64,000 nt of DNA from Granulicoccus phenolivorans DSM 17626 = NBRC 107789 = JCM 15570. GTDB lineage: Bacteria > Actinomycetota > Actinomycetes > Propionibacteriales > Propionibacteriaceae. Below the pieces are notes generated by a model that searched no databases, had not been told where the DNA came from, and saw only the letters and a program-made list of their open reading frames with translations. The stretch's first letter is position 1, and every line of letters starts with the position of its first letter. Shown here piece after piece: positions 1 through 64,000 of the stretch. The stretch is taken from assembly GCF_000423085.1 (NCBI RefSeq), contig NZ_AUHH01000002.1:124001-188000 (forward strand). The letters run 5' to 3'. A program made the position numbers and the translations under genes.

Positions 1-893
1 AGATACCTTCGCGTGGCTATCAGCGTTGGAATGATAGAAAGCAGGACACCGACGACCGCAACCCCCAACATGGCGATACCTACGTGGGACCAGCCAATCC
101 AAGGTGAACCTTGAATCAAGACTTGAGCCTTTTGGACGATAAGGAAGTAGTGTCCTGCGGCCAGTGTGACACATGTTAAAACGATTGAGATGACAGCTGC
201 GAAGAGTGTCTCCAGAAGAAATGGCGCCAGGATGTACCAGTTGCTGGCGCCGACCATCCGCATGATGCCGATCTCCCGGCGCCGGGCGAAGGCCGCCATC
301 CGGATCGTGTTCGCGATCTGCAGCGCCGCCGCGAGCAGCAGCAGTGCGGCGGCGATGATCGTCCCCCACTGCGCCAGGTTCATCCACTCGAACAGCCCGT
401 CCAGGATGCCGCGCAGATCCTGCACGTTCTGTACACCCTTCAGCCCCTGCACGGAACTGACGACCCCTTGATACTCCTCAGGGTTCTTCAGTCGCACCGA
501 GTAGGACTCCTGCATCTGATCCACCGTCAGGTAGTCCGCGGTCGGGGTGTTCGCGTACGCGGCGCGGAACTCCGCGAAGGCCTGTTCCTTGGACTGATAG
601 GTCACCTCGGCGACCTCGGGGTTCGACCGCAACGTCTGTTCGATCTGGGCCTTCTGCTCCTGGGTCACCTCCTGACCCGCGTCGCAGTTGTCGCCCGGGG
701 TCGTGGCGTTGCACAGGAAGACCCGGACCTCGATCTTGTCGTACCAGTCGGCCTTCATCAGATTGACCTGCTGGTTGACCATCAGGCCGGCACCGAACAG
801 GGTCAGCGACACCCACATCGTGACGATGACAGCGATGGTCATCGACCCGTTGCGGCGAATGCCGGACCACGTTTCAGAGAAGGTATGTCGCAT
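1..893 (-). CDS. ftsX: Cell-division protein FtsX (runs off the window start)
   Basis: Membrane partner of the ATPase FtsE; the FtsEX complex sits at the division site and in other actinobacteria activates peptidoglycan hydrolases. My own translation from the ATG at 893 gives a short cytoplasmic N-terminus, a membrane segment (about residues 20-42), a roughly 110-residue extracellular loop with a Cys pair (NATTPGDNCD region), then three membrane segments. The reading frame stays open to base 1 and reads ...IPTLIATRRY, the usual FtsX C-terminus, so only a few residues and the stop lie outside. It follows ftsE by 21 bases in one operon. The assignment rests on topology and the ftsE neighbour. 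Confidence 0.93.
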   Translation of the reverse strand, partial: MRHTFSETWSGIRRNGSMTIAVIVTMWVSLTLFGAGLMVNQQVNLMKADWYDKIEVRVFLCNATTPGDNCDAGQEVTQEQKAQIEQTLRSNPEVAEVTYQSKEQAFAEFRAAYANTPTADYLTVDQMQESYSVRLKNPEEYQGVVSSVQGLKGVQNVQDLRGILDGLFEWMNLAQWGTIIAAALLLLAAALQIANTIRMAAFARRREIGIMRMVGASNWYILAPFLLETLFAAVISIVLTCVTLAAGHYFLIVQKAQVLIQGSPWIGWSHVGIAMLGVAVVGVLLSIIPTLIATRRY

Positions 894-914
894 CAGTTTC
901 CTCCGGTCCACGGC

Positions 915-1601
915 TCACTGGTAGCCGTAGACGCCCTTGCTTTGGTCTCGGACGACGTCCCCGTCGACCAGCTCGATCACGCGCTTGCGCATCTGGTCCA
1001 CGATCGTGGAGTCGTGGGTGGCCATCACCACGGTGGTGTCGGCGCGGTTGATGCGGTCGAGCAGCTTCATGATGCCGACACTGGTGGCCGGGTCCAGGTT
1101 TCCGGTCGGCTCGTCGGCAATGAGGATCTGCGGCCGGTTCACGAACGCGCGGGCGATCGCCACCCGCTGCTGCTCACCACCGGACAACTCCTCGGGCAGC
1201 CGGTCGCCCTTGTTCGCCAGGCCGACCAACTCCAGGGTCTCCGGTACCGCCTTGCGGATCTCGGAGTTCTTCTTCCCGATCACCTGCAGGGCGAACCCGA
1301 CATTCTCGGAGACGGTCTTGCCCGGCAGCAGCCGGAAGTCCTGGAAGACGGTGCCGATCTGGCGCCGCAGGCCCGGGATCTTCCACCCGGGAAGCTTGTT
1401 GATGTCCTTGCCGGCGACGTAGATCCGACCGGTGGTGGGTCGGTACTCGCGCAGGATCAGACGCATGAAGGTCGACTTGCCGGACCCCGATGCCCCGACC
1501 AGGAAGACGAATTCGCCTTTCTCGATCTCGACATCGACATCCTTCAATGCGGCCCGATGCTGTCCCTCGTAGGTCTTGGAGACATTCTCAAAACGGATCA
1601 C
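915..1601 (-). CDS. ftsE: Cell-division ATP-binding protein FtsE
   Basis: ABC-type ATPase (228 aa) that powers FtsX during septal cell-wall hydrolysis. Visible motifs: Walker [10 protein letters not shown] (about residues 37-44), ABC signature LSGGEQQR (139-146), Walker [10 protein letters not shown] (159-167) and the switch His in MATHD. Length and motif spacing match FtsE exactly. It lies directly upstream of ftsX on the same strand, and prfB lies upstream of both, which is the common actinobacterial order prfB-ftsE-ftsX-(smpB). Confidence 0.96.
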
Positions 1602-1705
1602 AGGCGTGGGCGGCCGGGATCGATTACATGCGGCGCCGAGGCGTACGCATGCCCCGGCACAAGCAGGGGACGGCCTTCAGTGAGTGTAGGCGGGTGACCC
1701 CAAGC

Positions 1706-1727
1706 CGCCGGGGATTTGCCCCCGGCG
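1706..1727 (-). terminator. GC-rich hairpin between prfB and ftsE
   Basis: The arms CGCCGGGG and CCCCGGCG pair across a short AT-containing loop just after the prfB stop. There is no T run on the minus strand, so it could be a weak terminator or a processing structure separating prfB from ftsEX. Confidence 0.4.
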
Positions 1728-1740
1728 AGCCCGGCGGGGA

Positions 1741-2853
1741 TCAGGCGTCGGCGGTCTCTTCCTGCTTGCGCCAGCGGATGCCGGCATCGATGAAGCCGTC
1801 GATGTCGCCGTCGAAGACCGCGTCCGGGTTGCCGGTTTCGTAGGAGGTACGCAGGTCCTTGACCATCTGGTAGGGATGCAGCACGTAGGAGCGCATCTGC
1901 GAACCCCAGGAGTTGCCGTCGGACTTCAGCGCGTTCATCTCGGCCTCCTTGTCCTTGCGGGCCTTCTCCAGCAGGCGGGACTGCAGGACGCGCAGCGCGG
2001 CCGCCTTGTTCTGCAGCTGGGACTTCTCGTTCTGACAGGAGACCACGATGCCGGTGGGCAGGTGGGTGATCCGCACAGCGGAGTCGGTGGTGTTCACCGA
2101 CTGCCCGCCCGGCCCCGAGGAGCGGAACACGTCAACGCGGATGTCGCCCTCGGGCACGTCGATGTGGTCGGTCTCCTCGGTCACCGGCAGCACATCCACC
2201 CCGGCGAAGCTGGTCTGCCGGCGGCCCTGGTTGTCGAACGGGCTGATCCGGACCAGCCGGTGCGTGCCCTGCTCGACCGACAGGGTGCCGTAGGCGTAGG
2301 GGGCCTTGACCGCAAAGGTGGCCGACTTGATCCCGGCCTCTTCGGCGAAGGAGGTGTCGTAGACCTCGGTGGGATAGCCGTGCCGCTCGGCCCAGCGCAG
2401 ATACATCCGCATCAGCCGCTCGGCGAAGTCGGAGGCATCGACCCCACCGGCCTCGGCCCGGACGGTGACCAGGGCGTCCCGGTCGTCGTACTCCCCCGAC
2501 AGCAGCGTGCGTACCTCCATCGCCGAGATGTCGGTCTGCAGGCTGTGCAGTTCGGTCTCGGCGTCGGCGAGCACCTCGGCGTCGCTCTCCTCGTTGCCGA
2601 GTTCGACCATCACCTGGATGTCCTCCAGGCGCGAGCGCAGGCCGCCGATGCGGTCCAGCTCGGCCTGCAACTGGGACAGCCGGGAGGTGACCCGCTGGGC
2701 ATTGTCCTGGTCGTCCCACAGGTCGGGGGCGGCCACCTGCTGCTCGAGGTCGGCGATCTCGGCCCGTTTGGACTCGGGATCGACGACCGCCTCGATCGAG
2801 GTCAGCGACCGATCGAGGTCGGTCAGCGCGGAGGAAAAGTCAACAGAAGCCAC
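1741..2853 (-). CDS. prfB: Peptide chain release factor 2 (RF2)
   Basis: Recognises UGA and UAA stop codons and triggers peptide release on the ribosome. The protein has the tripeptide anticodon SPF (in RISPFD, about residue 205) and the catalytic GGQ loop (in GPGGQSVN, about residue 250). I place the start at the GTG at 2853; an in-frame TTG three codons upstream (2862) is the alternative, and neither has a clear ribosome binding site. The frame is continuous, so the programmed +1 frameshift known from many RF2 genes is absent, as is usual in actinobacteria. Confidence 0.95.
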
Positions 2854-3030
2854 AAACGACAACGATACCCGTCCGGGAGCGGCCGCTGCGGACCGGTTCG
2901 ATCGGTGGCACCGTCGTTTTCGGTGCAGCAGAATTCGACGCAGCTCAGTCAGCGCACAGTTGCCGGTGTCTCACGCCGGTTTGCTGCACCCGAAACGACG
3001 TTTCTGTCGGCGTACCCGGGTATCGGCGGG

Positions 3031-4725
3031 TCAGCGTGCCTTGATCAGCGGCCGGATCCCCTGCTGGATCGCCGGGATGTTGGCGTCGGTGATCCGCATC
3101 GCCTCGGCCCAGACCGGGACCAGGTCGTCCTTGTACTCGTGGCCGTGGCCGTCCCCGGCCGACTGGGCCACCGCCATGTCGCAGGCCAACTGCCAGAACG
3201 TCGCCCACGGCACCCAGCGCACGCCGTCGCTGACGTCCCGGCCCACCCGTTCCTTCAGCCAGTCGTGTTCCCGGTAGAGCACGTCCCAGTTCCACCACAC
3301 GATCGGGTCCGAGGCGTACTGCAGGTAGATCACCCGGGTGCCGTCCCACGGGTCGTAGGGACCGCCGTAGAAGTCCCGGCGCAGTTCGGCGGGTTGGGTG
3401 ACGAACCGGATGTTGCGCCCGTTGTCCCACACCGGGGCGATCTCCGGGGAGTCCGGCCGACGATGCTCGGTCAGTTTGCTCCACAGCGGGGTGAACCGCG
3501 GGGTCCCGACCCAGACCGCACCCTCGACCTTGGCGATCATCTCCTGCTCGTCGGCGAACGCGGCCTGGCCGCCGTAGGACCCCAGGGAGGTGCCGCCGGC
3601 CAGCAGCATCGGGCGGTGGTCGGCCGGCAGCTGGGACCAGGCGGCGTACACCGCGTTGAACAGGGCCTGCCCGGCCCGCGGGGCGATGGTCCGGTCGGCC
3701 ATGTAGGCGAACGGGCTGAGCATGTAGGAGTACTGCATCGAGGCGATCGCGGAGTCGCCGTCGGCGAGGAATTCCACCGCGGACAGGTTCCACTCCTCCA
3801 GCCAGCCCTTGCCCGCCGAGGTCATCACGACCAGGTACTTGCGCTCGAAGGCACCGGTGCGGCGCAGTTCGGCAACCACCGCGTCGGCGGTGCCGTACAC
3901 GTCGCGCCCCTCGCGGATCCCGGCGAAGGCGCGGATCGGTTCCTTGGCCGGCCGCCCGGTGGCCCGGCTGATGTCGGCGGCCCGGGGCCCGTCGGAGACC
4001 ACCGCCTGCCCCTGGGCGCCCAGGGTGTTCCACGGCTCCAGGGACTGCGCCGACCCCGAACGCTCGGGCTGCAGCGGCTGCGACCGGCCCGGCAGGGTGG
4101 TTTCGTTGGTCGCGGTCGCCGACCGGAAGGCACCGTCGAGCACCCCGGTGACCAGGACGTTGTTGGTCAGCACCACCGAGACCACGAAGACGACCAGGAC
4201 CGCGATGATGCTCCCGATCCCGGCCGGCAGGATCCGACCGAGCCAGCCGCTGAGTCGGTTGACCAGGGCCGCGATCGCCCGCCCCAGCATCACCAACAGC
4301 CCGAACAGCATCAGACCGGTGATCAGGCCGATGCTCTGGTTCACCGCGGCATTGGGGACCATCCCGGTGAGCACCGCGATCTTGTCCTGCTCGCGCAGAG
4401 AGATGACCCACCACACCAGCGTGCCGATGGTCAGCCCGATCTGGAAGACCCGGGTGAGGATGCGTCCCACCCCCGGCTTCAGCGTGACCTGCAGACCGAT
4501 CAGCTGGGCCAGCCGGGAGCCGAGGTAGCCCACGGTCCGCCCGACCAGATAGCCGAAGCCCATGCACAGACCGATGTTGGCCAGGTTCATCCACCAGTCG
4601 CGGGTGATCAGGCTGGGGGAGATCGCGATCCACAGCGATGCCAGGGCGAAGAACAGTGCGGTCGGGTGCAGGCGATTCCAGATCTTGTCGAACCACCAGG
4701 TACGCAGCCGTTCAATTCTGCTCAC
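3031..4725 (-). CDS. Membrane-anchored alpha/beta hydrolase (Abhydrolase_9 family)
   Basis: About 564 aa if translation starts at the GTG at 4725; an ATG at 4809 would add 28 residues, but these look non-conserved and the family starts near the TRTWWFDKIW-like segment. Five hydrophobic helices fill the first 200 residues, followed by a hydrolase domain with the nucleophile elbow GGTSLGSYG (Ser at about 380). This matches the two-part PF15420/PF10081 architecture of actinobacterial membrane hydrolases. Substrate unknown; a role in envelope lipids is only a guess. It stands alone and is divergent from the YqeY-like gene. Confidence 0.85.
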   Translation of the reverse strand: MSRIERLRTWWFDKIWNRLHPTALFFALASLWIAISPSLITRDWWMNLANIGLCMGFGYLVGRTVGYLGSRLAQLIGLQVTLKPGVGRILTRVFQIGLTIGTLVWWVISLREQDKIAVLTGMVPNAAVNQSIGLITGLMLFGLLVMLGRAIAALVNRLSGWLGRILPAGIGSIIAVLVVFVVSVVLTNNVLVTGVLDGAFRSATATNETTLPGRSQPLQPERSGSAQSLEPWNTLGAQGQAVVSDGPRAADISRATGRPAKEPIRAFAGIREGRDVYGTADAVVAELRRTGAFERKYLVVMTSAGKGWLEEWNLSAVEFLADGDSAIASMQYSYMLSPFAYMADRTIAPRAGQALFNAVYAAWSQLPADHRPMLLAGGTSLGSYGGQAAFADEQEMIAKVEGAVWVGTPRFTPLWSKLTEHRRPDSPEIAPVWDNGRNIRFVTQPAELRRDFYGGPYDPWDGTRVIYLQYASDPIVWWNWDVLYREHDWLKERVGRDVSDGVRWVPWATFWQLACDMAVAQSAGDGHGHEYKDDLVPVWAEAMRITDANIPAIQQGIRPLIKAR

Positions 4726-4853
4726 GCGCGAATAGTGCCATACCTCGGCGTACCCGGCAGAAACTCCGGGGTGCTGAGCACGCACCCGTGGAAGGATGGG
4801 CCTGCACACAGACCGATCGGGGCGTACAGGCCCGGCAGCAGGAGGGATCCACG

Positions 4854-5312
4854 ATGGCCGAACTCAAGGACCAGCTCAAGGCCGACATGAAGACCGCGAT
4901 GAAGGCCAAGGACAAGGACACCCTGCGCGCGATCCGGGCCGCGCTGGCCGCGATCGGGGTCAAGGAGGTCGAGGGCGAGGCGCACGACCTGACCACCGAG
5001 GAGGAGCAGGCGGTGGTCACCAAGGAGGTACGCCAGCGCAAGGACTCCGCGCAGGCCTACACCGAGGGGGGACGGCCGGAACTGGCCGAGGCCGAGCTGG
5101 CCGAGGCCGACGTGCTCGCCCGCTACCTCCCGGCCCCGTTGACCGAGGCCGAACTGACTGCCCTGGTCGACGCCGAGATCGCCAAGCTGGAGGAGCCCTC
5201 GCTGAAGCAGATGGGCAAGGTGATGGGTGCGGTGAATCAGCAGGCCAAGGGCCGCGCCGACGGCGCCGCGGTCGCCGCACTGGTGAAGCAGAAGCTCGGC
5301 CAGGCCTCCTGA
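4854..5312 (+). CDS. GatB/YqeY domain-containing protein
   Basis: A 152-aa all-helical protein (LKADMKTAMKAKDK start, YLPAPLTEAEL hinge, KQMGKVMGAV C-terminal motif) typical of the stand-alone YqeY family. The family resembles the tail domain of the GatB amidotransferase subunit, which binds tRNA, but the cellular role of stand-alone YqeY proteins is not settled. The ATG at 4854 is preceded by GGAGGG seven bases upstream, which fixes the start. It is followed seven bases later by an enoyl-CoA hydratase-family gene, so the two may be co-transcribed. Confidence 0.92.
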   Translation: MAELKDQLKADMKTAMKAKDKDTLRAIRAALAAIGVKEVEGEAHDLTTEEEQAVVTKEVRQRKDSAQAYTEGGRPELAEAELAEADVLARYLPAPLTEAELTALVDAEIAKLEEPSLKQMGKVMGAVNQQAKGRADGAAVAALVKQKLGQAS

Positions 5313-5319
5313 GACCGCG

Positions 5320-6090
5320 ATGGCGGGCATCGGCACCACGATCGAGGACCGGATCGCCACGGTCACCATCGACAACCCCACCAAACGCAATGCGCTGACC
5401 GTGGCGATGTGGCAGGAACTCCCCCGGGTGTACGCCGCGCTGACCGCCGACGATGCCGTCCGGGTGATCGTGCTGACCGGCGCCGGAGAGCACTTCAGCG
5501 CCGGCGCCGACATCGCCGCGCTGGAGCTGCTGGGCACCGGGCAGCTCCCCACGGTCGCCGAGATGGCGATCCGGGACTGCCCCAAGCCGACGATCGCCGC
5601 GATCAACGGCATCTGCTTCGGCGGCGGCTGCGAGCTCGCCGCCGCCTGTGACCTGCGGATCGCCGGGACCGGGGCGCGGTTCAGCGTCCCGCCGGCGAAC
5701 CTCGGGGTGGTCTATCCATTGCCGGCGACCCAACTGCTGGTCTCGGTGATCGGTCCGGCGGCGACGAAGTACCTGATGTTCACCGGCGAACCCATCGACG
5801 CGATCCGAGCCCTGCACATCGGTCTGGTCGATGAGGTCGTGGCGCCCGAGCTCCTTCGCGACCGCGGGCAGGCGCTGGCGGCCCGGATCGCCTCACGCTC
5901 CCAGCTGACGGTGCAGGCCGCCAAGGAGATCGTCAACGCGATCGCGAGCGGGCAGGAACCGGCTGCGCTGGCCGCGTTGGCCGGGGACTGGTCCGCGCAG
6001 GCGATGGCCGGCCCGGACCTGGCCGAGGGGATGCGCGCCTTCGCCGAGAAGCGTCCGGCGCAGTTCACCTGGCATCGCCCGCACGGCTGA
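5320..6090 (+). CDS. Enoyl-CoA hydratase/isomerase family protein
   Basis: A 256-aa crotonase-fold protein. The first oxyanion-hole segment is HFSAGADIAAL (about residues 58-68) and the second is FGGGCELAAACDLR (about 98-111), keeping the first catalytic Glu (in GCELA). The second catalytic Glu of true hydratases, normally in a PEI/PEV-type motif, is replaced here by PPANLGVVYP. The protein is therefore more likely an isomerase, decarboxylase or other crotonase activity than a classical beta-oxidation hydratase. It acts on a CoA thioester in the cytoplasm. The substrate cannot be told from sequence. Confidence 0.88.
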   Translation: MAGIGTTIEDRIATVTIDNPTKRNALTVAMWQELPRVYAALTADDAVRVIVLTGAGEHFSAGADIAALELLGTGQLPTVAEMAIRDCPKPTIAAINGICFGGGCELAAACDLRIAGTGARFSVPPANLGVVYPLPATQLLVSVIGPAATKYLMFTGEPIDAIRALHIGLVDEVVAPELLRDRGQALAARIASRSQLTVQAAKEIVNAIASGQEPAALAALAGDWSAQAMAGPDLAEGMRAFAEKRPAQFTWHRPHG

Positions 6091-6108
6091 GTGGGTACGG
6101 TGGCGGGC

Positions 6109-6483
6109 ATGCGCATCGGTTTTGCATTCCCGTTGGGAGCGGTCCTCGCGGCCGCCGGAATCGGTCTGGGCGCCTTCGGCGCGCACGGCCTCAAGGCGAT
6201 CGTGGACCCGGCGATGTTGGCCAACTGGGAGACCGGGGTGCGCTACCACATGTACGCCGCGCTGGCGATGATGGTGATCGGCGTCCTGCCCGGCAAACCG
6301 CAGAAGGTGGCCCCGTGGCTGCTGGTGGCCGGCATCGTGTTGTTCGGGGGGTCGCTGTACCTGATGACGCTGACCGGCGCCCGGTGGCTGGGGGCGATCA
6401 CCCCGCTGGGCGGGGTCGCGATCATCGTCGGGCTGTGCCTGGCCGCGCTCACCGCGTGGCGGTCCCGCCCGACGGCGGATTGA
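6109..6483 (+). CDS. DUF423 family small membrane protein
   Basis: About 124 aa with four predicted membrane helices and the DUF423 hallmark LGAFGAHGL near the N-terminus. I chose the ATG at 6109 because the family begins with this Met plus a hydrophobic helix; a GTG at 6091, touching the stop of the upstream gene, would add six residues. Related to YgdD/YwdK; function unknown. Its close spacing suggests translation coupled to the enoyl-CoA hydratase-family gene. Confidence 0.85.
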   Translation: MRIGFAFPLGAVLAAAGIGLGAFGAHGLKAIVDPAMLANWETGVRYHMYAALAMMVIGVLPGKPQKVAPWLLVAGIVLFGGSLYLMTLTGARWLGAITPLGGVAIIVGLCLAALTAWRSRPTAD

Positions 6484-6544
6484 GCCGGGCCCGACCGCGG
6501 GAGCGGCGCCACGGCGTACGGTGGGCGTGGCGTAATCTTGTGAC

Positions 6545-7039
6545 ATGGATCACATCAAGGTACGCCGGGCGACCCACCACGATGCGGTCGCCCTGGGCCG
6601 GATGCAACACGATTTCGGCACCGAGTTCGATACCCCGGGTGATCCGGCCGATGTGCTGGGCGTACGGTTCGACCGGATCCTGCGCGAGGAGGGCGTCTTC
6701 GCGGTGATCGCCGAGGACGAGGGGGAACCGGTCGGCTTCGGCCTGGTCACGCTGCGCCCGGCGATCTGGTTCGACGGGCCGGTCGCCCAACTCGAGGAGT
6801 TCTACGTCATCCCCGACCTGCGCGACCAGGGCATCGGCACCCGGCTGCTGACCCTGATCCGGCGGATCGCCACCGAGGCCGGCTCCCCCGAGATGCACAT
6901 CAATGTCGACGAGATCGACGCCGACACCCGACGCTTCTACGAGCGGTACGGCTTTGTGAATATCGAGCCCGGCGCGGACTACCGGATGCTGTTCTACGTC
7001 GGTCCGACGCAATGGACGCGGCAGGCCGATTCGGCCTAG
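6545..7039 (+). CDS. GNAT family N-acetyltransferase
   Basis: A 164-aa single-domain acetyltransferase. The acetyl-CoA binding motif A is visible as EEFYVIPDLRDQGIGTRLL (Q/RxxGxG/A: RDQGIGT), and the C-terminal beta strand carries RFYERYGFVNIEPG, typical of GNAT motif B. The acceptor is unknown; small molecules, protein N-termini or antibiotics are all possible. It stands alone, convergent with the hypothetical gene at 7060. Confidence 0.88.
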   Translation: MDHIKVRRATHHDAVALGRMQHDFGTEFDTPGDPADVLGVRFDRILREEGVFAVIAEDEGEPVGFGLVTLRPAIWFDGPVAQLEEFYVIPDLRDQGIGTRLLTLIRRIATEAGSPEMHINVDEIDADTRRFYERYGFVNIEPGADYRMLFYVGPTQWTRQADSA

Positions 7040-7059
7040 TCCCGACTCCGGACGCCGGA

Positions 7060-7794
7060 TCAGCCCTGATCGAACGGCAACCCGGCCAGCGTGCCGAGCG
7101 CGGCAAGTTGCGCCGGCGGGAGGTAGGCCACCAGCACCGATCCCCCGTCCCCGATCCACCCGAAGCGGCCGGTCGCGGAGTCGGGGAGGTGTTCGTTGAG
7201 CCGGGCAATCAGCGACCAGTCGAAGTCCTTGTTCTGCCGCAGCCCGAACTCGGCGGAGAGGGGGCCGGACACCCGGACGAGATAGCGCTCGTCCCGCCCG
7301 ATCGGCCCGGTCACCGAGACCGCCGCAGCCGCGAACTCCGGATCGGCCAGGTGGAGCACGGCCGCAATGGTGTCGGCCAGGTCGGCTTCAGCGGCCCCGT
7401 CAAAGACGTGGTCGACGATGATCCGGGCGTTGTCGAAGAGCGGTTCGCCGCTCTCCTCATCCTCCTGCCACAGCACCGTCAGCACCGGATTCGGGAGCGC
7501 CGCGATCCGGTTCTCCGCTGGAGCCGCACCCCCGTGGGCCCCGATCCCCGCGAGGGTCGCCCGCGCCCACTCAGCCGCCGACAGCCGGGGTACGCCCCCG
7601 GACCAGCGCAGCCCGACGGCCGCGAAATCGGCCCAGCACTGCTCGACGAACGCGACCTCGGCCGGGGTGGGCTGCGGGGGCTCGGGCGACTGCGGGGGCT
7701 CGGTGGGCTGGGGGGGCTCCGGCGACTGCGGCGCAGACCCGGCCCGCGGCGCGGTCGCGCCGAGGCCGAGTGCGTGCAGCAGTCGCCGGATCAT
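7060..7794 (-). CDS. Hypothetical protein with Pro-rich PEPPQ repeat linker
   Basis: A 244-aa protein I do not recognise. A basic N-terminus (MIRRLLHALG) is followed by a proline-rich stretch of SPEPPQPTEPPQ-type repeats (about residues 24-44) and then a mixed alpha/beta domain of about 190 residues with no known motif. No signal peptide or membrane helix is evident. Its start codon touches the stop of copA (TGAATG arrangement), so it is almost certainly the last gene of the csoR-copA operon and may contribute to copper handling, although no metal-binding cluster is visible. Confidence 0.7.
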   Translation of the reverse strand: MIRRLLHALGLGATAPRAGSAPQSPEPPQPTEPPQSPEPPQPTPAEVAFVEQCWADFAAVGLRWSGGVPRLSAAEWARATLAGIGAHGGAAPAENRIAALPNPVLTVLWQEDEESGEPLFDNARIIVDHVFDGAAEADLADTIAAVLHLADPEFAAAAVSVTGPIGRDERYLVRVSGPLSAEFGLRQNKDFDWSLIARLNEHLPDSATGRFGWIGDGGSVLVAYLPPAQLAALGTLAGLPFDQG

Positions 7795-10023
7795 TCAGCG
7801 GGCCTCGGGCTTGAACCGCCGCAGCAGCAGCGAGTTCGCCACCACGAAGACCGAGCTGAACGCCATCGCCGCACCGGCGATCATCGGGGTGAGGAAGCCC
7901 AGGGCGGCCAGCGGGATCGCCGCGGTGTTGTACGCGAAGGCCCAGAACAGGTTCGTCCGAATCGTCCGCAGCGTGGCCCGGCTGAGCCGGATCGCGTCGA
8001 CGGCCAGCATCAGATCCGAGCGCATCAGGGTGATCCCCGCCGCTTCCTTGGCCGCGTCGGTACCCGACCCCATGGCGATGCCGAGGTCGGCGGCAGCCAG
8101 TGCCGCGGCGTCGTTCACCCCGTCCCCGACCATCGCCACCTGACCGTGGGTCTGCAGTTCGCGGACCACCGCGACCTTGCCCTCCGGCCGGACATTGGCC
8201 CGGACCTCGGTGATGCCGACCTTGGCGGCCACTGCCCGAGCGGCCCGCTCGTTGTCGCCGGTCACCAGCACCGGGGTGAGCCCCAGCTCGATGAACCGCG
8301 CGATGGCCTGCTGCGAGGTCTCCTTGATGGTGTCGGCCAGGCTGATTACGCCGACCGGCGTACCGGCCCGGGAGACCACGACCGGGGTTTCCCCGCGGGC
8401 CTGGCTCGCGTCCACGACCCGATCCAGTTCGGCGGGCAGCTCGGTGACCGCGTCGGGTCGCGAGACCGCGACCGGCACCCCGTCGACCAGGGCCCGGACT
8501 CCTTCGCCGGGCAGGTTGGTGAACTCGGTCAGCTCACCCAGTTCCCCGGCGGCGTCCACGATGGCGCGGGCCAGCGGGTGTTCCGAGCCGGATTCGGCGG
8601 TGGCCGCCCAGCGGGTCAGTTCGTCGGAGGTCACGCCGTCGACCGGGTTCACCGAGACAACCTTGAGGTCACCGTTGGTGACGGTGCCGGTCTTGTCCAG
8701 CGCGATCGTCTTCACCGCTCGCGCCTGTTCCAGCACGTCGGGTCCGCCGATCACGATGCCGAGTTTCGCACCGCGGCCGGTGCCCACCAGCAGGGCGACC
8801 GGGGTGGCCAGGCCGAGGGCACACGGGCAGGCGATGATCAACACCGCGACCGCGGCGGTCGCGGCGAACAGCACCGACTCGCCGGCCAGCAGCCACCCGA
8901 CCAGGGTGACCAGGGCGATCGCCAGCACGATCGGCACGAAGACACCGGAGATCTTGTCGGCCAGCGCCTGCACCGGAGCCTTGCGCGTCTGCGCCTCCTC
9001 GACCATCCGGGCCATCCGGGACAGTTCGGTGTCCGCACCCAGCGCGGTGGCCCGGACGATCAGCCGGCCGTTGGCGTTCACCGTCGCGCCGACGACCTTG
9101 TCCCCGGGCGCCTTGTCGACCGGGAGGGATTCACCGGTGATCATCGACTCATCCACCGCCGAGGTCCCCGAGACCACCACCCCATCGGTGGCGACCTTCT
9201 CCCCGGGCCGGACGATGAACTCATCACCCACGGCCAGTTGCTCGACCGGGATCCGTACCTCGACGCCGTCGCGCAGCACCGTGGCCTCCGCCGCGCCAAG
9301 GGTCAGCAGGGCGCGCAACGCCTCGGACGCCTTGGTCCGCGCATTCGCCTCGAACCAGCGGCCGGCGGTGATGAACGTGATCACCCCGACCACGGCCTCG
9401 AAGTAGACGCCGCCCTGTGCGCCGCGTTCCAGCGTGAACTCGAACCCGTGGGTGTAGTCCAGCGATCCGGCGTGGGTGAAGAACAGCGCCCAGACCGAGT
9501 AGAAGTACGCCGCAGTGGTGCCCATCGAGATCAGGGTGTCCATGGTGGTGGCCCCGTGGCGCAGATTCACCAGCGCCGAGCGGTGGAAACGCCGGCCGAC
9601 CCAGAAGTAGACCGGGGTGGCCAGCAGCAGCGAGAACCAGGTCCAGCCGCTGAACTGCAGCGCCGGGATCATCGCCAGCGCGATCACCGGCACCGACAGG
9701 ATCACCGACAGGGTCAGGTCCTTCTCCAACTCGGCGGCGCGGTCGGGACGCTTGATGACCGGGTCGGGCAGCTTCGCCGCGTACCCGGTGTTCTCCACGA
9801 CCTGGATCAGGTCCTGGGCGCTGACTCCGGTCGGGGCCAGCACCTTGGCCTTCTCCGTGGCGTAGTTGACGCTGGCGGTGACGCCGTCGACCTTGTTCAG
9901 TTTCTTCTCGATCCGGGCCGCGCACGAGGCGCAGGTCATCCCGTCGATGTCGAGTTCGATGGATTCCCGGCGGTCGATGAACTCAAGACCGGGCGTCGGG
10001 GTGGTGGTTGGCTGGGTAGCCAT
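7795..10023 (-). CDS. copA: Copper-exporting P1B-type ATPase
   Basis: A 742-aa pump moving Cu(I) out of the cytoplasm. One N-terminal heavy-metal-associated domain has the MTCASC metal site (Cys31, Cys34). Then come eight membrane helices with the CPC motif [12 protein letters not shown], the TGES actuator loop (ITGESLP), the phosphorylation site DKTGT and the hinge [10 protein letters not shown], all intact. The ATG at 10023 has a strong GAGGAGA ribosome site. It lies about 100 bases downstream of csoR, whose operator controls the pair. Confidence 0.96.
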
Positions 10024-10119
10024 AGTGGGTTTCTCCTCGGGTGGAGGACCGTTGCGTGGGCCGGAGCGGACGAAACGGTCCTGACTGAATGGAGTGGTGG
10101 GACGGGGCGTACGCCCGGG

Positions 10120-10512
10120 TCAGCTGCGCACGAGGCGAGCGATCGCCTCGGAGGCTTCCTGGATCTTCTCTTCGGCCTGCGGACCCCCCTCGCGGGCGGC
10201 CTCCAGGACGCAGTGGCTCATGTGATCGTCGAGCAGGCCGAGGGCCACCGACTGCAGGGCCTTGGTCATCGCCGAGACCTGGGTGAGAATGTCGATGCAG
10301 TAGGCCTCCTCATCGACCATCCGCTGCAGGCCGCGGGCCTGACCCTCGATGCGGCGCAGCCGACGCAGGTAGTTGTCCTTGGCCGAGATGTAGCCGTGGT
10401 GGTGTTCGGTGCCGGCCGCAGCGCAGCAGGCCTGGCCCGAGTCGACGTCCACCAGGACTTCCTCGGCGTCGGGCCCGGCAGGCTCGGCCGACTTCTTGTC
10501 GAGAGCGGTCAT
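10120..10512 (-). CDS. csoR: Copper-sensing repressor CsoR
   Basis: A 130-aa helical DUF156-family repressor that releases DNA when it binds Cu(I). The Cu ligands are present with the spacing of M. tuberculosis CsoR (C36, H61, C65 there; Cys72, His97 and Cys101 here). The N-terminal extension is unusual: it carries a CC pair and an HHH cluster (about residues 29-39) that could bind extra copper. Being first in the operon, it controls itself, copA and probably the PEPPQ-repeat protein. Confidence 0.95.
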   Translation of the reverse strand: MTALDKKSAEPAGPDAEEVLVDVDSGQACCAAAGTEHHHGYISAKDNYLRRLRRIEGQARGLQRMVDEEAYCIDILTQVSAMTKALQSVALGLLDDHMSHCVLEAAREGGPQAEEKIQEASEAIARLVRS

Positions 10513-10546
10513 AACGCTCCCTCCCTTCGCGGTTCCGATAGCCCAA

Positions 10547-10566
10547 CTATACCCCTAGGGGGTTTA
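10547..10566. promoter_or_regulatory. CsoR operator
   Basis: A GC palindrome ACCCCTAGGGGG inside ATACCCCTAGGGGGTTTAT lies 35-55 bases upstream of csoR. It matches the known CsoR operator type (TACCC-N-GGGTA, often CCCCTAGGGG), so the csoR-copA promoter should be derepressed by copper. Confidence 0.85.
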
Positions 10567-10728
10567 TTCCGAAACTTGACGGGACGCAACGTCCCGCACC
10601 CTGGGACCTCGGACCGAGGTGCCGCGGGCCACGCGATACGTTCACCGGAAGATCTGGGTCCCCGATCCCCCGTGACGCGGTGCGCGGCCGGGGCCTAGAG
10701 TCGGACCAACCACGACAGGAGTACGCCC

Positions 10729-11508
10729 GTGAGCAATGACCAGCACCAGAAGTTTGCTGACCTTCTTCTCAACTCGTATGTCACCAAGACCCCGATCCCG
10801 CCGCTGCGGGACCAGATCGAGGGGATGACCCTCGATGACGCCTACGAGATCCAGCTGCTGCAGGAAAAGGCCTATGTCGCCAAGGGCGACCCCGTCGTCG
10901 GGCGCAAGATCGGCCTGACCTCGCTGGCCATGCAGCAGCAGCTCGGGGTGGATCAGCCCGACTTCGGCTTCGTCACCGCGTCGATGGTCAGCCGTGGCGA
11001 CCACACCTTCGCCCCCGACGCGTTCATCCAGCCCAAGGTCGAGCCGGAACTGGCCATCGTGCTGGGCAAGGACCTGAAGGGCCCCGGGGTCACCCTCGAG
11101 CAGGCCATCGAGGCCACCGCGGGGGCGTACGCCGCGATCGAGATCATCGACTCCCGGATCGAGGACTGGAAGATCAGTCTGGTCGACACCGTCTCCGACA
11201 ACGCCTCCAGCGGCGGCATCGCCTACGCCCTGGAGCCGATCGACGTTCCGATCCCGGACCTGGACAAGGTCGAGTGCTCGCTGCGGCTGGACGGCGAGGT
11301 CGTCGCCAGCGGTGTCGGCACCGACGTGATGGGCCACCCGATCCAGCCGATGGTCTGGCTGGCCAACCTGCTCGGGGAGCGCGGGATCACCCTGGAGGCC
11401 GGCCAGGTCGTGATGACCGGCTCGTTCACCTCGGCCTTCGTGGTGGAGCACGGCCACAACGCCACCGCCGACTTCGGTGAGCTCGGGTCGATCACCCTCA
11501 CCTTCTGA
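10729..11508 (+). CDS. mhpD: 2-oxopent-4-enoate hydratase
   Basis: A 259-aa fumarylacetoacetate hydrolase-fold enzyme that adds water to 2-hydroxypenta-2,4-dienoate to give 4-hydroxy-2-oxovalerate in aromatic meta-cleavage. Family segments: GRKIGLTSLAMQQQLG, the metal site PKVEPELAIVLG (EPE) and AAIEIIDSRIEDW. The GTG start at 10729 follows CAGGAG. The product is the substrate of the aldolase at 13568. No ring-cleaving dioxygenase or ring-hydroxylating enzyme is visible in the window. The symbol marks the pathway step; bphE or hsaE would fit as well. Confidence 0.9.
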   Translation: MSNDQHQKFADLLLNSYVTKTPIPPLRDQIEGMTLDDAYEIQLLQEKAYVAKGDPVVGRKIGLTSLAMQQQLGVDQPDFGFVTASMVSRGDHTFAPDAFIQPKVEPELAIVLGKDLKGPGVTLEQAIEATAGAYAAIEIIDSRIEDWKISLVDTVSDNASSGGIAYALEPIDVPIPDLDKVECSLRLDGEVVASGVGTDVMGHPIQPMVWLANLLGERGITLEAGQVVMTGSFTSAFVVEHGHNATADFGELGSITLTF

Positions 11509-11531
11509 GTTCGGGCCCACTGGGCAGCGCG

Positions 11532-11562
11532 ACGGGCCGGCCCCCTGGGGGTGCCGGCCCGT
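11532..11562 (+). terminator. Strong hairpin after the hydratase gene
   Basis: Ten-base-pair arms ACGGGCCGGC and GCCGGCCCGT flank a short loop 24 bases after the hydratase stop. This probably ends transcription before the IclR regulator, so the hydratase is a separate unit from the downstream dehydrogenase-aldolase pair. Confidence 0.7.
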
Positions 11563-11606
11563 TGTAGGCTCAACAAGATCCCCTGACCAGTGACGAGGTT
11601 GCCCCG

Positions 11607-12449
11607 ATGACCGAACCGCCGACTACTCCGACCCGCGACTCGCGTACCGCCGTGGACAAGGCCCTGGCACTGCTGGGGGCCTTCGGTGCCGACGCCTCCT
11701 CCGGGGTCGGGGTGACGGAGTTGGCGCGACGGACCGGCCTGAGCAAGTCCACCGCCTTCCGGGTGCTGGCGATGCTGGAGAACAACAATGCCGTCGAGCG
11801 GGCCGGGACCAAATACCGCCTCGGCCCGCTGCTGGGCGATCTGGCCACCCCGGCGGAGTCCCCGGAGATCGACCGGATCCGGGAGGTGCTGACCCCCTTT
11901 CTGGCCCACCTGTACGAGCGGACCCGGCAGACAGTGCATCTGGCGATCCTGGACGGGGTCAACGTCGCCTACCTCAACAAGCTGCACGGGCTGCACAACT
12001 TCCCCTCCCCCTCCCGGATCGGCGGGCACCTGCCGGCGTACTGCACCGCGGTCGGCAAGGCGATGCTGGCCTACTCCCCCGCCCCGGTGATCGAGGAGGT
12101 GCTCGGCCAGGAGCTCGCGCCCTGGACCCCGCACACGATCACCGATCCGGAAGTGCTGCGCGCCGAGCTGGCCCAGATCCGCAAGGAGGGCGTCGCGTAC
12201 GACCGGATGGAACTCTCGGTGGGCCTGATCTGTGTCGCCGCACCGGTCTTCGACGTGATGAATCAACCCCTGGCCGCGCTGTCGGTGTCCGGCCGCAACG
12301 GACGCTACGACCCGCGGACCCTGGCCGGGACGCTCCGCGAAGTGTGCAACGAGGCCACCAAAGCGTACGCGGCGCGACGTCGCAGTGAACGGAAGGCAAC
12401 GAACAACCCCGTTTCGTCTTCCGGCACAGAAAATACCGCGCAGGTGTGA
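11607..12449 (+). CDS. IclR family transcriptional regulator
   Basis: A 280-aa regulator. The N-terminal winged helix (about residues 12-75; VTELARRTGLSKSTAFRVLAML) is followed by the effector-binding GAF-like IclR domain (about 85-255) with the characteristic AYCTAVGKAMLAY and LICVAAPVFD segments. IclR proteins commonly control aromatic-acid catabolism. This one sits between the hydratase and the dehydrogenase-aldolase pair, so these genes are the obvious targets, with a pathway intermediate as the probable ligand (inference). Confidence 0.92.
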   Translation: MTEPPTTPTRDSRTAVDKALALLGAFGADASSGVGVTELARRTGLSKSTAFRVLAMLENNNAVERAGTKYRLGPLLGDLATPAESPEIDRIREVLTPFLAHLYERTRQTVHLAILDGVNVAYLNKLHGLHNFPSPSRIGGHLPAYCTAVGKAMLAYSPAPVIEEVLGQELAPWTPHTITDPEVLRAELAQIRKEGVAYDRMELSVGLICVAAPVFDVMNQPLAALSVSGRNGRYDPRTLAGTLREVCNEATKAYAARRRSERKATNNPVSSSGTENTAQV

Positions 12450-12614
12450 CCCGGCTTACAGTCCTACTCGTGGTTAACCGTCAGCACCGGCTGATCGGTC
12501 AGGACCAGGTCGGCGTACGTCGACCGTGCTGTGCACGCGAGAAGCGATGGCTGGGAGAGCCGATCGCCCGCGGCACCGGTCCGACAACTATTTCCACAGG
12601 AAGAGGTAAGGACT

Positions 12615-13571
12615 ATGTCCCGCACTTACACAGCGGCCATCGTCGGTCCGGGCAACATTGGCACCGACCTGATGTTCAAGCTGCTCAAGCGCTCGGACCG
12701 GATCAAGCCGACGTACATGATCGGTGTTGACCCTGCGTCCGACGGCCTGGCCCGGGCTTCCCGGTTGGGCCTCACCAGTTCCGCCGAGGGTGTCGACTGG
12801 CTCCTTGCCCAGGACGACCTGCCCGATTTCGTTTTCGAATGCACCAGCGCGAAGGCCCACGCCGCCAACGCGCCGCGGTACAAGGAAGCCGGTATCCACG
12901 CCGTCGACCTGACCCCCGCTGCAATCGGCCCGTACGTGTGCCCCCCAGTGAACCTGGAGTCGGTCACCGACGTGATGAACGTCAACATGATCACCTGTGG
13001 TGGCCAGGCCACCACCCCGATGGTGAGCGCGGTGTCCAGCATCGTTCCCGTCGACTACGCCGAGATCGTCGCCTCGATCTCCTCCAAGTCCGCCGGCCCG
13101 GGCACCCGCGCCAACATCGACGAGTTCACCGAGACCACCTCGGCGGCCCTCGAGGTCGTTGGTGGCGCCAAGAAGGGCAAGGCGATCATCATCCTGAACC
13201 CGGCCGATCCGCCGGTGATGATGCGCAACACCGTGTACTGCTCGCTGCCCGCCGAGGCCGCCGAGCCCGGTGACCTGCAGAACAAGATCGTCGATTCGAT
13301 CGAGCGCATGGTCACCGTCGTCCAGGACTACGTGCCGGGGTACAAGCTGACCGCCGCCCCGCAGTTCGACCACGCCCGTCCGGAGTGGAACGGCTGGGGC
13401 CGGGTCACCTGCCTGGTGCAGGTCACCGGTGCCGCGGACTACCTGCCGGAGTACGCCGGCAACCTGGACATCATCACCTCGGCCGCAGCCCGCACCGGCG
13501 ACATGCTGGTTCGGCGCATCGAGGCTCAGCAGACCGAAGGCACCCACGAGTTCGAAGGAGCGCGGGCATGA
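12615..13571 (+). CDS. mhpF: Acetaldehyde dehydrogenase (acylating)
   Basis: A 318-aa enzyme converting acetaldehyde, NAD+ and CoA to acetyl-CoA. The N-terminal nucleotide-binding loop is GPGNIG (residues 11-16) and the catalytic Cys is Cys128 in [12 protein letters not shown]. The start at 12615 was chosen over the longer frame from 12531 because the conserved [12 protein letters not shown] segment begins here, after a GAGGTAAGGA ribosome site. It overlaps the aldolase by 4 bases (ATGA). The two enzymes form a complex that channels acetaldehyde in this family. Confidence 0.96.
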
Positions 13572-14611
13572 GCGAGAAGATCCGTCTCACCGACACCACG
13601 CTGCGCGATGGCTCGCACGCCATGCGCCACCAGTTCACCAAGGAGCAGGTCCGCAACGTCGTCCGCGCGCTGGACGATTCGCAGATCGAGGTCATCGAGG
13701 TCACCCATGGTGACGGCCTGGCCGGGTCCAGCTTCAACTACGGCTTCTCCCTGGTGCCGGACCTCGACCTGATCGAGGTCGCGGTCGACGAGGCCAAGAA
13801 CGCCAAGATCGCCGCGCTGATGCTGCCCGGGCTGGGCACGATCCACGACATGAAGGAAGCCAAGGAGCGCGGCATCCAGATCATCCGGATCGCCACCCAC
13901 TGCACCGAGGCCGACGTCTCGATCCAGCACTTCCAGGCCGCCCGCGAGATGGGCCTGGAGACCGTCGGGTTCCTGATGCTGTCGCACATGACCCCGCCGG
14001 CCGAACTGGCCAAGCAGGCGCGGATCATGGCCGACGCCGGCTGCCAGTGTGTCTACGTGGTCGACTCCGCCGGCGCCCTCATCCTGGAGGACGTCAGCGA
14101 CCGGGTGAAGGCGCTGAAGGAAGAGCTCGGCGACGACGCCCAGATCGGCTACCACGGACACCAGAACATGTCCTTCGGGGTGGCCAACTCGGTGCTGGCC
14201 GTTCGGGCGGGCGCCAAGCAGATCGACGGCAGCCTGTGCGCCCTGGGCGCCGGTGCGGGCAACACCCCCACCGAGGTCGTCGCGGCCGCCTTCGACCGGC
14301 TGGGCATCCCGACCGGAGTGGACACCTACGGCCTGCTGGCCGCCGCCGAGGAGGTCGCCAAGCCGTTCATCCCGCGGATGCCGGCGATGGACCGCGACTC
14401 GATCGTCCAGGGCAAGGCGGGGGTCTACAACTCCTTCCTGTTCCACGCCCAGCGGGCGGCCGAGCGGTACGGCGTCCCGTCCCACGAGATCCTCGAGGAG
14501 GTCGGCCGGCGTCGTCTGGTCGGTGGCCAGGAGGACATGATCATCGACGTCGCCGTGGCGCTCGCCGCGCAGCAGAACCAGTCCGCCGAGGACCTGGTCG
14601 CGACCAAGTGA
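13568..14611 (+). CDS. mhpE: 4-hydroxy-2-oxovalerate aldolase
   Basis: A 347-aa class II (divalent metal) aldolase cleaving 4-hydroxy-2-oxovalerate to pyruvate and acetaldehyde. The N-terminus shows the [13 protein letters not shown] active-site segment (Arg13, Asp14, His17) and the metal-binding HxH is in [11 protein letters not shown]. The ATG overlaps the stop of the dehydrogenase gene, and the two proteins are known to form a substrate-channelling complex (BphI-BphJ, HsaF-HsaG, DmpG-DmpF). The pathway ends in pyruvate and acetyl-CoA. Confidence 0.96.
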
Positions 14612-14643
14612 CCCCTGTCCCGCGCTGATCGGCGCGGGAACAC

Positions 14644-14680
14644 GAACGGGCGCCCCTTTGCGGGGCGCCCGTTCTGTGTT
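14644..14680 (+). terminator. Rho-independent terminator after the aldolase gene
   Basis: A 13-bp perfect stem (GAACGGGCGCCCC with GGGGCGCCCGTTC) with a five-base loop is followed by TGTGTTT. It lies 32 bases after the aldolase stop and between convergent genes, so it can serve both strands. Confidence 0.85.
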
Positions 14681-14693
14681 TACCCGGTCCGGC

Positions 14694-15158
14694 TCATTCG
14701 GCCGGCACCAGCTTGGGGTATTCGATCCGCGGGCAGGTGTCCATCACGACCTGCAGCCCGGCTGCCGCGGCGCGTTCGGCGGCGGCCTCGTCGATCACCC
14801 CGAGTTGCAGCCAGACCATGGTGATGCCCAGGCGGTCGGCATTGGCGATGGCTTCGTCGACGACCGCACCGACCAGTTCGGAGCGGACGAAGCAGTCGAC
14901 GACATCGACCCTGGTGCCGTCGGGAATCGCGCTGAGCGAGGCGTACCCGGTCTGGCCGAAGACCGTCTCGGCCTTCGGGTGCACCGGAATGATCGTGTGA
15001 CCCAGATGGTCGGCCAGCCAGCCGGCGATCCGGTACGCGGTGCGCGTGGGGTGATCGGACAGCCCCACCACCGCCCAGGTGCCGGGGGTGAGCAGGGCTT
15101 CGCGGATCGAGATCGGGTCATTGAGCGTCGGTGCGGTCACCGGGCCAGTGTCACACAC
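14694..15158 (-). CDS. CoA-binding protein (YccU-like)
   Basis: A 154-aa Rossmann-fold protein of the CoA_binding_2 family: TWAVVGLSDHPTRTAYRIAGWL at the N-terminus, the PVHPKAETVFG strand-turn and the C-terminal MVMDTCPRIEYPKL with the conserved DTCP/RC motif. The start may be the GTG at 15158 or the GTG at 15140. The molecular role of the family is poorly defined; it binds CoA in solved structures. Stand-alone gene. Confidence 0.88.
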   Translation of the reverse strand: MCDTGPVTAPTLNDPISIREALLTPGTWAVVGLSDHPTRTAYRIAGWLADHLGHTIIPVHPKAETVFGQTGYASLSAIPDGTRVDVVDCFVRSELVGAVVDEAIANADRLGITMVWLQLGVIDEAAAERAAAAGLQVVMDTCPRIEYPKLVPAE

Positions 15159-15186
15159 GGCTCAAGCCGGCCCGGTGCCGCACGGT

Positions 15187-16005
15187 TCACACGGGCAGGA
15201 CGGGCTGCTCGTCGACGTTCCAGCCGCCGCGCGGGGCGCGCAGGCTCATCATGAAGTCGCCGGCGAGGAAGCCCCGGTAGCCCTCCAGCAGCGCCAGCAC
15301 CGTCGCCGCCTTGGCGGTCTTGTTGTTCGGCCGCTTGTCCTCGCGCAGTCCGAGCAGGTACTTGCGGGTCGCCAGCGCCGGGGAACCCGAGGTCAGCCCG
15401 ATGGTGTTCACCATCTGCTCGACGAAGAAGGTATCGGTCCGGGTGACATCCTTGGAGACCTGGCGCGCGGCGTAGTACGCGGCCGAATAGGGCGCCAGCT
15501 GGCACGGCAGCAGGTTGCGATCCCGGTTCGCCTGATCGACGATCTCCTCCAGGCCCTCGTGCACCCCCATCCAGAACACGATGTCATCGCGGGAGTAGCT
15601 GGCGGCGAACCCGCCGCCGCGCAACAGCCAGTTCACGATCGGTACGGTGGCGGCCAGCTTGGTGCCGTGCTTGAAGCCGCGGACCTTCAGCGCATCGGAG
15701 GCGGTCCGGATCGCTCCGGTGTCCACCGCGTCCTGAGCGTTGCGGGCCAACCCGCGTACCACATGCATCTCGACCGGTACGCCGGCCTTCACCACCGCCA
15801 TCAATCGGTGCTGGCCGTCGATCAGCTTGCCGTCCTCGTCGAAGCGGATCGGGTCAGCTGTGTACAGCCACCGCCCTTCGGTCATCGCCGTCGCGTACTC
15901 CCGCACCCGGGAGGGACGGACAGTTCGGTTGGCGATGTTTCGTTCGAGCCATTTCTGGGCCTGTTCCGGTTCTACCTGCATCGTCTTATGAGTCACCCGC
16001 GCCAT
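15187..16005 (-). CDS. ParB/Srx-like protein with a DGQHRL motif
   Basis: A 272-aa protein starting at the ATG at 16005; the upstream frame extension looks non-coding. The N-terminal half has the ParB-N/sulfiredoxin-type motif: DPIRFDEDGKLIDGQHRL followed by AVVKAGVPVEMHVVRGL. This is the fold that binds CTP or ATP in ParB/Srx relatives. The C-terminal half is helical and unrecognised. It lacks the ParB helix-turn-helix and no ParA partner is near. Proteins of this kind are common in actinophages and mobile elements, so it may be a phage remnant or a domesticated gene (inference). Confidence 0.7.
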   Translation of the reverse strand: MARVTHKTMQVEPEQAQKWLERNIANRTVRPSRVREYATAMTEGRWLYTADPIRFDEDGKLIDGQHRLMAVVKAGVPVEMHVVRGLARNAQDAVDTGAIRTASDALKVRGFKHGTKLAATVPIVNWLLRGGGFAASYSRDDIVFWMGVHEGLEEIVDQANRDRNLLPCQLAPYSAAYYAARQVSKDVTRTDTFFVEQMVNTIGLTSGSPALATRKYLLGLREDKRPNNKTAKAATVLALLEGYRGFLAGDFMMSLRAPRGGWNVDEQPVLPV

Positions 16006-16217
16006 GGCCCGAACTCTAGAAAAATCGCTCCCGTATCCGGGGTAGGCACGCCGCCCGATTCGGGCCCCGTGAGTGAGGTTTTCCGCACTGTCGATCCCTC
16101 TTTTCACACGGGCCTCACCGGGCACAGCAACACCTCACCCGCGGGACGCTCGATGAGCCCACCGTCGCCCGGGTGGGTGCGCCACCGCGGGCCGACGGTG
16201 CGCCCACCGACCCCGGA

Positions 16218-16892
16218 TCAGGGCAGCTGCCAGAAGCTCCCGTGCAGGCCGCAGGCGTCCAGCAGTCCCTGATTGTGCTCCCGGGTGTGCGGCCGGAAAT
16301 CCCGGTCGAGCCGGTCGCGGTACCAGGGTTGAGCCAGCTGCCACACGCTGGTCGCCGGGGCGAGGTAGCCCCCGCCACCGTGCTCGGTGTCCCAGCTGGC
16401 GGCATGTTCGTGGGTGCAGAAGGTGCGGATCATCGTGCAGGTGGCCACCACGTCCGGCCACCACTGCGCAGCCGGGCGCGGGAAGCGTACGGCCAACTCC
16501 GCCGGCGGCGGGGTCGCCGGTCCTGCGGCGTAGCTCAGGTGCGTGCCGCAGTAGGGACAGGCGGTGTCGATCTGCACCTCCAGCCCGAGCGCGGCGCTGA
16601 TGCCGAAGGAGTCCCAGGCGCAGCCGCCCCACCAGCGCCGGTCGTCGAAGCCGTCGCGCGGGGTGACCACGAAGGCCATCGGGTCTGCGGAGAAGGGGTG
16701 CGCCATTCGGATCGCGTCCCCGTCGCGGGTGAGGACCACGGCATGGGCGTCGGCGAGTTCACCGAGAATTCGGTCGGTGTCACTGCGTGAGGTGCCGGTA
16801 CGCCGGGCCAACTCGGCCGGCGAGGGCGCTCGCCCCTGCTCGGCGAAGGTGGCGTACACCAGGTCGCGGACGCGGCGTTGTTCGGGGTTCAT
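16218..16892 (-). CDS. MerB-like alkylmercury lyase family protein
   Basis: A 224-aa protein with an N-terminal winged-helix-like segment (PAELARRTGTSRSDTDRILG) and a C-terminal MerB core. The three MerB catalytic residues (Cys96, Asp99, Cys159 in the plasmid R831b enzyme) are matched by Cys91 and Asp94 in GGCAWDSFG and by Cys159 in IRTFCTHEH. A further ACPYC pair (112, 115) is present. MerB splits carbon-mercury bonds. No MerA is nearby, so mercury as the true substrate is unproven. The ATG at 16892 follows GAAAGGA. It sits downstream of the HxlR gene and is probably in its operon. Confidence 0.75.
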   Translation of the reverse strand: MNPEQRRVRDLVYATFAEQGRAPSPAELARRTGTSRSDTDRILGELADAHAVVLTRDGDAIRMAHPFSADPMAFVVTPRDGFDDRRWWGGCAWDSFGISAALGLEVQIDTACPYCGTHLSYAAGPATPPPAELAVRFPRPAAQWWPDVVATCTMIRTFCTHEHAASWDTEHGGGGYLAPATSVWQLAQPWYRDRLDRDFRPHTREHNQGLLDACGLHGSFWQLP

Positions 16893-16932
16893 GGGGGTCC
16901 TTTCGTCGGTTCGGGCGATCGATCCGGGTGCC

Positions 16933-17448
16933 TCAGGCGGGGTCGGGGTCGGGGTCGCCGAGGACACCGGCGGGCACGAGCTTGGCCTGCCGCCCGCGCC
17001 AGGTCTTGTCCCAGGTCATCTCCTCCACGACCAGGACTTCCCCGCAGGCGCTGCAGACCTGCCCCTGGGTGGTCTCCTGGCCGCAGCGGTCATGGATCAG
17101 GGCCATGTGCCCCCCGGCCTCGGGCGTGGCGGTGTGCCGCTCGCCCCACACGGCGAGTTGTTGCAGGATCGGGAGCAACTCCGCGGCCGCCTCGGTGGCG
17201 GCGTACCCCTGCCGGGTGCGGCCGCCGCTGACATAGTCCACCCGGGTGAGCAGGCCGGCCTCCACCATGGCGCGCAGCCGTCGGCTGAGGACCGCCTCGG
17301 AGATGCCGAGGCTGTCGCGGAGCTGATCGAAGCGGCCGTAGCCCTGCAGCACGTCGCGGACGATCAGCAGCACCCAGCCGTCGCCGAGCACGTCCAGGGA
17401 GCGACGGATCGGACAGAGCTCGGTGGACCAGTCGGACCGCAGGGGCAT
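16933..17448 (-). CDS. HxlR family winged-helix regulator
   Basis: A 171-aa regulator. The HxlR domain (about residues 10-105) has the CPIRRSLDVLGDGWVLLIVRDVL start and YGRFDQLRDSLGISEAVLSRRLR recognition helix. The C-terminal tail carries a CxxC pair (VCSACGEV), which could bind zinc or sense thiol stress. It is transcribed divergently from the MFS gene at 17517 with 68 bases between them, so it probably controls that transporter and the MerB-like gene behind it. Confidence 0.9.
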   Translation of the reverse strand: MPLRSDWSTELCPIRRSLDVLGDGWVLLIVRDVLQGYGRFDQLRDSLGISEAVLSRRLRAMVEAGLLTRVDYVSGGRTRQGYAATEAAAELLPILQQLAVWGERHTATPEAGGHMALIHDRCGQETTQGQVCSACGEVLVVEEMTWDKTWRGRQAKLVPAGVLGDPDPDPA

Positions 17449-17516
17449 GTCTTCTCACTCCGCTCGGAATCGGTTAGGGTGACGCCAGCATATAACTTCT
17501 CTCAAGAAAGCGTGAG

Positions 17517-18857
17517 ATGTCGCGTACCACCTCCGCCGACCCGACCCGACGCTCCCGGCGCGTGCATCCAGCCTTCTGGGTCGCCGCCGTCGCCGGCCTG
17601 GCCCTGTTCTCGGCCGCCGGGTTCCGGGCCGCCCCGGGTGCGCTGATGGTTCCGCTGCAGCAGGATTTCGCGTGGTCGACGAGCGTGATCTCGCTGGCGG
17701 TCAGCGTGAATCTGCTGCTGTACGGGCTGGTGTCGCCGTTCGCTGCTGCCCTGATGGAGCGCTTCGGGATCCGCCGGGTGGTCGCCACCGCCCTGGCCCT
17801 GGTGGCGTTGGGAGCCGGCGGCAGTGTGGTGATGACCGCATCGTGGCAGTTGGTGATCTTCTGGGGCATCCTGATCGGAGCCGGCACCGGCTCGATGGCG
17901 CTGGTCCTGGCCTCCACCATCGCCGACCGCTGGTTCGTGCGCCGGCGTGGACTGGTGATGGGCGTGCTCACCGCGGGTTCGGCGGCCGGGCAACTGGTCC
18001 TCCTGCCGCCGGTGGCCGCCCTGGCCGAGAACGTCGGCTGGCGGCCGGCGTCGCTGGTGATCGCCGCGGTGGCCCTGGCCGCGGTCCCGCTGGTGGTGCT
18101 GGTGATCCGGGACTACCCGGCCGACCGGGGCACGGTTCCCTATGGCGCCGATCCGGCGACGTATCAGGCGCCGGCGCGAGCGACCGGCGGGGCGCTGCAG
18201 CGCGCCCTGGGCGGGCTGGCGTACGCGGTGCGGCAGCGGGCGTTCTGGGCACTCGCGCTGGCGTTCGCGATCTGCGGGGCCACCACCAATGGTCTGATCG
18301 GCATCCATTTCATCCCCTCGGCCCACGACCATGGGATGCCGGCGCCCACGGCCGCGGGGCTGCTGGCGGCCGTGGGCGTGTTCGACATCGTCGGCACGAT
18401 CGCCTCGGGCTGGCTCACCGACCGCTTCGACCCCCGGAAGCTGCTGGTGGCCTACTACGCCTTCCGCGGCGTCGGCCTGCTCGTGCTGCCGTCCCTGCTG
18501 TCGGACAGCATCCATCCGAGCATCGTGGTGTTCGTGGTGATCTACGGGCTGGACTGGGTGGCCACCGTGCCGCCGACCGAACGACTGTGTCGCGACATCT
18601 TCGGCGATCGCGGCACGATCGTGTTCGGCTGGGTGTTCGCCGCCCATCAGATCGGGGCGGCCCTGGCCGCCTTCGGTGCGGGCCTGATCCGGGACAGCTT
18701 CGGCACCTACGCCTATGCCTGGTGGGGCGGTGCGGCGCTGTGCGGGATCGCCGCGGTGCTGTCGGTGGCGGTACGCGTGCGGCGCCGGGTGCCGCGCGAG
18801 GCGTACGCGCCGGTCAGTCGCGCGGCGCCCGGGGAGTCAGCACCGTCAGCAGGGTGA
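17517..18857 (+). CDS. MFS transporter (12 TM)
   Basis: A 446-aa major facilitator with about 12 membrane helices. The loop between TM2 and TM3 reads AAALMERFGIRRVV, a variant of the MFS motif A. The ATG overlaps the end of a short intergenic space shared with the divergent HxlR regulator. Substrate unknown; oxalate/formate-type and monocarboxylate carriers have a similar look. Its 3' end overlaps the convergent MFS gene by 44 bases. Confidence 0.88.
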   Translation: MSRTTSADPTRRSRRVHPAFWVAAVAGLALFSAAGFRAAPGALMVPLQQDFAWSTSVISLAVSVNLLLYGLVSPFAAALMERFGIRRVVATALALVALGAGGSVVMTASWQLVIFWGILIGAGTGSMALVLASTIADRWFVRRRGLVMGVLTAGSAAGQLVLLPPVAALAENVGWRPASLVIAAVALAAVPLVVLVIRDYPADRGTVPYGADPATYQAPARATGGALQRALGGLAYAVRQRAFWALALAFAICGATTNGLIGIHFIPSAHDHGMPAPTAAGLLAAVGVFDIVGTIASGWLTDRFDPRKLLVAYYAFRGVGLLVLPSLLSDSIHPSIVVFVVIYGLDWVATVPPTERLCRDIFGDRGTIVFGWVFAAHQIGAALAAFGAGLIRDSFGTYAYAWWGGAALCGIAAVLSVAVRVRRRVPREAYAPVSRAAPGESAPSAG

Positions 18858-20100
18858 GCGGCACCAGCAACAGCAGGGAGATCACAGCCAGCCCGCCGAA
18901 CCCGCCGAGCAGCAGCAGCGGGCCGGACCCGAACGCGGCGACGGCCCCGGCGAGATTCGCCAGGGTGTCCACCCCGCCCTGGGCGGCGGCCCGAGTGCTG
19001 TCGGAGACCACGGAACTGAACAGGGTCGAGCCGGCCACATTGACAAAGGCCCAGCCCAGGCCGAGCAGGATCACCGACGCGATGACCCAGCCGGTGCGAT
19101 CCGATTGCCAGGTTGCCAACGCCAGCGCCACCGCCAGGATGCCGATTCCGGCGCCGATCGTGATCCGGGCCCCGAGCCGATCGCACAGGAAGCCGACCGC
19201 GGGAGCCAGGGCGTACATGCCGACGATGTGCAGACTGATGGTGATCCCGACGATGCTGATCGACCCGCCCTGATTGACCAGATGCAGTGGGGTCGCGGTC
19301 ATCACCGCCACCATCACGAACTGGGCGGTCAGGATCGCGATCACGGCGAACCGGGCGATCGAGTTGACCCGGAGTTCGGTGGACACCGCCCGCAATCGGC
19401 CCCGGCGCGGGGCGCCCGCTCGAGGGTGATCCGTCGACGGCAGCCCGGCGCTGCGCTGCCGCACCAGCAACGGGTCCGGCCGCAACAGCATCCAGATCAG
19501 CAGACTGGCGACCGCGAGACAGACCGTGGCGATCAGGAACGCGGCGGCGTACACGTTGAGGCCGATCCGATCCCCCAGGAACTGGCCCGGTACCCCGAGG
19601 TTGGGCCCGAGCATCGAACCGATCGTCCCGACCCAGACAATCAACGACAGGGACCGGCCCTGGTGGTGCGGTTCGGCCAGGTCGGTGGCAGCGAAGCGGG
19701 ACTGGAGGCTGACCGCCGCCCCGGAGCCGATCAGCAGCAGTCCGAGGAACAGCGGCACGACCAGGTCGGCCTGAGCGGCGAGCACCAGCAGGGCGCCGCC
19801 GACCGCCGCGATCGCCCACCCGAGGCTCAGCGCCACCCGACGCCCCCGGGCGGCCGCCAATGTACCCAGCGGCAGGCCGAGCAGGGCCGCCCCCAGCGTG
19901 CCGGCCGCTCGGGCCGGACCGGCCAAGGTATCGCTGTGGGTCACCTGACCGGCCAGCAGAATGCCGATCGAGGGCGTGATTCCCACGCCGACGGTCCCGA
20001 CGATCTGACTGAGCACCAGCACGACCATGGTCCGCCGCTGCACCCGGGCGCCGACCGGCGCCGCGACCTGCTGGGTGATCGGTTCGCCCATACCGATCAT
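18814..20100 (-). CDS. MFS transporter
   Basis: A 428-aa protein with about 12 hydrophobic segments and a basic central loop (residues about 220-250, RSAGLPSTDHPRAGAPRRGR region), consistent with an MFS efflux pump. The TM8-9 region reads GFLCDRLGARITIGAG, a second motif A copy. It is divergent from cmtR across 59 bases containing the putative CmtR site, so it may respond to the same metals (inference). Substrate unknown. Confidence 0.87.
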   Translation of the reverse strand: MIGMGEPITQQVAAPVGARVQRRTMVVLVLSQIVGTVGVGITPSIGILLAGQVTHSDTLAGPARAAGTLGAALLGLPLGTLAAARGRRVALSLGWAIAAVGGALLVLAAQADLVVPLFLGLLLIGSGAAVSLQSRFAATDLAEPHHQGRSLSLIVWVGTIGSMLGPNLGVPGQFLGDRIGLNVYAAAFLIATVCLAVASLLIWMLLRPDPLLVRQRSAGLPSTDHPRAGAPRRGRLRAVSTELRVNSIARFAVIAILTAQFVMVAVMTATPLHLVNQGGSISIVGITISLHIVGMYALAPAVGFLCDRLGARITIGAGIGILAVALALATWQSDRTGWVIASVILLGLGWAFVNVAGSTLFSSVVSDSTRAAAQGGVDTLANLAGAVAAFGSGPLLLLGGFGGLAVISLLLLVPLTLLTVLTPRAPRD

Positions 20101-20128
20101 TCTTGCACCGGCACGGATGCCGCTTCGA

Positions 20129-20165
20129 ACAGTTCAGTAGGTGCTGTACAGTTCAGCGGGTGCTG
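20129..20165. promoter_or_regulatory. Tandem 18-bp direct repeat, putative CmtR operator
   Basis: Two near-identical copies (20129-20146 and 20148-20165) of ACAGTTCAG-YR-GGTGCTG lie in tandem with a 19-base period. The second copy covers the cmtR start codon, so a bound repressor would block transcription or translation initiation. The junction also creates the palindrome CTGTACAG. Assignment to CmtR is inferred from position. Confidence 0.55.
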
Positions 20166-20519
20166 ACACTTACCACCCGTCTGGACGCGATGCACCGGCT
20201 CGGCCGGGCGATGGCCGATCCCACCCGGTCCCGGATCCTGCTGACCCTGCTGGACGGGCCGGCGTACCCCGCCGCCCTGGCCCGCGAACTGGGGCTGACC
20301 CGCCCGAACGTATCCAATCACCTGACCTGCCTGCGCGACTGCGGGATCGTGGTCGCCGAGCCGCAGGGGCGGCAGATGCGTTACGAGATCGCCGATCCTC
20401 ATCTGGCCCGGGCGCTGACCGCGCTGCTGCAGGTGACCCTGGCGGTGGATGCGGACGCACCCTGTGTCGAACCCGACTGCCCCACCTGTACGCCGAGCGA
20501 GCCGGGGCGGGACGCCTGA
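20160..20519 (+). CDS. cmtR: Cd/Pb-sensing ArsR-family repressor CmtR
   Basis: A 119-aa winged-helix repressor when started at the GTG at 20160. From this start the metal ligands fall at Cys57, Cys61 and Cys102, the same numbers as the Cd(II)/Pb(II) ligands of M. tuberculosis CmtR, which supports this start over 20103. The helix region LTRPNVSNHLTCLRDCG and the RQMRYEIADPHLARAL segment also match CmtR. Two extra Cys (107, 110) lie in the tail. It overlaps ctpG by one base (TGATG). Confidence 0.93.
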   Translation: MLTLTTRLDAMHRLGRAMADPTRSRILLTLLDGPAYPAALARELGLTRPNVSNHLTCLRDCGIVVAEPQGRQMRYEIADPHLARALTALLQVTLAVDADAPCVEPDCPTCTPSEPGRDA

Positions 20520-22423
20520 TGTCGCTCACCGAAACCACCGCGCCCGTCCCCGATCTCGACGACGACCACGACGGCCCCTGGTGGCGCGATCCCGAGGTGC
20601 TGCTGCCGATCGGTTCCGGCGTCGCCTTCCTCGCCGGATTGATCTGCCAGTGGACCGGGGCCCCCGTGGCGGCGCTGGTCCTGTTCTGGGTCGGTCTGCT
20701 GCTGGGCGCGGCCACCTTCGTCCCCGGGGCACTGGGCGACCTGTTCACCCGCGGCCGGCTCGGGATCAGCCTGCTGATGACGATCAGTGCCACCGGGGCG
20801 GTGATTCTCGGGTATGTCGAGGAGGCGGCCGCGCTGGCTTTCCTCTACTCGATCGCCGAGGCCCTGGAGGACAAGGCGATGGACCGGGCCCGGTCCGGGT
20901 TGCGCGCGCTGTTGCGGCTGGTGCCGCAGACCGCGACCGTACGCCGGGACGGGCAGGACCAGACGATTCCGGTCCCCGAGCTCGCCGTCGGCGATGTCTT
21001 GCTGGTGGCGGTCGGGGAACGCGTGGCCACTGACGCGACGGTGCGGGTCGGCCGCAGCAGCCTGGACACCTCCGCGATCACCGGGGAATCGATTCCGGTC
21101 GAGGTCGGCCCCGGGGATGCGGTGTCGGCCGGGTCGATCAACGTCTCCGGCGTCCTGGAGCTGACCGCCACCGCCGCCGGCACCGACAACTCGCTGACCA
21201 CCATCGTCGCGCTGGTCGAGCAGGCCCAGGCCGACAAGGGCGCCCGGGCCCGGTTGGCCGACCGGATCGCCCGACCCCTGGTGCCCGGAGTGTTGATTCT
21301 CGCGGTCCTGGTCGGCGTGCTCGGCTCGGTGTTCGGCGACCCGGCGGTGTGGATCACCCGGGCCCTGGTGGTGCTGGTCGCCGCCTCCCCCTGTGCCCTG
21401 GCGATCGGGGTCCCGGTGACCGTGGTCTCCGCGATCGGGGCGGCCAGTCGGTTCGGGATCGTGATCAAATCCGGTGCCGCGCTGGAACGTTTCGGGGGCG
21501 TACGCCGGTTCGCCGTCGACAAGACCGGCACGCTGACCCGCAACCGGCCCGAGGTCAGTCGGGTGCTGACCGCTGCGGGGGTGAGCACCGAGCAGGTGCT
21601 GGATCTGGCTGCCGCGGTCGAGCGGCACAGTACCCACCCGCTCGCGGCCGCCATCTCGGCCGCCCGCCCGCAGGCCCCCGACGCCGACACGGTGACCGAG
21701 ACCGCCGGGCACGGCGTACAAGGTCAAGTGGCGGGCCGACAGGTCACCGTCGGCAGCCCGCGCTGGCTGGACGCCGGGGCGCTGCGTACGCAGGTCACCG
21801 AACTCGAGGGCGACGGCATGACCGCGGTGATCGTCCGGGTCGACGACGAGCCGGTCGGCGCGATCGGCGTCCGCGACGAGTTGCGGCCGGAAGTGCCCGA
21901 GGTCGTGGCCGGCCTGCAGGACCGGGGCGTCGGGGTCACCATGCTCACCGGCGACAATGCCCGGACCGCCGCGGCGCTGGGCGCCCAGGCCGGGATCACC
22001 GACGTCCGCGCCGAACTCCTGCCCGAGGACAAGGCCCGGGCCGTCGCCGAACTGGCCCGGACCTCACCGACCGCGATGATCGGGGACGGGATCAATGACG
22101 CCCCGGCACTGGCCCGCGCCGATGTCGGGATCGCCATGGGGGCCACCGGCTCCGATGTCGCGATCGAGTCCGCCGACATCGCGTTCACCGGCCACGACCT
22201 CCGGCTGATCCCGCTGGCCCTGGATCACGCCCGCCGGGCCCGCGGCATCATGAACCAGAACGTGGTGCTGTCGGTGCTGATCATCGCCATCCTGCTGCCC
22301 CTGGCGATCTTCGGAGTCCTGGGGCTCGCGGCCGTGGTGCTGATCCACGAGATCGCCGAGGTGGTGGTCATCCTGAACGGGCTGCGCGCGGCCCGGACCC
22401 GGACGCCTCAGTCGCTCGGCTGA
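20519..22423 (+). CDS. ctpG: P1B-type metal ATPase with SPC motif (CtpG-like)
   Basis: A 634-aa metal exporter without an N-terminal metal-binding domain. Its membrane metal motif is SPC (residues 290-292 in AASPCALAIG), with HEIAE in the last membrane segment (LIHEIAEVVV). The phosphorylation site DKTGT (334-338), ITGES and GDGINDAPAL are intact. In M. tuberculosis CmtR controls the adjacent ctpG, and this gene is fused by a TGATG overlap to a cmtR with all three ligands. Cd/Pb or Zn/Co export is expected. Confidence 0.93.
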   Translation: MSLTETTAPVPDLDDDHDGPWWRDPEVLLPIGSGVAFLAGLICQWTGAPVAALVLFWVGLLLGAATFVPGALGDLFTRGRLGISLLMTISATGAVILGYVEEAAALAFLYSIAEALEDKAMDRARSGLRALLRLVPQTATVRRDGQDQTIPVPELAVGDVLLVAVGERVATDATVRVGRSSLDTSAITGESIPVEVGPGDAVSAGSINVSGVLELTATAAGTDNSLTTIVALVEQAQADKGARARLADRIARPLVPGVLILAVLVGVLGSVFGDPAVWITRALVVLVAASPCALAIGVPVTVVSAIGAASRFGIVIKSGAALERFGGVRRFAVDKTGTLTRNRPEVSRVLTAAGVSTEQVLDLAAAVERHSTHPLAAAISAARPQAPDADTVTETAGHGVQGQVAGRQVTVGSPRWLDAGALRTQVTELEGDGMTAVIVRVDDEPVGAIGVRDELRPEVPEVVAGLQDRGVGVTMLTGDNARTAAALGAQAGITDVRAELLPEDKARAVAELARTSPTAMIGDGINDAPALARADVGIAMGATGSDVAIESADIAFTGHDLRLIPLALDHARRARGIMNQNVVLSVLIIAILLPLAIFGVLGLAAVVLIHEIAEVVVILNGLRAARTRTPQSLG

Positions 22424-22959
22424 TCCCGGACCGAGTTGACGATCTGTTCGGCCACCGCCCGGCGCATCCCGGCCGGGAGGGCGAAGGATCCCAGCGAGTC
22501 GCTGAGCCACAGCCCGTCGGCGGCGAAGTAGGCGACCAGGCGCCGCAGCGTGTCCGGATCGTCCGGGGACAGGGTGGCCGGATCGGGGGTCCAGCGGGCC
22601 ATCGCCGTCGACCAGATCCGGCTGAGCTCGGGGTCGGTGCGGGCCTCGAGCATCAGCAGCAGTTCCGGACCGGTCGCGCCGCGTACGCTGACCCGGGCGT
22701 ACGCGGCCACCAACTCCTCGGGGGTGGCCTGCTCCGGGTCACCGCCAAGGGCCTCGCACAGTTCGGCGTCCCACCGCTGGGCGACGTGCTCGTGCAGCCC
22801 GCGCAGCATCGCCTCCTTGGTCGGGAAGTGGTAGAGCAGGCCGCCCTTGGTCAGCCCGGCGGCGGCCGCCACCGACTCGAAGGTGAGGGCGGTCACCCCC
22901 TGCTCCTCGACCACGCGCAGCGCGGAATCGAGGATGTGGTCACGTTTGCTGGAGCGCAT
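22408..22959 (-). CDS. TetR family regulator of the adjacent DHA2 pump
   Basis: A 183-aa TetR-type repressor: helix-turn-helix at about residues 24-45 (LTFESVAAAAGLTKGGLLYHFPTKEAML), then a ligand-binding helical core with TetR_C_37-like features. It is the gene after the DHA2 pump on the same strand, 10 bases downstream of the pump's partner start region, and its last 16 bases overlap the end of ctpG. The perfect palindrome at 24515-24542, upstream of the pump, is its likely operator. Confidence 0.9.
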   Translation of the reverse strand: MRSSKRDHILDSALRVVEEQGVTALTFESVAAAAGLTKGGLLYHFPTKEAMLRGLHEHVAQRWDAELCEALGGDPEQATPEELVAAYARVSVRGATGPELLLMLEARTDPELSRIWSTAMARWTPDPATLSPDDPDTLRRLVAYFAADGLWLSDSLGSFALPAGMRRAVAEQIVNSVRDQPSD

Positions 22960-22969
22960 GGGGTTCCCG

Positions 22970-24484
22970 TCAGTGGTCGGAGTACAGCTGGGAGCGGGTC
23001 CCCGGGCCGTAGTGGCGCAGCAGGATCCCGGTGGTCACCGTGCCGATGGCCAGGACTGCGCCGATGACCCCCAGCACGATCAGATAGGCGCCGTCGAAAG
23101 CAGTCGCGGCCGCGGCCAGCGTGGCCGGATCCGCGGTGGCGTGGACGGCGGCCGACAGGCTCTCCCCCGCCGCCGCCGGCGCCCCCGGCGGCAGGACGAC
23201 GGTGGCGCTGTAGACCAGGGTGAGCAGGCTGCCCAGAATCGCCACCGCGCTGAGGCTGCCGAACTCGTAGGAGACCTCCTCGACCCCGGAGGCCATCCCG
23301 GCCCGACGGACCGGGACATTCCCGAGGATGGCCGTCGAGGCCACCGACATCACCGCGCCCAGGCCGGCACCGGTGATCAGCAGTCCGCCGACCAGGACGG
23401 CGAAGTTCGATCCGAAGCCGGCCACGGTGATCACGATGCCGAGCACACTGAGGCCGAAGCCCCCGGCGATCAGCGTACGCAGACCGACGCGATGCAGGAA
23501 CGCGCCACCGAGCAGCGCGGTGGGCAGCGACCCGATCGCGACCATGGCGACCAGCAGCCCGGCCTGGATCGGCGTGAAGCCGGCCACGAGCTGGTAGCGC
23601 TGGGTGGTGGACAGTTCGATCCCGGCGATGGCGAACATCGAGATCACCGCCGCCAGGACGCCCGCGGTGAATGCCGGGTTGCGGAACACCGAAAGTTCCA
23701 ACAGCGGGTCGGCCAGGCGTCGCTGCCGCCGGGCGAACAGGGTGAACCCGGCCACCGCCGCCAGCAGGGCGCCGCCGAGGATCCACGGGGAGGGCGGCAG
23801 GTGGCCGAACTGCTTGATAGCCACGGTCGTCCCGACCAGGCCGACCATGATCTGCGCCGAGGAGATCGCATCCCAGCGCTTCGACCGGTCCGGCACGTCC
23901 TTGGGGGCGATCACCACGGTCACCACGAAGGCGACGACGACCACCGGAACATTGACCAGGAAGACCGAGCCCCACCAGAAGAACTCCAGCAGCAGTCCCC
24001 CGAGGATCGGGCCGACCGCTGCTCCGATGACCGCGATGCTGCCCCAGACCGCGATCGCGAAATTGCGTTCGCGTTCGACGGTGAAGTGGGTCCGGATCAG
24101 CGCGAGGGTGGCCGGCATCATCGCCGCGGCACCGATCGCCAGCACCGCCCGGGCCGCGATCAGCACCTCGGGATTCGGCGCGAAGGCGGCCAGCAGGGAG
24201 GCGAGGCCGAAGATGGCCAGGCCCGCCAGGAACATCCGGGCATGCCCGATCCGGTCCCCCAGGGTGCCGCTGCCGAGCAGCAGACCGGCCATGACCAGCG
24301 GGTAGGCGTTGATGATCCACAGGCTCTCCGCCGCGGAGGCGTCGAGCTCGGTGGTGAGGGTCGGCAGGGCCGTGTAGAGGATCGAGTTGTCCAGGGTAAT
24401 CAGCAGCAGGCCCGTGCCGACGGTGGCCAGCAGGGCCCACCGGCGGCGCACGGACAGTCCCGTCGGCTGCACCATCGTCGTCAT
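22970..24484 (-). CDS. DHA2-type (EmrB/QacA-like) MFS multidrug transporter
   Basis: A 504-aa drug:H+ antiporter with about 14 membrane helices. The N-terminal LDNSILYTALPTL segment corresponds to the DHA2 motif D1 (LDxTVxNVALP), and GTLGDRIGHARMF is motif A. I chose the ATG at 24484 because GAAGGA lies seven bases upstream; the ATG at 24508 would add eight residues. First gene of a two-gene operon with the TetR regulator, controlled from the palindrome just upstream. Confidence 0.9.
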   Translation of the reverse strand: MTTMVQPTGLSVRRRWALLATVGTGLLLITLDNSILYTALPTLTTELDASAAESLWIINAYPLVMAGLLLGSGTLGDRIGHARMFLAGLAIFGLASLLAAFAPNPEVLIAARAVLAIGAAAMMPATLALIRTHFTVERERNFAIAVWGSIAVIGAAVGPILGGLLLEFFWWGSVFLVNVPVVVVAFVVTVVIAPKDVPDRSKRWDAISSAQIMVGLVGTTVAIKQFGHLPPSPWILGGALLAAVAGFTLFARRQRRLADPLLELSVFRNPAFTAGVLAAVISMFAIAGIELSTTQRYQLVAGFTPIQAGLLVAMVAIGSLPTALLGGAFLHRVGLRTLIAGGFGLSVLGIVITVAGFGSNFAVLVGGLLITGAGLGAVMSVASTAILGNVPVRRAGMASGVEEVSYEFGSLSAVAILGSLLTLVYSATVVLPPGAPAAAGESLSAAVHATADPATLAAAATAFDGAYLIVLGVIGAVLAIGTVTTGILLRHYGPGTRSQLYSDH

Positions 24485-24514
24485 TCCACGTTCCTTCGGT
24501 CGATTCAACCCGGA

Positions 24515-24542
24515 TAACTATACCTTACGTCCGGTATAGTTA
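24515..24542. promoter_or_regulatory. Perfect palindromic TetR operator
   Basis: The ten-base arms TAACTATACC and GGTATAGTTA are exact reverse complements around an eight-base spacer, 30 bases upstream of the DHA2 pump start. Outer CCCGGAT/ATCCGGG arms extend it with a 3-base offset. Size and position fit an autoregulated TetR site controlling the pump-tetR operon. Confidence 0.8.
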
Positions 24543-24660
24543 CGATCCGGGGTGAGCGGCCCGATCAAGAACCTTGCCTACCGCTGCGAGCAGAGACTCC
24601 CTCGCCCGCAGCGAGACACGCGCAGCTGCGCCGTGGTCTCGCTGCGGCCGTGGTCGGGGG

Positions 24661-26595
24661 TCACGATCGCCGGTCGCCTGCTGACCGCTGCCTGACGGTT
24701 CCGCGCGGGGTGGGCGTACGCCGCGCGGCCGACGTCCGGGACACCGGAATGAGCCGGGCGGAGTTCAGGATGAACGCGGTCTCGCTGCCCACGTGGATGA
24801 AGGCCGCCAGGATCGGCGAGAGCAGCCCGTACGCCGCCAGCGCGATACCGACCAGGTCCACCACGATCGTGCCGACGAAGTTGACCAGGACGATCCGACG
24901 GGCCCGGCGGGCCACCTGCACCGTGTGCACCAGGTCGCCGAGATCGGAACTGATCAGCACCACATCGGCGCTCTCCCGAGCGATCTCGGTCCCCGACCCC
25001 ATCGCAATACCGACGTCGGCCCGCGCCAGGGCGGGGGCATCGTTGACGCCGTCGCCGACCATCGCCAACCGGTGCCCGGCCGCCCGTTCGGCGTCGATGG
25101 CCGCCAGTTTCTCCTCCGGCAGCAGACCGGCCCGTACGTCGTCGATGCCGAGTTCGTCGGCGACGGCGCGGGCGGTCACCTCCCGGTCGCCGGTGATGAT
25201 CATCGTGCGCAGTCCGAGCCGGTGCAGTTCGGCCACCGCCGCCCGGGCGCCGTCGCGGACCGCGTCGGCGAGCAGGATCGTGCCGGCGTACTTCCCGTCG
25301 AGGGCGACATGGATCGCGGTCGCGCTGCCGGTCGCCTCGGCGTCGGCCGGGGCATCGGGCACCAACCCGCGGCTGCCCGCGGTGACCCGGATCCCGTCGA
25401 CCAGCCCGGTCACCCCGAGCCCCGGCCGGTAGCCGAACTCCGCCACCGGCGCGATCGGACACTCCCGATCCCGCGCATGGGCGACCACGGCCTCGCCGAG
25501 CGGATGCTCCGAGTACGCCTCCACCGAGGCGGCCAGGGTCAGCAGCCGAGCCGGGGTGATGCCACCGACGCCGCGGACCGACATCACGGTGGGGGTCCCG
25601 GTGGTGAGCGTGCCGGTCTTGTCGAACACGACGGTGTCGATCGTGGACAGCGCCTCCAGGTGCGCGCCGTCCTTGACGAAGGCGCCATTGCGGGCGATCC
25701 GGGCGATCGCGCCGAGGGCGGCCAGCGGCGTACCGGCGGCGATCCCACAGGCACCGGCGACCACGATCACGGCGATCGTCGCGGTCAGATCGCGGGTGAG
25801 GACGAAGGTGATCACCGCACCGATGATGGCCAGATAGATCAGCCAGGCGGCCAGCCGATCGGCCAGCCGTTGCACCGGCGGTTCGGAGTCCTGGGCCCGG
25901 GCGACCGCAGCCATGATCTGCCCGTAGGAGGACTCGGTACCGACCCGCTCGGCGCGCACCTCGACCGCGCCGACCTGGTTGGTCGACCCGGCGTACACCT
26001 GGTCGCCGACGCCGATCTCCACGGGCATGGATTCCCCGGTGATCCGGGACTGATCCACCGCGGACGAGCCGGCGACGACGGTGCCGTCGACCGGGGTCCG
26101 GCCGCCGGGGGCGATGACGACGATGTCCCCGGGCACGACGTCGGCCAGGGGGCGGTCGATCAGGTCGGTGCCGCGGCGGATCCGGACGGTCTGCGGCAGG
26201 AAGGACATCAGGTCGGTAAGGGCATCCCGCCCGCGGCTCATCGACAGGTCTTCGAGGATCTCGGCGGCCAGGACGAAGGCGGTGATCACCAGCGCGGTGA
26301 CCCATTCGCCGATCGCGGCGGCGGCGATGATCGCGATGAGCATCGACAGTTCCATGCTCATCCGGCGCCGGCGCAGGTCGGCGAACGCCTCGGTCAGGAT
26401 CGGCCAGCAGCCCACGACCAGGCCGACCACGGCCAGTACCGGAACTCGCGGCCAGGGACCGGTGAGCCCGAGCGCCACCGCAATGGCGCAGGCCGCGACG
26501 AACAGGGTCCGAGCCAGATCGGCGCGGTCGATCCGGCGCCACACGCTCGGCCCGGAAACCGGTGCGGTCCCGGTGGGGTCAGTCTGCAGGGTCAT
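24661..26595 (-). CDS. P1B-type metal ATPase with an atypical GAC membrane motif
   Basis: A 644-aa P-type ATPase from the ATG at 26595 (GAGGAG site upstream). The actuator loop ITGESMP, phosphorylation site DKTGT (325-329) and GDGVNDAPAL are intact. At the position of the CPC or SPC metal motif the sequence reads GAC (281-283, in VVAGACGIAAGTP), so the central proline and first cysteine are missing. There is no N-terminal metal domain. It is translationally overlapped with a KmtR-like Ni/Co-type sensor, so transition-metal export is likely. The metal cannot be stated from sequence. Confidence 0.88.
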   Translation of the reverse strand: MTLQTDPTGTAPVSGPSVWRRIDRADLARTLFVAACAIAVALGLTGPWPRVPVLAVVGLVVGCWPILTEAFADLRRRRMSMELSMLIAIIAAAAIGEWVTALVITAFVLAAEILEDLSMSRGRDALTDLMSFLPQTVRIRRGTDLIDRPLADVVPGDIVVIAPGGRTPVDGTVVAGSSAVDQSRITGESMPVEIGVGDQVYAGSTNQVGAVEVRAERVGTESSYGQIMAAVARAQDSEPPVQRLADRLAAWLIYLAIIGAVITFVLTRDLTATIAVIVVAGACGIAAGTPLAALGAIARIARNGAFVKDGAHLEALSTIDTVVFDKTGTLTTGTPTVMSVRGVGGITPARLLTLAASVEAYSEHPLGEAVVAHARDRECPIAPVAEFGYRPGLGVTGLVDGIRVTAGSRGLVPDAPADAEATGSATAIHVALDGKYAGTILLADAVRDGARAAVAELHRLGLRTMIITGDREVTARAVADELGIDDVRAGLLPEEKLAAIDAERAAGHRLAMVGDGVNDAPALARADVGIAMGSGTEIARESADVVLISSDLGDLVHTVQVARRARRIVLVNFVGTIVVDLVGIALAAYGLLSPILAAFIHVGSETAFILNSARLIPVSRTSAARRTPTPRGTVRQRSAGDRRS

Positions 26596-26974
26596 GATCG
26601 GTCTCCTCGGTGGTGATCCGGCCGTCCGTGGTGCGGTGGTGGACCGGTGCGGTGTCGACGACGTGCTGGGCCTGGAAGACGGCATGGGTGACCAGCTCCC
26701 GGGCGTGCTCGTCGATCAGGCTGTAGTAGGCCCGGTTACCGGCCTGCCGGGAGGCGACGATCTTGCCCCAGCGCAGTTTGGCCAGATGTTGGGAAGCCAC
26801 GGTGGGTGATTTGCCGACCCGTTCGGCCAGTTCGTTGACCGACAGTTCCCCCTCGCGCAGGGCGAGGATGATGCGTACGCGGGTCGCGTCGGACAGCAGT
26901 GTGAACACCTCGGCGGCGAAGTCGGCGTACTGGCTCTCGGGCCCGAATGTGCATTTCTTAGTATCTTCACCCAT
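26579..26974 (-). CDS. KmtR-like ArsR-family metal sensor
   Basis: A 131-aa winged-helix repressor. The DNA-binding part reads SVNELAERVGKSPTVASQHLAKLRWG. M. tuberculosis KmtR binds Ni/Co through His88, Glu101, His102, His110 and His111. Here, with a constant offset of two, I see His90, Gln103, His104, His112 and His113, so four of five ligands are kept and the Glu is Gln. It overlaps the downstream P1B ATPase by 17 bases, which is good evidence that it regulates that pump. Confidence 0.88.
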   Translation of the reverse strand: MGEDTKKCTFGPESQYADFAAEVFTLLSDATRVRIILALREGELSVNELAERVGKSPTVASQHLAKLRWGKIVASRQAGNRAYYSLIDEHARELVTHAVFQAQHVVDTAPVHHRTTDGRITTEETDHDPAD

Positions 26975-27136
26975 GCTTAGATAGTAGGGAAGATTTGGTC
27001 GAGAACCAACTGCGGGCGGGTGTAGAAGCAGGCGCTGCTGCAGTCCGGCGGATCCGAGGTACCGCGTGGCTCACCCAAGAGGGGGCTCACCGAACAGCCG
27101 CCACCTCATCGGGACGGCCGCTACGTGCCGGCGGCG

Positions 27137-28648
27137 CTACCCGAGCCGGGCGGCGAATTCGTCGGCGGCCCGATCGGGTGCCGCCGCGGCGGCGACGAAT
27201 CCGTCCGGGCGGACCAGGTACAGCAGGTCGGGTGAGAGTCGGCGGTAGCGGTCGGGCGGAAAGCGATGCCGCTCCAGGCCGAGACTGCGCGCGACCCGGT
27301 CGAGGGCGGGAGCCGGGACGCCGTAGCCGTGCACCTGCCAGCTCATCGACTGCAGCGCGGCGAAGTTGTCCCCCGACCAGGGCAGCCGGCGCCCCACCAC
27401 CGGGTCGCGATGGCCCTGCCGCCGGGCCCGCTCCCCCGGGTCGCTCCAGTAGTGGATCCGCAGTTGGCCGAGGTAGCCGTAGATCCGCCCGGTGCCGATC
27501 AGTGCCGGGACCAGGCGTACGGCTGCCGGGCCCAGCCAGGGGACGACCCGGCCGCGGACGAACCCGGCGATCCGGCTCGCGGAGGTGACCCGGGCGAACA
27601 CCTCGTCGGTGGTGCCCACCAGCCGCTGCGCCACCGGTCGGCGTTCGGCCTCGTAGCGGTCGAGTAAGGCCGGGTCGGCGCGACCGGCGCGGACATCGGC
27701 CAGCTTGCAGGCGAGGTTGTGGGCATCCTGGAGTCCGGTGTTCATCCCCTGGCCCCCGACCGGGGAATGCACGTGGGCTGCGTCGCCGATCAGGAACACC
27801 GGGCCCTCGCGGAACCGGTCGGCCAGCCGGTGATGGACCCGGTAGCTGGAGAACCAGTCCGATCGGTCGTACGCCACGGCGAAGTCGGCGGCCAGGCCGG
27901 CGCGGACGGTGGCTTCGAGGCGCCGGTCATCGGGGTCGTCGGCGGCCACCCCGATCAGTCGGTGATGTCCCGGCGCTCCCATCGGGAAGGCGAGCAGGAA
28001 CCGGCTCGGGCTGACCCGCAGGTTCACACTCCCCTCGACCAGGCCGGTGGTGCCCACCGCGTCGACGACGTAGAACCGCAGGGGGTTGGTCGATCCCTCG
28101 AAGGCGAGGCCGAGGTGCTCGCGGATCCACGAGGAGGCCCCGTCCGCGGCGATGCACCACCGGGCCTCGATGCTGCTGGTGCCCTGCGGGGATTCGAGAG
28201 TGGCCCGGACCGGTCGTGGCTGCGGCCCGTCGGTCCGCAGGTCGGTCACTCGGTGCTGCCAGCGCAGGTCGCCGCCGCCGGCGAGATAGGCGTCGCTGAG
28301 GATGCGCTCGTTGCGGGACTGCTCCAGGATGTAGATCCCCGGATACGGGGTGAGGGTGCGGCCGAAGCGGTCGAAGCTGATCGGCGCGAAGGTCCGCGCG
28401 CGGTACCCGGTGACGATGCGCGGGGCCCGATCAGCTTCGGCAAGGACCCGATCGACGAGCCCGAGTTGGTCGTAGATCTCCATCGAGCGGGCCTGCAGGG
28501 CCAGGGCGCGCGACTCCCGGGTGGGCCCGGACTTGGCGTCGACCACCGTCACCTCGACCCCCAGCCGGGCCAGACACACCGCGGCCATCAGGCCGCTGGG
28601 ACCGGCACCGACCACTAGAACGTCGGTGCGCGTTGTCGGCTCACTCAC
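27137..28648 (-). CDS. FAD-dependent aromatic-type monooxygenase
   Basis: A 503-aa class A flavin monooxygenase (PheA/TetX/rifampicin monooxygenase type). FAD-binding GxGxxG is in VLVVGAGPSGLMAAV (about residues 9-23), the DG motif in CIAADGASSWIREHL, and the GD motif in FLIGDAAHVHSPVGGQGMNTG. A thioredoxin-like C-terminal domain, present in some relatives, is not obvious. Last gene of a five-gene operon, 12 bases behind the TPR protein. Substrate unknown; a phenolic compound or an antibiotic are options. Confidence 0.88.
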   Translation of the reverse strand: MSEPTTRTDVLVVGAGPSGLMAAVCLARLGVEVTVVDAKSGPTRESRALALQARSMEIYDQLGLVDRVLAEADRAPRIVTGYRARTFAPISFDRFGRTLTPYPGIYILEQSRNERILSDAYLAGGGDLRWQHRVTDLRTDGPQPRPVRATLESPQGTSSIEARWCIAADGASSWIREHLGLAFEGSTNPLRFYVVDAVGTTGLVEGSVNLRVSPSRFLLAFPMGAPGHHRLIGVAADDPDDRRLEATVRAGLAADFAVAYDRSDWFSSYRVHHRLADRFREGPVFLIGDAAHVHSPVGGQGMNTGLQDAHNLACKLADVRAGRADPALLDRYEAERRPVAQRLVGTTDEVFARVTSASRIAGFVRGRVVPWLGPAAVRLVPALIGTGRIYGYLGQLRIHYWSDPGERARRQGHRDPVVGRRLPWSGDNFAALQSMSWQVHGYGVPAPALDRVARSLGLERHRFPPDRYRRLSPDLLYLVRPDGFVAAAAAPDRAADEFAARLG

Positions 28649-28660
28649 CGTTCCATGGTC

Positions 28661-30487
28661 TCACCGAGTCTCCGCGTGCTCCGGGAGTGGACCGGGCGCC
28701 GAGGTAAGAATCCAGCGCACGGGATGATCCGGATCGGCTCGGTAGCTGCAGCCGAAGCCGGTGTGCACGTGGTCGCGCAGGTGTCGGGCCAGCCAGGGGT
28801 CAGTGTCGGCAATCCGGGCGAGTGCGGCGACCACGGCCTTGCGGACCGCAACCCGGGCCCGTTCGGCGGCCGATCCGGTGACCCGGCGTCGGCCGCCGAG
28901 GCCGGTGCCGTGGCCCAGATAGGTCAGGATCGCCTCGCGCTCCTCCCGCAGATCTTCCCGCTCAGCGAGGTCCGGTTCGGTCTCGAGCCGGGCCAGCCGC
29001 GATTGCAGGAAGTGTCGGCTCTCCTCATCGAGCACTTCCAGGTCGCCCTGCTCCACCAGGGCGCCGGCGAGGGTCTGGGCGGGCACGTCGGCCTCGGGGT
29101 GTTCGAGCAGCGTGTGCAGGTGGGTGAGCCCGCGCATTGCCGGCAGCACGAAGGTCGCGCCCTCCCGCCCGACCAGCCACAGTCCCCCGGGCTGTTGGTG
29201 CAAATGAACTGTGGTCACCCGCGAATCGCCGCCGGCAACACTCTCCCCCGTCTCGGCCGGGAGCTGGCGGAGGAGGCGGTCCCGCCACCACGTCGCCCCG
29301 ATCCGCCGATAGGTCGCCAGGGCCGCCGCTCGATGCCGCTGCGCCGCTGCCGGGTCGCCGAGCAGGGCGTGGGCCCGGGCCAGGGTGTCATCGGTCACGC
29401 CGTGCCACATCACGGCTCCGGCGTTGACCACCGACCGGCCGGCGTAGGGCCCCAGCAGCGCCACGACTGCCTCGACCACCGGACGATCACCGACGAACAG
29501 GGCGCCCTCGAGCAGACACTGCAGGGTCAGCAGCCAGTCCGAGTCCCGGGGCAGCCCGGCGAGTACCTCGGCGCTGAAGGGGCCGATCATCTCCGCGACC
29601 TTGTCCGGTCGTCCGGCGCCGAGCCAGATCAGCGCCGCCTCCGCCTGCACCACCGCCACGCCGAACTCGATGGCGTACGCCTCGAACTCCGGCGCCCGGG
29701 CGGCACAGCCGGCCGGGTCATCGCCGAAGAGGGCGGCATAGCCGGCCATCGAATGCAGCACCGCGAAGCTGTCCGGGATTGCCACCGCTGCCGCCGCGGC
29801 GGTGGCCCGTCGGATCAGGTCGGGTGCGCGGTCGGGGCGCCCGCGCAGCAGTTCCACCGGCAGCCGACGACTGGCGGCAAAGAACTCCGCCCGCACCGAC
29901 TCCGCAGCCAGCCCTTCGATTGCGCCGAGCGCGCGATGCATGGCGGGCAGGTCCAACACCTCCCAGGCCACCGACAGCGCCCACAACTGGGCCTGGAGCC
30001 GGGCGTCGGGATCGGGCAGGTGCGCAGCGGTGTCGCCGAGCCGGACCGCCCAGTCGCGCCGTCGGGCCAGATCGTCCGGGCCCCAGTGCGAGGCGAGGGC
30101 AGCGTCGAGGGCGTCGGCCACCAGTGTCGGATCATCGGTCCGGGCCGCCAGGTCCAGGGCCTCCAGCGCGAACGGGCCGGCCCGCCGCGGTTCGTTGGCG
30201 TACGCCCAGCAGCGACCGAGGGCCGCGGCCAGGCGGGCCCGCAGCGCCGGCTCCTGAACCGACTGATAGACCGCGTGCAGTCGGACCGGGAGCGTCCCGG
30301 GGACCAGGTTGTACTCCTGGCCCCGAGCCAGGCCGAGCACGGCCCGGGCGCGCAGCGGCAGGTCCGCGGCAGCTTCGGCCGCGGCGTACGCCTGCTCGTA
30401 GAGAAGGTGGGCCGCGGCGCCGTCGCCACCGGTCCAGGCCTGCTCCGCGCGGGCCAGCAGCGACTCCGCCGACGGCTCGCCGTTCAT
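28661..30487 (-). CDS. TPR protein resembling the C-terminal part of LuxR/SARP-type regulators
   Basis: A 608-aa mostly helical protein. Residues 1-380 look like TPR-type repeats. The final 170 residues (PGGLWLVGREGATFVLPAMRGL, then LEEREDLREEREAILTYLGHG-like helix and RARVAVRKAVVAALARIADTDPWLARHLR) match the tail found after the AAA-plus and repeat regions of large actinobacterial transcriptional regulators. No ATPase or DNA-binding domain is visible, so it looks like an orphan sensor module. It is fused tightly into the operon (17 bases to the previous gene, 12 to the next). Confidence 0.75.
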   Translation of the reverse strand: MNGEPSAESLLARAEQAWTGGDGAAAHLLYEQAYAAAEAAADLPLRARAVLGLARGQEYNLVPGTLPVRLHAVYQSVQEPALRARLAAALGRCWAYANEPRRAGPFALEALDLAARTDDPTLVADALDAALASHWGPDDLARRRDWAVRLGDTAAHLPDPDARLQAQLWALSVAWEVLDLPAMHRALGAIEGLAAESVRAEFFAASRRLPVELLRGRPDRAPDLIRRATAAAAAVAIPDSFAVLHSMAGYAALFGDDPAGCAARAPEFEAYAIEFGVAVVQAEAALIWLGAGRPDKVAEMIGPFSAEVLAGLPRDSDWLLTLQCLLEGALFVGDRPVVEAVVALLGPYAGRSVVNAGAVMWHGVTDDTLARAHALLGDPAAAQRHRAAALATYRRIGATWWRDRLLRQLPAETGESVAGGDSRVTTVHLHQQPGGLWLVGREGATFVLPAMRGLTHLHTLLEHPEADVPAQTLAGALVEQGDLEVLDEESRHFLQSRLARLETEPDLAEREDLREEREAILTYLGHGTGLGGRRRVTGSAAERARVAVRKAVVAALARIADTDPWLARHLRDHVHTGFGCSYRADPDHPVRWILTSAPGPLPEHAETR

Positions 30488-30503
30488 GCCTCGACAGTAC
30501 CGC

Positions 30504-30932
30504 TCACGGCTTCACCAGGGTCACCTCCCGGGCGTGGCGTTGCTGCTGGACCTCGTCCCAGTCACCGGTGCAATAGACGACGAGTTCGCTGATCGCTCCC
30601 CCGGTGATCCTCGCGTACAGCAGTTCCCGGCAGTACCAGTGCTGGCCACCGTCGGTCCAGCGCTCCTCGAACTGGAGCAGCAGACCGTGCTCGGTGCTCT
30701 CGAGTCGCTCCACCCGGACCGTGCCCGGGTATGGATGATGCCGCTCGCGCAGCCGGTAGGTGCCCTCCTCGCCGGTGGTCTGCAACCGCCACTGCGGGAC
30801 GGTGAGGTCGGTCAGCACCTCGGCGCTGAACAGGCCCGGGGTACGCGCCCCGGTCTCGAACCAGCCGATCAGGGCGTCGGCGAGTTCACCGACTCGGGCC
30901 GTCGTGTCCGTCGGGGACTCGACACCGGTCAT
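30504..30932 (-). CDS. NTF2/SnoaL-like small protein
   Basis: A 142-aa protein starting at the ATG at 30932, which overlaps the cupin gene's stop by four bases (ATGA). The pattern of a helical N-terminus (VGELADALIGWFETG) followed by a curved sheet (QFEERWTDGGQHWYCRELLYARI, ISELVVYCTGDWDE) fits the SnoaL/NTF2 fold used by polyketide cyclases and by carrier or enzyme proteins for small ligands. No catalytic residue can be named. It is translationally coupled to the cupin. Confidence 0.7.
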   Translation of the reverse strand: MTGVESPTDTTARVGELADALIGWFETGARTPGLFSAEVLTDLTVPQWRLQTTGEEGTYRLRERHHPYPGTVRVERLESTEHGLLLQFEERWTDGGQHWYCRELLYARITGGAISELVVYCTGDWDEVQQQRHAREVTLVKP

Positions 30933-31330
30933 GACCGAGCCCCGGTTTCGGCGACGTCCGGGTCCGGCTCCTCGAGGTGTCCACCGATGACCGCCATCAC
31001 CTGCTGCAGGTCGGCGGTGCGGCTGAACTCCACGATCGAGGTGCCGGCCGCGATCAACGGAAGGTGTCCCGGCGGGGCCACATAGGCATCGCCGGCCACG
31101 TAGGTCTCCGCATGGTCGGGCCACCGGAACGTGATCTGTCCGGCGGTGACGTAACCGAGGTGTTCGCAGACGCACGCGTCGCCGGGCAAACCGACGAAAT
31201 AGGGCGCGGGGTTCACGTCCTCGGGGTAGGTCTCGAAGGCGACGGTGTAATCGGCGAGTTCGGCGTACCGGCCCTCGATGATGGGCAGGTCAATCCCGAC
31301 CGGGGTGGTCGAGCGGGCTGCACTGGGCAT
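30929..31330 (-). CDS. Cupin domain protein
   Basis: A 133-aa single-domain cupin. The start at 31330 was chosen for its perfect ribosome site (AAGGAGGAAATC before the ATG); the earlier in-frame start at 31363 lacks one. Cupin-like strands are LGYVTAGQITFRWPDHAETYVAGDAYVAPPGH, split here by the motif-1 glycine-aspartate turn; the metal-binding His set is only partly present. It overlaps the NTF2-like gene and lies 29 bases behind the membrane protein gene. Role unknown. Confidence 0.75.
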   Translation of the reverse strand: MPSAARSTTPVGIDLPIIEGRYAELADYTVAFETYPEDVNPAPYFVGLPGDACVCEHLGYVTAGQITFRWPDHAETYVAGDAYVAPPGHLPLIAAGTSIVEFSRTADLQQVMAVIGGHLEEPDPDVAETGARS

Positions 31331-31359
31331 GATTTCCTCCTTGATGGATGAGCAGATGC

Positions 31360-32391
31360 TCACCCTGAAGGCGTGAGATCCGGCGTCACGGTGTGACTGC
31401 GGCCGGTGGGGACCTTCGGCAGGGTCAGCTCGAGGATCAGGAAGATCCCGGTGACCGCGATCACGGTGCCGACGATGGTCTGGGTGAGGTCGATGAACGG
31501 GACCAGCCCGCGGTCGAGGTCACCGCCCAGCCCGGCCACCGCGACCAGCAGCAGCACCAAGGGGTACAGGCCGGTGCCGAACACCGCGCCCCCGCCGATC
31601 CAGGCGAGGGCAAGCGGGATCCAGGTACGCACCTGCCGTCGACGTTGCACCAGCAACACCATGCCGACCGCGGCTGCCACCACGAACAGGGCAGTACCCG
31701 CGTCGGCCACCTGATCGGCGATCCCCCGACTGCGCACCAGGTGTTCCGACAGCCCCGCGGTCGAACCCAACGCCCAGGGCAGTCGGGCCGCGAACACCAC
31801 GGTCAGCAGGACCAGAATCACCCCCAGCAGGAACACGTACGCCGGCTGGTACGGGCCTACCGGATGATCGGCGAGCCGACCGCTCAGTACCCCGGGCCAG
31901 CGCGCCCGGACGTACAGAATGAAGGAGAGGCCGATGCCCACGGCCTGTGCGCCGAAGCCGAGGTAGACCAGGGGGCCGACCCAGGCCGCGAGGGACCCGT
32001 CGCCGACAGAGGAGGTCCCACTGGCCACCGACCCGGCCACTACCGGCCCGGTGATCACGAAGGGCGCCAGCAGACCGGTTCCCACCCAGGCCGGCGCAAG
32101 AACCAGCCAGGCCGGGGCCCGCAGGCCCCAGGAGTGGGTGAACGCCAGGATGATGAAGGCTGCGATCACCTCCATCGCCATCGTGATCAGGTTGCCGCCC
32201 CGCACCACCGACTGGTCCACCGCCGAGGTTGCGTTGATGCCCACGCTCGACCCGGCGACCCAGGCGAGCTTGACCAGGAAGTAGGGCAGGATCGCGGCGA
32301 TGGCGAGGTAGCCGACGATCAATCGCAGTCGGCCCTGCCGGCGGCGGGTCGGGGTCGCCCGCTGAATGTCTGTTGCCTTGGAATTCGCCAC
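31360..32391 (-). CDS. Multi-pass membrane protein of unknown function
   Basis: A 343-aa protein with about eight predicted membrane helices and a basic N-terminus (RRRQGRLRLIVGYL). No family motif is recognised. It heads the five-gene minus-strand operon that ends with the FAD monooxygenase, 29 bases ahead of the cupin gene. The start at 32391 has a GGAGGAACC ribosome site. It could be a sensor, a channel or an assembly factor; nothing in the sequence decides this. Confidence 0.75.
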   Translation of the reverse strand: MANSKATDIQRATPTRRRQGRLRLIVGYLAIAAILPYFLVKLAWVAGSSVGINATSAVDQSVVRGGNLITMAMEVIAAFIILAFTHSWGLRAPAWLVLAPAWVGTGLLAPFVITGPVVAGSVASGTSSVGDGSLAAWVGPLVYLGFGAQAVGIGLSFILYVRARWPGVLSGRLADHPVGPYQPAYVFLLGVILVLLTVVFAARLPWALGSTAGLSEHLVRSRGIADQVADAGTALFVVAAAVGMVLLVQRRRQVRTWIPLALAWIGGGAVFGTGLYPLVLLLVAVAGLGGDLDRGLVPFIDLTQTIVGTVIAVTGIFLILELTLPKVPTGRSHTVTPDLTPSG

Positions 32392-32625
32392 GGTTCCTCC
32401 GGGACGACGGTGATCCAGGACCTCGCCGCCCGGGCGACCGGACAGCAGAATCTGGCGCCGATCGGCGCCTTGGCAAACATGGCGATCTTCGCGACTGCAG
32501 ACCTGCCTGTTGTCGATTCTAAACCGGCCGGAAAGATTCGGCCAGTGCGATCAGCCGGCGCCCGGCGGGTCGAATATTCCCTGCGGCCGAACCACTCGGT
32601 CGCCTAGAGTTGACCCCAGCACCAT

Positions 32626-32768
32626 GCAGCACAGGGGCGGGCCGGAGACGGTCGGTTACCAATTTGATGGAGAGGTTCCCGGTTCGATTCCGGGTCGGCG
32701 GTCACCGTCGGTAGCTCATGGCAGAGCACTACTGCCGGTCGTCACTACATGACCGCCCCGCTGGCTGC
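32626..32768 (+). ncRNA. Bacterial Y RNA (YrlA-like) with permuted tRNA-like domain
   Basis: The segment folds as a Y RNA. The end stem is GGGGCGG (32634-32640) with CCGCCCC (32753-32759), possibly extended by GCAGC/GCTGC (32626-32630, 32764-32768). A 10-bp helix joins 32647-32656 to 32734-32743. Its tip is a tRNA mimic in permuted order: a T-arm (5-bp stem, loop TTCGATT; 32678-32694), a 7-bp acceptor-like stem closed by a TCA loop (32695-32711), the two linker bases TA, and a D-arm (GCTC-ATGGCA-GAGC; 32714-32727). Y RNAs bind Ro60, whose gene follows. The stem ends are approximate. Confidence 0.85.
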
Positions 32769-32780
32769 GCCCTCACCGCG

Positions 32781-32852
32781 GGCGGGTGCGAGCCGGATGC
32801 GATCGGTTAACTCTGCCAACTTTCGGTCGCAGCACACACGTTCGCACCCGCC
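32781..32852 (+). promoter_or_regulatory. Large hairpin in the Ro60 leader
   Basis: Between the Y RNA and the Ro60 start, 11-base arms GGCGGGTGCGA (32781-32791) and TCGCACCCGCC (32842-32852) are exact complements. Inside, GCGATCG (32799-32805) pairs with CGGTCGC (32824-32830) using one G-U pair. It could end the Y RNA transcript, be part of the Ro60 mRNA leader, or be a second small RNA. Confidence 0.5.
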
Positions 32853-32883
32853 TTCGGCCCCCCGAGCACAGAGAGGAACCGAC

Positions 32884-34473
32884 GTGGACAGCTACACCCT
32901 TTTCAACCTTCGGCAGACCCCTCAGCTGCTGCCGGCCTCGCCCAAGCAGGTCCGTAACGCCGCGGGTGGGTACACCTTCCGCGTCGATGATGCGGCCCGG
33001 CTGCGCCGGTTCCTGACGCTCGGTTCGGAGGGTGGCACCTACTACACCCGTGATGTGGAACTGACCCGCGACAACGCGGCGGTGCTGTTCCGTCTCGCCG
33101 AGACCGATCACCGGACCCTGGTGGACCAGATCGTCGAGGTCTCCGAGGGTGGCCTGGCGCCGCGGCAGAATCCGGCGATCTTCGCGCTGGCGGTGGCCGC
33201 CGCCCATGGTGATGCCGACGCGCGGGCGTACGCCCTGTCGGTGCTGCCGCGGGTGTGCCGGACCGGAACCCACCTGTTCCTGTTCGCGCGCTACATCGAG
33301 CAGTTCCGTGGCTGGGGCCGTGGGCTGCGTCGCGCGGTGGCCGCGTGGTACACCGAGCGGGACGCCGCCGCGTTGGCGTACCAGGCGGCGAAGTACCGGC
33401 AGCGCGAGGGCTGGTCGCACCGCGATCTGCTCCGCCTGAGTCACCCGCAGGCGGTTTCCCCGGCCACGCGGGCGGTGTTCGACTGGATCTGCCACGAGAC
33501 GGTCGGGGCGGACACTCCGGCCCTGATCGGGGCGTTCGTTCGGACCCAGGAGCCGGGTGCGGATGTGCCCGCCCTCGTCGGTGAGTCGGGTCTGTCGTGG
33601 GAGATGCTGCCGGACTCTGCGCTGGCTGATCCGGCGGTGTGGGAGGCGTTGCTCGATCGTGGGATGCCGCAGACGGCGTTGCTGCGTCAACTGCCGCGGT
33701 TGACCCGGTTGGGTCTGCTGCCCGCGCTCGGCGGGCGGACCGCGGAGGTCGCGGCCCGGTTGGCCGATTCCGACCGGTTGCGGTCGGCGCGGGTCCACCC
33801 GGTGAATGTGCTGATCGCCCAGCGGACGTACGCCTCGGGGGCCTCGCTGCGCGGGGAGTCCACCTGGCGGCCGACCCGGCAGATCGTGGACGCGCTGGAT
33901 GCGGCGTTCTATGCCGCGTTCGGGGCGGTCGAGCCGGCCGGGAAGCGGACGATGCTGGCGCTGGACGTGTCGGGTTCGATGACGCAGCAGGTCTCCGGTC
34001 TGCCGCTGTCGTGCCGGGAGGCCTCGGCGGCGCTGGCCCTGGTCCAGGTGGCGACCGAGCCGCAGTGCGACGTGGTCGGGTTCACCGCCCAGGGCTCGTT
34101 TCGGGAGTCCGGACTGCAGCGCTTGACGATCAGCCCGCGGCAGCGGCTGGCGGATGCGGTCCGGGCGGTGTCGGACCTGCCGTTCGGGGCGACCGACTGT
34201 GCCCTCCCCGTCCAGGAGGCGCTGGCGTCGCGGACCCCGGTGGACACGTTCGTGGTCTACACCGACAACGAGACGTGGGCCGGGCGTACGCATCCGCACC
34301 AGGCGCTGCGGGAGTACCGGGAGAAGATGGGCATCGATGCGCGGATGATCGTGGTCGGAATGACCGCGACGCAGTGCTCGATCGCCGATCCGGATGATCC
34401 GGGAATGCTGGATGTGGCGGGCTTCGATGCCGGCGTACCGTCGCTGATCTCGTCGTTCTCCCGCGGCCTGTGA
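32884..34473 (+). CDS. rsr: Ro60-like RNA-binding protein (TROVE and VWA domains)
   Basis: A 529-aa ring-shaped RNA-binding protein, the bacterial homologue of the Ro60 autoantigen. The TROVE domain of HEAT-like helices covers about residues 1-330 (for example EQFRGWGRGLRRAVAAWY and KYRQREGWSHRDLLRLSHP), followed by a von Willebrand A domain with an intact MIDAS DVSGS (361-365). I place the start at the GTG at 32884, after GAGAGGA. The earlier ATG at 32749 lies inside the Y RNA stem and the added residues are not TROVE-like. Ro60 binds Y RNA and misfolded RNA, and in Deinococcus works with PNPase and in rRNA maturation under stress. No RtcB or PNPase gene is adjacent. Confidence 0.95.
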   Translation: MDSYTLFNLRQTPQLLPASPKQVRNAAGGYTFRVDDAARLRRFLTLGSEGGTYYTRDVELTRDNAAVLFRLAETDHRTLVDQIVEVSEGGLAPRQNPAIFALAVAAAHGDADARAYALSVLPRVCRTGTHLFLFARYIEQFRGWGRGLRRAVAAWYTERDAAALAYQAAKYRQREGWSHRDLLRLSHPQAVSPATRAVFDWICHETVGADTPALIGAFVRTQEPGADVPALVGESGLSWEMLPDSALADPAVWEALLDRGMPQTALLRQLPRLTRLGLLPALGGRTAEVAARLADSDRLRSARVHPVNVLIAQRTYASGASLRGESTWRPTRQIVDALDAAFYAAFGAVEPAGKRTMLALDVSGSMTQQVSGLPLSCREASAALALVQVATEPQCDVVGFTAQGSFRESGLQRLTISPRQRLADAVRAVSDLPFGATDCALPVQEALASRTPVDTFVVYTDNETWAGRTHPHQALREYREKMGIDARMIVVGMTATQCSIADPDDPGMLDVAGFDAGVPSLISSFSRGL

Positions 34474-34483
34474 CGCTGTCCGG

Positions 34484-34514
34484 GTGCCCTCCCGCCCTCG
34501 CGGCGGGAGGGCAC
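34484..34514. terminator. Bidirectional hairpin between convergent genes
   Basis: A perfect 13-bp stem GTGCCCTCCCGCC with GGCGGGAGGGCAC around a five-base loop lies between the ends of the Ro60 gene and the convergent small gene at 34522. No T run on either strand. Confidence 0.65.
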
Positions 34515-34521
34515 TACGGGC

Positions 34522-34797
34522 TCAGCGAACGAGATCGAAGGTCTCGATGAACTGCGGGCGATCAGCGTCGGTGATGAGATGTGCCATGCCGACTTCGGCG
34601 AAGCCTGCCTGCAGCGGGCCGGCCTCGAAGGACCGGGCATCCTCACTGCTCTCCCACACATCAACGATCTGGATCCGGCCGTCGGGCATTTCGCCGGCGG
34701 CATGGACGATCAAACCGGCAGGCCGGGGATCCAGACTGACCGGCACCGAGTCGTAAACCGTCCGGGAAGGGACGTACGAAACCAGCACAACTGCCAT
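34522..34797 (-). CDS. Small conserved-looking protein, function unknown
   Basis: A 91-aa protein from the ATG at 34797 (a GTG at 34806 is possible). The pattern of strand-helix-strand with IQIVDVWESSEDARSFEAGPL and FIETFDLV resembles small ferredoxin-like dimeric alpha/beta barrel proteins such as antibiotic-biosynthesis monooxygenases, which is a weak resemblance. It is divergent from the TetR gene, with the perfect palindrome at 34822-34846 between them, so it is the natural target of that regulator. Confidence 0.65.
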   Translation of the reverse strand: MAVVLVSYVPSRTVYDSVPVSLDPRPAGLIVHAAGEMPDGRIQIVDVWESSEDARSFEAGPLQAGFAEVGMAHLITDADRPQFIETFDLVR

Positions 34798-34821
34798 GGG
34801 ACTCACCTGATTCTGGAGAGA

Positions 34822-34846
34822 CTCACTAGAGATTGTCTCTAGTGAG
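34822..34846. promoter_or_regulatory. Perfect palindromic operator between tetR and the small gene
   Basis: Eleven-base arms CTCACTAGAGA and TCTCTAGTGAG are exact complements with a TTG spacer. The site lies 25 bases upstream of the minus-strand gene and 42 bases upstream of the TetR gene, so one repressor dimer pair could silence both. Confidence 0.8.
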
Positions 34847-34887
34847 CGTTACCATCATTCTGCGACTGTGGAAAGAGGTGCGTCAAG

Positions 34888-35523
34888 ATGTCCGATGAGG
34901 GGAATTCCGGCTCATTGAGTCGGCGCGACAAGGCCGCCCAAACTCGGCGTACCATCGCGGCGGCGGCCCACCGCCTGTTCTGCGAACGCGGGTACGCCGG
35001 CACCCGAATGGCCGACGTCGCACGTGAATCCGGTTTTGCGGTGCAGACGGTGTACTTCGTGTTTCACTCCAAACCCGAGTTGCTTCAGGCCTGCTATGTC
35101 GACGCCGTGAAGGGCCAGGACGATCCGCGGCCTCCGCAAGAGCAGCCCTTCTATTCCGCAATGCTGGCCGCACCGACGGGGGAAGAGTTCTTTCGGCATT
35201 TTGCGGAGGGGAACACCGCGATTCAGGCGCGGATTGCGGGGCTCGCCGACGTTGTCCGGGCAGCCCGGCACGAGCCGGAGGCCAACCAGGTGTGGGAGTT
35301 CAACGAGGAACTTCGCCGACGTGGGTATGCCGAGATCCTGGCCGTGGTGGAGCAGCGTGGCTGGCTCCGGCCGGGGCTGGATATGGCCGAGGCTCTGGAT
35401 CTGATGCTGATGTACGGAAGCGCCGGAACGTATAACTCGCTGGTGCGGGACGCCGGCTGGGACATTTCGCGCTTCACTGTCTGGCTCGGTGCGGTCCTGG
35501 CGCGGGAACTGTTGAATGGTTGA
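34888..35523 (+). CDS. TetR family transcriptional regulator
   Basis: A 211-aa regulator with the TetR helix-turn-helix at about residues 32-55 (ADVARESGFAVQTVYFVFHSKPELL) and a helical ligand domain. It is divergent from the small protein gene at 34522 and the palindrome between them is its probable site. Ligand unknown. Base composition is a little lower in GC than neighbours at the N-terminal coding end. Confidence 0.9.
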   Translation: MSDEGNSGSLSRRDKAAQTRRTIAAAAHRLFCERGYAGTRMADVARESGFAVQTVYFVFHSKPELLQACYVDAVKGQDDPRPPQEQPFYSAMLAAPTGEEFFRHFAEGNTAIQARIAGLADVVRAARHEPEANQVWEFNEELRRRGYAEILAVVEQRGWLRPGLDMAEALDLMLMYGSAGTYNSLVRDAGWDISRFTVWLGAVLARELLNG

Positions 35524-35543
35524 AAGAACCCTCCTGCCGGAGC

Positions 35544-35948
35544 TCAGGTCGCGGCGGGGATGATCCCGGCTCGACGCAGGTAGCCGGCCAGACCGTCGGT
35601 CAGCGGGAGCGTCTCGAGCTCCTCGGGGGTGACCCAGCGCGCGTCATCGGCGTCGTCGCCGGCGCGGAGGTCGCCGCCGAGCACTTCGGCGGCGAAGTCG
35701 TGGACTTCGTAGACTCCACCGTCGCCGGTCGGGATCTCGACCACCCACAACTGCGCGCCCACCCGGACCCGCAGTCCGGTCTCCTCCAGGGTTTCCCGGC
35801 CGGCTGCCTCGGCCGCAGTCTCACCGGGTTCGGCCTTGCCGCCCGGCACTGACCAGAGCCCTTTGCCCGGCTCGCGGCCCCGGCGTACGAGCAACACGCG
35901 ACCCCGGTGGTCGGTGATGACGGTACTGGCCGCAAGGATGGGGCGCAT
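35544..35948 (-). CDS. NUDIX hydrolase
   Basis: A 134-aa NUDIX domain protein from the ATG at 35948 (GGTGGAG upstream); longer starts reach into non-coding DNA. The Nudix box GGKAEPGETAAEAAGRETLEETGL follows the GX5EX7REUXEEXGU pattern (Gly-x5-Glu-x7-Arg-Glu-x-x-Glu-Glu-x-Gly), split in this description across residues 42-64. It cleaves nucleoside diphosphates linked to another group, possibly as a MutT-like sanitising enzyme. Convergent with the TetR gene. Confidence 0.92.
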   Translation of the reverse strand: MRPILAASTVITDHRGRVLLVRRGREPGKGLWSVPGGKAEPGETAAEAAGRETLEETGLRVRVGAQLWVVEIPTGDGGVYEVHDFAAEVLGGDLRAGDDADDARWVTPEELETLPLTDGLAGYLRRAGIIPAAT

Positions 35949-36064
35949 GGCTCCACCGTAGTAGGTGGCGTGCTCGCTCGCAGCCAGGTAGGAGCCCAAT
36001 TGGCTGGGGTAGGGTGCGATTCCGGCTCGCGCATATCGCTGTTCAAATCTTGGAAGTGGAACGC

Positions 36065-36451
36065 ATGTCACGAGATAACGCCAGGGAAGTCCATATGTCT
36101 GAGGCCTTCGATCTGAGGATCTATGACCGTGATGGTAGAGAGTCCTGGTACGTGGAGCCCAGTGATTTACCGCTGACCGAAATGCTCCGAGCGAAAATAA
36201 GAGCAAAACGGGGCTCCTACAACGAACTGGAAAGCGACCCCGAGATTCGGCGTCGAAGCTACCTCGACGCGTGGGTCCTTGCCCGGGAAGTGGCGCGCGA
36301 ACTGTCCGGGTCCTACATCGTGTACTGGGACACGTTCGTTCTTTGGCCCAAACCACCCACCAGCGAGCCGGTTCTCGATATGCAAATGCCTACCGGAACG
36401 CTGGACGCTCTGGATCCCCCGCATCGCCGAGCGCGCCGTACTGAGAAATAG
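36065..36451 (+). CDS. Small hypothetical protein
   Basis: A protein of up to 128 aa starting at the ATG at 36065; the ATG at 36095 (MSEAFDLRIYDRDGRESWY) is an alternative. No motif, signal or membrane segment is recognised. It has lower GC and more AT-rich codons than its neighbours and lies just outside the tRNA-Val element, so it may be an earlier acquisition. Confidence 0.5.
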   Translation: MSRDNAREVHMSEAFDLRIYDRDGRESWYVEPSDLPLTEMLRAKIRAKRGSYNELESDPEIRRRSYLDAWVLAREVARELSGSYIVYWDTFVLWPKPPTSEPVLDMQMPTGTLDALDPPHRRARRTEK

Positions 36452-36573
36452 GGTGGACGGCGTGTGCGAGGAATGGGCTGGCACAGCGGGGTACCAAGCG
36501 ACAGGTCTCGCGGCGGTGGCGGCACGCCGGGACGGCCGGCGGCAGGGCCAGGAGCGTTTTGCCTGGTCGGGCT

Positions 36574-36618
36574 GGGTGGGCGCAGAGGGACTCGAACCCC
36601 CGACTCCTTGCTTGTAAG
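36574..36618. repeat. Attachment-site duplication of the tRNA-Val 3' end
   Basis: These 45 bases repeat 39371-39415, the 3' half of tRNA-Val, with a single mismatch (T at 36608, C at 39405). They include the T-arm and anticodon loop but the tRNA is not completed. Such a copy is the standard mark left by a tyrosine-recombinase element integrating into a tRNA gene. The pair bounds a 2.8-kb element. Confidence 0.9.
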
Positions 36619-36661
36619 TGACCCCTGAGTCGCGTTTGGCCAGCCTTTTGCGGGTGGGCAC

Positions 36662-36700
36662 CTGCCTGACCTCACTCGGCTGCCTGACGAACTGCCTGAC
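36662..36700. repeat. Three CTGCCTGAC repeats beside the attachment site
   Basis: Exact copies of CTGCCTGAC start at 36662, 36680 and 36692, 44 to 74 bases inside the left attachment copy. Direct repeats in this place are typical arm-type binding sites of an integrase or excisionase. The function is inferred. Confidence 0.5.
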
Positions 36701-36938
36701 GACACGGTTTCAAAGGCCGTCCCGTCAGGGCCTTTCGGTGCACTGCCCAGGGGAGGGCCGCCGCCCCGATAGCTGCCCGTTTGTCTTGCGGAGTCGTGCC
36801 GGGTCAAGGGTCGAAGATCCGAAGGACGCGAAGCGCCCTTGACGCGGTACGGGGTAGCAAGATCGTCGGGTAGCGGGGCGACGGTCCGTTGGTGAGAAGT
36901 TCTGGGGACGTAACCACAGCCGGTTGCGTCCCCTTCTT

Positions 36939-37052
36939 GCTGCCCTGGGCCGGTGGTGAGGTCGCGGGGTCCCCGGGGTGGCGAGCGCCAGCGAGCCGGG
37001 GCCCCGGGGTGCGGCCGGCCGCCGGCGCCAGGGCAGCGGCGCCGAAGGCGCC
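36939..37052. repeat. Structured inverted-repeat region
   Basis: CTGCCCTGG near 36938 pairs with CCAGGGCAG near 37027, enclosing GGGGTCCCCGGGG and GGGGCCCCGGGG blocks that can pair with each other. A second hairpin, GGCGCC-GAA-GGCGCC, follows at once. It may act as a transcription block protecting the nuclease gene or as part of the attachment site. Confidence 0.5.
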
Positions 37053-37336
37053 TCGAGCCACGCGAGGAAACTGCTCACCCAATCGACCTGGCACAACCTG
37101 TCCTGTGTCGACACCAGCTTGAGACGCTCTCGCATCACGATCGGCTTGACAGGTTTCGCGCCAGCATCGGTCCTGCGGCTTTGACTATGCGTCCGTGATT
37201 ATCGCGGGTCAGAAGTCCCAGCTGCCCGCCTAGGCGTGCTCCGGGGGTCGACCTAGCCTGGGGACCCCCGGAATCGACGTACAAGCCCGGAGTGGTCAGC
37301 ACCTACTCGATGCGGAGGCAGTTAGACTCCACGTCC

Positions 37337-38968
37337 ATGAGCGAGCCTGTCCTGAAGGTGCCTGCTGGTAGCGCGTTGCGGTCAGACGCAAGCCTGTACC
37401 GCCTAAAACTGGCGGTCACAAAAGCGCTTCGCGCACAGATGGATAGTACCTCGAAGTGGCGCGATATCGCCCAAGCAACAGGCACGGATCAACTGATCAA
37501 ATCCGTCCACACGGACGAGACGTTTCTTGATGTCATTGTTGATCGAATGGAGTGGCAAGATGACGAGTATGACGCAGCCGTTCGTGACTTTGTTGGCTCG
37601 TTGCTCGGCCTGAAGACTAATTTCATTCCGTTCAACGGGTCCGTTGTGACACCAACGCAACTACCCGTCCTGGAGGAAATGCTGAATCTCCCACAGTGGC
37701 TGGCAGAGCACGAGCCACTTCTTCACGGAGAACTGTATGCACCGGAACAGGATCATTTGGCCTCCACCTTCCCAGTGGACCTAGATGGCGTGCTAGCGGT
37801 TATGGACGCAGCCTCAGCCAACCTCGACCGGCTCCAGAAGGTGTGGGAGCGCGCGTCACGTATGCTGCCGACGGCGCCCGCTCGGGGCTCCGATCCCGAG
37901 TATGATGACCTGATGCGGGCATGGGGCACGTTGATCTCTGGCTTGCCTCCGATTGAAGGATGGACCATAACGCAGACTCCTCCATCAATGGATGAGATGA
38001 GAATTCTCTACTCGGCCGACGCCGAGGAAGACCAACCAGCGTATTCCGTATTTGAGCATATCGCCCAGGGACCGCAGAAGGATCTCGACGAGTATCGTTT
38101 TAGGCTCGCGAAGGCACGCAGAGTGGTGATCCGAGATCGTCTTCAGGATCTTGTGGGAATAGTTGACACGCTACTTCCCCAAATTCTTGATGGGGCGCCT
38201 GATGATTCGACCCCGGTAAATGATTCCCGTATCGAAGAGATAACTCGTTCGATCACTGAAATTGAGCGGCTTATGGGCGACACGGCTGCCAGAGTCGGTC
38301 GCTGGGGACACCTGCACCGCCATATTCGCTTCAGCGAAGGACACGATTGGCACGACATCCACGAATTGGATTGGCCAAGCGTCAAGGTAGACATTGAAGC
38401 TGCATGCTTTTCCGAGGTTGATCCGCTGCCTATCCCTCCAGGGGTCGATTTGGCACACTTGGCCGCGAGCAAGCCCAAAGGACCTGCTTCCACAGCGCTC
38501 AATTGGGATCTGCTCGACGACACCGGATTCGAACGACTTCTCTACGAATTGCTACTAGGCCTGCCGGGGTATCAGAACGTTCAGCTACTTATGAAGACGA
38601 GGGCCGCGGACCGTGGGCGCGATCTATCGGCGGAGTACGCCTACGATGACGGTGCCGGGGGCACTAGAACTGACCGAGTCATCGTGCAGGACAAGCACTG
38701 GCGATCGAAATCCGTCCCACCCGAAGAGATTCACAGTGGCCTGACAAGGATCCGTCTTTGGGAGCCGCCACCAATAGACGTCTACATCGTAGCAACCAGT
38801 GGTCATTTCTCGCCAGACGCAGTTGCGTGGATCGAGAAGCACAACCATGACGGAGGAAGGCCAAGGATCGACATGTGGCCCGAGGCCCGACTGAGTACGC
38901 TTCTGTCCCAGAAACCGCATCTCGTGGTCCAATTTGGTCTACGGTCAGCATCGGCAATCAGTGATTAA
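37337..38968 (+). CDS. Mrr-like restriction nuclease with a large novel N-terminal region
   Basis: A 543-aa protein. The last 155 residues form a restriction-endonuclease-like (Mrr) domain: FERLLYELLLGLPGYQNVQ, then the PD-(D/E)xK core DRGRDL (catalytic Asp) and VIVQDKHW (Gln-Asp-Lys, where Mrr proteins usually have Q-C/A-K). Residues 1-380 are helical and unrecognised. Base composition is clearly lower in GC than the chromosome. It is the only intact gene in the tRNA-Val element. A single-gene anti-phage role is likely by context and fold, but unproven. The ATG at 37337 was preferred to 37292, where the extra residues look random. Confidence 0.8.
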   Translation: MSEPVLKVPAGSALRSDASLYRLKLAVTKALRAQMDSTSKWRDIAQATGTDQLIKSVHTDETFLDVIVDRMEWQDDEYDAAVRDFVGSLLGLKTNFIPFNGSVVTPTQLPVLEEMLNLPQWLAEHEPLLHGELYAPEQDHLASTFPVDLDGVLAVMDAASANLDRLQKVWERASRMLPTAPARGSDPEYDDLMRAWGTLISGLPPIEGWTITQTPPSMDEMRILYSADAEEDQPAYSVFEHIAQGPQKDLDEYRFRLAKARRVVIRDRLQDLVGIVDTLLPQILDGAPDDSTPVNDSRIEEITRSITEIERLMGDTAARVGRWGHLHRHIRFSEGHDWHDIHELDWPSVKVDIEAACFSEVDPLPIPPGVDLAHLAASKPKGPASTALNWDLLDDTGFERLLYELLLGLPGYQNVQLLMKTRAADRGRDLSAEYAYDDGAGGTRTDRVIVQDKHWRSKSVPPEEIHSGLTRIRLWEPPPIDVYIVATSGHFSPDAVAWIEKHNHDGGRPRIDMWPEARLSTLLSQKPHLVVQFGLRSASAISD

Positions 38969-39065
38969 TCAGCCAGCATTCGCTTCAGGTCGTTGGAATA
39001 TTCATGCCGAGAGTTCCACTTATTCTGCGACCCCAACTTGACGATTCCCGCTTGTCCCGGCCAAG

Positions 39066-39300
39066 GTGTGTAACCCCGGCGTGGATCCGGAGGACTGGAC
39101 GCCGAGAGACCTGCGGCATTCGTTCGTCTCGATCCTGTCGCAGAGCGGCGTACCCATCGAAGAGATCTCGCGGCTGATGGGGCACGCCGGAACAGCTGTC
39201 ACCGAACTGGTCTATCGCCACGAACTGCGCCCGGTACTCCAGGCCGGCGCGGGCGCGATGGACCTGGTCTTCCCACATTTGGGCACCAGCGCCGGAAGTG
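39066..39300 (+). pseudogene. C-terminal remnant of a tyrosine recombinase (integrase)
   Basis: About 78 residues survive: TPRDLRHSFVSILSQSG with the box-II arginine (the usual His before it is Arg), then SRLMGHAGTAVTELVYRH with the second His and the catalytic Tyr. The N-terminal and most of the catalytic domain are missing and the frame upstream is closed by stops, so it is a broken gene. Its position directly beside tRNA-Val is where the integrase of such an element sits, so the element can no longer move by itself. Confidence 0.85.
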
Positions 39301-39373
39301 TTTCGTCAGGCAAAGGGGCCTCCTGGCGAAACCGACCAGGAAGGCCAAAAACGTTTCGCCTAGTCAGACGGGG

Positions 39374-39447
39374 TGGGCGCAGAGGGACTCGAACCCCCGA
39401 CTCCCTGCTTGTAAGGCAGGTGCTCTAACCAACTGAGCTATGCGCCC
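39374..39447 (-). tRNA. tRNA-Val (UAC)
   Basis: A complete 74-nt cloverleaf on the minus strand: 7-bp acceptor GGGCGCA/TGCGCCC, D-arm GCTC/GAGC, anticodon stem CCTGC/GCAGG with loop CTTACAA (anticodon UAC, valine), and T-arm with GTTCGAGTC. CCA is not encoded. Its 3' half is duplicated at 36574 and it is the integration site of the element to its left. Confidence 0.95.
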
Positions 39448-39628
39448 GCAGCGGTAAACACTAGCAGCACTTTGTCCGAGCTACCGATTTCGCCCGCGTA
39501 CGGTCGGCGATCGGCCGCCAGACCCGCGACCACTCCCGGACGGACTGCTTCGGGCGACGCTTCCGTCCCGACGGGGCCTTCCCGCGACGGATCGTGCAGC
39601 GCAGGGCCTTCCCGCGATCCTTCCGCGA

Positions 39629-39695
39629 GTGCCGCGACGCCAAACGCTTCCCGCGGTGTGTTGCAACGGGTGCGCCACGAATCTTCTATCGCGGA
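39629..39695. repeat. 67-bp direct duplication, copy A
   Basis: Matches 40025-40091 at 64 of 67 positions (GTGCCGCGACGCC... to ...TCTATCGCGGA), 396 bases apart. Both copies carry TTGCAACGGGTGC and the short TCGCGGA/CTTCCCGCGG motifs, so they appear to be one older intergenic unit duplicated. Confidence 0.85.
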
Positions 39696-39734
39696 GCGAC
39701 CCCTACCATCGCAGCAACCACCCCGGCCGGCGCT

Positions 39735-39806
39735 CCCATCGCCGGAAGCCCAACCCATCGCCGGAAGCCCAACCCATCGCGCGAAGCCCAACCCATCGCG
39801 AGACCT
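39735..39806. repeat. Four tandem 19-base repeats
   Basis: The unit CCCATCGCCGGAAGCCCAA occurs twice exactly (39735-39753, 39754-39772), then with CGCG instead of CCGG (39773-39791), then partly (39792 onward). It is built on the interspersed TCGCGGGAAG motif. There are no spacers, so it is not a CRISPR array. Confidence 0.85.
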
Positions 39807-40024
39807 GGTACCCAGCCGAACGTGGGCCGATCCTGCCACCAGCAGCCCCGAATCGACCTGAACCCGCCCAATTCCGCTGTCTGGCGGCAGGATCGGAACA
39901 CTCACCCGCTCGCACCCCACCGAGACCAGGCCCGGCGGCACCATGGCCACCACCCCGACCCCCGGGCCGGCCCCTTCCCGCGATAGCTACCACAGGGGCG
40001 CGGCTTCCCGCGACAGCTCTGAGC

Positions 40025-40091
40025 GTGCCGCGACGCCAAACGCTTCCCGCGGGGTGTTGCAACGGGTGCACGACGAATCTTCTATCGCGGA
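40025..40091. repeat. 67-bp direct duplication, copy B
   Basis: The second copy of the unit at 39629-39695, with three base differences. It ends 130 bases before the peroxiredoxin-like gene's stop, in the non-coding stretch. Confidence 0.85.
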
Positions 40092-40221
40092 ACTACCCTT
40101 GCCACCGCGGGAACCACCCCGACCGACGCTCCCATCGCGCGAAGCCGAACCCATCGCGGGAAGCCCGCGCCCCCGGACCCGCGGCGCGATCCCAACGTCC
40201 CACCCCGAGAGTCCCGGCCTG

Positions 40222-40683
40222 CTACTCCGCGCGCAACCGCCGCAACGCATCCAGGTGCGCCTGCAGGTCCCGCGGCCGCGAGGGGTCGTACGCCGCCAGC
40301 CACCGCAACCGCGACTGCGGATCGAACAGAAACGAGGCCCGCTGCGCAATCCCGAGCTTCTCGTCGAACACCCCGAACCGCTTGGCGATCTTCCCGTGCG
40401 GCCAGTGGTCGGAGATCATCGACCACCAGAACCCCTCGCTGTCGGCGAACACCCGCAGCGCGAAGGGCGAGTCGCACGAGATCGCCGCAATCCGGCAGCC
40501 GAGCGCGTCGAACTGCGGGCGCAACGCCTTGAGCACCCGCAGTTCCCCGGATCCGATGCCGGTGAAGGCGTACGGGTAGAAGACCAGCAGCCACCAGGAA
40601 TCGCCGGGCAGGCGCACGGTCTGGCCCAGTTGATTGGTGGCGTCGAAGGGCTCGATCCGCTCACCGATCTCCGGATGGGTCAT
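40222..40683 (-). CDS. AhpE-type peroxiredoxin-fold protein lacking the peroxidatic Cys
   Basis: A 153-aa thioredoxin-fold protein of the AhpE/1-Cys peroxiredoxin family ([24 protein letters not shown]-like [44 protein letters not shown]). In active members the loop reads TGxCxGEL. Here it is TGIGSGEL, with Gly44 (codon GGA, checked on the strand) where the catalytic Cys belongs. The only Cys near the site is in AISCDSP. The active threonine two residues before is kept. It may be a non-peroxidase binding protein. Followed by the DUF3052 gene upstream on the same strand (6 bases apart). Confidence 0.85.
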
Positions 40684-40689
40684 CGCGCG

Positions 40690-41112
40690 CTACTTCCGTC
40701 CACCCTTGGGTCGGACGAGCTTGTTGGCGGTCCAGTCCGCGGAGACCGACGCACCCCCGGTCAGCGAGAGGCCGGCGGTCAGCGCCGCCTCGGAGATGTC
40801 GGCCGGATCGACAGTGCCCTCGCGACCGACCTTCGGCGTCAGCAGCCAGATCTGCCCATTGGGGGCAAGATCCGCCAGCGCGTCCACCAACACATCGGTC
40901 AGGTCCCCGTCGTCATCGCGGAACCATTGCAGCACCGCATCGACCGCCTCCACGGCATCCTCGATGAGTTCGGAATCGATCGCATCCTCGATCGCGAACC
41001 GCAACTCGTCGTCGCAGTCCTCATCCCATCCGAACTCCTGGACCACGTTGCCCTTGGACAGGCCCAGCTTCTCGGCCGCACTGGCCCTGCTCGGCCCCGC
41101 TGTGCTTCCCAC
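40690..41112 (-). CDS. DUF3052 family protein
   Basis: A 140-aa acidic protein ([53 protein letters not shown]) matching the actinobacterial DUF3052 family, which lies beside aceE in mycobacteria and Streptomyces. The start is the GTG at 41112 after a GGAGGA site; a much longer open frame on this strand is only a shadow of aceE. Function unknown. It is divergent from aceE and upstream of the peroxiredoxin-like gene. Confidence 0.88.
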
Positions 41113-41295
41113 GACTCCTCCGTTCGGTTCGCTGTCGGCGGCATATGTACCAAATCGTGCCAGACTCCGCCCCGGTTCGGGGGGACGCCCCCGGATTGGA
41201 ATCCGACGGCGCGCCGTACCACGCCCGAGCCCCCACTGATCGGGGCACGGGGCAAAGTGAAAGGATGGGGGCTCAAAACGTGTGAAGGAGTCTTG

Positions 41296-44067
41296 ATGGC
41301 CAACGGCGACCGACCGGCAATCACTGCTGAGGGCACGGCCTTCCAACTGCCCGATATTGATCCTGCGGAGACCCAGGAATGGCTGGAGTCCTTCGACGGC
41401 CTGCTGGACAGCAGCGGTCAGAACCGGGCCCGCTTCGTGATGCTGAAGCTGTTGGACCGGGCGCGGCAGCGGCAGGTGGGACTCCCCTCGTTGCGCTCCA
41501 GCGACTACATCAACACCATCGCGCCCGAGGACGAGCCCTGGTTCCCCGGCGATGAGGAGATCGAGCGCAAGATCCGCCGGGCGATCCGCTGGAACGCCGC
41601 GATCATGGTGTCCAAGGCCAACCGCAAGGGCCTGGAGGTCGGCGGGCACATCGCCACCTACGCCTCGGCGGCCAGCCTCTACGAGGTCGGCTACAACCAC
41701 TTCTTCCGCGGCAAGGACCACCCCGGCGGCGGCGACCACATCTTCGTCCAGGGGCACGCGGCCCCCGGCATCTACGCCCGCTCGTACCTGCTCGGCCGGT
41801 TGTCCGCCCAGGACCTCGACGGGTTCCGCCAGGAGCATTCCCGGGGCCCGCACGCCGGCCTGTCCTCCTATCCGCACCCCCGCTCGATGCCGACCTTCTG
41901 GGAGTTCCCGACGGTGTCGATGGGCATCGGCCCGATGAACGCGATCTACCAGGCCCGGATGAACCGGTACATGGCCAACCGCGGCATCAAGGACACCTCC
42001 GACCAGCACGTTTGGGCGTTCCTCGGCGACGGCGAGATGGGCGAACCCGAGTCGCTCGGTGCGATCAACGTCGCCACCCGCGAGGGCCTGGACAATCTGA
42101 CCTTCGTGATCAACTGCAACCTGCAGCAGTTGGACGGCCCGGTCCGCGGCAACGGCAAGATCATCCAGGAGCTGGAGTCGATCTTCCGCGGCGCCGGCTG
42201 GAACGTCATCAAGGTGCTGTGGGGCCGGCAGTGGGATCCGCTGTTGGCCGCCGACACCGACGGCGTCCTGCTGAACAAGCTGAACACCACCCCCGACGGC
42301 ACCTTCCAGACGCTGGCGACCGAGTCCGGGGCCTACATCCGCAAAACCCTGTTCGACGATCCGCGGCTGCAGAAGCTGGTCGAGCACCTGACCGACCACG
42401 ACCTGGAGTCGAACCTCCCCCGGGGTGGGCACGACTACCGCAAGGTGTACGCGGCCTTCCAGGCGGCGGCCAACCATGTCGGGCAGCCGACGGTGATCCT
42501 GGCCCAGACGGTCAAGGGCTGGACCATCGATGCGCTGGAGGCCAAGAACGCCACCCACCAGATGAAGAAGCTGACCTCGGAGGATCTCAAGGTCTTCCGC
42601 GACCGGATCCATCTGCCGATCCCGGACAAGGACCTCGAGGACGCCTACAACCCGCCGTACTACCACCCGGGCAAGGACTCCGAGGTGATCCAGTACATGA
42701 TCGAGCGCCGGATGAGCCTGGGCGGCTACGCCCCGATCCGCAGGGTCAAACCGAAGATCCTCACCCTGCCCGGCGACAAGCCGTACGCCCCGCTGCTGGC
42801 CCGCCCCGCCGAGGGGCACAAGGTGCCGAAGGTGGCCACCACCCAGGCCTTCGTCCGGCTGCTGCGCGAACTGATGCGCGACCCCGAGATCGGGCACCGG
42901 ATCGTCCCGATCGCCCCCGACGAGTACCGCACCTTCGGCATGGACTCGATGTTCCCGACGAACAAGATCTACAACCCGAACGGGCAGACCTACGAGTCGG
43001 TGGACCGCAAGCTGCTGCTGAAGTGGTCGGAGTCCAAGACCGGCCAGTTGCTCCACGAGGGCATCTCCGAGGCCGGCGGGCTGTGTTCGTTCACCGCGGC
43101 CGGGACGGCGTACGCCACCCATGGCGAGCCGATGATCCCGGTGTTCATGTTCTACTCGATGTTCGGGTTCCAGCGCGTCGGCGACTTCATCTGGGCGGCC
43201 GCCGATGAACTCACCCGTGGCTTCCTGTGCGGGGCGACCGCGGGCCGGACCACCCTGACCGGCGAGGGCCTGCAGCACGCCGACGGCCATTCGCCGCTGC
43301 TGGCGGCCAGCAACCCCGCGGTGGTGCACTACGACCCGGCGTACTCCTACGAGATCGCCCACATCGTCCGCGACGGCCTGCGCCGGATGTACGGCTACGG
43401 GCTGAACGAGGAGCACCCCTTCGGTGAGGACGTCATGTACTACCTCACCATGTACAACGAGCCGATCGAGCAACCGGGACAGCCCGACGACGTCGACATC
43501 GAGGGCATCCTCAAGGGCATCCACCTGGTCTCCCCGAGCAAGGATCACGGCTTCGCCAAGGCGCAGCTGCTCGCGTCCGGGGTCGGCGTCCCGTGGGCGC
43601 TGAAGGCCCAGCAGATCCTGCTCGAGGAATGGAACGTCGACGCCTCGGTGTGGTCGGTGACCTCCTGGAACGAGCTGGCCCGCGAGGCCATGCAGGTCGA
43701 GGACCGCAACCTGCTGCACCCCGACGAGCCGAACAAGGTGCCCTACATCACCGAGAAGCTCGCCGGTGCCGAGGGTCCGGTGATCGCGGTCAGCGACTAC
43801 CAGCGCGCGGTCCAGGACCAGATCCGGCCGTACGTGGAGCACACCTGGCGCTCGCTGGGCACCGACGGGTTCGGCTTCGCCGACACCCGGGCCGCGGCCC
43901 GGCGCTACTTCCGGGTCGATGCCGAGTCGATCGTCGTGGCGACGCTGGACGCCCTGGCCCGGGAGGGCAAGTACCGCCGCGAGGCGCCGGGCGAGGCGTT
44001 CCGCCGCTACCGGATCGATGATCCGACTGCGGTCGCCTCGATCCAGCAGGAGGGCGCCGGCGCCTGA
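41296..44067 (+). CDS. aceE: Pyruvate dehydrogenase E1 component (homodimeric)
   Basis: A 923-aa thiamine-diphosphate enzyme that decarboxylates pyruvate and passes the acetyl group to the lipoyl E2, making acetyl-CoA. The TPP-binding motif spans [12 protein letters not shown] to the INCNLQQ Asn (about residues 247-278). The large C-terminal half ([19 protein letters not shown] region) matches AceE over its whole length. The ATG at 41296 follows GAAGGAG. It sits next to the fatty-acid synthesis operon and DUF3052 as in other actinobacteria. The E2 and E3 genes are elsewhere. Confidence 0.97.
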
Positions 44068-44123
44068 CGCCGGTGGCCCCGCGTTCGACAGGTTCGCCGC
44101 GTTCGACAGGTCCACCGCGTACG

Positions 44124-44158
44124 ACAGCCCCCGCCGGGATCATCCCGGCGGGGGCTGT
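44124..44158. terminator. Terminator between aceE and the hypothetical gene
   Basis: A perfect 16-bp stem (ACAGCCCCCGCCGGGA with its complement) with a TCA loop, 57 bases after the aceE stop and between convergent genes. Confidence 0.85.
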
Positions 44159-44177
44159 GGCGTTGCGAGCCGGTGGC

Positions 44178-44657
44178 TCAGGCGAACTGGGAGGACTTGG
44201 CCGGGAGTCGGCGCAGGTGATACTCCGCCGGCACGACGGCCTGCTTGCGGAAGAAGTGCATGAAGATCGGCAGCGCCTGCTCGGCGGTGAAGACCTCCTC
44301 GGCGAAGGCGATGTGGCGGTGCAGGGAGAAGGTGATCGGCACCGTCGGCGTGGCCAGCTCCGGGGTCGCGCGACCCAGCGCGTCCCGGACCCGGGTGGAG
44401 TCCTCGTAGTGCGCGTACTCCAGCGTCATCGCGTGCGCGGTCCCGGCGGCCCGCAGATAGGGCGCGGCGAGCAGCTTGGCCTGGGGCGCATGGGCCAGAT
44501 CCAGCCCGAACGGCACCGGCGACAGGGAGAACGCCCACCGCTTGGTCCCGTTGAGCAGATTCAGCAGCCGCTTGAGCTGATTCTCGATCGAGTCATAGCG
44601 GGGAACGTCGTTGATGGCAGTAGGGACGCCATTGTTGATCTGGCGAAAGAACTTCAT
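44178..44657 (-). CDS. Hypothetical protein
   Basis: A 159-aa protein, no family recognised. The N-terminus (KFFRQINNGVPTAINDVPRYDSI) uses noticeably AT-richer codons than the rest. The body is mixed helix and strand with HRHIAFAEEVFTAEQALPIFMHFFRK near the C-terminus; no membrane segment or signal peptide. Stand-alone, convergent with aceE. Confidence 0.6.
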   Translation of the reverse strand: MKFFRQINNGVPTAINDVPRYDSIENQLKRLLNLLNGTKRWAFSLSPVPFGLDLAHAPQAKLLAAPYLRAAGTAHAMTLEYAHYEDSTRVRDALGRATPELATPTVPITFSLHRHIAFAEEVFTAEQALPIFMHFFRKQAVVPAEYHLRRLPAKSSQFA

Positions 44658-44740
44658 CGGTCCCCCACACCCCCAGCCCCGGTCTTCGCGGTGGTCATGG
44701 GGTACACACTAATCAGTGCCATCGGTTTCCGGGTGGGGGC

Positions 44741-45760
44741 CTAGGAAACCCGGCACCAATCCAGTAACTCCTGTACCGGCCAGGTGTTGATGATCCGGTC
44801 CGGGTCCAGCCCCAGCCGCTGCGCCCGAGTGGCGCCGTACTGGGCGAAATCCAGCTGCCCGGGGGCGTGGGCGTCGGTGTTCAACGCGAACAGGCAGCCG
44901 GTGTCGATCGCGAGTTCGAGCAGGTCGTCGGGCGGGTCGCAGCGCTCGGGACGGGCATTGATCTCGACGGCCACCTCGAACTGCCGGCAGGCCTCGAAGA
45001 CCACCGACGCGTCGAACACCGACTGCGGTCGGGTGCCCCGCTCCCCCTCCACCAGCCGTCCGGTGCAGTGCCCCAACACGTTCACCCGCGGATTCGCGAT
45101 CGCCCCGACCATCCGATGGGTCATCGACTCCGAATCCATCCGCAGCTTGGAGTGCACGCTGGCGACCACCACCTCCAGTTCGGCGAGCAGGTCCGCGGCC
45201 TGGTCCAGGGCGCCGTCATCGAGGATGTCCACCTCGATCCCGCGCAACAACCGGAACGAGTCCCCCAGCGCCGCATTCAGATCGTCCACGTACGCCACCT
45301 GCTCGCGCAGCCGTGCGGCGCTCAGGCCCCGGGCGACCTTGAGCCGCGGGGAGTGATCGGTGATCGCGGCGTACTCCAGGCCCAGCCCGGCCGCGGTGAC
45401 CGCCATCTCCTCCAGCGACGAGCCGCCGTCGGACCAGGTGGAATGCATGTGCAGTTCGCCGCGTCGGGCCGCCAGTACCTGTTCCCCGCCGGTGGCCAGC
45501 GGGACGGCGCCGGCCTCGCGCAGCTCGGCCAGATAGGGCGGCACGTCGCCGGCGAGGGACTGGCCGATGATCGTCGCGGTCTTCGGGCCGATCCCGGCCA
45601 GGGTGCCCCAGTCCCCGGCCCGCTCGTGCGCGGCCCGCTGCTCCCCGCTCAGCTCGGTCAGCGTCTCCGCGGCCCGCCGGTACGCCTTGATCCGGTGCGT
45701 GTCGGCGCGCGCGCGTTCCAGCCAGTAGCCGATCTCCCGCAGGGCCGCGACCGGGTCCAT
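44741..45760 (-). CDS. PHP-domain phosphoesterase with PolX-type helix-hairpin-helix N-terminus
   Basis: A 339-aa protein. Residues 1-75 carry a helix-hairpin-helix region (LAGIGPKTATIIGQSLAG), and residues about 100-330 form a PHP domain with metal-binding motifs HMHSTWSDG, ITDHS, GIEVDI, SVHS, GHCTG and NTDAHAPGQ. It resembles the C-terminal half of bacterial PolX (3'-5' exonuclease and AP-endonuclease part) without the polymerase domain. A DNA-end or small-phosphate hydrolase is the likely role. It shares a base with the bPH gene upstream (TGATG). Confidence 0.88.
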   Translation of the reverse strand: MDPVAALREIGYWLERARADTHRIKAYRRAAETLTELSGEQRAAHERAGDWGTLAGIGPKTATIIGQSLAGDVPPYLAELREAGAVPLATGGEQVLAARRGELHMHSTWSDGGSSLEEMAVTAAGLGLEYAAITDHSPRLKVARGLSAARLREQVAYVDDLNAALGDSFRLLRGIEVDILDDGALDQAADLLAELEVVVASVHSKLRMDSESMTHRMVGAIANPRVNVLGHCTGRLVEGERGTRPQSVFDASVVFEACRQFEVAVEINARPERCDPPDDLLELAIDTGCLFALNTDAHAPGQLDFAQYGATRAQRLGLDPDRIINTWPVQELLDWCRVS

Positions 45761-46200
45761 CAGCCCTCCAGCGTTCGGGGCAGCCCCTTCGGGCCGCGGC
45801 GCTGCAGCCGGGTGAGCAGGTCGTCCTCGCCGTTGGGCACCCAGAAGACGTGCCTGCCGGTGTCGGTATCCAGGGTGATCGAGCGCAGCGACGCCGCCCG
45901 GTCGACGTTCAGCGCCCGCACCTGGTCCCAGGTGTACTCATAGGTGTGCTTGCCCACCTCGAAGCGCAGCACCTTCCCGTCCACGTACGCGTTGCACAGC
46001 CGATCCTTCGCGATCCCGTACACCCCACCCACCAGCAGGATGCCGAGCACCAGGGCGCCGATGTTCATCGGGGTGCGTGCGGTGGTGAGTTGCACGATGG
46101 CCCACACGATCAGGACCACGCTCCCGATCCCCATGGCCGCCACGATCATGCGGCGGCCGGCGATGGTGTTGGGCGGGGTCTGAATTCTGATCGGGTCCAC
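45760..46200 (-). CDS. Small membrane protein with bPH-like domain
   Basis: A 146-aa protein with two membrane helices (about residues 18-36 and 46-62) followed by a beta-rich domain (KVLRFEVGKHTYEYTWDQVRALNVDRA, SITLDTDTGRHVFWVP), the pattern of bacterial pleckstrin-homology-like proteins. It is translationally coupled to the PHP-domain gene by a TGATG overlap and divergent from fasR across 32 bases. Confidence 0.75.
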   Translation of the reverse strand: MDPIRIQTPPNTIAGRRMIVAAMGIGSVVLIVWAIVQLTTARTPMNIGALVLGILLVGGVYGIAKDRLCNAYVDGKVLRFEVGKHTYEYTWDQVRALNVDRAASLRSITLDTDTGRHVFWVPNGEDDLLTRLQRRGPKGLPRTLEG

Positions 46201-46232
46201 GGCGTCAGATTACCCCGGTACGCTCGTCGCTC

Positions 46233-47453
46233 ATGAGCGGCGATCAGCGCAGTACCGAGGGACGTGGGGCCCGATCCCCCCAGCTGGCGCCGCGCAGCCG
46301 AGCCGCGATCACCCGCCGCCTGGTGGCCCTGGCGCCCGACATCGCGACCGCGACGCTGGCGGAGATGGAGCGCCGGCACGGCTGGTTCGCCGGGCTGGAC
46401 GCCAGCACCCGCTCCTGGATCGGGGTGGTCGCCCGCGCCGGGATCGACTCCTTCACCCACTGGTTCTCCGAGGCGGACGCGTCGGCGACCGGCCTGGAGG
46501 TCTTCGGCTCCGCCCCGCGCGCCCTGGCCCGCCGGATCAGCCTGCACCAGACCGTCGAACTGGTCCGCACCACGATCGAGGTGGTCGAGGCCAAGACCCA
46601 GGAGTTGCTCCCCCGCGGCGACCGCCCGATCGTCCAGGCCGCGATGCTGCGCTATTCCCGCGAGGTCGCGTTCGCCAGCGCCGAGGTGTACGCCCGCGCC
46701 GCCGAATCCCGTGGCGCCTGGGACGCCCGGCTGGAGGCACTGGTGGTCGACGCCGTACTGCGCGGGGAGACCGATGAGGCCGTCCTCTCCCGCGCGTCCA
46801 CCCTGGGCTGGCGAACCGCGCACGGGGTGGTCGTCGCGGTCGGCACCGCCCCGGTCACCGAGAACCTGAACCTCGGGGAGGACCTGCGTCGGGCCGGGCA
46901 GAAGCTGGGCATCGACCTGTTGTCGGCGGTGCAGGGCGAGCGCCTGGTGATCATCGCCGGCGGTGAGCCGCTGGAGGCCGACGGCGGCCCGGTCCGGGTG
47001 CTGGAGCAGTTCAGCGATGCTTTCGGCCCCGGCCCGATCGTGGTCGGCCCGCTGGTCGACCACGTCGTGGAGGCCGCCGTCTCGGCGCGCGCGGCAACCT
47101 CCGGGTTGCGGGCCTCGGTCGCCTGGCCGGAGGCACCGCGCCCGGTCGCCTCGGCCGATCTACTGCCCGAGCGGGCGCTGGCCGGGGACGGGCACGCCCG
47201 CCGGGCCCTGGGCCAGGAGGTCTATGAAACCCTGCTCGGCGCCGGCTCCGGACTCCTGGAAACCCTGGTCACCTTCCTGGACCAGGGGCAGTCGATCGAG
47301 GGCACCGCGCGCGTCCTGTTCGTGCACGCGAACACCGTGCGCTACCGGTTGAAACGGATCGCCGAAGTGACCGGCTACAACCCGTCGAATGCCCGCGATT
47401 CCTATGTCCTGCGGATCGCGATCACCCTCGGGCGGCTCTACGCCGCACGGTGA
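46233..47453 (+). CDS. fasR: PucR-type regulator of fatty-acid synthesis (FasR)
   Basis: A 406-aa regulator with a GGDEF-like/CdaR middle region and a C-terminal PucR helix-turn-helix (VLFVHANTVRYRLKRIAEVTGYNP, about residues 365-390). In Streptomyces coelicolor the orthologous gene directly upstream of fabD (FasR) activates the fabD-fabH-acpP-fabF operon; Rv2242 has the same place in M. tuberculosis. The same order here makes the assignment firm. It lies 150 bases before fabD and a perfect inverted repeat lies in that gap. Confidence 0.92.
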   Translation: MSGDQRSTEGRGARSPQLAPRSRAAITRRLVALAPDIATATLAEMERRHGWFAGLDASTRSWIGVVARAGIDSFTHWFSEADASATGLEVFGSAPRALARRISLHQTVELVRTTIEVVEAKTQELLPRGDRPIVQAAMLRYSREVAFASAEVYARAAESRGAWDARLEALVVDAVLRGETDEAVLSRASTLGWRTAHGVVVAVGTAPVTENLNLGEDLRRAGQKLGIDLLSAVQGERLVIIAGGEPLEADGGPVRVLEQFSDAFGPGPIVVGPLVDHVVEAAVSARAATSGLRASVAWPEAPRPVASADLLPERALAGDGHARRALGQEVYETLLGAGSGLLETLVTFLDQGQSIEGTARVLFVHANTVRYRLKRIAEVTGYNPSNARDSYVLRIAITLGRLYAAR

Positions 47454-47517
47454 GCGCGTTCCGAGCCACGGCACAGAGGCTGGCCAACGTGACCGGCGAC
47501 ACTCCCGCTCGACAGTC

Positions 47518-47538
47518 TTTTGTAGGTTCACTACAAAA
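47518..47538. promoter_or_regulatory. Inverted repeat upstream of fabD, putative FasR site
   Basis: TTTTGTAG and CTACAAAA are exact complements around a GTTCA spacer, 66 bases before the fabD start. It is AT-rich in a GC-rich neighbourhood. It is a candidate FasR operator by position; the site in S. coelicolor was not compared here. Confidence 0.65.
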
Positions 47539-47603
47539 CACTCAGGGTGGATTCTGTGCCCGCAACGCGCGACGTTCCGGGCAAAACCGGAGAAGGTTAA
47601 GGG

Positions 47604-48821
47604 GTGCTCGCAATCGTTGCGCCCGGACAGGGCGCCCAGAAACCCGGTTTCCTGAAGCCCTGGCTGGCCGATCCGAAACTCGAGAACCGCCTGGTGTGGT
47701 TGTCGGCCGTCTCCGGTCTGGACCTGATCCACTACGGCACCGAGGCCGATGAGGAGACCATCAAGGACACCGCGGTGGCCCAGCCGCTGCTGGTGGCCGC
47801 CGGACTGGTGACCGCGCTGGCGCTGTTCCCGCACCCGGCCGACGCCTTCGGCAAGATCGGCGTCGGTGGGGGCCACTCCGTGGGCGAGATCACCGCCGCC
47901 GCCGCGTCCGGGGTGCTGTCGGCCGAGCAGGCGATGGTGTTCGTCCGCGAGCGCGGCCGCGGCATGGCCGAGGCGTCCGCGGTCCGTCCGACCTCGATGG
48001 CTGCGGTCCTGCGCGGCGACACCGACGAGGTCGTCGAGCGGCTCCGCAAGCACGGGCTCACCCCGGCCAACTACAACGGCGTCGGCCAGATCGTGGCCGC
48101 CGGCACCGTGGAGCAGTTGGAGGCACTGTCGAAGGACCTGCCCGACCGGGTCCGGATGGTCCCGCTGAGTGTGGCCGGCGCCTTCCACACCGAGCACATG
48201 CAGCCCGCGGTGGCCCGCCTGGAACGGCTGTCCGCGGCGGTCTCCACCCACGACCCGCGCGTCCGGCTGCTGTCGAACCGCGACGGCCAGATCGTGCAGT
48301 CCGGCGCGGAGTACCTGCGCCGCCTGATCAACCAGGTGTCCAACCCGGTCCGCTGGGACCTGTGCATGGAGACCATGGCCGACCTGGGCGTCACCGGCCT
48401 GCTGGAGCTGCCGCCGTCGGGCACCCTGACCGGGATCGCGAAGCGAAACCTGAAGGACGTCGAGGTGTTCGCGCTCAACGATCCCGATCAGTTGGACGAG
48501 GCGCGCGCCTTCGTCGAGAAGCACTCCCGCGGCGCGGTGCCCTCCCAGATCAGCAACACCCCCAGCTGGCGGATGGTGGTCTCCCCCGGTAAGGGCCACT
48601 TCACCCGGGCCCCCGGGGTCGAACCCGGTCAGGTGCTCGCCCCCGGCAGTGCCGTCGGCGGCGTACGCAACCTGCGGGAGGAAACCCCCGTGGTCACCGA
48701 GCACGGCGGCCTGGTGACCGAATGGCTGGTCGAGGAGGACGATCCCGTCAGCCCGGGGCAGCCGCTGCTGCGGCTGCACCCCGCCCCTGAAAACGATTAC
48801 GCGACCGAGGTGGACCGATGA
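47604..48821 (+). CDS. fabD: ACP S-malonyltransferase with fused biotinyl-like C-terminal domain
   Basis: A 405-aa protein. Residues 1-315 are FabD, which moves malonyl from CoA to ACP: active Ser92 in GGHSVGE, Arg117 in RERGRGM, His195 in GAFHTEHM. The domain of about 77 residues at the C-terminus (329-405) resembles a biotin carboxyl-carrier or lipoyl hairpin: [20 protein letters not shown]-like [13 protein letters not shown]. The modified Lys of the AMKM motif aligns with Arg358. FabD is normally about 310 aa, so the extension is real and unusual. GTG start at 47604. First gene of the fab operon, overlapping fabH by four bases. Confidence 0.93.
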
Positions 48822-49807
48822 GCAAGCAGATTACCGTCGTCGACGGACCCCACAGTGCGATCCTGGGCATCGGCTCGTACCGCCCTTCCCGGGTGGTCGA
48901 CAACGCCGAGATGTGCACCATGATCGACTCCTCCGACGAGTGGATCCGCCAGCGCACCGGCATCATCGAGCGCCGCTGGGCCACCGATGACGAGACCCTG
49001 ATGGTGATGGCCCTGGGCGCGGCCCGCAAGGCGCTCGACCATGCCGGCCTGCAGGGTTCGGACCTGGACGCGGTGATCGTGTCGACCGTGTCGCACCTGA
49101 CCCAGTTCCCGGCGATCGCGCCGCAGATCGCGACCGAGCTCGGCGCGACCGACGCCGCGGCGTACGACATCCTGGCGGCCTGCGCGGGCTTCTGCTACGG
49201 CCTGGCCCAGGCCGACGGGCTGATCCGCAACGGGTCGGCGACGCGGGTCCTGGTGATCGGCGCGGAGAAGCTCAGCGAGCAGCTCGACAAGACCGACCGC
49301 ACCACCGCCTTCCTGTTCGGTGACGGCGCCGGCGCCGCCGTGGTCGGCCCCAGCGACGAGCCCGGCATCGGCCCGGTCGTGTGGGGGTCCGACGGCGCCG
49401 CCAAGGACGTCATCCGGCTCACCCGGCACTGGGACGAACCCGGCGACGAGCCGCCCTACATCCACATGGACGGCCAGCCGGTGTTCCGCTGGGCCTCCAC
49501 CACGGTCGCGAAGAAGACCCTGGAGATGCTGGCGCGCGCCGGACTGACCGTCGACGATCTCGATGTCTTCATTCCGCACCAGGCCAACGACCGGATCATC
49601 GATGCGATGATCCGTACGCTGAAGATGCCCGAGCACGTCACCGTCGCCCGGGACATCTCGCACATGGGCAACACCTCGGCCGCCTCCATCCCGCTGGCGA
49701 TCGAGGCGATGTTCGAACGCGGCGAGGTGAAGTCCGGTCAGCTCGCGCTGATCGTCGGCTTCGGCGCCGGCCTGGTGTACGCCGGGCAGATCATCCGGTT
49801 GCCGTAA
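48818..49807 (+). CDS. fabH: 3-oxoacyl-ACP synthase III
   Basis: A 329-aa ketoacyl synthase III that condenses an acyl-CoA primer with malonyl-ACP to begin fatty-acid synthesis. The catalytic triad is Cys122 (LAACAGFC), His in IPHQAND and Asn in HMGNTSAAS. It overlaps fabD (ATGA) and comes just before acpP, the operon order of Streptomyces. Actinobacterial FabH often takes branched starters; primer choice cannot be read here. Confidence 0.96.
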
Positions 49808-49894
49808 TCTCCGGAACCGCAGTCGGGACCACCGGCTGCGCCCGTCTCACCCAATCCAGACCGTCTCACCCAATCCACAACGAAGGAGAACCAC

Positions 49895-50140
49895 ATGGCT
49901 ACCACTGAAGAGATCCTGGCCGGCGTCGCCGAGATCGTGCACGAGGTCTGCAACATCCCCGTCGAGGACGTCCAGCTGGACAAGTCGTTCATCGACGACC
50001 TGGATGCCGACTCGCTGGCGATGAACGAGATCATCTACGCCTCGGAGGACAAGTTCGGCGTCTCGATCCCCGACGAGGAGGCCAAGAACCTGAAGACCGT
50101 GGGTGACGCCGTCGCCCACATCGAGCGTGCGATGAACTGA
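49895..50140 (+). CDS. acpP: Acyl carrier protein
   Basis: An 81-aa carrier whose Ser40 (LDADSLAMNEI) takes the 4'-phosphopantetheine arm that holds growing chains. The four-helix ACP pattern and DKFGVSIPDEEA segment are intact. The ATG at 49895 has a GAAGGAGAA ribosome site. It lies 87 bases after fabH, and a strong hairpin separates it from fabF, which would allow ACP to be made in excess. Confidence 0.96.
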   Translation: MATTEEILAGVAEIVHEVCNIPVEDVQLDKSFIDDLDADSLAMNEIIYASEDKFGVSIPDEEAKNLKTVGDAVAHIERAMN

Positions 50141-50163
50141 CGCGTCCCCGACGCGCCGATCCT

Positions 50164-50199
50164 CCGGGGCCTCGGGCCCGCCCGCTCGGGGCCCCGGAT
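50164..50199 (+). terminator. Hairpin between acpP and fabF (attenuator-like)
   Basis: TCCGGGGCC (50164-50172) pairs exactly with GGCCCCGGA (50191-50199) 24 bases after the acpP stop. No T run follows. Placed inside the operon, it could reduce read-through to fabF and accD6 or protect the acpP message. Confidence 0.6.
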
Positions 50200-50353
50200 C
50201 CACTTCGGTGCAGCTGCGCCCCCATCCCTCAGCAGCCCGCACCCCCGAACCTTCGCCTCGCTCGGCAGCGCAACGCAGGCGCGCCGGGCTCGAGTTCAGC
50301 GAACCGCCATCGCGGCCACCCGTCGCGACCCACCGACCTTCTAGGAGCCGTCC

Positions 50354-51616
50354 ATGACCCGCCCCGAACAGACCGTTGTCATCACCGGCTTGGGAGCCAC
50401 CACCCCGCTCGGCGGAGATGTTGCCTCCACCTGGGCCGCCCTGCTCGCCGGTGAGTCCGGCGTCAGCGCGCTGGAGACCGATTGGGCCGCCGACCTGCCC
50501 AGCCGGATCGCCGCCACCCTGAAGGTCGAACCGACCGAGGAGCAGGTCCCCCGGGTGCAGGCCCGCCGGATGGACCGGGTCAGCCAGATCGCCCTGGTCG
50601 CCTCCCTCGAGGCCTGGGCCGATGCCGGCTTCGGCCTCGGCGAGGACAACCAGGTCGACGGGGACCGCCTCGCGGTGGCCATCGGCACCGGCATCGGCGG
50701 GATGAACTCGCTGCTGGGCAACTGGGACATCCAGAAGGAGCGCGGCGTACGCCGGGTCTCCCCGTTCACCGTGCCGATGCTGATGGCCAACGCCGCCGCA
50801 TCCAACGTGGGCCTGCGGCTGGGCGCCAAGGCCGGGGTGCACACCGCGGTCTCGGCCTGCGCCTCCTCCAACGAGTCGCTGGGCCAGGCGCTGACCATCC
50901 TGCGCTCGGGCCGCGCCGACGTGGTCCTCGCCGGCGGCTCCGAAGCCTGCATCCACCCCTTCCCGATGGCCGGCTTCTCCCAGATGCAGGCGCTGTCGCG
51001 CCGCAACGACGAGCCGCAGCGCGCCTCCCGCCCGTGGGACGTCGATCGCGACGGGTTCGTACTCGGCGAAGGCGCGGTCTCGCTGGTCCTGGAGACCCTG
51101 GAACATGCCACCGCCCGGGGCGCGAAGATCTACGGCACCCTGGCCGGGGTCGGCCACTCCGCCGACTCCTTCGACATGGTGCAGCCCGATCCCTCCGGCG
51201 CCGGTCAGGCCTCGGCGATGCGGCGCGCGCTGGCCGACGCCGACCTCACCGGCTCCGACATCGTGCATGTGAATGCGCATGCCACCTCCACTCCGGCCGG
51301 GGACACCACCGAGGCCGGCTCGATCCGGGCCGCGATCGGCGAGCAGGCCGTGGTCACCGGCACCAAGTCGATGACCGGCCACCTGCTCGGTGCCGCCGGC
51401 GCCCTGGAATCCATGGCGACCGTCCTCGCGCTGCGCGACCGGGTCGTCCCGCCGACGATCAACCTGGAGCACCCCGAAGCGGGCCTGGGCATCGACATCG
51501 CCGCCAACACCACCCGTCCCCTCGGCCAGGGCGACCTCGCCGCGATCAGCAACTCCTTCGGCTTCGGTGGGCCGAACATCGCCGTGCTGGTCACCAACCA
51601 GAATGTGAGCGCCTGA
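50354..51616 (+). CDS. fabF: 3-oxoacyl-ACP synthase II
   Basis: A 420-aa ketoacyl synthase that lengthens acyl-ACP chains with malonyl-ACP. Active site Cys169 (AVSACASSN), the two His in NAHATSTPAGD and SMTGHLLGAAGALE, and the FGFGG end loop are present. The ATG follows TAGGAG. It corresponds to KasA of mycobacteria. It shares one base with accD6 (TGATG), coupling their translation. Confidence 0.96.
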   Translation: MTRPEQTVVITGLGATTPLGGDVASTWAALLAGESGVSALETDWAADLPSRIAATLKVEPTEEQVPRVQARRMDRVSQIALVASLEAWADAGFGLGEDNQVDGDRLAVAIGTGIGGMNSLLGNWDIQKERGVRRVSPFTVPMLMANAAASNVGLRLGAKAGVHTAVSACASSNESLGQALTILRSGRADVVLAGGSEACIHPFPMAGFSQMQALSRRNDEPQRASRPWDVDRDGFVLGEGAVSLVLETLEHATARGAKIYGTLAGVGHSADSFDMVQPDPSGAGQASAMRRALADADLTGSDIVHVNAHATSTPAGDTTEAGSIRAAIGEQAVVTGTKSMTGHLLGAAGALESMATVLALRDRVVPPTINLEHPEAGLGIDIAANTTRPLGQGDLAAISNSFGFGGPNIAVLVTNQNVSA

Positions 51617-53073
51617 TGAGCGCAACCGATACCAAGAACGAGTCCGCCGAGCAGGCCGCGGCCGCGCCGAAGAAGAAGGTCAAGATCCCCCGCGAGGAGG
51701 ATCCGCGCAACCCGAATCACCGGCTCGCCGCACTGCTGGACGAGGGCTCGGTCGAACTGATCACCCCCGATGACGGCTCCGGCATGCTCGCGGCAACCGG
51801 GTCGATCGGCGGCCGCCGGGTCGTGGTGTTCTGCTCCGACCCGACCGTGATGGGCGGCGCCATGGGCGTCGACGGCTGTCGCGTGGTCGTGGCGGCGTAC
51901 CAGCGCGCGATGACCGACCGGATCCCGGTGCTCGGCATCTGGCACTCCGGCGGCGCGCGGCTGGCCGAGGGCGTCTCCTCGCTGGACAGCGTCGGCTGGA
52001 TCTTCAAGGAGATGACCCGGGCCTCGGGCAAGATCCCGCAGATCTCGATCGTGCTCGGTGCGGCCGCCGGTGGTGCGGCGTACGGTCCGGCGCTGACCGA
52101 CGTGGTGATCCTGGCGCCGGAGGGCCGCATCTTCGTGACCGGGCCGGACGTGGTCCGCTCGGTCACCGGTGAGGACGTCGACATGCTCCGCCTCGGTGGC
52201 CCCGACACCCACGGCCGGCGCTCCGGCGTGGTGCACCTGGTCGCCGACGACGAGCCGCACGCGCTGGCCCAGGCCCAGCAACTGGTCCAGTTCTTCGCCG
52301 ACCAGGGTGTGGTCGCCGACGACGTCGAGGACCGCGACCTGGCCGCCCTGCTGCCCGAGTCGCCCAAGCGCGCCTACGACGTACACCCGCTGATCAACGG
52401 TGTGCTCGATGAGGGCAGCACCCTCGAACTGCACGCCCGGTGGGCGCCGAACATCGTCACCGCCTTCGGCCGCCTGGGTGGCCGCAGCGTCGGCGTGATC
52501 GCGAACAACCCGCTGCGCCTGGGCGGCTGCCTGGACTCGCTGAGCGCGGAGAAGGCCGCCCGGTTCGTGCGGCTGTGCGATGCCTTCGGGATCCCCCTGG
52601 TGGTCCTGGTGGACGTCCCGGGCTACCTGCCCGGCGTCGGCCAGGAATGGGACGGGGTCGTCCGGCGTGGCGCGAAGCTGCTGCACGCCTTCGCCGAAGC
52701 CAGTGTCCCCCGGGTCACCCTGGTCACCCGCAAGTCCTACGGCGGCGCCTACATCGCGATGAACTCCCGCTCCCTGGGCGCCACCAAGGTGATGGCGTGG
52801 CCGGGTGCCGAGATCGCCGTGATGGGGCCGGTCGCCGCCGTCCGGATCCTGCACCGGCGCAAGCTGGCCGCGACCCCGGAGGACATCCGGCCCCAGGTCG
52901 AGGCCGAACTCGCCGCCGAGCACGAGCGGATCGCCGGTGGGGTGGATCGTGCTATCGAGATCGGCGTGGTCGACGAGATGGTCCAGCCCGGGGACAGCCG
53001 TTCGGCGATCGCCGAGGCGATCCGGGCCAATGACGAGGGCAACCGCGGGACGCACACCAACATCCCGCTCTGA
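51616..53073 (+). CDS. accD6: Acyl-CoA carboxylase carboxyltransferase (AccD6-like)
   Basis: A 485-aa biotin-dependent carboxyltransferase beta subunit. It has both crotonase-like halves, with the oxyanion segments GGAAYGPALTD and GGAYIAMNSR, and the DVPGYLPGVGQE biotin-site loop. With a biotinylated alpha subunit encoded elsewhere it makes malonyl-CoA (or methylmalonyl-CoA) for the enzymes before it. The same gene closes the fas cluster in M. tuberculosis. The N-terminus carries a Lys/Ala-rich tail of about 25 residues. Confidence 0.94.
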   Translation: MSATDTKNESAEQAAAAPKKKVKIPREEDPRNPNHRLAALLDEGSVELITPDDGSGMLAATGSIGGRRVVVFCSDPTVMGGAMGVDGCRVVVAAYQRAMTDRIPVLGIWHSGGARLAEGVSSLDSVGWIFKEMTRASGKIPQISIVLGAAAGGAAYGPALTDVVILAPEGRIFVTGPDVVRSVTGEDVDMLRLGGPDTHGRRSGVVHLVADDEPHALAQAQQLVQFFADQGVVADDVEDRDLAALLPESPKRAYDVHPLINGVLDEGSTLELHARWAPNIVTAFGRLGGRSVGVIANNPLRLGGCLDSLSAEKAARFVRLCDAFGIPLVVLVDVPGYLPGVGQEWDGVVRRGAKLLHAFAEASVPRVTLVTRKSYGGAYIAMNSRSLGATKVMAWPGAEIAVMGPVAAVRILHRRKLAATPEDIRPQVEAELAAEHERIAGGVDRAIEIGVVDEMVQPGDSRSAIAEAIRANDEGNRGTHTNIPL

Positions 53074-53094
53074 CCTCAGACCTCAGACAGCACA

Positions 53095-53124
53095 CGAGCC
53101 CGCCGGGGAGATTCGGCGGGCTCG
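53095..53124 (+). terminator. Terminator after the fatty-acid operon
   Basis: An exact 11-bp stem CGAGCCCGCCG with CGGCGGGCTCG, followed by TTGCTGTTGTC. It lies 22 bases after the accD6 stop. Confidence 0.8.
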
Positions 53125-53200
53125 TTGCTGTTGTCGTCGGTAGTGGACCCGGCTTCGGGGGCTACCGGGGGACACCCAGACGCTGAACCGGACGGGACTG

Positions 53201-53315
53201 CCGGCGCTGCCGGGAAGCGAAAAGCGGCGCTATCTTTTGGAACATGAGTTCTGAGGACTGACCGCTGCGTACCCAAGGCTTGGAAAGGCGCCGCGTCGCT
53301 GCCCGGCAGCGCCGG
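53201..53315. repeat. Long imperfect inverted repeat between accD6 and DUF3145
   Basis: CCGGCGCTGCCGGG (53201-53214) and CCCGGCAGCGCCGG (53302-53315) are exact complements, and the match continues inward with AGCGA and GCGGCGC blocks. The 87-base centre holds the small palindrome GAACATGAGTTC. The whole resembles a REP- or MITE-like element, but no copy elsewhere in the window was found. Confidence 0.55.
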
Positions 53316-53337
53316 AAGGCGCGTCCCGCAGAACCCG

Positions 53338-53835
53338 TCACCCGACCTGGTGCAGCCACCGCACCGGCGTACCGTCCCCGGCGTGCCGGAAGGCTTCGAG
53401 TTCACCGTCCCAGGGGGCGCCGATCAGTTCGGCCATCGTCTCGGCGAAACCCTGCCGGCCAAGGGCGTCCTGGGCGAAGGCGGACTTGATCCGGTCCTCG
53501 GAGATCTGGATGTCGCCGTGCAGACCGGTTGTGGCGTGGAAAATGCCCAGGGTCGGGGTGAAGGAGTAGCGCTCGCCGTCACTGGTGGCGGTGCGGTCCT
53601 CGGTCACCTCGAAGCGCATCCGGCCCCACCGTTTCAGGGCGCTGCTCAGCGTGGCAGCGGTCCCGATCGGAGCCTGCCAGGAATATTCGGTGCGGTAGCT
53701 GCCTCGCTCGGCGGGCTGGGCCTGCCAGTCGAAGGAGACGGGCATGCCGAGCACGCCGCCCACTGCCCACTCGATATGCGGGCACAGCGCAGACGGCGTC
53801 GAGTGAATGAACAGGACTCCACAGGTTGTGCTCAT
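53338..53835 (-). CDS. DUF3145 family protein
   Basis: A 165-aa protein (TTCGVLFIHSTPSALCPHIEWAVGGVLG; TGLHGDIQISEDRIKSA) that matches the actinobacterial DUF3145 family, which sits just after the fabF/accD6 cluster in Streptomyces and mycobacteria. The role is unknown. It is convergent with the fab operon, across a long inverted repeat. Confidence 0.88.
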   Translation of the reverse strand: MSTTCGVLFIHSTPSALCPHIEWAVGGVLGMPVSFDWQAQPAERGSYRTEYSWQAPIGTAATLSSALKRWGRMRFEVTEDRTATSDGERYSFTPTLGIFHATTGLHGDIQISEDRIKSAFAQDALGRQGFAETMAELIGAPWDGELEAFRHAGDGTPVRWLHQVG

Positions 53836-54002
53836 CGGTTTCTCCCACGGTCGAGGTTTGCCTTCCCCAGCAGCCTCACCACACGGGCGGAACCAACGAG
53901 ACCATCATGCACCACAAGTCACTTCTGCACCAGACGAACCAGATTGTACGCCGGTGTGCGGGCGCTCACAGGCGCCGGCCGGGAGCCCGAACAGCCGGGT
54001 GG

Positions 54003-54716
54003 TCAGCTCCAATAGGCGTTCGGATCCAGGCGTGCTCCAAAGATCGCCTGGCCGACGCGGACCGTAGTGGCACCGTAACCGATGGCCAGTTCGAAGTCGC
54101 CCGACATGCCCATGGACAGTTCGTCGTAAGTACCGACCGCCCGGTCGTCGTGGCGCAGCCGCTCCTGCAACTGCTGCATCCGTTCGAAGCAGGCCCCGAC
54201 CTCGTGCCGGTCGTCGGAGAACACCGCCAGCGTCATCAGACCGCGGACCCGCAGCGAGGCGTACGCCCCCAGCCGGGAACAGAAGTCGGGCACCTCATCG
54301 ACCGGAATGCCGAACTTCTGCGGTTCGTCGGAGGAGTTCACCTGGACGAACACATCCAGGCCACGGCCCGCCGCCTGCAACCGCTTGTCCAGCTCCACGG
54401 CGATCTTCAGCGAATCCAGGGCATGGAACTCACTGGCGAAGGTCACCACGTCGCGGGCCTTGTTGGTCTGCAGATGGCCGATCAGCGCCCACCGGATGTC
54501 GGTGTCAGCCAGGTGGCGCGCCTTGTCGGCGGCCTCCTGGACGCGATTCTCCCCGAACAGCGTCATCCCGGCGGCGTGGGCCTCAAGGATCTTGTCCACC
54601 CCGTGCGTCTTGGAGACCGGCAGCAGGCGTACCTCCTCCGGGTTGCGGCCGGCCTGCGCACAGGCAGCGGCGATGCGTCCCTGGATGTCTCGGAGGTTCT
54701 CTGCGATGGTGGACAT
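54003..54716 (-). CDS. yggS: YggS family PLP-binding protein
   Basis: A 237-aa TIM-barrel protein that binds pyridoxal 5'-phosphate and helps keep PLP and amino-acid pools balanced. Family motifs are the Lys site LLPVSKTHG (Lys36), GENRVQEAADKA, GHLQTNKARD, and the phosphate loop SMGMSGDFELAIGYGATTVRVGQAIFG near the C-terminus. Length matches YggS/YlmE. Stand-alone gene. Confidence 0.94.
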   Translation of the reverse strand: MSTIAENLRDIQGRIAAACAQAGRNPEEVRLLPVSKTHGVDKILEAHAAGMTLFGENRVQEAADKARHLADTDIRWALIGHLQTNKARDVVTFASEFHALDSLKIAVELDKRLQAAGRGLDVFVQVNSSDEPQKFGIPVDEVPDFCSRLGAYASLRVRGLMTLAVFSDDRHEVGACFERMQQLQERLRHDDRAVGTYDELSMGMSGDFELAIGYGATTVRVGQAIFGARLDPNAYWS

Positions 54717-54744
54717 GGCGCCACTCTAGGGCGCCCCGGGCGGC

Positions 54745-54960
54745 TGTGCCGCTCGGATTGCCCTGCGGCCCCGATCCGGCGATGGGTTCTGCCGCCGAGT
54801 CTGCTCCTGCGACGGGTCTTTCGCTCACCTCCCTTCCTGCGACGGCCCGGTCGGGCCCGCTACGGGGAGGCTCACCTGGCGGGTGCTGCCACACCCGCGG
54901 GAGACAGGTGCCATCGCGAGGACGTCGAACCCGTCGCGGGTACGCCGGCACTGCCCCGGG
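54745..54960. repeat. Second cluster of the short TCGCGGG repeat
   Basis: Between yggS and the AbiEi/DUF559 gene, and reaching into the end of the latter, are repeats of the CCATCGCGAGG, CCCGTCGCGGG and CTGCGACGG types. They share their core with the clusters at 39.5-40.2 and 56.1 kb. Confidence 0.55.
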
Positions 54961-55888
54961 TGAAGGCCCGTTCCAGCCGTGCCCGCACCTGCGCCGGGTC
55001 CCTCAGGTCGGCGGCCACGAACCGGAGCACCTGCCACCCCTGTTCGCGCAGTCGGTTCTCCCGCGCCTTCTCCCGGAACACGATGTCCTCGATGCTGAGC
55101 CCCGGAGCCAGGTCACGCCCGTACTTGACCGTGCCGTCGTACTCCCCCAGGACCCGATAGCGCTCCCAGCAGAAGTCGGCCCGGCCGATCAGCTCGCGCC
55201 GACCGTCGCGTACCTCGAACTGCAGCGTGGGTTCAGGTACGCCGGCCAGCGCGAAGGTCGCCCGGCACCGGGACTCCCCGGGTGACTCCGACCGACGATC
55301 GGCGAAGGTCAGCGCCCGCCGCGCCATGGTGTTGCCCGTCTGCCGGGCCCGCAGTGCCGCCAGACACTGGGCGCGCAGTTCCTCGCCGCCGGCCGGGTCG
55401 GCCCGCAGCGCCGCATCGGCCGCGGCGACGCCGTCGGGGAAGGCGAGCGTCCGAGTGAGATCGACCACGGTGCGGACCAGCGTGGTCACCGGTACGCCGT
55501 GCTCGGTGATGACATCGCTGTCGGGCAACGCGGCCCGCCGCAGCTTCCGGCTCCGGCTCGATGTTCCCTGACCGGATCCGTCCCGCAGCGTGGCGATGAC
55601 CGCCAGGTCGCCGAACGGGACCGGGAGCCCGTGCAGGACCCCTGCGCTGTGATGGCTGAAGACCGTCCCGTCGGCCATCGGCAGCGCGGCGGCCATCAGG
55701 AAGCAGTGGCGGAGTTCGGCCTCCCCCGGCGGCCATTGGGTCACCGGCTGGCGGTCGCTCGGCCGGGCCCGGCGGTACTTGCCGCGGCGCAGCCGGACGA
55801 ATTCCCCGTGGGCGCACGCCCGGCGCAGGGAAGCGGTGGTGAAGCCCTGACCGAGCAGGGACGCGGTGCTGAAAATCTCGAGATCCAT
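54872..55888 (-). CDS. AbiEi-antitoxin-like N-terminus with DUF559 nuclease domain
   Basis: A 338-aa protein from the ATG at 55888; a GTG at 55945 would add 19 residues. The N-terminal part (GQGFTTASLRRACAHGEFVRLRRGKYRR) resembles the winged helix of type IV AbiEi antitoxins. The C-terminal 130 residues form a Vsr/DUF559-type PD-(D/E)xK fold: RADFCWERYRVLGEYDGTVKYG, then REKARENRLREQGWQVLRF. Such pairings are common in actinobacteria without an adjacent AbiEii toxin, and none is seen here. A DNA-processing or defence role is possible. The region in front holds the TCGCGGGAAG repeats. Confidence 0.8.
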   Translation of the reverse strand: MDLEIFSTASLLGQGFTTASLRRACAHGEFVRLRRGKYRRARPSDRQPVTQWPPGEAELRHCFLMAAALPMADGTVFSHHSAGVLHGLPVPFGDLAVIATLRDGSGQGTSSRSRKLRRAALPDSDVITEHGVPVTTLVRTVVDLTRTLAFPDGVAAADAALRADPAGGEELRAQCLAALRARQTGNTMARRALTFADRRSESPGESRCRATFALAGVPEPTLQFEVRDGRRELIGRADFCWERYRVLGEYDGTVKYGRDLAPGLSIEDIVFREKARENRLREQGWQVLRFVAADLRDPAQVRARLERAFTRGSAGVPATGSTSSRWHLSPAGVAAPAR

Positions 55889-56239
55889 GGGTTCAGTCCA
55901 GCGCAGTCCGATATCCCACCGCTGCCCCGGAACGGGGTTATCCACAGGTCAATTCCGGGTGCGGGACGTGCTGCTGCCCCGCGGTCACGGGAGTCAGCGA
56001 CTGGAGCTGTCGACCGGCGACGGACTCCTTTTCCTGCGCCTACTGCAGCCGTCGCGGGGCGCGAGGATCCGTCGCCGGCTGGAGGGGGGATATGCAGGAG
56101 AGGAGTGCGTCGACAAACCCGTCGCAGGAAGCCCCGGGCAAACACGAGCCATCGCGGGAAGTCCCGGACGCGCCCGAGCCGTCGCGGGACACCGGTGGGC
56201 CGCAGCCGGTCGCCGGGATTCCCCCACCCCGGGCGGTGC
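55889..56239. other. Gene-free gap with third TCGCGGG repeat cluster
   Basis: A 351-base gap with no supported gene. It holds CCGTCGCAGGAAGCCCC, GCCATCGCGGGAAGTCCC and GCCGTCGCGGGACACC units at roughly 27-30 base spacing (about 56115-56195), plus GTCGACCGGCGACGG and GCCGTCGCGGGGC nearby. No promoter for the downstream VWA operon lies here, since both neighbours are on the minus strand. Confidence 0.6.
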
Positions 56240-57196
56240 CTACGGCCAGCGGGCCGCGAGCGAGGCAACCCCCAGCGCGGCCAGGACGGCCAGCACCAGA
56301 CCGTAGCCGGCATAGGTCCCGGAGATGTCGGTGCTCACGGTGTCGGTGCCGACCGAGCGACGGATGTCGGCGTACACTCCGGCCAGCTGATCCTCACTCT
56401 CGGCGGTGTATGCCTTACCGCCGCCGGCCTCGGCCATCCGGGCCAACTGCGTGACATTCACCGGCACGTCCTGGGTCCGCCCGTACCGGTCCCGGATCAC
56501 CCCGCGCGCGGTGCCGTAGGCGATGGTGCTCACCGGTACGCCGGCATCCTTGGCGGTGCGGGCCGCCCGGACCGGGTCGGGCCCGGTGACCGACTCCCCG
56601 TCGGAGAGCACGACCATGGCCGCCGGCGGGGGCTGGTTTGCGTGGTCGGGATCCGGCGGCACGTACGCCAGGGAATCCAGGCCGGTCAGAATCCCCTCCC
56701 CGGCCGCGGTCGACTCCCGCAGGCTGAGGCCGTGAATGGAGTTGATCACCTTCTGCCGATCCTGGGTGGGGGCCTCGACCATGCTGGCCCGCCGGGCAAA
56801 GTCGATCAGGGCGACATTGAACCCCCGCGGCAGCGAGTTCACGAAGACGACCGCCTGCTTCTTGGCGGCCTCCAGCCGCGACGGGGCGATGTCATCGGAT
56901 TCCATCGACAACGACACGTCCATCACCAGCACGATCGTGGCCCGCTCCCGCGGGACCTCCTCGGTGCCCTGCGGCCCGGCCCAGGCGACGGTCAGGGTGG
57001 TCAGGCTCAGCAGCGCCAACCCCACCGACAGGTGCCGCTTCCACGGCGAATCGGTCTTGATCACCTGCAGGTCGGAGACGTCCCGATCGGAGTTGCGCAC
57101 ATACAGCAGCACGAGGTACAGCAGGGCCAGCACCGGCACGGCGATCAGCCACCACAACCGCACCGGGGCGGCGAACGACTCGGGCAATCCAACCAT
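56240..57196 (-). CDS. VWA-domain membrane protein (third paralogue)
   Basis: A 318-aa protein from the ATG at 57196. Membrane helices near residues 10-30 and 55-75, a von Willebrand A domain with an intact MIDAS DVSLSMES, and a C-terminal membrane helix ending SLAARWP. It is the last of three tandem paralogues that share the SLAARWP end. VWA proteins of MoxR operons are thought to act with the AAA ATPase in folding or activating protein complexes. Overlaps no gene; 5 bases after the second paralogue. Confidence 0.88.
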   Translation of the reverse strand: MVGLPESFAAPVRLWWLIAVPVLALLYLVLLYVRNSDRDVSDLQVIKTDSPWKRHLSVGLALLSLTTLTVAWAGPQGTEEVPRERATIVLVMDVSLSMESDDIAPSRLEAAKKQAVVFVNSLPRGFNVALIDFARRASMVEAPTQDRQKVINSIHGLSLRESTAAGEGILTGLDSLAYVPPDPDHANQPPPAAMVVLSDGESVTGPDPVRAARTAKDAGVPVSTIAYGTARGVIRDRYGRTQDVPVNVTQLARMAEAGGGKAYTAESEDQLAGVYADIRRSVGTDTVSTDISGTYAGYGLVLAVLAALGVASLAARWP

Positions 57197-57201
57197 GACT
57201 G

Positions 57202-58161
57202 TTAGGGCCACCTCGCTGCTAGGGATCCGATTCCGAGACACGCGAGCACCGCACAGACCAGCCCGAACCCCGCGTACTGGGCCGATACTTCTTCCTTCTT
57301 CTGCATGTACCCCAGGGAGTTCCCGATATCGCGGTACACCTCTTGCAGCTGCCCCGCCGACTTCGCCGCGTACGCCTTGCCGCCCCCGGCGACCGCGATG
57401 TCACGCAGTTCGAGCTCATCGACCGGCACGGCCACCTTCTCGCCGTTGATCACCGCGATTCCGGTCTGCGTCCCGTACGCAATGGTGTCCACCGGAGTCT
57501 GCCGGGCCCGGGCCTCCGCGGCCGCGTCGAACGCCGATCGCCCGACGGTGTTCTTCCCGTCGGAGAGCAGCACGATCCGGGCCGGCACCGGCTCATTGGT
57601 GTCGGCGGCCGGTGGGAGCAGGTTCAGCGCGTCCAGCGAGGTGTAGATGCCTTCCCCGATCGCGGTCGCCGGAGCCAGTTCCAGGCCGTCGATCGCGTCG
57701 GTGACCTGATGGTGGTCCTGCGTCGGCGGCACCACCAGGGAGGCGTTGCGGGCGAACTTGACCAGGGCGACGTTGTAGGTGGCCGGCATGTCGGTGACGA
57801 ACTTGCGCGCGGCCAGCTTCGCGGCGGCCAGCCGGGTCGGTTTCACGTCATCGGCCTGCATCGAGTAGGACACGTCCATCGCGATCACCACCGTCGCCCG
57901 TTGCCGCGGCACCAGCACATCGCCCTGCGGCTTGGCCCAGGCCATGGTGAGCGTGGCCAGACTCAACAGCGCCAGGCCCACCACCAGGTGCCGCAGCCAG
58001 GCCCGGTCCCGCTGGACCATCCCCAGTTCGGCAGCATCGGAGCCGCGCCCGGCCCGGCGGCGCAGGTGCAGCACGAGATAGCCGACGCCCAGCAGCGGAA
58101 TCAGCAGCAGGGCGGTCAGTCGGCCGGGTTCGGCGAACTCCGGCAGCAGCAGGGCGATCAC
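57202..58161 (-). CDS. VWA-domain membrane protein (second paralogue)
   Basis: A 319-aa protein from the GTG at 58161, which overlaps the stop of the first paralogue (GTGA). Order: N-terminal membrane helices, VWA domain with MIDAS DVSYSMQA, threonine- and aspartate-containing loops (VLLSDGKNTVG), and a membrane tail with SLAARWP. The closeness to both neighbours in sequence and length indicates tandem duplication. A longer frame to 58956 is not supported. Confidence 0.88.
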   Translation of the reverse strand: MIALLLPEFAEPGRLTALLLIPLLGVGYLVLHLRRRAGRGSDAAELGMVQRDRAWLRHLVVGLALLSLATLTMAWAKPQGDVLVPRQRATVVIAMDVSYSMQADDVKPTRLAAAKLAARKFVTDMPATYNVALVKFARNASLVVPPTQDHHQVTDAIDGLELAPATAIGEGIYTSLDALNLLPPAADTNEPVPARIVLLSDGKNTVGRSAFDAAAEARARQTPVDTIAYGTQTGIAVINGEKVAVPVDELELRDIAVAGGGKAYAAKSAGQLQEVYRDIGNSLGYMQKKEEVSAQYAGFGLVCAVLACLGIGSLAARWP

Positions 58162-59126
58162 GGCCACCTCGCTGCCAGCGAAATCGCTGCCAGCGCCGCT
58201 CCCACCGCGAATGCCAGACCGTACCCGGCCCACTGCGCGCTGCTGACGGTCCGCTTGTCCTCGTACCCGACGTCGGAACCGATGTTCTGGTAGACCTCGC
58301 TGAGCTGGCCGGCGTCCTTGGCCTGGTACGCCTTCCCGCCGGCGACCTTGGCGACCTGCGCGAGCTCCTGGCGATCCACCGGCGCCTGCAGCCGCTGCCC
58401 GTCGAGGTCGACGTAGCCGTTCTCGGTGCCGTACGCGATCGTGTAGACCGGCACCTTGGCGTCCTTGGCCTGCTGCGCCCCCTGCACCGCCGGGATCCCG
58501 GTGGTGTTCTGCCCGTCGGAGAGCAGCACGATCGCGCCCGGGGCGGGGTCCTTCCCGTTGTCGCTCTTGGGTGCCTTCTGCAACGAGTTGAGCGCGAGGG
58601 TGATCGAGTCGCCGATCGCGGTGGAGTCCCGCAGTTGGGCGGCCCGGATCGCGTTCTGGACGACCTGGTGATCCTGGGTCGGGTCGACCGCGGCCTGGGG
58701 ATTGCCCGACATCGCGATGAAGGCGATGTTGAACTGCTTGGGCAACTGGTCCACGAAGGTGCTCGCGGCCTGTTTGGCGACCGTGATCCGGTCCGGGGAG
58801 ACGTCCTTGGCCTCCATCGAGCGGGAGACATCCAGCACCAGCACGATCGTGGCCCGCTCCCGGGGCACCTTGGTCAGCTGCACCGGTTCGGCGAAGGCAA
58901 TGGTCAGGGTGACCAGGGACAGCAACGACAGCGCGAACGCGAGGTGCCGGCGCCACTGGGACTGCTTCGGCATCACCTGCGCGAGCATCGAGGTGTTGGT
59001 GTAGCGCATGCCACGGCGGCCCTTGCGCCGCGAGGCGAGGATGTACGCCAGCACGATCAGCGGGATCAGCACCAGCAGCAGCAACCGCCAGGGTTCATTG
59101 AACTCGCTCGGGAACCAGTCCAGCAT
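58158..59126 (-). CDS. VWA-domain membrane protein (first paralogue)
   Basis: A 322-aa protein: membrane helix at about residues 14-32, a second at about 65-80, the VWA domain with MIDAS DVSRSMEA, and a C-terminal helix ending SLAARWP. It begins where the DUF58 gene ends (59126 shared). In M. tuberculosis one such gene (Rv1481 type) follows MoxR1; here there are three in a row. Confidence 0.9.
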   Translation of the reverse strand: MLDWFPSEFNEPWRLLLLVLIPLIVLAYILASRRKGRRGMRYTNTSMLAQVMPKQSQWRRHLAFALSLLSLVTLTIAFAEPVQLTKVPRERATIVLVLDVSRSMEAKDVSPDRITVAKQAASTFVDQLPKQFNIAFIAMSGNPQAAVDPTQDHQVVQNAIRAAQLRDSTAIGDSITLALNSLQKAPKSDNGKDPAPGAIVLLSDGQNTTGIPAVQGAQQAKDAKVPVYTIAYGTENGYVDLDGQRLQAPVDRQELAQVAKVAGGKAYQAKDAGQLSEVYQNIGSDVGYEDKRTVSSAQWAGYGLAFAVGAALAAISLAARWP

Positions 59127-60172
59127 CAGCGGGACACCCCCTGCGGCGGAGCGTGCAGCATGCTCGCCACGCGGCGGTAGGCCAGCACGAAGCGGGCGAT
59201 GTCCTGGACCCAGTCCCGGTCGGTGCGCAATTGGATGTGCCCGCAGCCGGCCCGCCGCAACGCGAGCCGGATCCGCTCGCGCTGCGCCGCGGCGGCAGCA
59301 TTCATGCGTTCCCGGGCCTTCACATCACCAGTATTGACATACCGTTCAAAGTCGGTTTCCGGATCGCGGATCAGGATCTCCCCGACCCGGGGGAATTCCA
59401 GCTCCCGCCGGTCGACCACCTCGACCGCCAGCACCTGGTTGCGGACCGACATCCGGCGCAGCGGCCGTTCCCACGGCGGCGGGATGTCCGGGTCGAGTTC
59501 GTGGTCCCCGGGGGTGAGGAAGTCCGAGACGATCACCCGCAGGCCGCGCCGGCGCTCGGTCCGGTTCAACTGTTCGATCCCCTGCGGCAGATCGAACGGT
59601 CCGGTGGCGTGGTCGGGCACCACCGGCTCGGTGAGCATGCTCCGCAGCAGCCCGTACAGAGCGGTGCGACCGGACCGGGCCGGGGACCGCTTGATCCGGT
59701 CGGGGCGCATGATCAGCCCACCGAAGCGGTCCCCCATCCGCTGGGACAGGAAGCCGATAGTGGCGATGGCGGCGATGCCGAGGTCCCGTTTGGTCACCCC
59801 GCCGGTCCCCCAGTTCATCGAGGGGGTCACATCGAGCAGGGCCCAGACCTCGAGTTCCCGGTCGGCCATGGTGTCGCGTACGTGCGGAACCGTGGTCCGG
59901 GCGGTCACCGCCCAGTCCATCTTGCGCACATCGTCCTGCCCGATCACGTACGCGCGGGCGTCGTTGGCGTCGGTGCCCGGACCGGGCAGCAGGCCGAGGT
60001 GATCGCCCTGCAGATAGCCCTCCAGCCGGCGGACGATCGCCAGTTCCAGGCGACGCAGAGCCGCCTCCGGCGCCAGCTGGTACAACGGCAGCGTGGCCCC
60101 GGTGGGCTCGGCCAGCACGGAGGCGGCAGCGGCGTTCGGTCCCCCGATCGGCTGATCAGTGTGTCGTGCCAC
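59126..60172 (-). CDS. DUF58 domain protein
   Basis: A 348-aa protein with a central DUF58 segment (DDVRKMDWAVTARTTVPHVRD; VWALLDVTPSMNWG, a partial MIDAS-like line; GLRVIVSDFLTPG). DUF58 proteins have a VWA-like fold and are always found beside MoxR ATPases. No membrane helix is clear. It lies between moxR (9-base gap) and the VWA genes in one operon. Confidence 0.93.
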   Translation of the reverse strand: MARHTDQPIGGPNAAAASVLAEPTGATLPLYQLAPEAALRRLELAIVRRLEGYLQGDHLGLLPGPGTDANDARAYVIGQDDVRKMDWAVTARTTVPHVRDTMADRELEVWALLDVTPSMNWGTGGVTKRDLGIAAIATIGFLSQRMGDRFGGLIMRPDRIKRSPARSGRTALYGLLRSMLTEPVVPDHATGPFDLPQGIEQLNRTERRRGLRVIVSDFLTPGDHELDPDIPPPWERPLRRMSVRNQVLAVEVVDRRELEFPRVGEILIRDPETDFERYVNTGDVKARERMNAAAAAQRERIRLALRRAGCGHIQLRTDRDWVQDIARFVLAYRRVASMLHAPPQGVSR

Positions 60173-60180
60173 CGGCGGCC

Positions 60181-61353
60181 TCAGTTACCCGGGTACTGCG
60201 GCTGGGCGGAGGGGTAGGAGCCCGGCTGCGGCTGCTGCGGTTGTGGCTGCTGCGGATAGCCGGACTGTTGCGGATAGCCCTGCTGGGCGTACTCGGGCTG
60301 GATCTGCTGCTGCCGGAAGTCCGGCTGGTGGTGCTGGTCGTGGCTGGCCTGACGCTGTTCGGTGTTCCACACCGGGGTGGGCGGCGGCACCATCGCCACG
60401 ATCCGCTCGATCACCTGCACCGGATTGATGTCGTCGGCGACGGCATCGAAGCCGAGCACGAGCCGGTGCGCCATCACGTCGCGGGCCACGGCCTGGACAT
60501 CGGTCGGCAGCACGTAGTCGCGGCCGTGGATCAGCGCCAGCGCCCGGGCCGCGGCGACCAGGCCCAGCGTCGCGCGCGGGGAGCAGCCGATCTGGATCAC
60601 CGAGGTCAGGTCGGGCATGTTGAACTCGTGCGGGGTACGCGTGGCCAACACCAGCCGGACGATGTACTCGGCGACCAGGTTGTGCACGAAGACCTCCGAG
60701 GCCTTGTCCTGCAGCGCGCGGACCAGGTCGGGGTTGAGCACCGGATCCGGCTCGGGGGTGCTGACGCTCATCCGGCGCAGGATCTCGAATTCCTCGTTGC
60801 CGTGCGGATAGGGCACGTCGACCTTGAGCAGGAAGCGGTCGCGCTGCGCCTCCGGCAGCGGGTAGACGCCCTCGGACTCGACCGGGTTCTGGGTCGCGAT
60901 CACGATGAACGGCTGGGGTGCGGGGTAGGTCCGCCCGCCGATGGAGACCTGCTTCTCCGCCATCAGCTCCAGCATCGCCGACTGCACCTTGGCCGGGGCC
61001 CGGTTGATCTCGTCGGCGAGAACGAAGTTCACGAAGACCGGACCGAGTTCGATGTCGAACCGCTCCTGGCTCGCGGAATAGATCCGGGTGCCGATGATGT
61101 CGGAGGGCACCAGGTCCGGGGTGAACTGGATCCGGGCGAAATCACCGCCGACCACGGTCGCGAAGCTGCGGACCGCGAGGGTCTTGGCGACGCCGGGAAC
61201 ACCTTCGAGCAGCACGTGCCCCTTGGCGAGCAGACCGACCATCAGCTGTTCGACCATATGTTCCTGGCCGACGATCACCCGCTGGACCTGGGCAATCGAG
61301 TCGCCCAGCAGACGGGCTGCCTCGGCATTGCTGATGTTCTCGGAATTGGTCAC
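60181..61353 (-). CDS. moxR: MoxR-type AAA+ ATPase
   Basis: A 390-aa ATPase that serves as a chaperone-like motor for the VWA proteins of its operon. Walker A GVPGVAKT, Walker B VLADEINRAP, sensor IATQNPVE and the arginine finger area PLPEAQRDRF are all present. The GTG at 61353 has an AGGAG site and starts the conserved core; the frame upstream does not fit. The last 60 residues form a Gln/Pro/Tyr-rich tail (QQGYPQQSGYPQQ and similar), low-complexity and unusual in MoxR. It begins the moxR-DUF58-VWA operon. Confidence 0.94.
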   Translation of the reverse strand: MTNSENISNAEAARLLGDSIAQVQRVIVGQEHMVEQLMVGLLAKGHVLLEGVPGVAKTLAVRSFATVVGGDFARIQFTPDLVPSDIIGTRIYSASQERFDIELGPVFVNFVLADEINRAPAKVQSAMLELMAEKQVSIGGRTYPAPQPFIVIATQNPVESEGVYPLPEAQRDRFLLKVDVPYPHGNEEFEILRRMSVSTPEPDPVLNPDLVRALQDKASEVFVHNLVAEYIVRLVLATRTPHEFNMPDLTSVIQIGCSPRATLGLVAAARALALIHGRDYVLPTDVQAVARDVMAHRLVLGFDAVADDINPVQVIERIVAMVPPPTPVWNTEQRQASHDQHHQPDFRQQQIQPEYAQQGYPQQSGYPQQPQPQQPQPGSYPSAQPQYPGN

Positions 61354-61544
61354 GCACTTCTCCTGAAACTGGTCCGGCGCCGGGCAGGATTCAACACCTT
61401 GCACCCTAGCGCGCACCCTGGACACCGGCCCAAGTCTGTCAGAGGGTGGGTCAGTCAGCGGGTGGGTCTGTCAGAGGGTGGGTCAGGCGTACGCACCTCG
61501 GCGAAACCACGATCGCTACCGCACGTGTGATGAGATAGGTGGCG

Positions 61545-62378
61545 ATGACCAGGAATGAACTGTCGGCGGAGTTCCCACTGTCGCCCCTGCTTCCCGACGA
61601 TCAACCCGAGATCGGCGGCTACTGGCTGGACGCTGCCCTGTTCCGGTTCGCCTCCGGCACCGCCTACCTGGCCCATCCGGCCCCCGAGGATCCCGACCGG
61701 GACCCGGTCGTGGTGGTCCAACTCTCCGAGGGCGCGGCGGCCGACAAGGCGGCCCGGGACCGTTTCTCCGGCCTGGTGAACAAGCAGCACATCGACACCG
61801 TGATCGCCCGCGGTGGCTACGAGCAGGATTCCGGTCGGCTCGGCCGCCGGTATCACCCGCAGGAACATGTGGACGCCGAGGCGTCCTCCGATTCGATCGC
61901 CGATCCGCATGCCGACCGGCTCGCCCCCTGGGTCGCGTTGTCGCTGGCCGACCCGGCGACCCCGCGGATCGCGGAGGCCCTGCTGGCCGATGTCACCCTG
62001 GAGGATCTGCCGCCCAAGGGCCGCGAGAGCGGACCGGACTACCGGCACTACTGGGCCGAGCAGACCGCGCCGGGACGCAACCGGATCTGGCCGCTGCCGT
62101 GGCCGGGCCGCTTCGACCGGGGCGGCTGGGTGACCATCCTGGCGTCCTGGCTGCTGATGCTGGTGCTGGCCGCGATCGCAGTGCTGATCGCGATCCTGCT
62201 GTTCCACAATGAGCCGCCGCAGTCCCCGCCGCCGCCGCAGCAGAGTCCGTCCTCCTCCAGCAGTTCTTCGGCCTCGCCGAGCCCGAGCGATTCCAGCGCC
62301 TCGCCGAGCCCGAGCAATGCCACCGCCTCCCCCAGTGAGTCCGGCAAGGGCTCCCCGACCCCGGATTCCCGCCTGTGA
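61545..62378 (+). CDS. Membrane protein with a Ser/Pro-rich extracytoplasmic tail
   Basis: A 277-aa protein from the ATG at 61545 (AGGTGG upstream; a GTG at 61539 is possible). About 195 soluble residues with no known motif are followed by one membrane helix (about residues 195-220) and a Ser/Pro-rich tail of some 55 residues outside the cell, where S-P-S repeats suggest a cell-wall-spanning or glycosylated segment. It is divergent from moxR and overlaps the HAD gene by four bases (GTGA). Confidence 0.75.
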   Translation: MTRNELSAEFPLSPLLPDDQPEIGGYWLDAALFRFASGTAYLAHPAPEDPDRDPVVVVQLSEGAAADKAARDRFSGLVNKQHIDTVIARGGYEQDSGRLGRRYHPQEHVDAEASSDSIADPHADRLAPWVALSLADPATPRIAEALLADVTLEDLPPKGRESGPDYRHYWAEQTAPGRNRIWPLPWPGRFDRGGWVTILASWLLMLVLAAIAVLIAILLFHNEPPQSPPPPQQSPSSSSSSSASPSPSDSSASPSPSNATASPSESGKGSPTPDSRL

Positions 62379-63211
62379 ACACCGACCTGCCCAAGCTGAT
62401 CGCCACCGACCTGGACGGGACGTTCCTGTCCCCCGACGGGACGGTGAGCGAGTTGAATCTGCGTGCCGTCCTCGCCGCGGCCGAAGCCGGGATCGCGGTG
62501 GTCTTCGCCACCGGCCGCCCGCCGCGCTGGCTGAATGTGATCAACGAACTGCCGATTGCCCCGGACCATCCGCTGGCCACCTCCCACACCGAGGTGATCG
62601 CCAGCAACGGCGCCCTGCTGTGGGATCTGACCACCGACTCCCAGGTGCATGCCGAGCCGGTCGACGCGGGGGTCGCCCGCGAGGTGATCACCGAGGTACG
62701 CCGCCTGGTTCCGGGCTCCGCCTTCGCGGTGGAGTGCGGCATCGAGTTCGGCTACGAGCCGACCTTCCACACCCTGATGAGTACCCAGGAGCGGCGGGAT
62801 CCACGCTTTCTGGAGGCCCCCGCGGAGGAGCTGGTGGCCCGACCGATCGTCAAGCTGCTGGTGCAGAACCTGCATCACAACGGGGACGACCTCGCCGCCG
62901 CGGTGCACGCCGCGGTCGGCGACACGGTGACGGTGACCCATTCGATGACCACCTCGGTCGGGCTGGTCGAACTCAGCGCGCCGGGCATCTCCAAGGCCTC
63001 CATGCTGGCCCGGTACGCCGCCGAGAAGGGCATCGACCCGGCCGATGTGGCCGCCTTCGGGGACATGCCGAACGACCGCAGCATGCTGGACTGGGCCGGC
63101 CGCCCGCATGTGATGGCCCAGGCCCACGAGTCGCTGGACAGCGTCGGCGTACGCATCGGCAGCAATGCCGACTCCGGGGTGGGCCGGACCATTCTGAGCT
63201 GGCTGGCGTAG
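62375..63211 (+). CDS. HAD-superfamily phosphatase (Cof/type IIB)
   Basis: A 278-aa hydrolase with motif I DLDGTFLSPDG (nucleophile Asp near residue 10), motif II in VVFATGR, motif III Lys in APGISKASML and motif IV FGDMPNDRSML. The C2B cap domain lies between motifs II and III. Cof-type phosphatases act on sugar phosphates or cofactor phosphates; the substrate here is unknown. Its GTG overlaps the stop of the Ser/Pro-rich protein gene. Confidence 0.9.
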   Translation: MNTDLPKLIATDLDGTFLSPDGTVSELNLRAVLAAAEAGIAVVFATGRPPRWLNVINELPIAPDHPLATSHTEVIASNGALLWDLTTDSQVHAEPVDAGVAREVITEVRRLVPGSAFAVECGIEFGYEPTFHTLMSTQERRDPRFLEAPAEELVARPIVKLLVQNLHHNGDDLAAAVHAAVGDTVTVTHSMTTSVGLVELSAPGISKASMLARYAAEKGIDPADVAAFGDMPNDRSMLDWAGRPHVMAQAHESLDSVGVRIGSNADSGVGRTILSWLA

Positions 63212-63272
63212 CGGAGAACCCGTCCGGGCGCGGACTGCGGTTAAGCTTGGCCAGCCGGGGATCCCGGCGTAC

Positions 63273-63349
63273 GCGGCGATAGCTCAGCCGGTCAGAGCAG
63301 AGGACTCATAATCCTTGGGTCGTGGGTTCGAGCCCCACTCGCCGTACCA
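63273..63349 (+). tRNA. tRNA-Met (CAU)
   Basis: A 77-nt cloverleaf with encoded CCA: acceptor GCGGCGA/TCGCCGT (first pair G-U), D-arm GCTC/GAGC, anticodon loop CTCATAA with CAU, T-arm GGTTCGAGCC. It is probably elongator Met; tRNA-Ile2 (CAU, lysidine-modified) cannot be excluded from sequence alone. It is not the initiator type, because the first pair is G-U. Confidence 0.92.
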
Positions 63350-63393
63350 CCGTGGCCCGACAACCGGGTCACCCGGTGAGCGAAGGAGAGCAG

Positions 63394-64000
63394 ATGGGCA
63401 GCACCGCCAGCGCGGCCACCGCCAAGGTGCACAAGCCGCTGGTGGACTGGTCGCAGATGCTGTGGCTGGCCCTCGGCGCCATTTTTCCGATCCTGGCGGC
63501 CTGGTACGCCACCTCCACCCAGGTCGACGCCCACCTGCTGCCGTGGGAGCCGAACATGGCCGACCTGCGTGTCTATCGCGAGGCGGCGATCGACTGGGCC
63601 AAGGGTGTCGACTTCTACCGGGTGAAGGAATCCCCGTTCATCTACCCGCCGTTCGCGCTGCTGCCGTCGCTGCTGCTGCTCCCGCTGGACTTCACCGTGT
63701 CCCAGACGATCTGGGCGGCGGTGAATGCCCTCATGGTGATGGCGGTGGTCTACCGGCTCGGCTTCCGGGGTTGGCACGTCTCGGTGCTGTCGGGCGCGGT
63801 CATCCTGTGGATGTATCCGTTCACCGACGTGCTCAAGTTCGGCCAGTTGGGGATTCTGGTGCTGTTCCTGGTCTTCCTCGACCTCTACCCCGGGGAGGGC
63901 ATCACCCAGCGGATCTTCCCGCGCTGGCGGCCGCTGCCCACCGGTCTGTTGACCGGGATCGCCGCCGGGCTGAAACTCACCCCGTTGGCCTTCATCCTGC
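63394..64000 (+). CDS. GT87-type (DUF2029) membrane glycosyltransferase, partial
   Basis: The frame from the ATG at 63394 (GAAGGAG upstream) stays open to the end of the window, giving the first 202 residues. They show the family pattern: an N-terminal helix, the acidic LRVYREAAIDWAKGVDFYR segment, ESPFIYPPFALLPSLLLLP with the tell-tale YPPF, and several helices, ending GLKLTPLAFIL. This is the alpha-mannosyltransferase family that uses polyprenyl-phosphate-mannose to build cell-envelope glycans such as lipoarabinomannan. The C-terminus lies outside the window. Confidence 0.85.
   Translation, partial: MGSTASAATAKVHKPLVDWSQMLWLALGAIFPILAAWYATSTQVDAHLLPWEPNMADLRVYREAAIDWAKGVDFYRVKESPFIYPPFALLPSLLLLPLDFTVSQTIWAAVNALMVMAVVYRLGFRGWHVSVLSGAVILWMYPFTDVLKFGQLGILVLFLVFLDLYPGEGITQRIFPRWRPLPTGLLTGIAAGLKLTPLAFIL

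Follow-up and report, generated by a model that had tools for sequence, protein, structure and literature searches.

What does the noncoding DNA in front of a ro60 (rsr) gene specify, and why does a part of it read as a tRNA in permuted order? The question is raised by a locus of Granulicoccus phenolivorans DSM 17626, which lies in a stretch of 64,000 nucleotides (contig NZ_AUHH01000002.1, positions 124,001 to 188,000), here called the window, to whose positions the coordinates refer. It is held very probable that 32633-32853 is a Y RNA locus. The fuller reading, in which this DNA makes up the noncoding portion of a Ro60 RNP locus, with a YrlA-type Y RNA (RNA 1) and then a bare Y RNA (RNA 2) in the ro60 leader and with PNPase tethering included as the working mode, is considered likely; that PNPase would be tethered in this organism, a point argued by analogy, stands by itself at about even chances.

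Two predicted Y RNAs and the ro60 gene

Mimicry of tRNA by bacterial Y RNAs was reportedly described by Chen in 2014. The crystal structure of Salmonella YrlA (6CU1) made the circular permutation relative to tRNA explicit (PMC11472068), hence permuted tRNA mimicry by a bacterial Y RNA is already published, and RNA 1 adds a further member. The YrlA RNAs (RF02553; Salmonella YrlA 6CU1; M. smegmatis Yrl RNA) have in common with RNA 1 the basal Ro60-binding stem and the adjacency to ro60, as well as the T-arm, closed acceptor-like hairpin, TA and D-arm, permuted relative to tRNA, whereas RNA 1 differs in its sequence, too distant for the Rfam gathering score (30.5 bits, with 69 required), its acceptor loop UCA and 6-nt D-loop, its location upstream of ro60, the bare second Y RNA beside it and the lack of an RtcB operon. 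The features of the locus are collected in Table 1.

Table 1. Predicted RNAs and ro60 features of the window (R1, covariance model described below); the last line gives a module found outside the window, with its own coordinates
Feature	Position	Strand	Support
YrlA-type Y RNA (RNA 1), whole predicted unit	32633-32761	+	R1 104.9 bits, E 1.3e-20 (window sequence in R1 training set); Rfam YrlA 30.5 bits at 32648-32759
End stem, GGGGCGG with CCGCCCC	32634-32640 with 32753-32759	+	sequence; consensus helix 1, 96.6% of cells paired
10-bp inner helix, GACGGTCGGT with GCCGGTCGTC, three G-U pairs	32647-32656 with 32734-32743	+	sequence; consensus helix 2
Conserved Y-core motif TCGGTTACC	32652-32660	+	GGTTA invariant in 41/41 homologues, likewise the C that follows two bases later
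TGGAG (tRNA 39-43 equivalent) and variable loop AGGTT (32673-32677; tRNA 44-48)	32668-32677	+	family-wide pairing with 27-31 at tRNA register
T-arm CCCGG-TTCGATT-CCGGG	32678-32694	+	sequence; helix 3; T-loop TTCGA invariant
Acceptor-like hairpin TCGGCGG/CCGTCGG, loop TCA	32695-32701 with 32705-32711	+	sequence; helix 4
Linker TA (tRNA 8-9) and D-arm GCTC-ATGGCA-GAGC	32712-32713 and 32714-32727	+	sequence; D-stem invariant in 41/41
CTACT (tRNA 27-31 equivalent)	32729-32733	+	pairing with 39-43 equivalent
Second Y RNA (RNA 2), without tRNA-like domain	32780-32853	+	R1 49.4 bits, E 1e-8, outside training set
RNA 2 outer helix	32781-32793 with 32840-32852	+	
RNA 2 inner helix	32798-32806 with 32823-32831	+	
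Ribosome-binding site GAGAGGA	32871-32877	+	sequence; AAGGAGG at the same place in relatives
ro60/rsr CDS, 529 aa, TROVE and vWA domains, MIDAS DVSGS kept	32884-34473	+	GTG start 32884, stop 34473
Cloverleaf RNA with 282-aa protein, module	L091 4304-5292; also L089, L090, L092, L105, L107, L110, L111, L112, L113		

The basal stem of RNA 1 (helices 1 and 2) joins its 5′ and 3′ ends and holds 12 pairs with two-sided changes among homologues; in helix 2 of the 41-RNA alignment 92.6% of the cells are paired, with changes on both sides in six of eight consensus pairs. Within this stem the T, acceptor and D arms follow each other in permuted order, in the sequence as in the alignment. The acceptor-like hairpin (32695-32711) has seven pairs, two of them G-U, and its helix 4 carries two-sided changes in five of six consensus pairs, while the D-stem never varies across the 41 homologues, i.e., it is conserved and outside the reach of a covariation test. 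Candidate nucleotides for a pseudouridine in the T-loop and a dihydrouridine in the D-loop can be pointed out. The initial annotation had drawn this geometry correctly: its T-arm, acceptor-like stem, TA and D-arm at 32678-32727 agree with the sequence base for base in all coordinates and arm lengths, and its outer 10-bp helix and GGGGCGG/CCGCCCC end stem are read in the sequence and paired in consensus helices 1 and 2. It missed RNA 2 and the remnants of the variable loop and of an anticodon stem. Family-wide, 148 of 205 cells are paired between the bases equivalent to 27-31 and those equivalent to 39-43 (z 9.3 vs. row shuffles), at a register that matches tRNA exactly, with one base 26 and a 5-base variable loop, whereas registers off the tRNA diagonal reach z of at most about 2.9. 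In the window RNA this anticodon-like stem is partial (three of five pairs), and since the Rfam YrlA structure also has a 4-bp stem at that position, it is not new to the family.

RNA 2 keeps both Y helices, outer and inner, and has a plain loop where the tRNA domain would be; the fold z for its region (32765-32870) is -2.79, and its motifs GCCGGA, TCGGTTA, CGGTCG and CACACACG are those of relatives. In having basal stem and inner helix only, it would resemble YrlB-type or other Y RNAs that lack a tRNA domain, and it carries the actinobacterial core motifs GCCGGA, TCGGTTA and CACACACG. From its end to the start codon of ro60 there are 31 nt, and from the end of RNA 1 at 32761 to the CDS 123 nt.

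The genome has one Ro60 locus. The protein matches TROVE (PF05731, E 1.3e-50) and vWA_Ro60 (PF25045, E 8.9e-62), it aligns with solved vertebrate Ro60 structures over nearly its whole length, and the match to D. radiodurans Rsr (2nvo) spans residues 11-528, the same residues that are covered by NCBIfam RNA-bind_Rsr with 476 bits, under its 900-bit cut-off. The coding sequence does not begin inside RNA 1; the longer, ATG-initiated ORF from 32749 is an unlikely start, because homologues begin at GTG 32884. A consensus scan of the locus, not made for actinobacteria, gave no promoter-like (sigma-70) or intrinsic-terminator sites, and simple pattern searches upstream of the first Y RNA gave no DNA-damage motif (RecA-NDp/PafBC type, SOS box) in the window or in relatives. 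A palindrome GTGTA..TACAC, often near TTGACA, lies upstream of the first Y RNA in L007, L010, L011, L013, L015, L022, L027 and L032 and may be an operator shared by these relatives; the window lacks it.

Family membership and distribution

A cmscan against 4227 Rfam families gave YrlA (RF02553) as the best match of RNA 1 (E 8.6e-4), but with 30.5 bits the gathering score of 69 was not reached. The RNA 1 locus is the sole YrlA match at E ≤ 0.001 in the 4.1-Mb genome, yet the Rfam score alone is indecisive, since sub-threshold YrlA matches also appear in 7 of 14 control genomes; therefore 80 Ro60 loci were taken and their upstream regions inspected. An Rfam score threshold is a choice of curation and no biological defining feature. 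Because the six actinobacterial relatives that were scanned also miss it, with 34-40 bits, the shortfall seems to lie with the model and not with RNA 1.

The covariance model R1 was built from an alignment (A1) of 41 RNAs, 39 of them actinobacterial and two from other phyla (L058, L061). The window sequence belongs to this set, hence the 104.9 bits of RNA 1 are not independent evidence, and independent support comes from covariation and from the relatives. The A1 consensus has 33 pairs, 20 of which show compensatory change on both sides; 93.6% of the cells are paired, vs. 36-50% when partners are slid, and two-sided changed cells number 210, vs. 65.7 ± 6.3 in shuffles. Covariance in homologues, on which the initial annotation had let its reading depend, is thus present and above all controls, and the comparison with other actinobacterial Ro60 loci that it had proposed gave the same geometry upstream of ro60 in nearly all loci examined. 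Family models, homologues and covariation together support the prediction for RNA 1, namely a bacterial Y RNA of the YrlA type at a Ro60 locus, in which a tRNA is mimicked in circularly permuted order.

Among the 54 actinobacterial loci of the sample (L004-L057), nearly all have the order T-arm, closed acceptor, D-arm on the ro60 strand, a few hundred bases upstream, and 50 give an R1 match of at least 80 bits on that strand. An order-level survey of 294 genomes found Ro60 in 25, and in 24 of these R1 gives a match that reaches 50 bits or more; the exception, G018, has no R1 match near its Ro60. Ro60 together with a permuted-tRNA Y RNA is the rule of the lineage. The actinobacterial Y RNAs, being under the Rfam threshold where scanned, are probably unannotated in most genomes of the phylum.

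The number of Y RNAs per locus, tallied over 54 loci including the window, is one in 7, two in 23, three in 14 and four in 10. By a motif-based and partly hand-corrected classification, the units comprise 69 full tRNA mimics, two of which have an unusual D-arm, as well as 36 units with the T-arm only and 30 bare ones. In 45 of 47 multi-unit loci a full mimic takes the position most distant from ro60, and in 38 of 47 the unit nearest to ro60 is bare or T-arm-only, a pattern which the window order, full and then bare, fits. This natural series makes the role of the tRNA part testable.

Some single cases are of note. Y RNAs in L009 (4817-4954) and L041 (4820-4957) have a D-arm part (GTGGTCGAGCGGCCCAAGACGCC in L009, near-identical in L041) that resembles a different, class II-like tRNA D-arm. 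In G252, a Y RNA with a Y core and a compensated D-stem GTGT/ACAC (L093 4970-5114) lies about 1.9 Mb from the Ro60 of that genome, near a trigger-factor gene, and in a Chloroflexi MAG ro60 is followed downstream by five Y RNA matches in tandem (L079 7087-7885). Several T-loop motifs surround ro60 in myxobacterial, Bradyrhizobium and other loci (L059, L062, L063, L064, L065, L067, L069, L072, L078, L081), which suggests tRNA gene arrays at these Ro60 loci. Many unlinked partial R1 matches (positions about 28-108) looked like tRNA genes lying side by side, which imitate the permuted order where they join; for the two that were fetched, L095 and L096, this was confirmed. Bacterial Y RNAs (window 32633-32759; L007, L008, L009) also match the nematode sbRNA model ceN72-3_ceN74-2 below threshold (27-31 bits, gathering 38), and these matches rest on the Y core helix and the GGUUA region.

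Partners and possible modes of action

RtcB is absent from the genome of the window (98.5% complete) and the PNPase gene is present, on another contig, therefore both were rejected as operon partners, and it was correctly noted at the outset that neither is a neighbor. Across the order RtcB occurs in 17 of 25 genomes that bear Ro60, vs. 126 of 269 that do not, and where both coordinates are shown it is found on a different contig or at a distance of over 200 kb from Ro60; within the fetched flanks no actinobacterial Ro60 locus had RtcB, and only L060 and L061 did. Since RtcB is unlinked from Ro60 throughout the order, its lack as a neighbor is a lineage rule and no peculiarity of this locus, and the Ro60–Y RNA pair stands alone. 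The novelty ascribed at first to this occurrence, its geometry and the missing RtcB and PNPase genes was thus overstated, the geometry being nearly universal at the actinobacterial Ro60 loci examined. With the Salmonella rsr-yrlBA-rtcBA repair operon the window shares rsr and two Y RNAs, one of them tRNA-like, but its RNAs lie before rsr and not after it, and RtcB-dependent RNA repair would play no part here.

Rsr binds the basal stem of Y RNA in Salmonella and M. smegmatis (PMC4726728), and YrlA was described as a substrate of DusA and TruB and as a component of RYPER, in which the RNA tethers PNPase (PMC8394870). By extension from such established Rsr work, the protein of the window would bind either RNA at its basal Y stem, and the Y RNA would block a part of the Ro60 ring and tether an effector. 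The tRNA-like module may be a substrate for enzymes of the tRNA elbow or T-arm (TruB and DusA in other bacteria) and may serve as a docking surface, most likely for PNPase, which would yield a RYPER-type machine for the decay of structured RNA; with the acceptor closed and a CCA end lacking at the 3′ side, neither charging nor use in translation is expected. The D. radiodurans assembly of Rsr, Y RNA and PNPase (RYPER) shares with the window an Rsr orthologue, a Y RNA and a PNPase gene. RYPER is a physical complex; a like assembly in the organism of the window would draw on a PNPase encoded on another contig.

One may ask whether the RNA is mainly a decoy, i.e., a competitive inhibitor of enzymes that cleave or modify tRNA, and not a PNPase tether. 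The conserved part is the tRNA-like surface, Y RNAs with only a T-arm are common in relatives, a permuted tRNA mimic without Y core pairs elsewhere with a HEPN-motif protein, and a role of YrlA as a decoy against an anticodon nuclease was already proposed (PMC7790460). Yet next to ro60 no tRNA-cleaving enzyme was recognized, the bare second Y RNA offers no tRNA surface, and the tether is the function that has experimental support in bacteria, so that the decoy as the main role appears unlikely, though it retains some weight. The tethering Y RNA pair is also preferred to a cis-acting leader, in which the hairpins would control ro60 and not form stable trans-acting Y RNAs. Such control would suit two hairpins that both lie within the presumed ro60 leader, the second close to the start codon, and for which no separate promoter was found in the consensus scan; but relatives carry one to four units at varied distances, the L079 Y RNAs sit downstream of ro60, the tRNA elbow nucleotides are conserved although a leader hairpin does not need them, and Rsr-bound Yrl RNAs are known in M. 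smegmatis (PMC4726728), which together leave the leader a rather improbable explanation.

It is hardly conceivable that a decayed tRNA gene, or tRNA fragments brought beside ro60 by chance, account for the tRNA-like parts. Genomic tRNA fragments do occur, e.g., at 36560-36610 of the window; however, the compensatory changes, the presence of a Y core and a position that dozens of species have kept argue against such an origin, as does ARAGORN, which calls no tRNA at RNA 1, and covariation together with the phylogenetic link to Ro60 ruled it out. The fragment at 36560-36610 on the minus strand (GGGGGTTCGAGTCCCTCTGCGCCCACC), which resembles a tRNA 3′ end and is not called as a tRNA, lies near an Mrr-type restriction gene (37292-38968) and is possibly an integration scar.

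Permuted cloverleaf RNAs beside a HEPN-motif protein

Outside the window, R1 also matches Kribbella-like genomes of 8-9 Mb that have no Ro60 (G076, G097, G115), as well as G058, likewise Kribbella-like, whose Ro60 locus is elsewhere in the genome. These RNAs have no Y core; their permuted cloverleaf is complete and includes an anticodon-type stem AAGTGG/CCACTT, a terminator hairpin is present as well, and each RNA is convergent with a gene for a 282-aa protein, for which no convincing match was found in Pfam, NCBIfam, PADLOC or PDB. Homologues of this protein, with identities as low as about 23%, are accompanied by an RNA of this kind in the corresponding position (L105, L107, L110-L113); L106 has the homologue without the cloverleaf RNA.

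Most but not all homologues of the protein carry a motif RNxxxH, which fits the HEPN ribonuclease motif given as R-phi-xxx-H (PMC12373285); in the same report AbiF, a HEPN-like protein, is neutralized by a noncoding RNA (PMC12373285). By analogy, a tRNA-mimic RNA that restrains a HEPN-type nuclease would be a natural guess. The permuted cloverleaf with closed acceptor could then be a portable fold, present in the Ro60-linked series and as the RNA half of a Ro60-independent module with a HEPN-motif protein, where its tRNA mimicry might make it an antitoxin or a guard for a ribonuclease directed at tRNA; we propose this tentatively, its chances falling a little short of even. If confirmed, the HEPN-linked relative would extend the permuted tRNA to a new use.

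Three of the modules lie on plasmids, namely L111 (Mycolicibacterium), beside Pycsar genes, L112 (Rhodococcus) and L113 (Streptomyces), the weakest case, with an R1 match of only 13.4 bits. The anticodon-type stem varies compensatorily between AAGTGG/CCACTT, AAGCGGG/CCCGCTT and AGTTGG/CCAACT, and in L108 and L109 the protein gene is broken while the RNA match remains.
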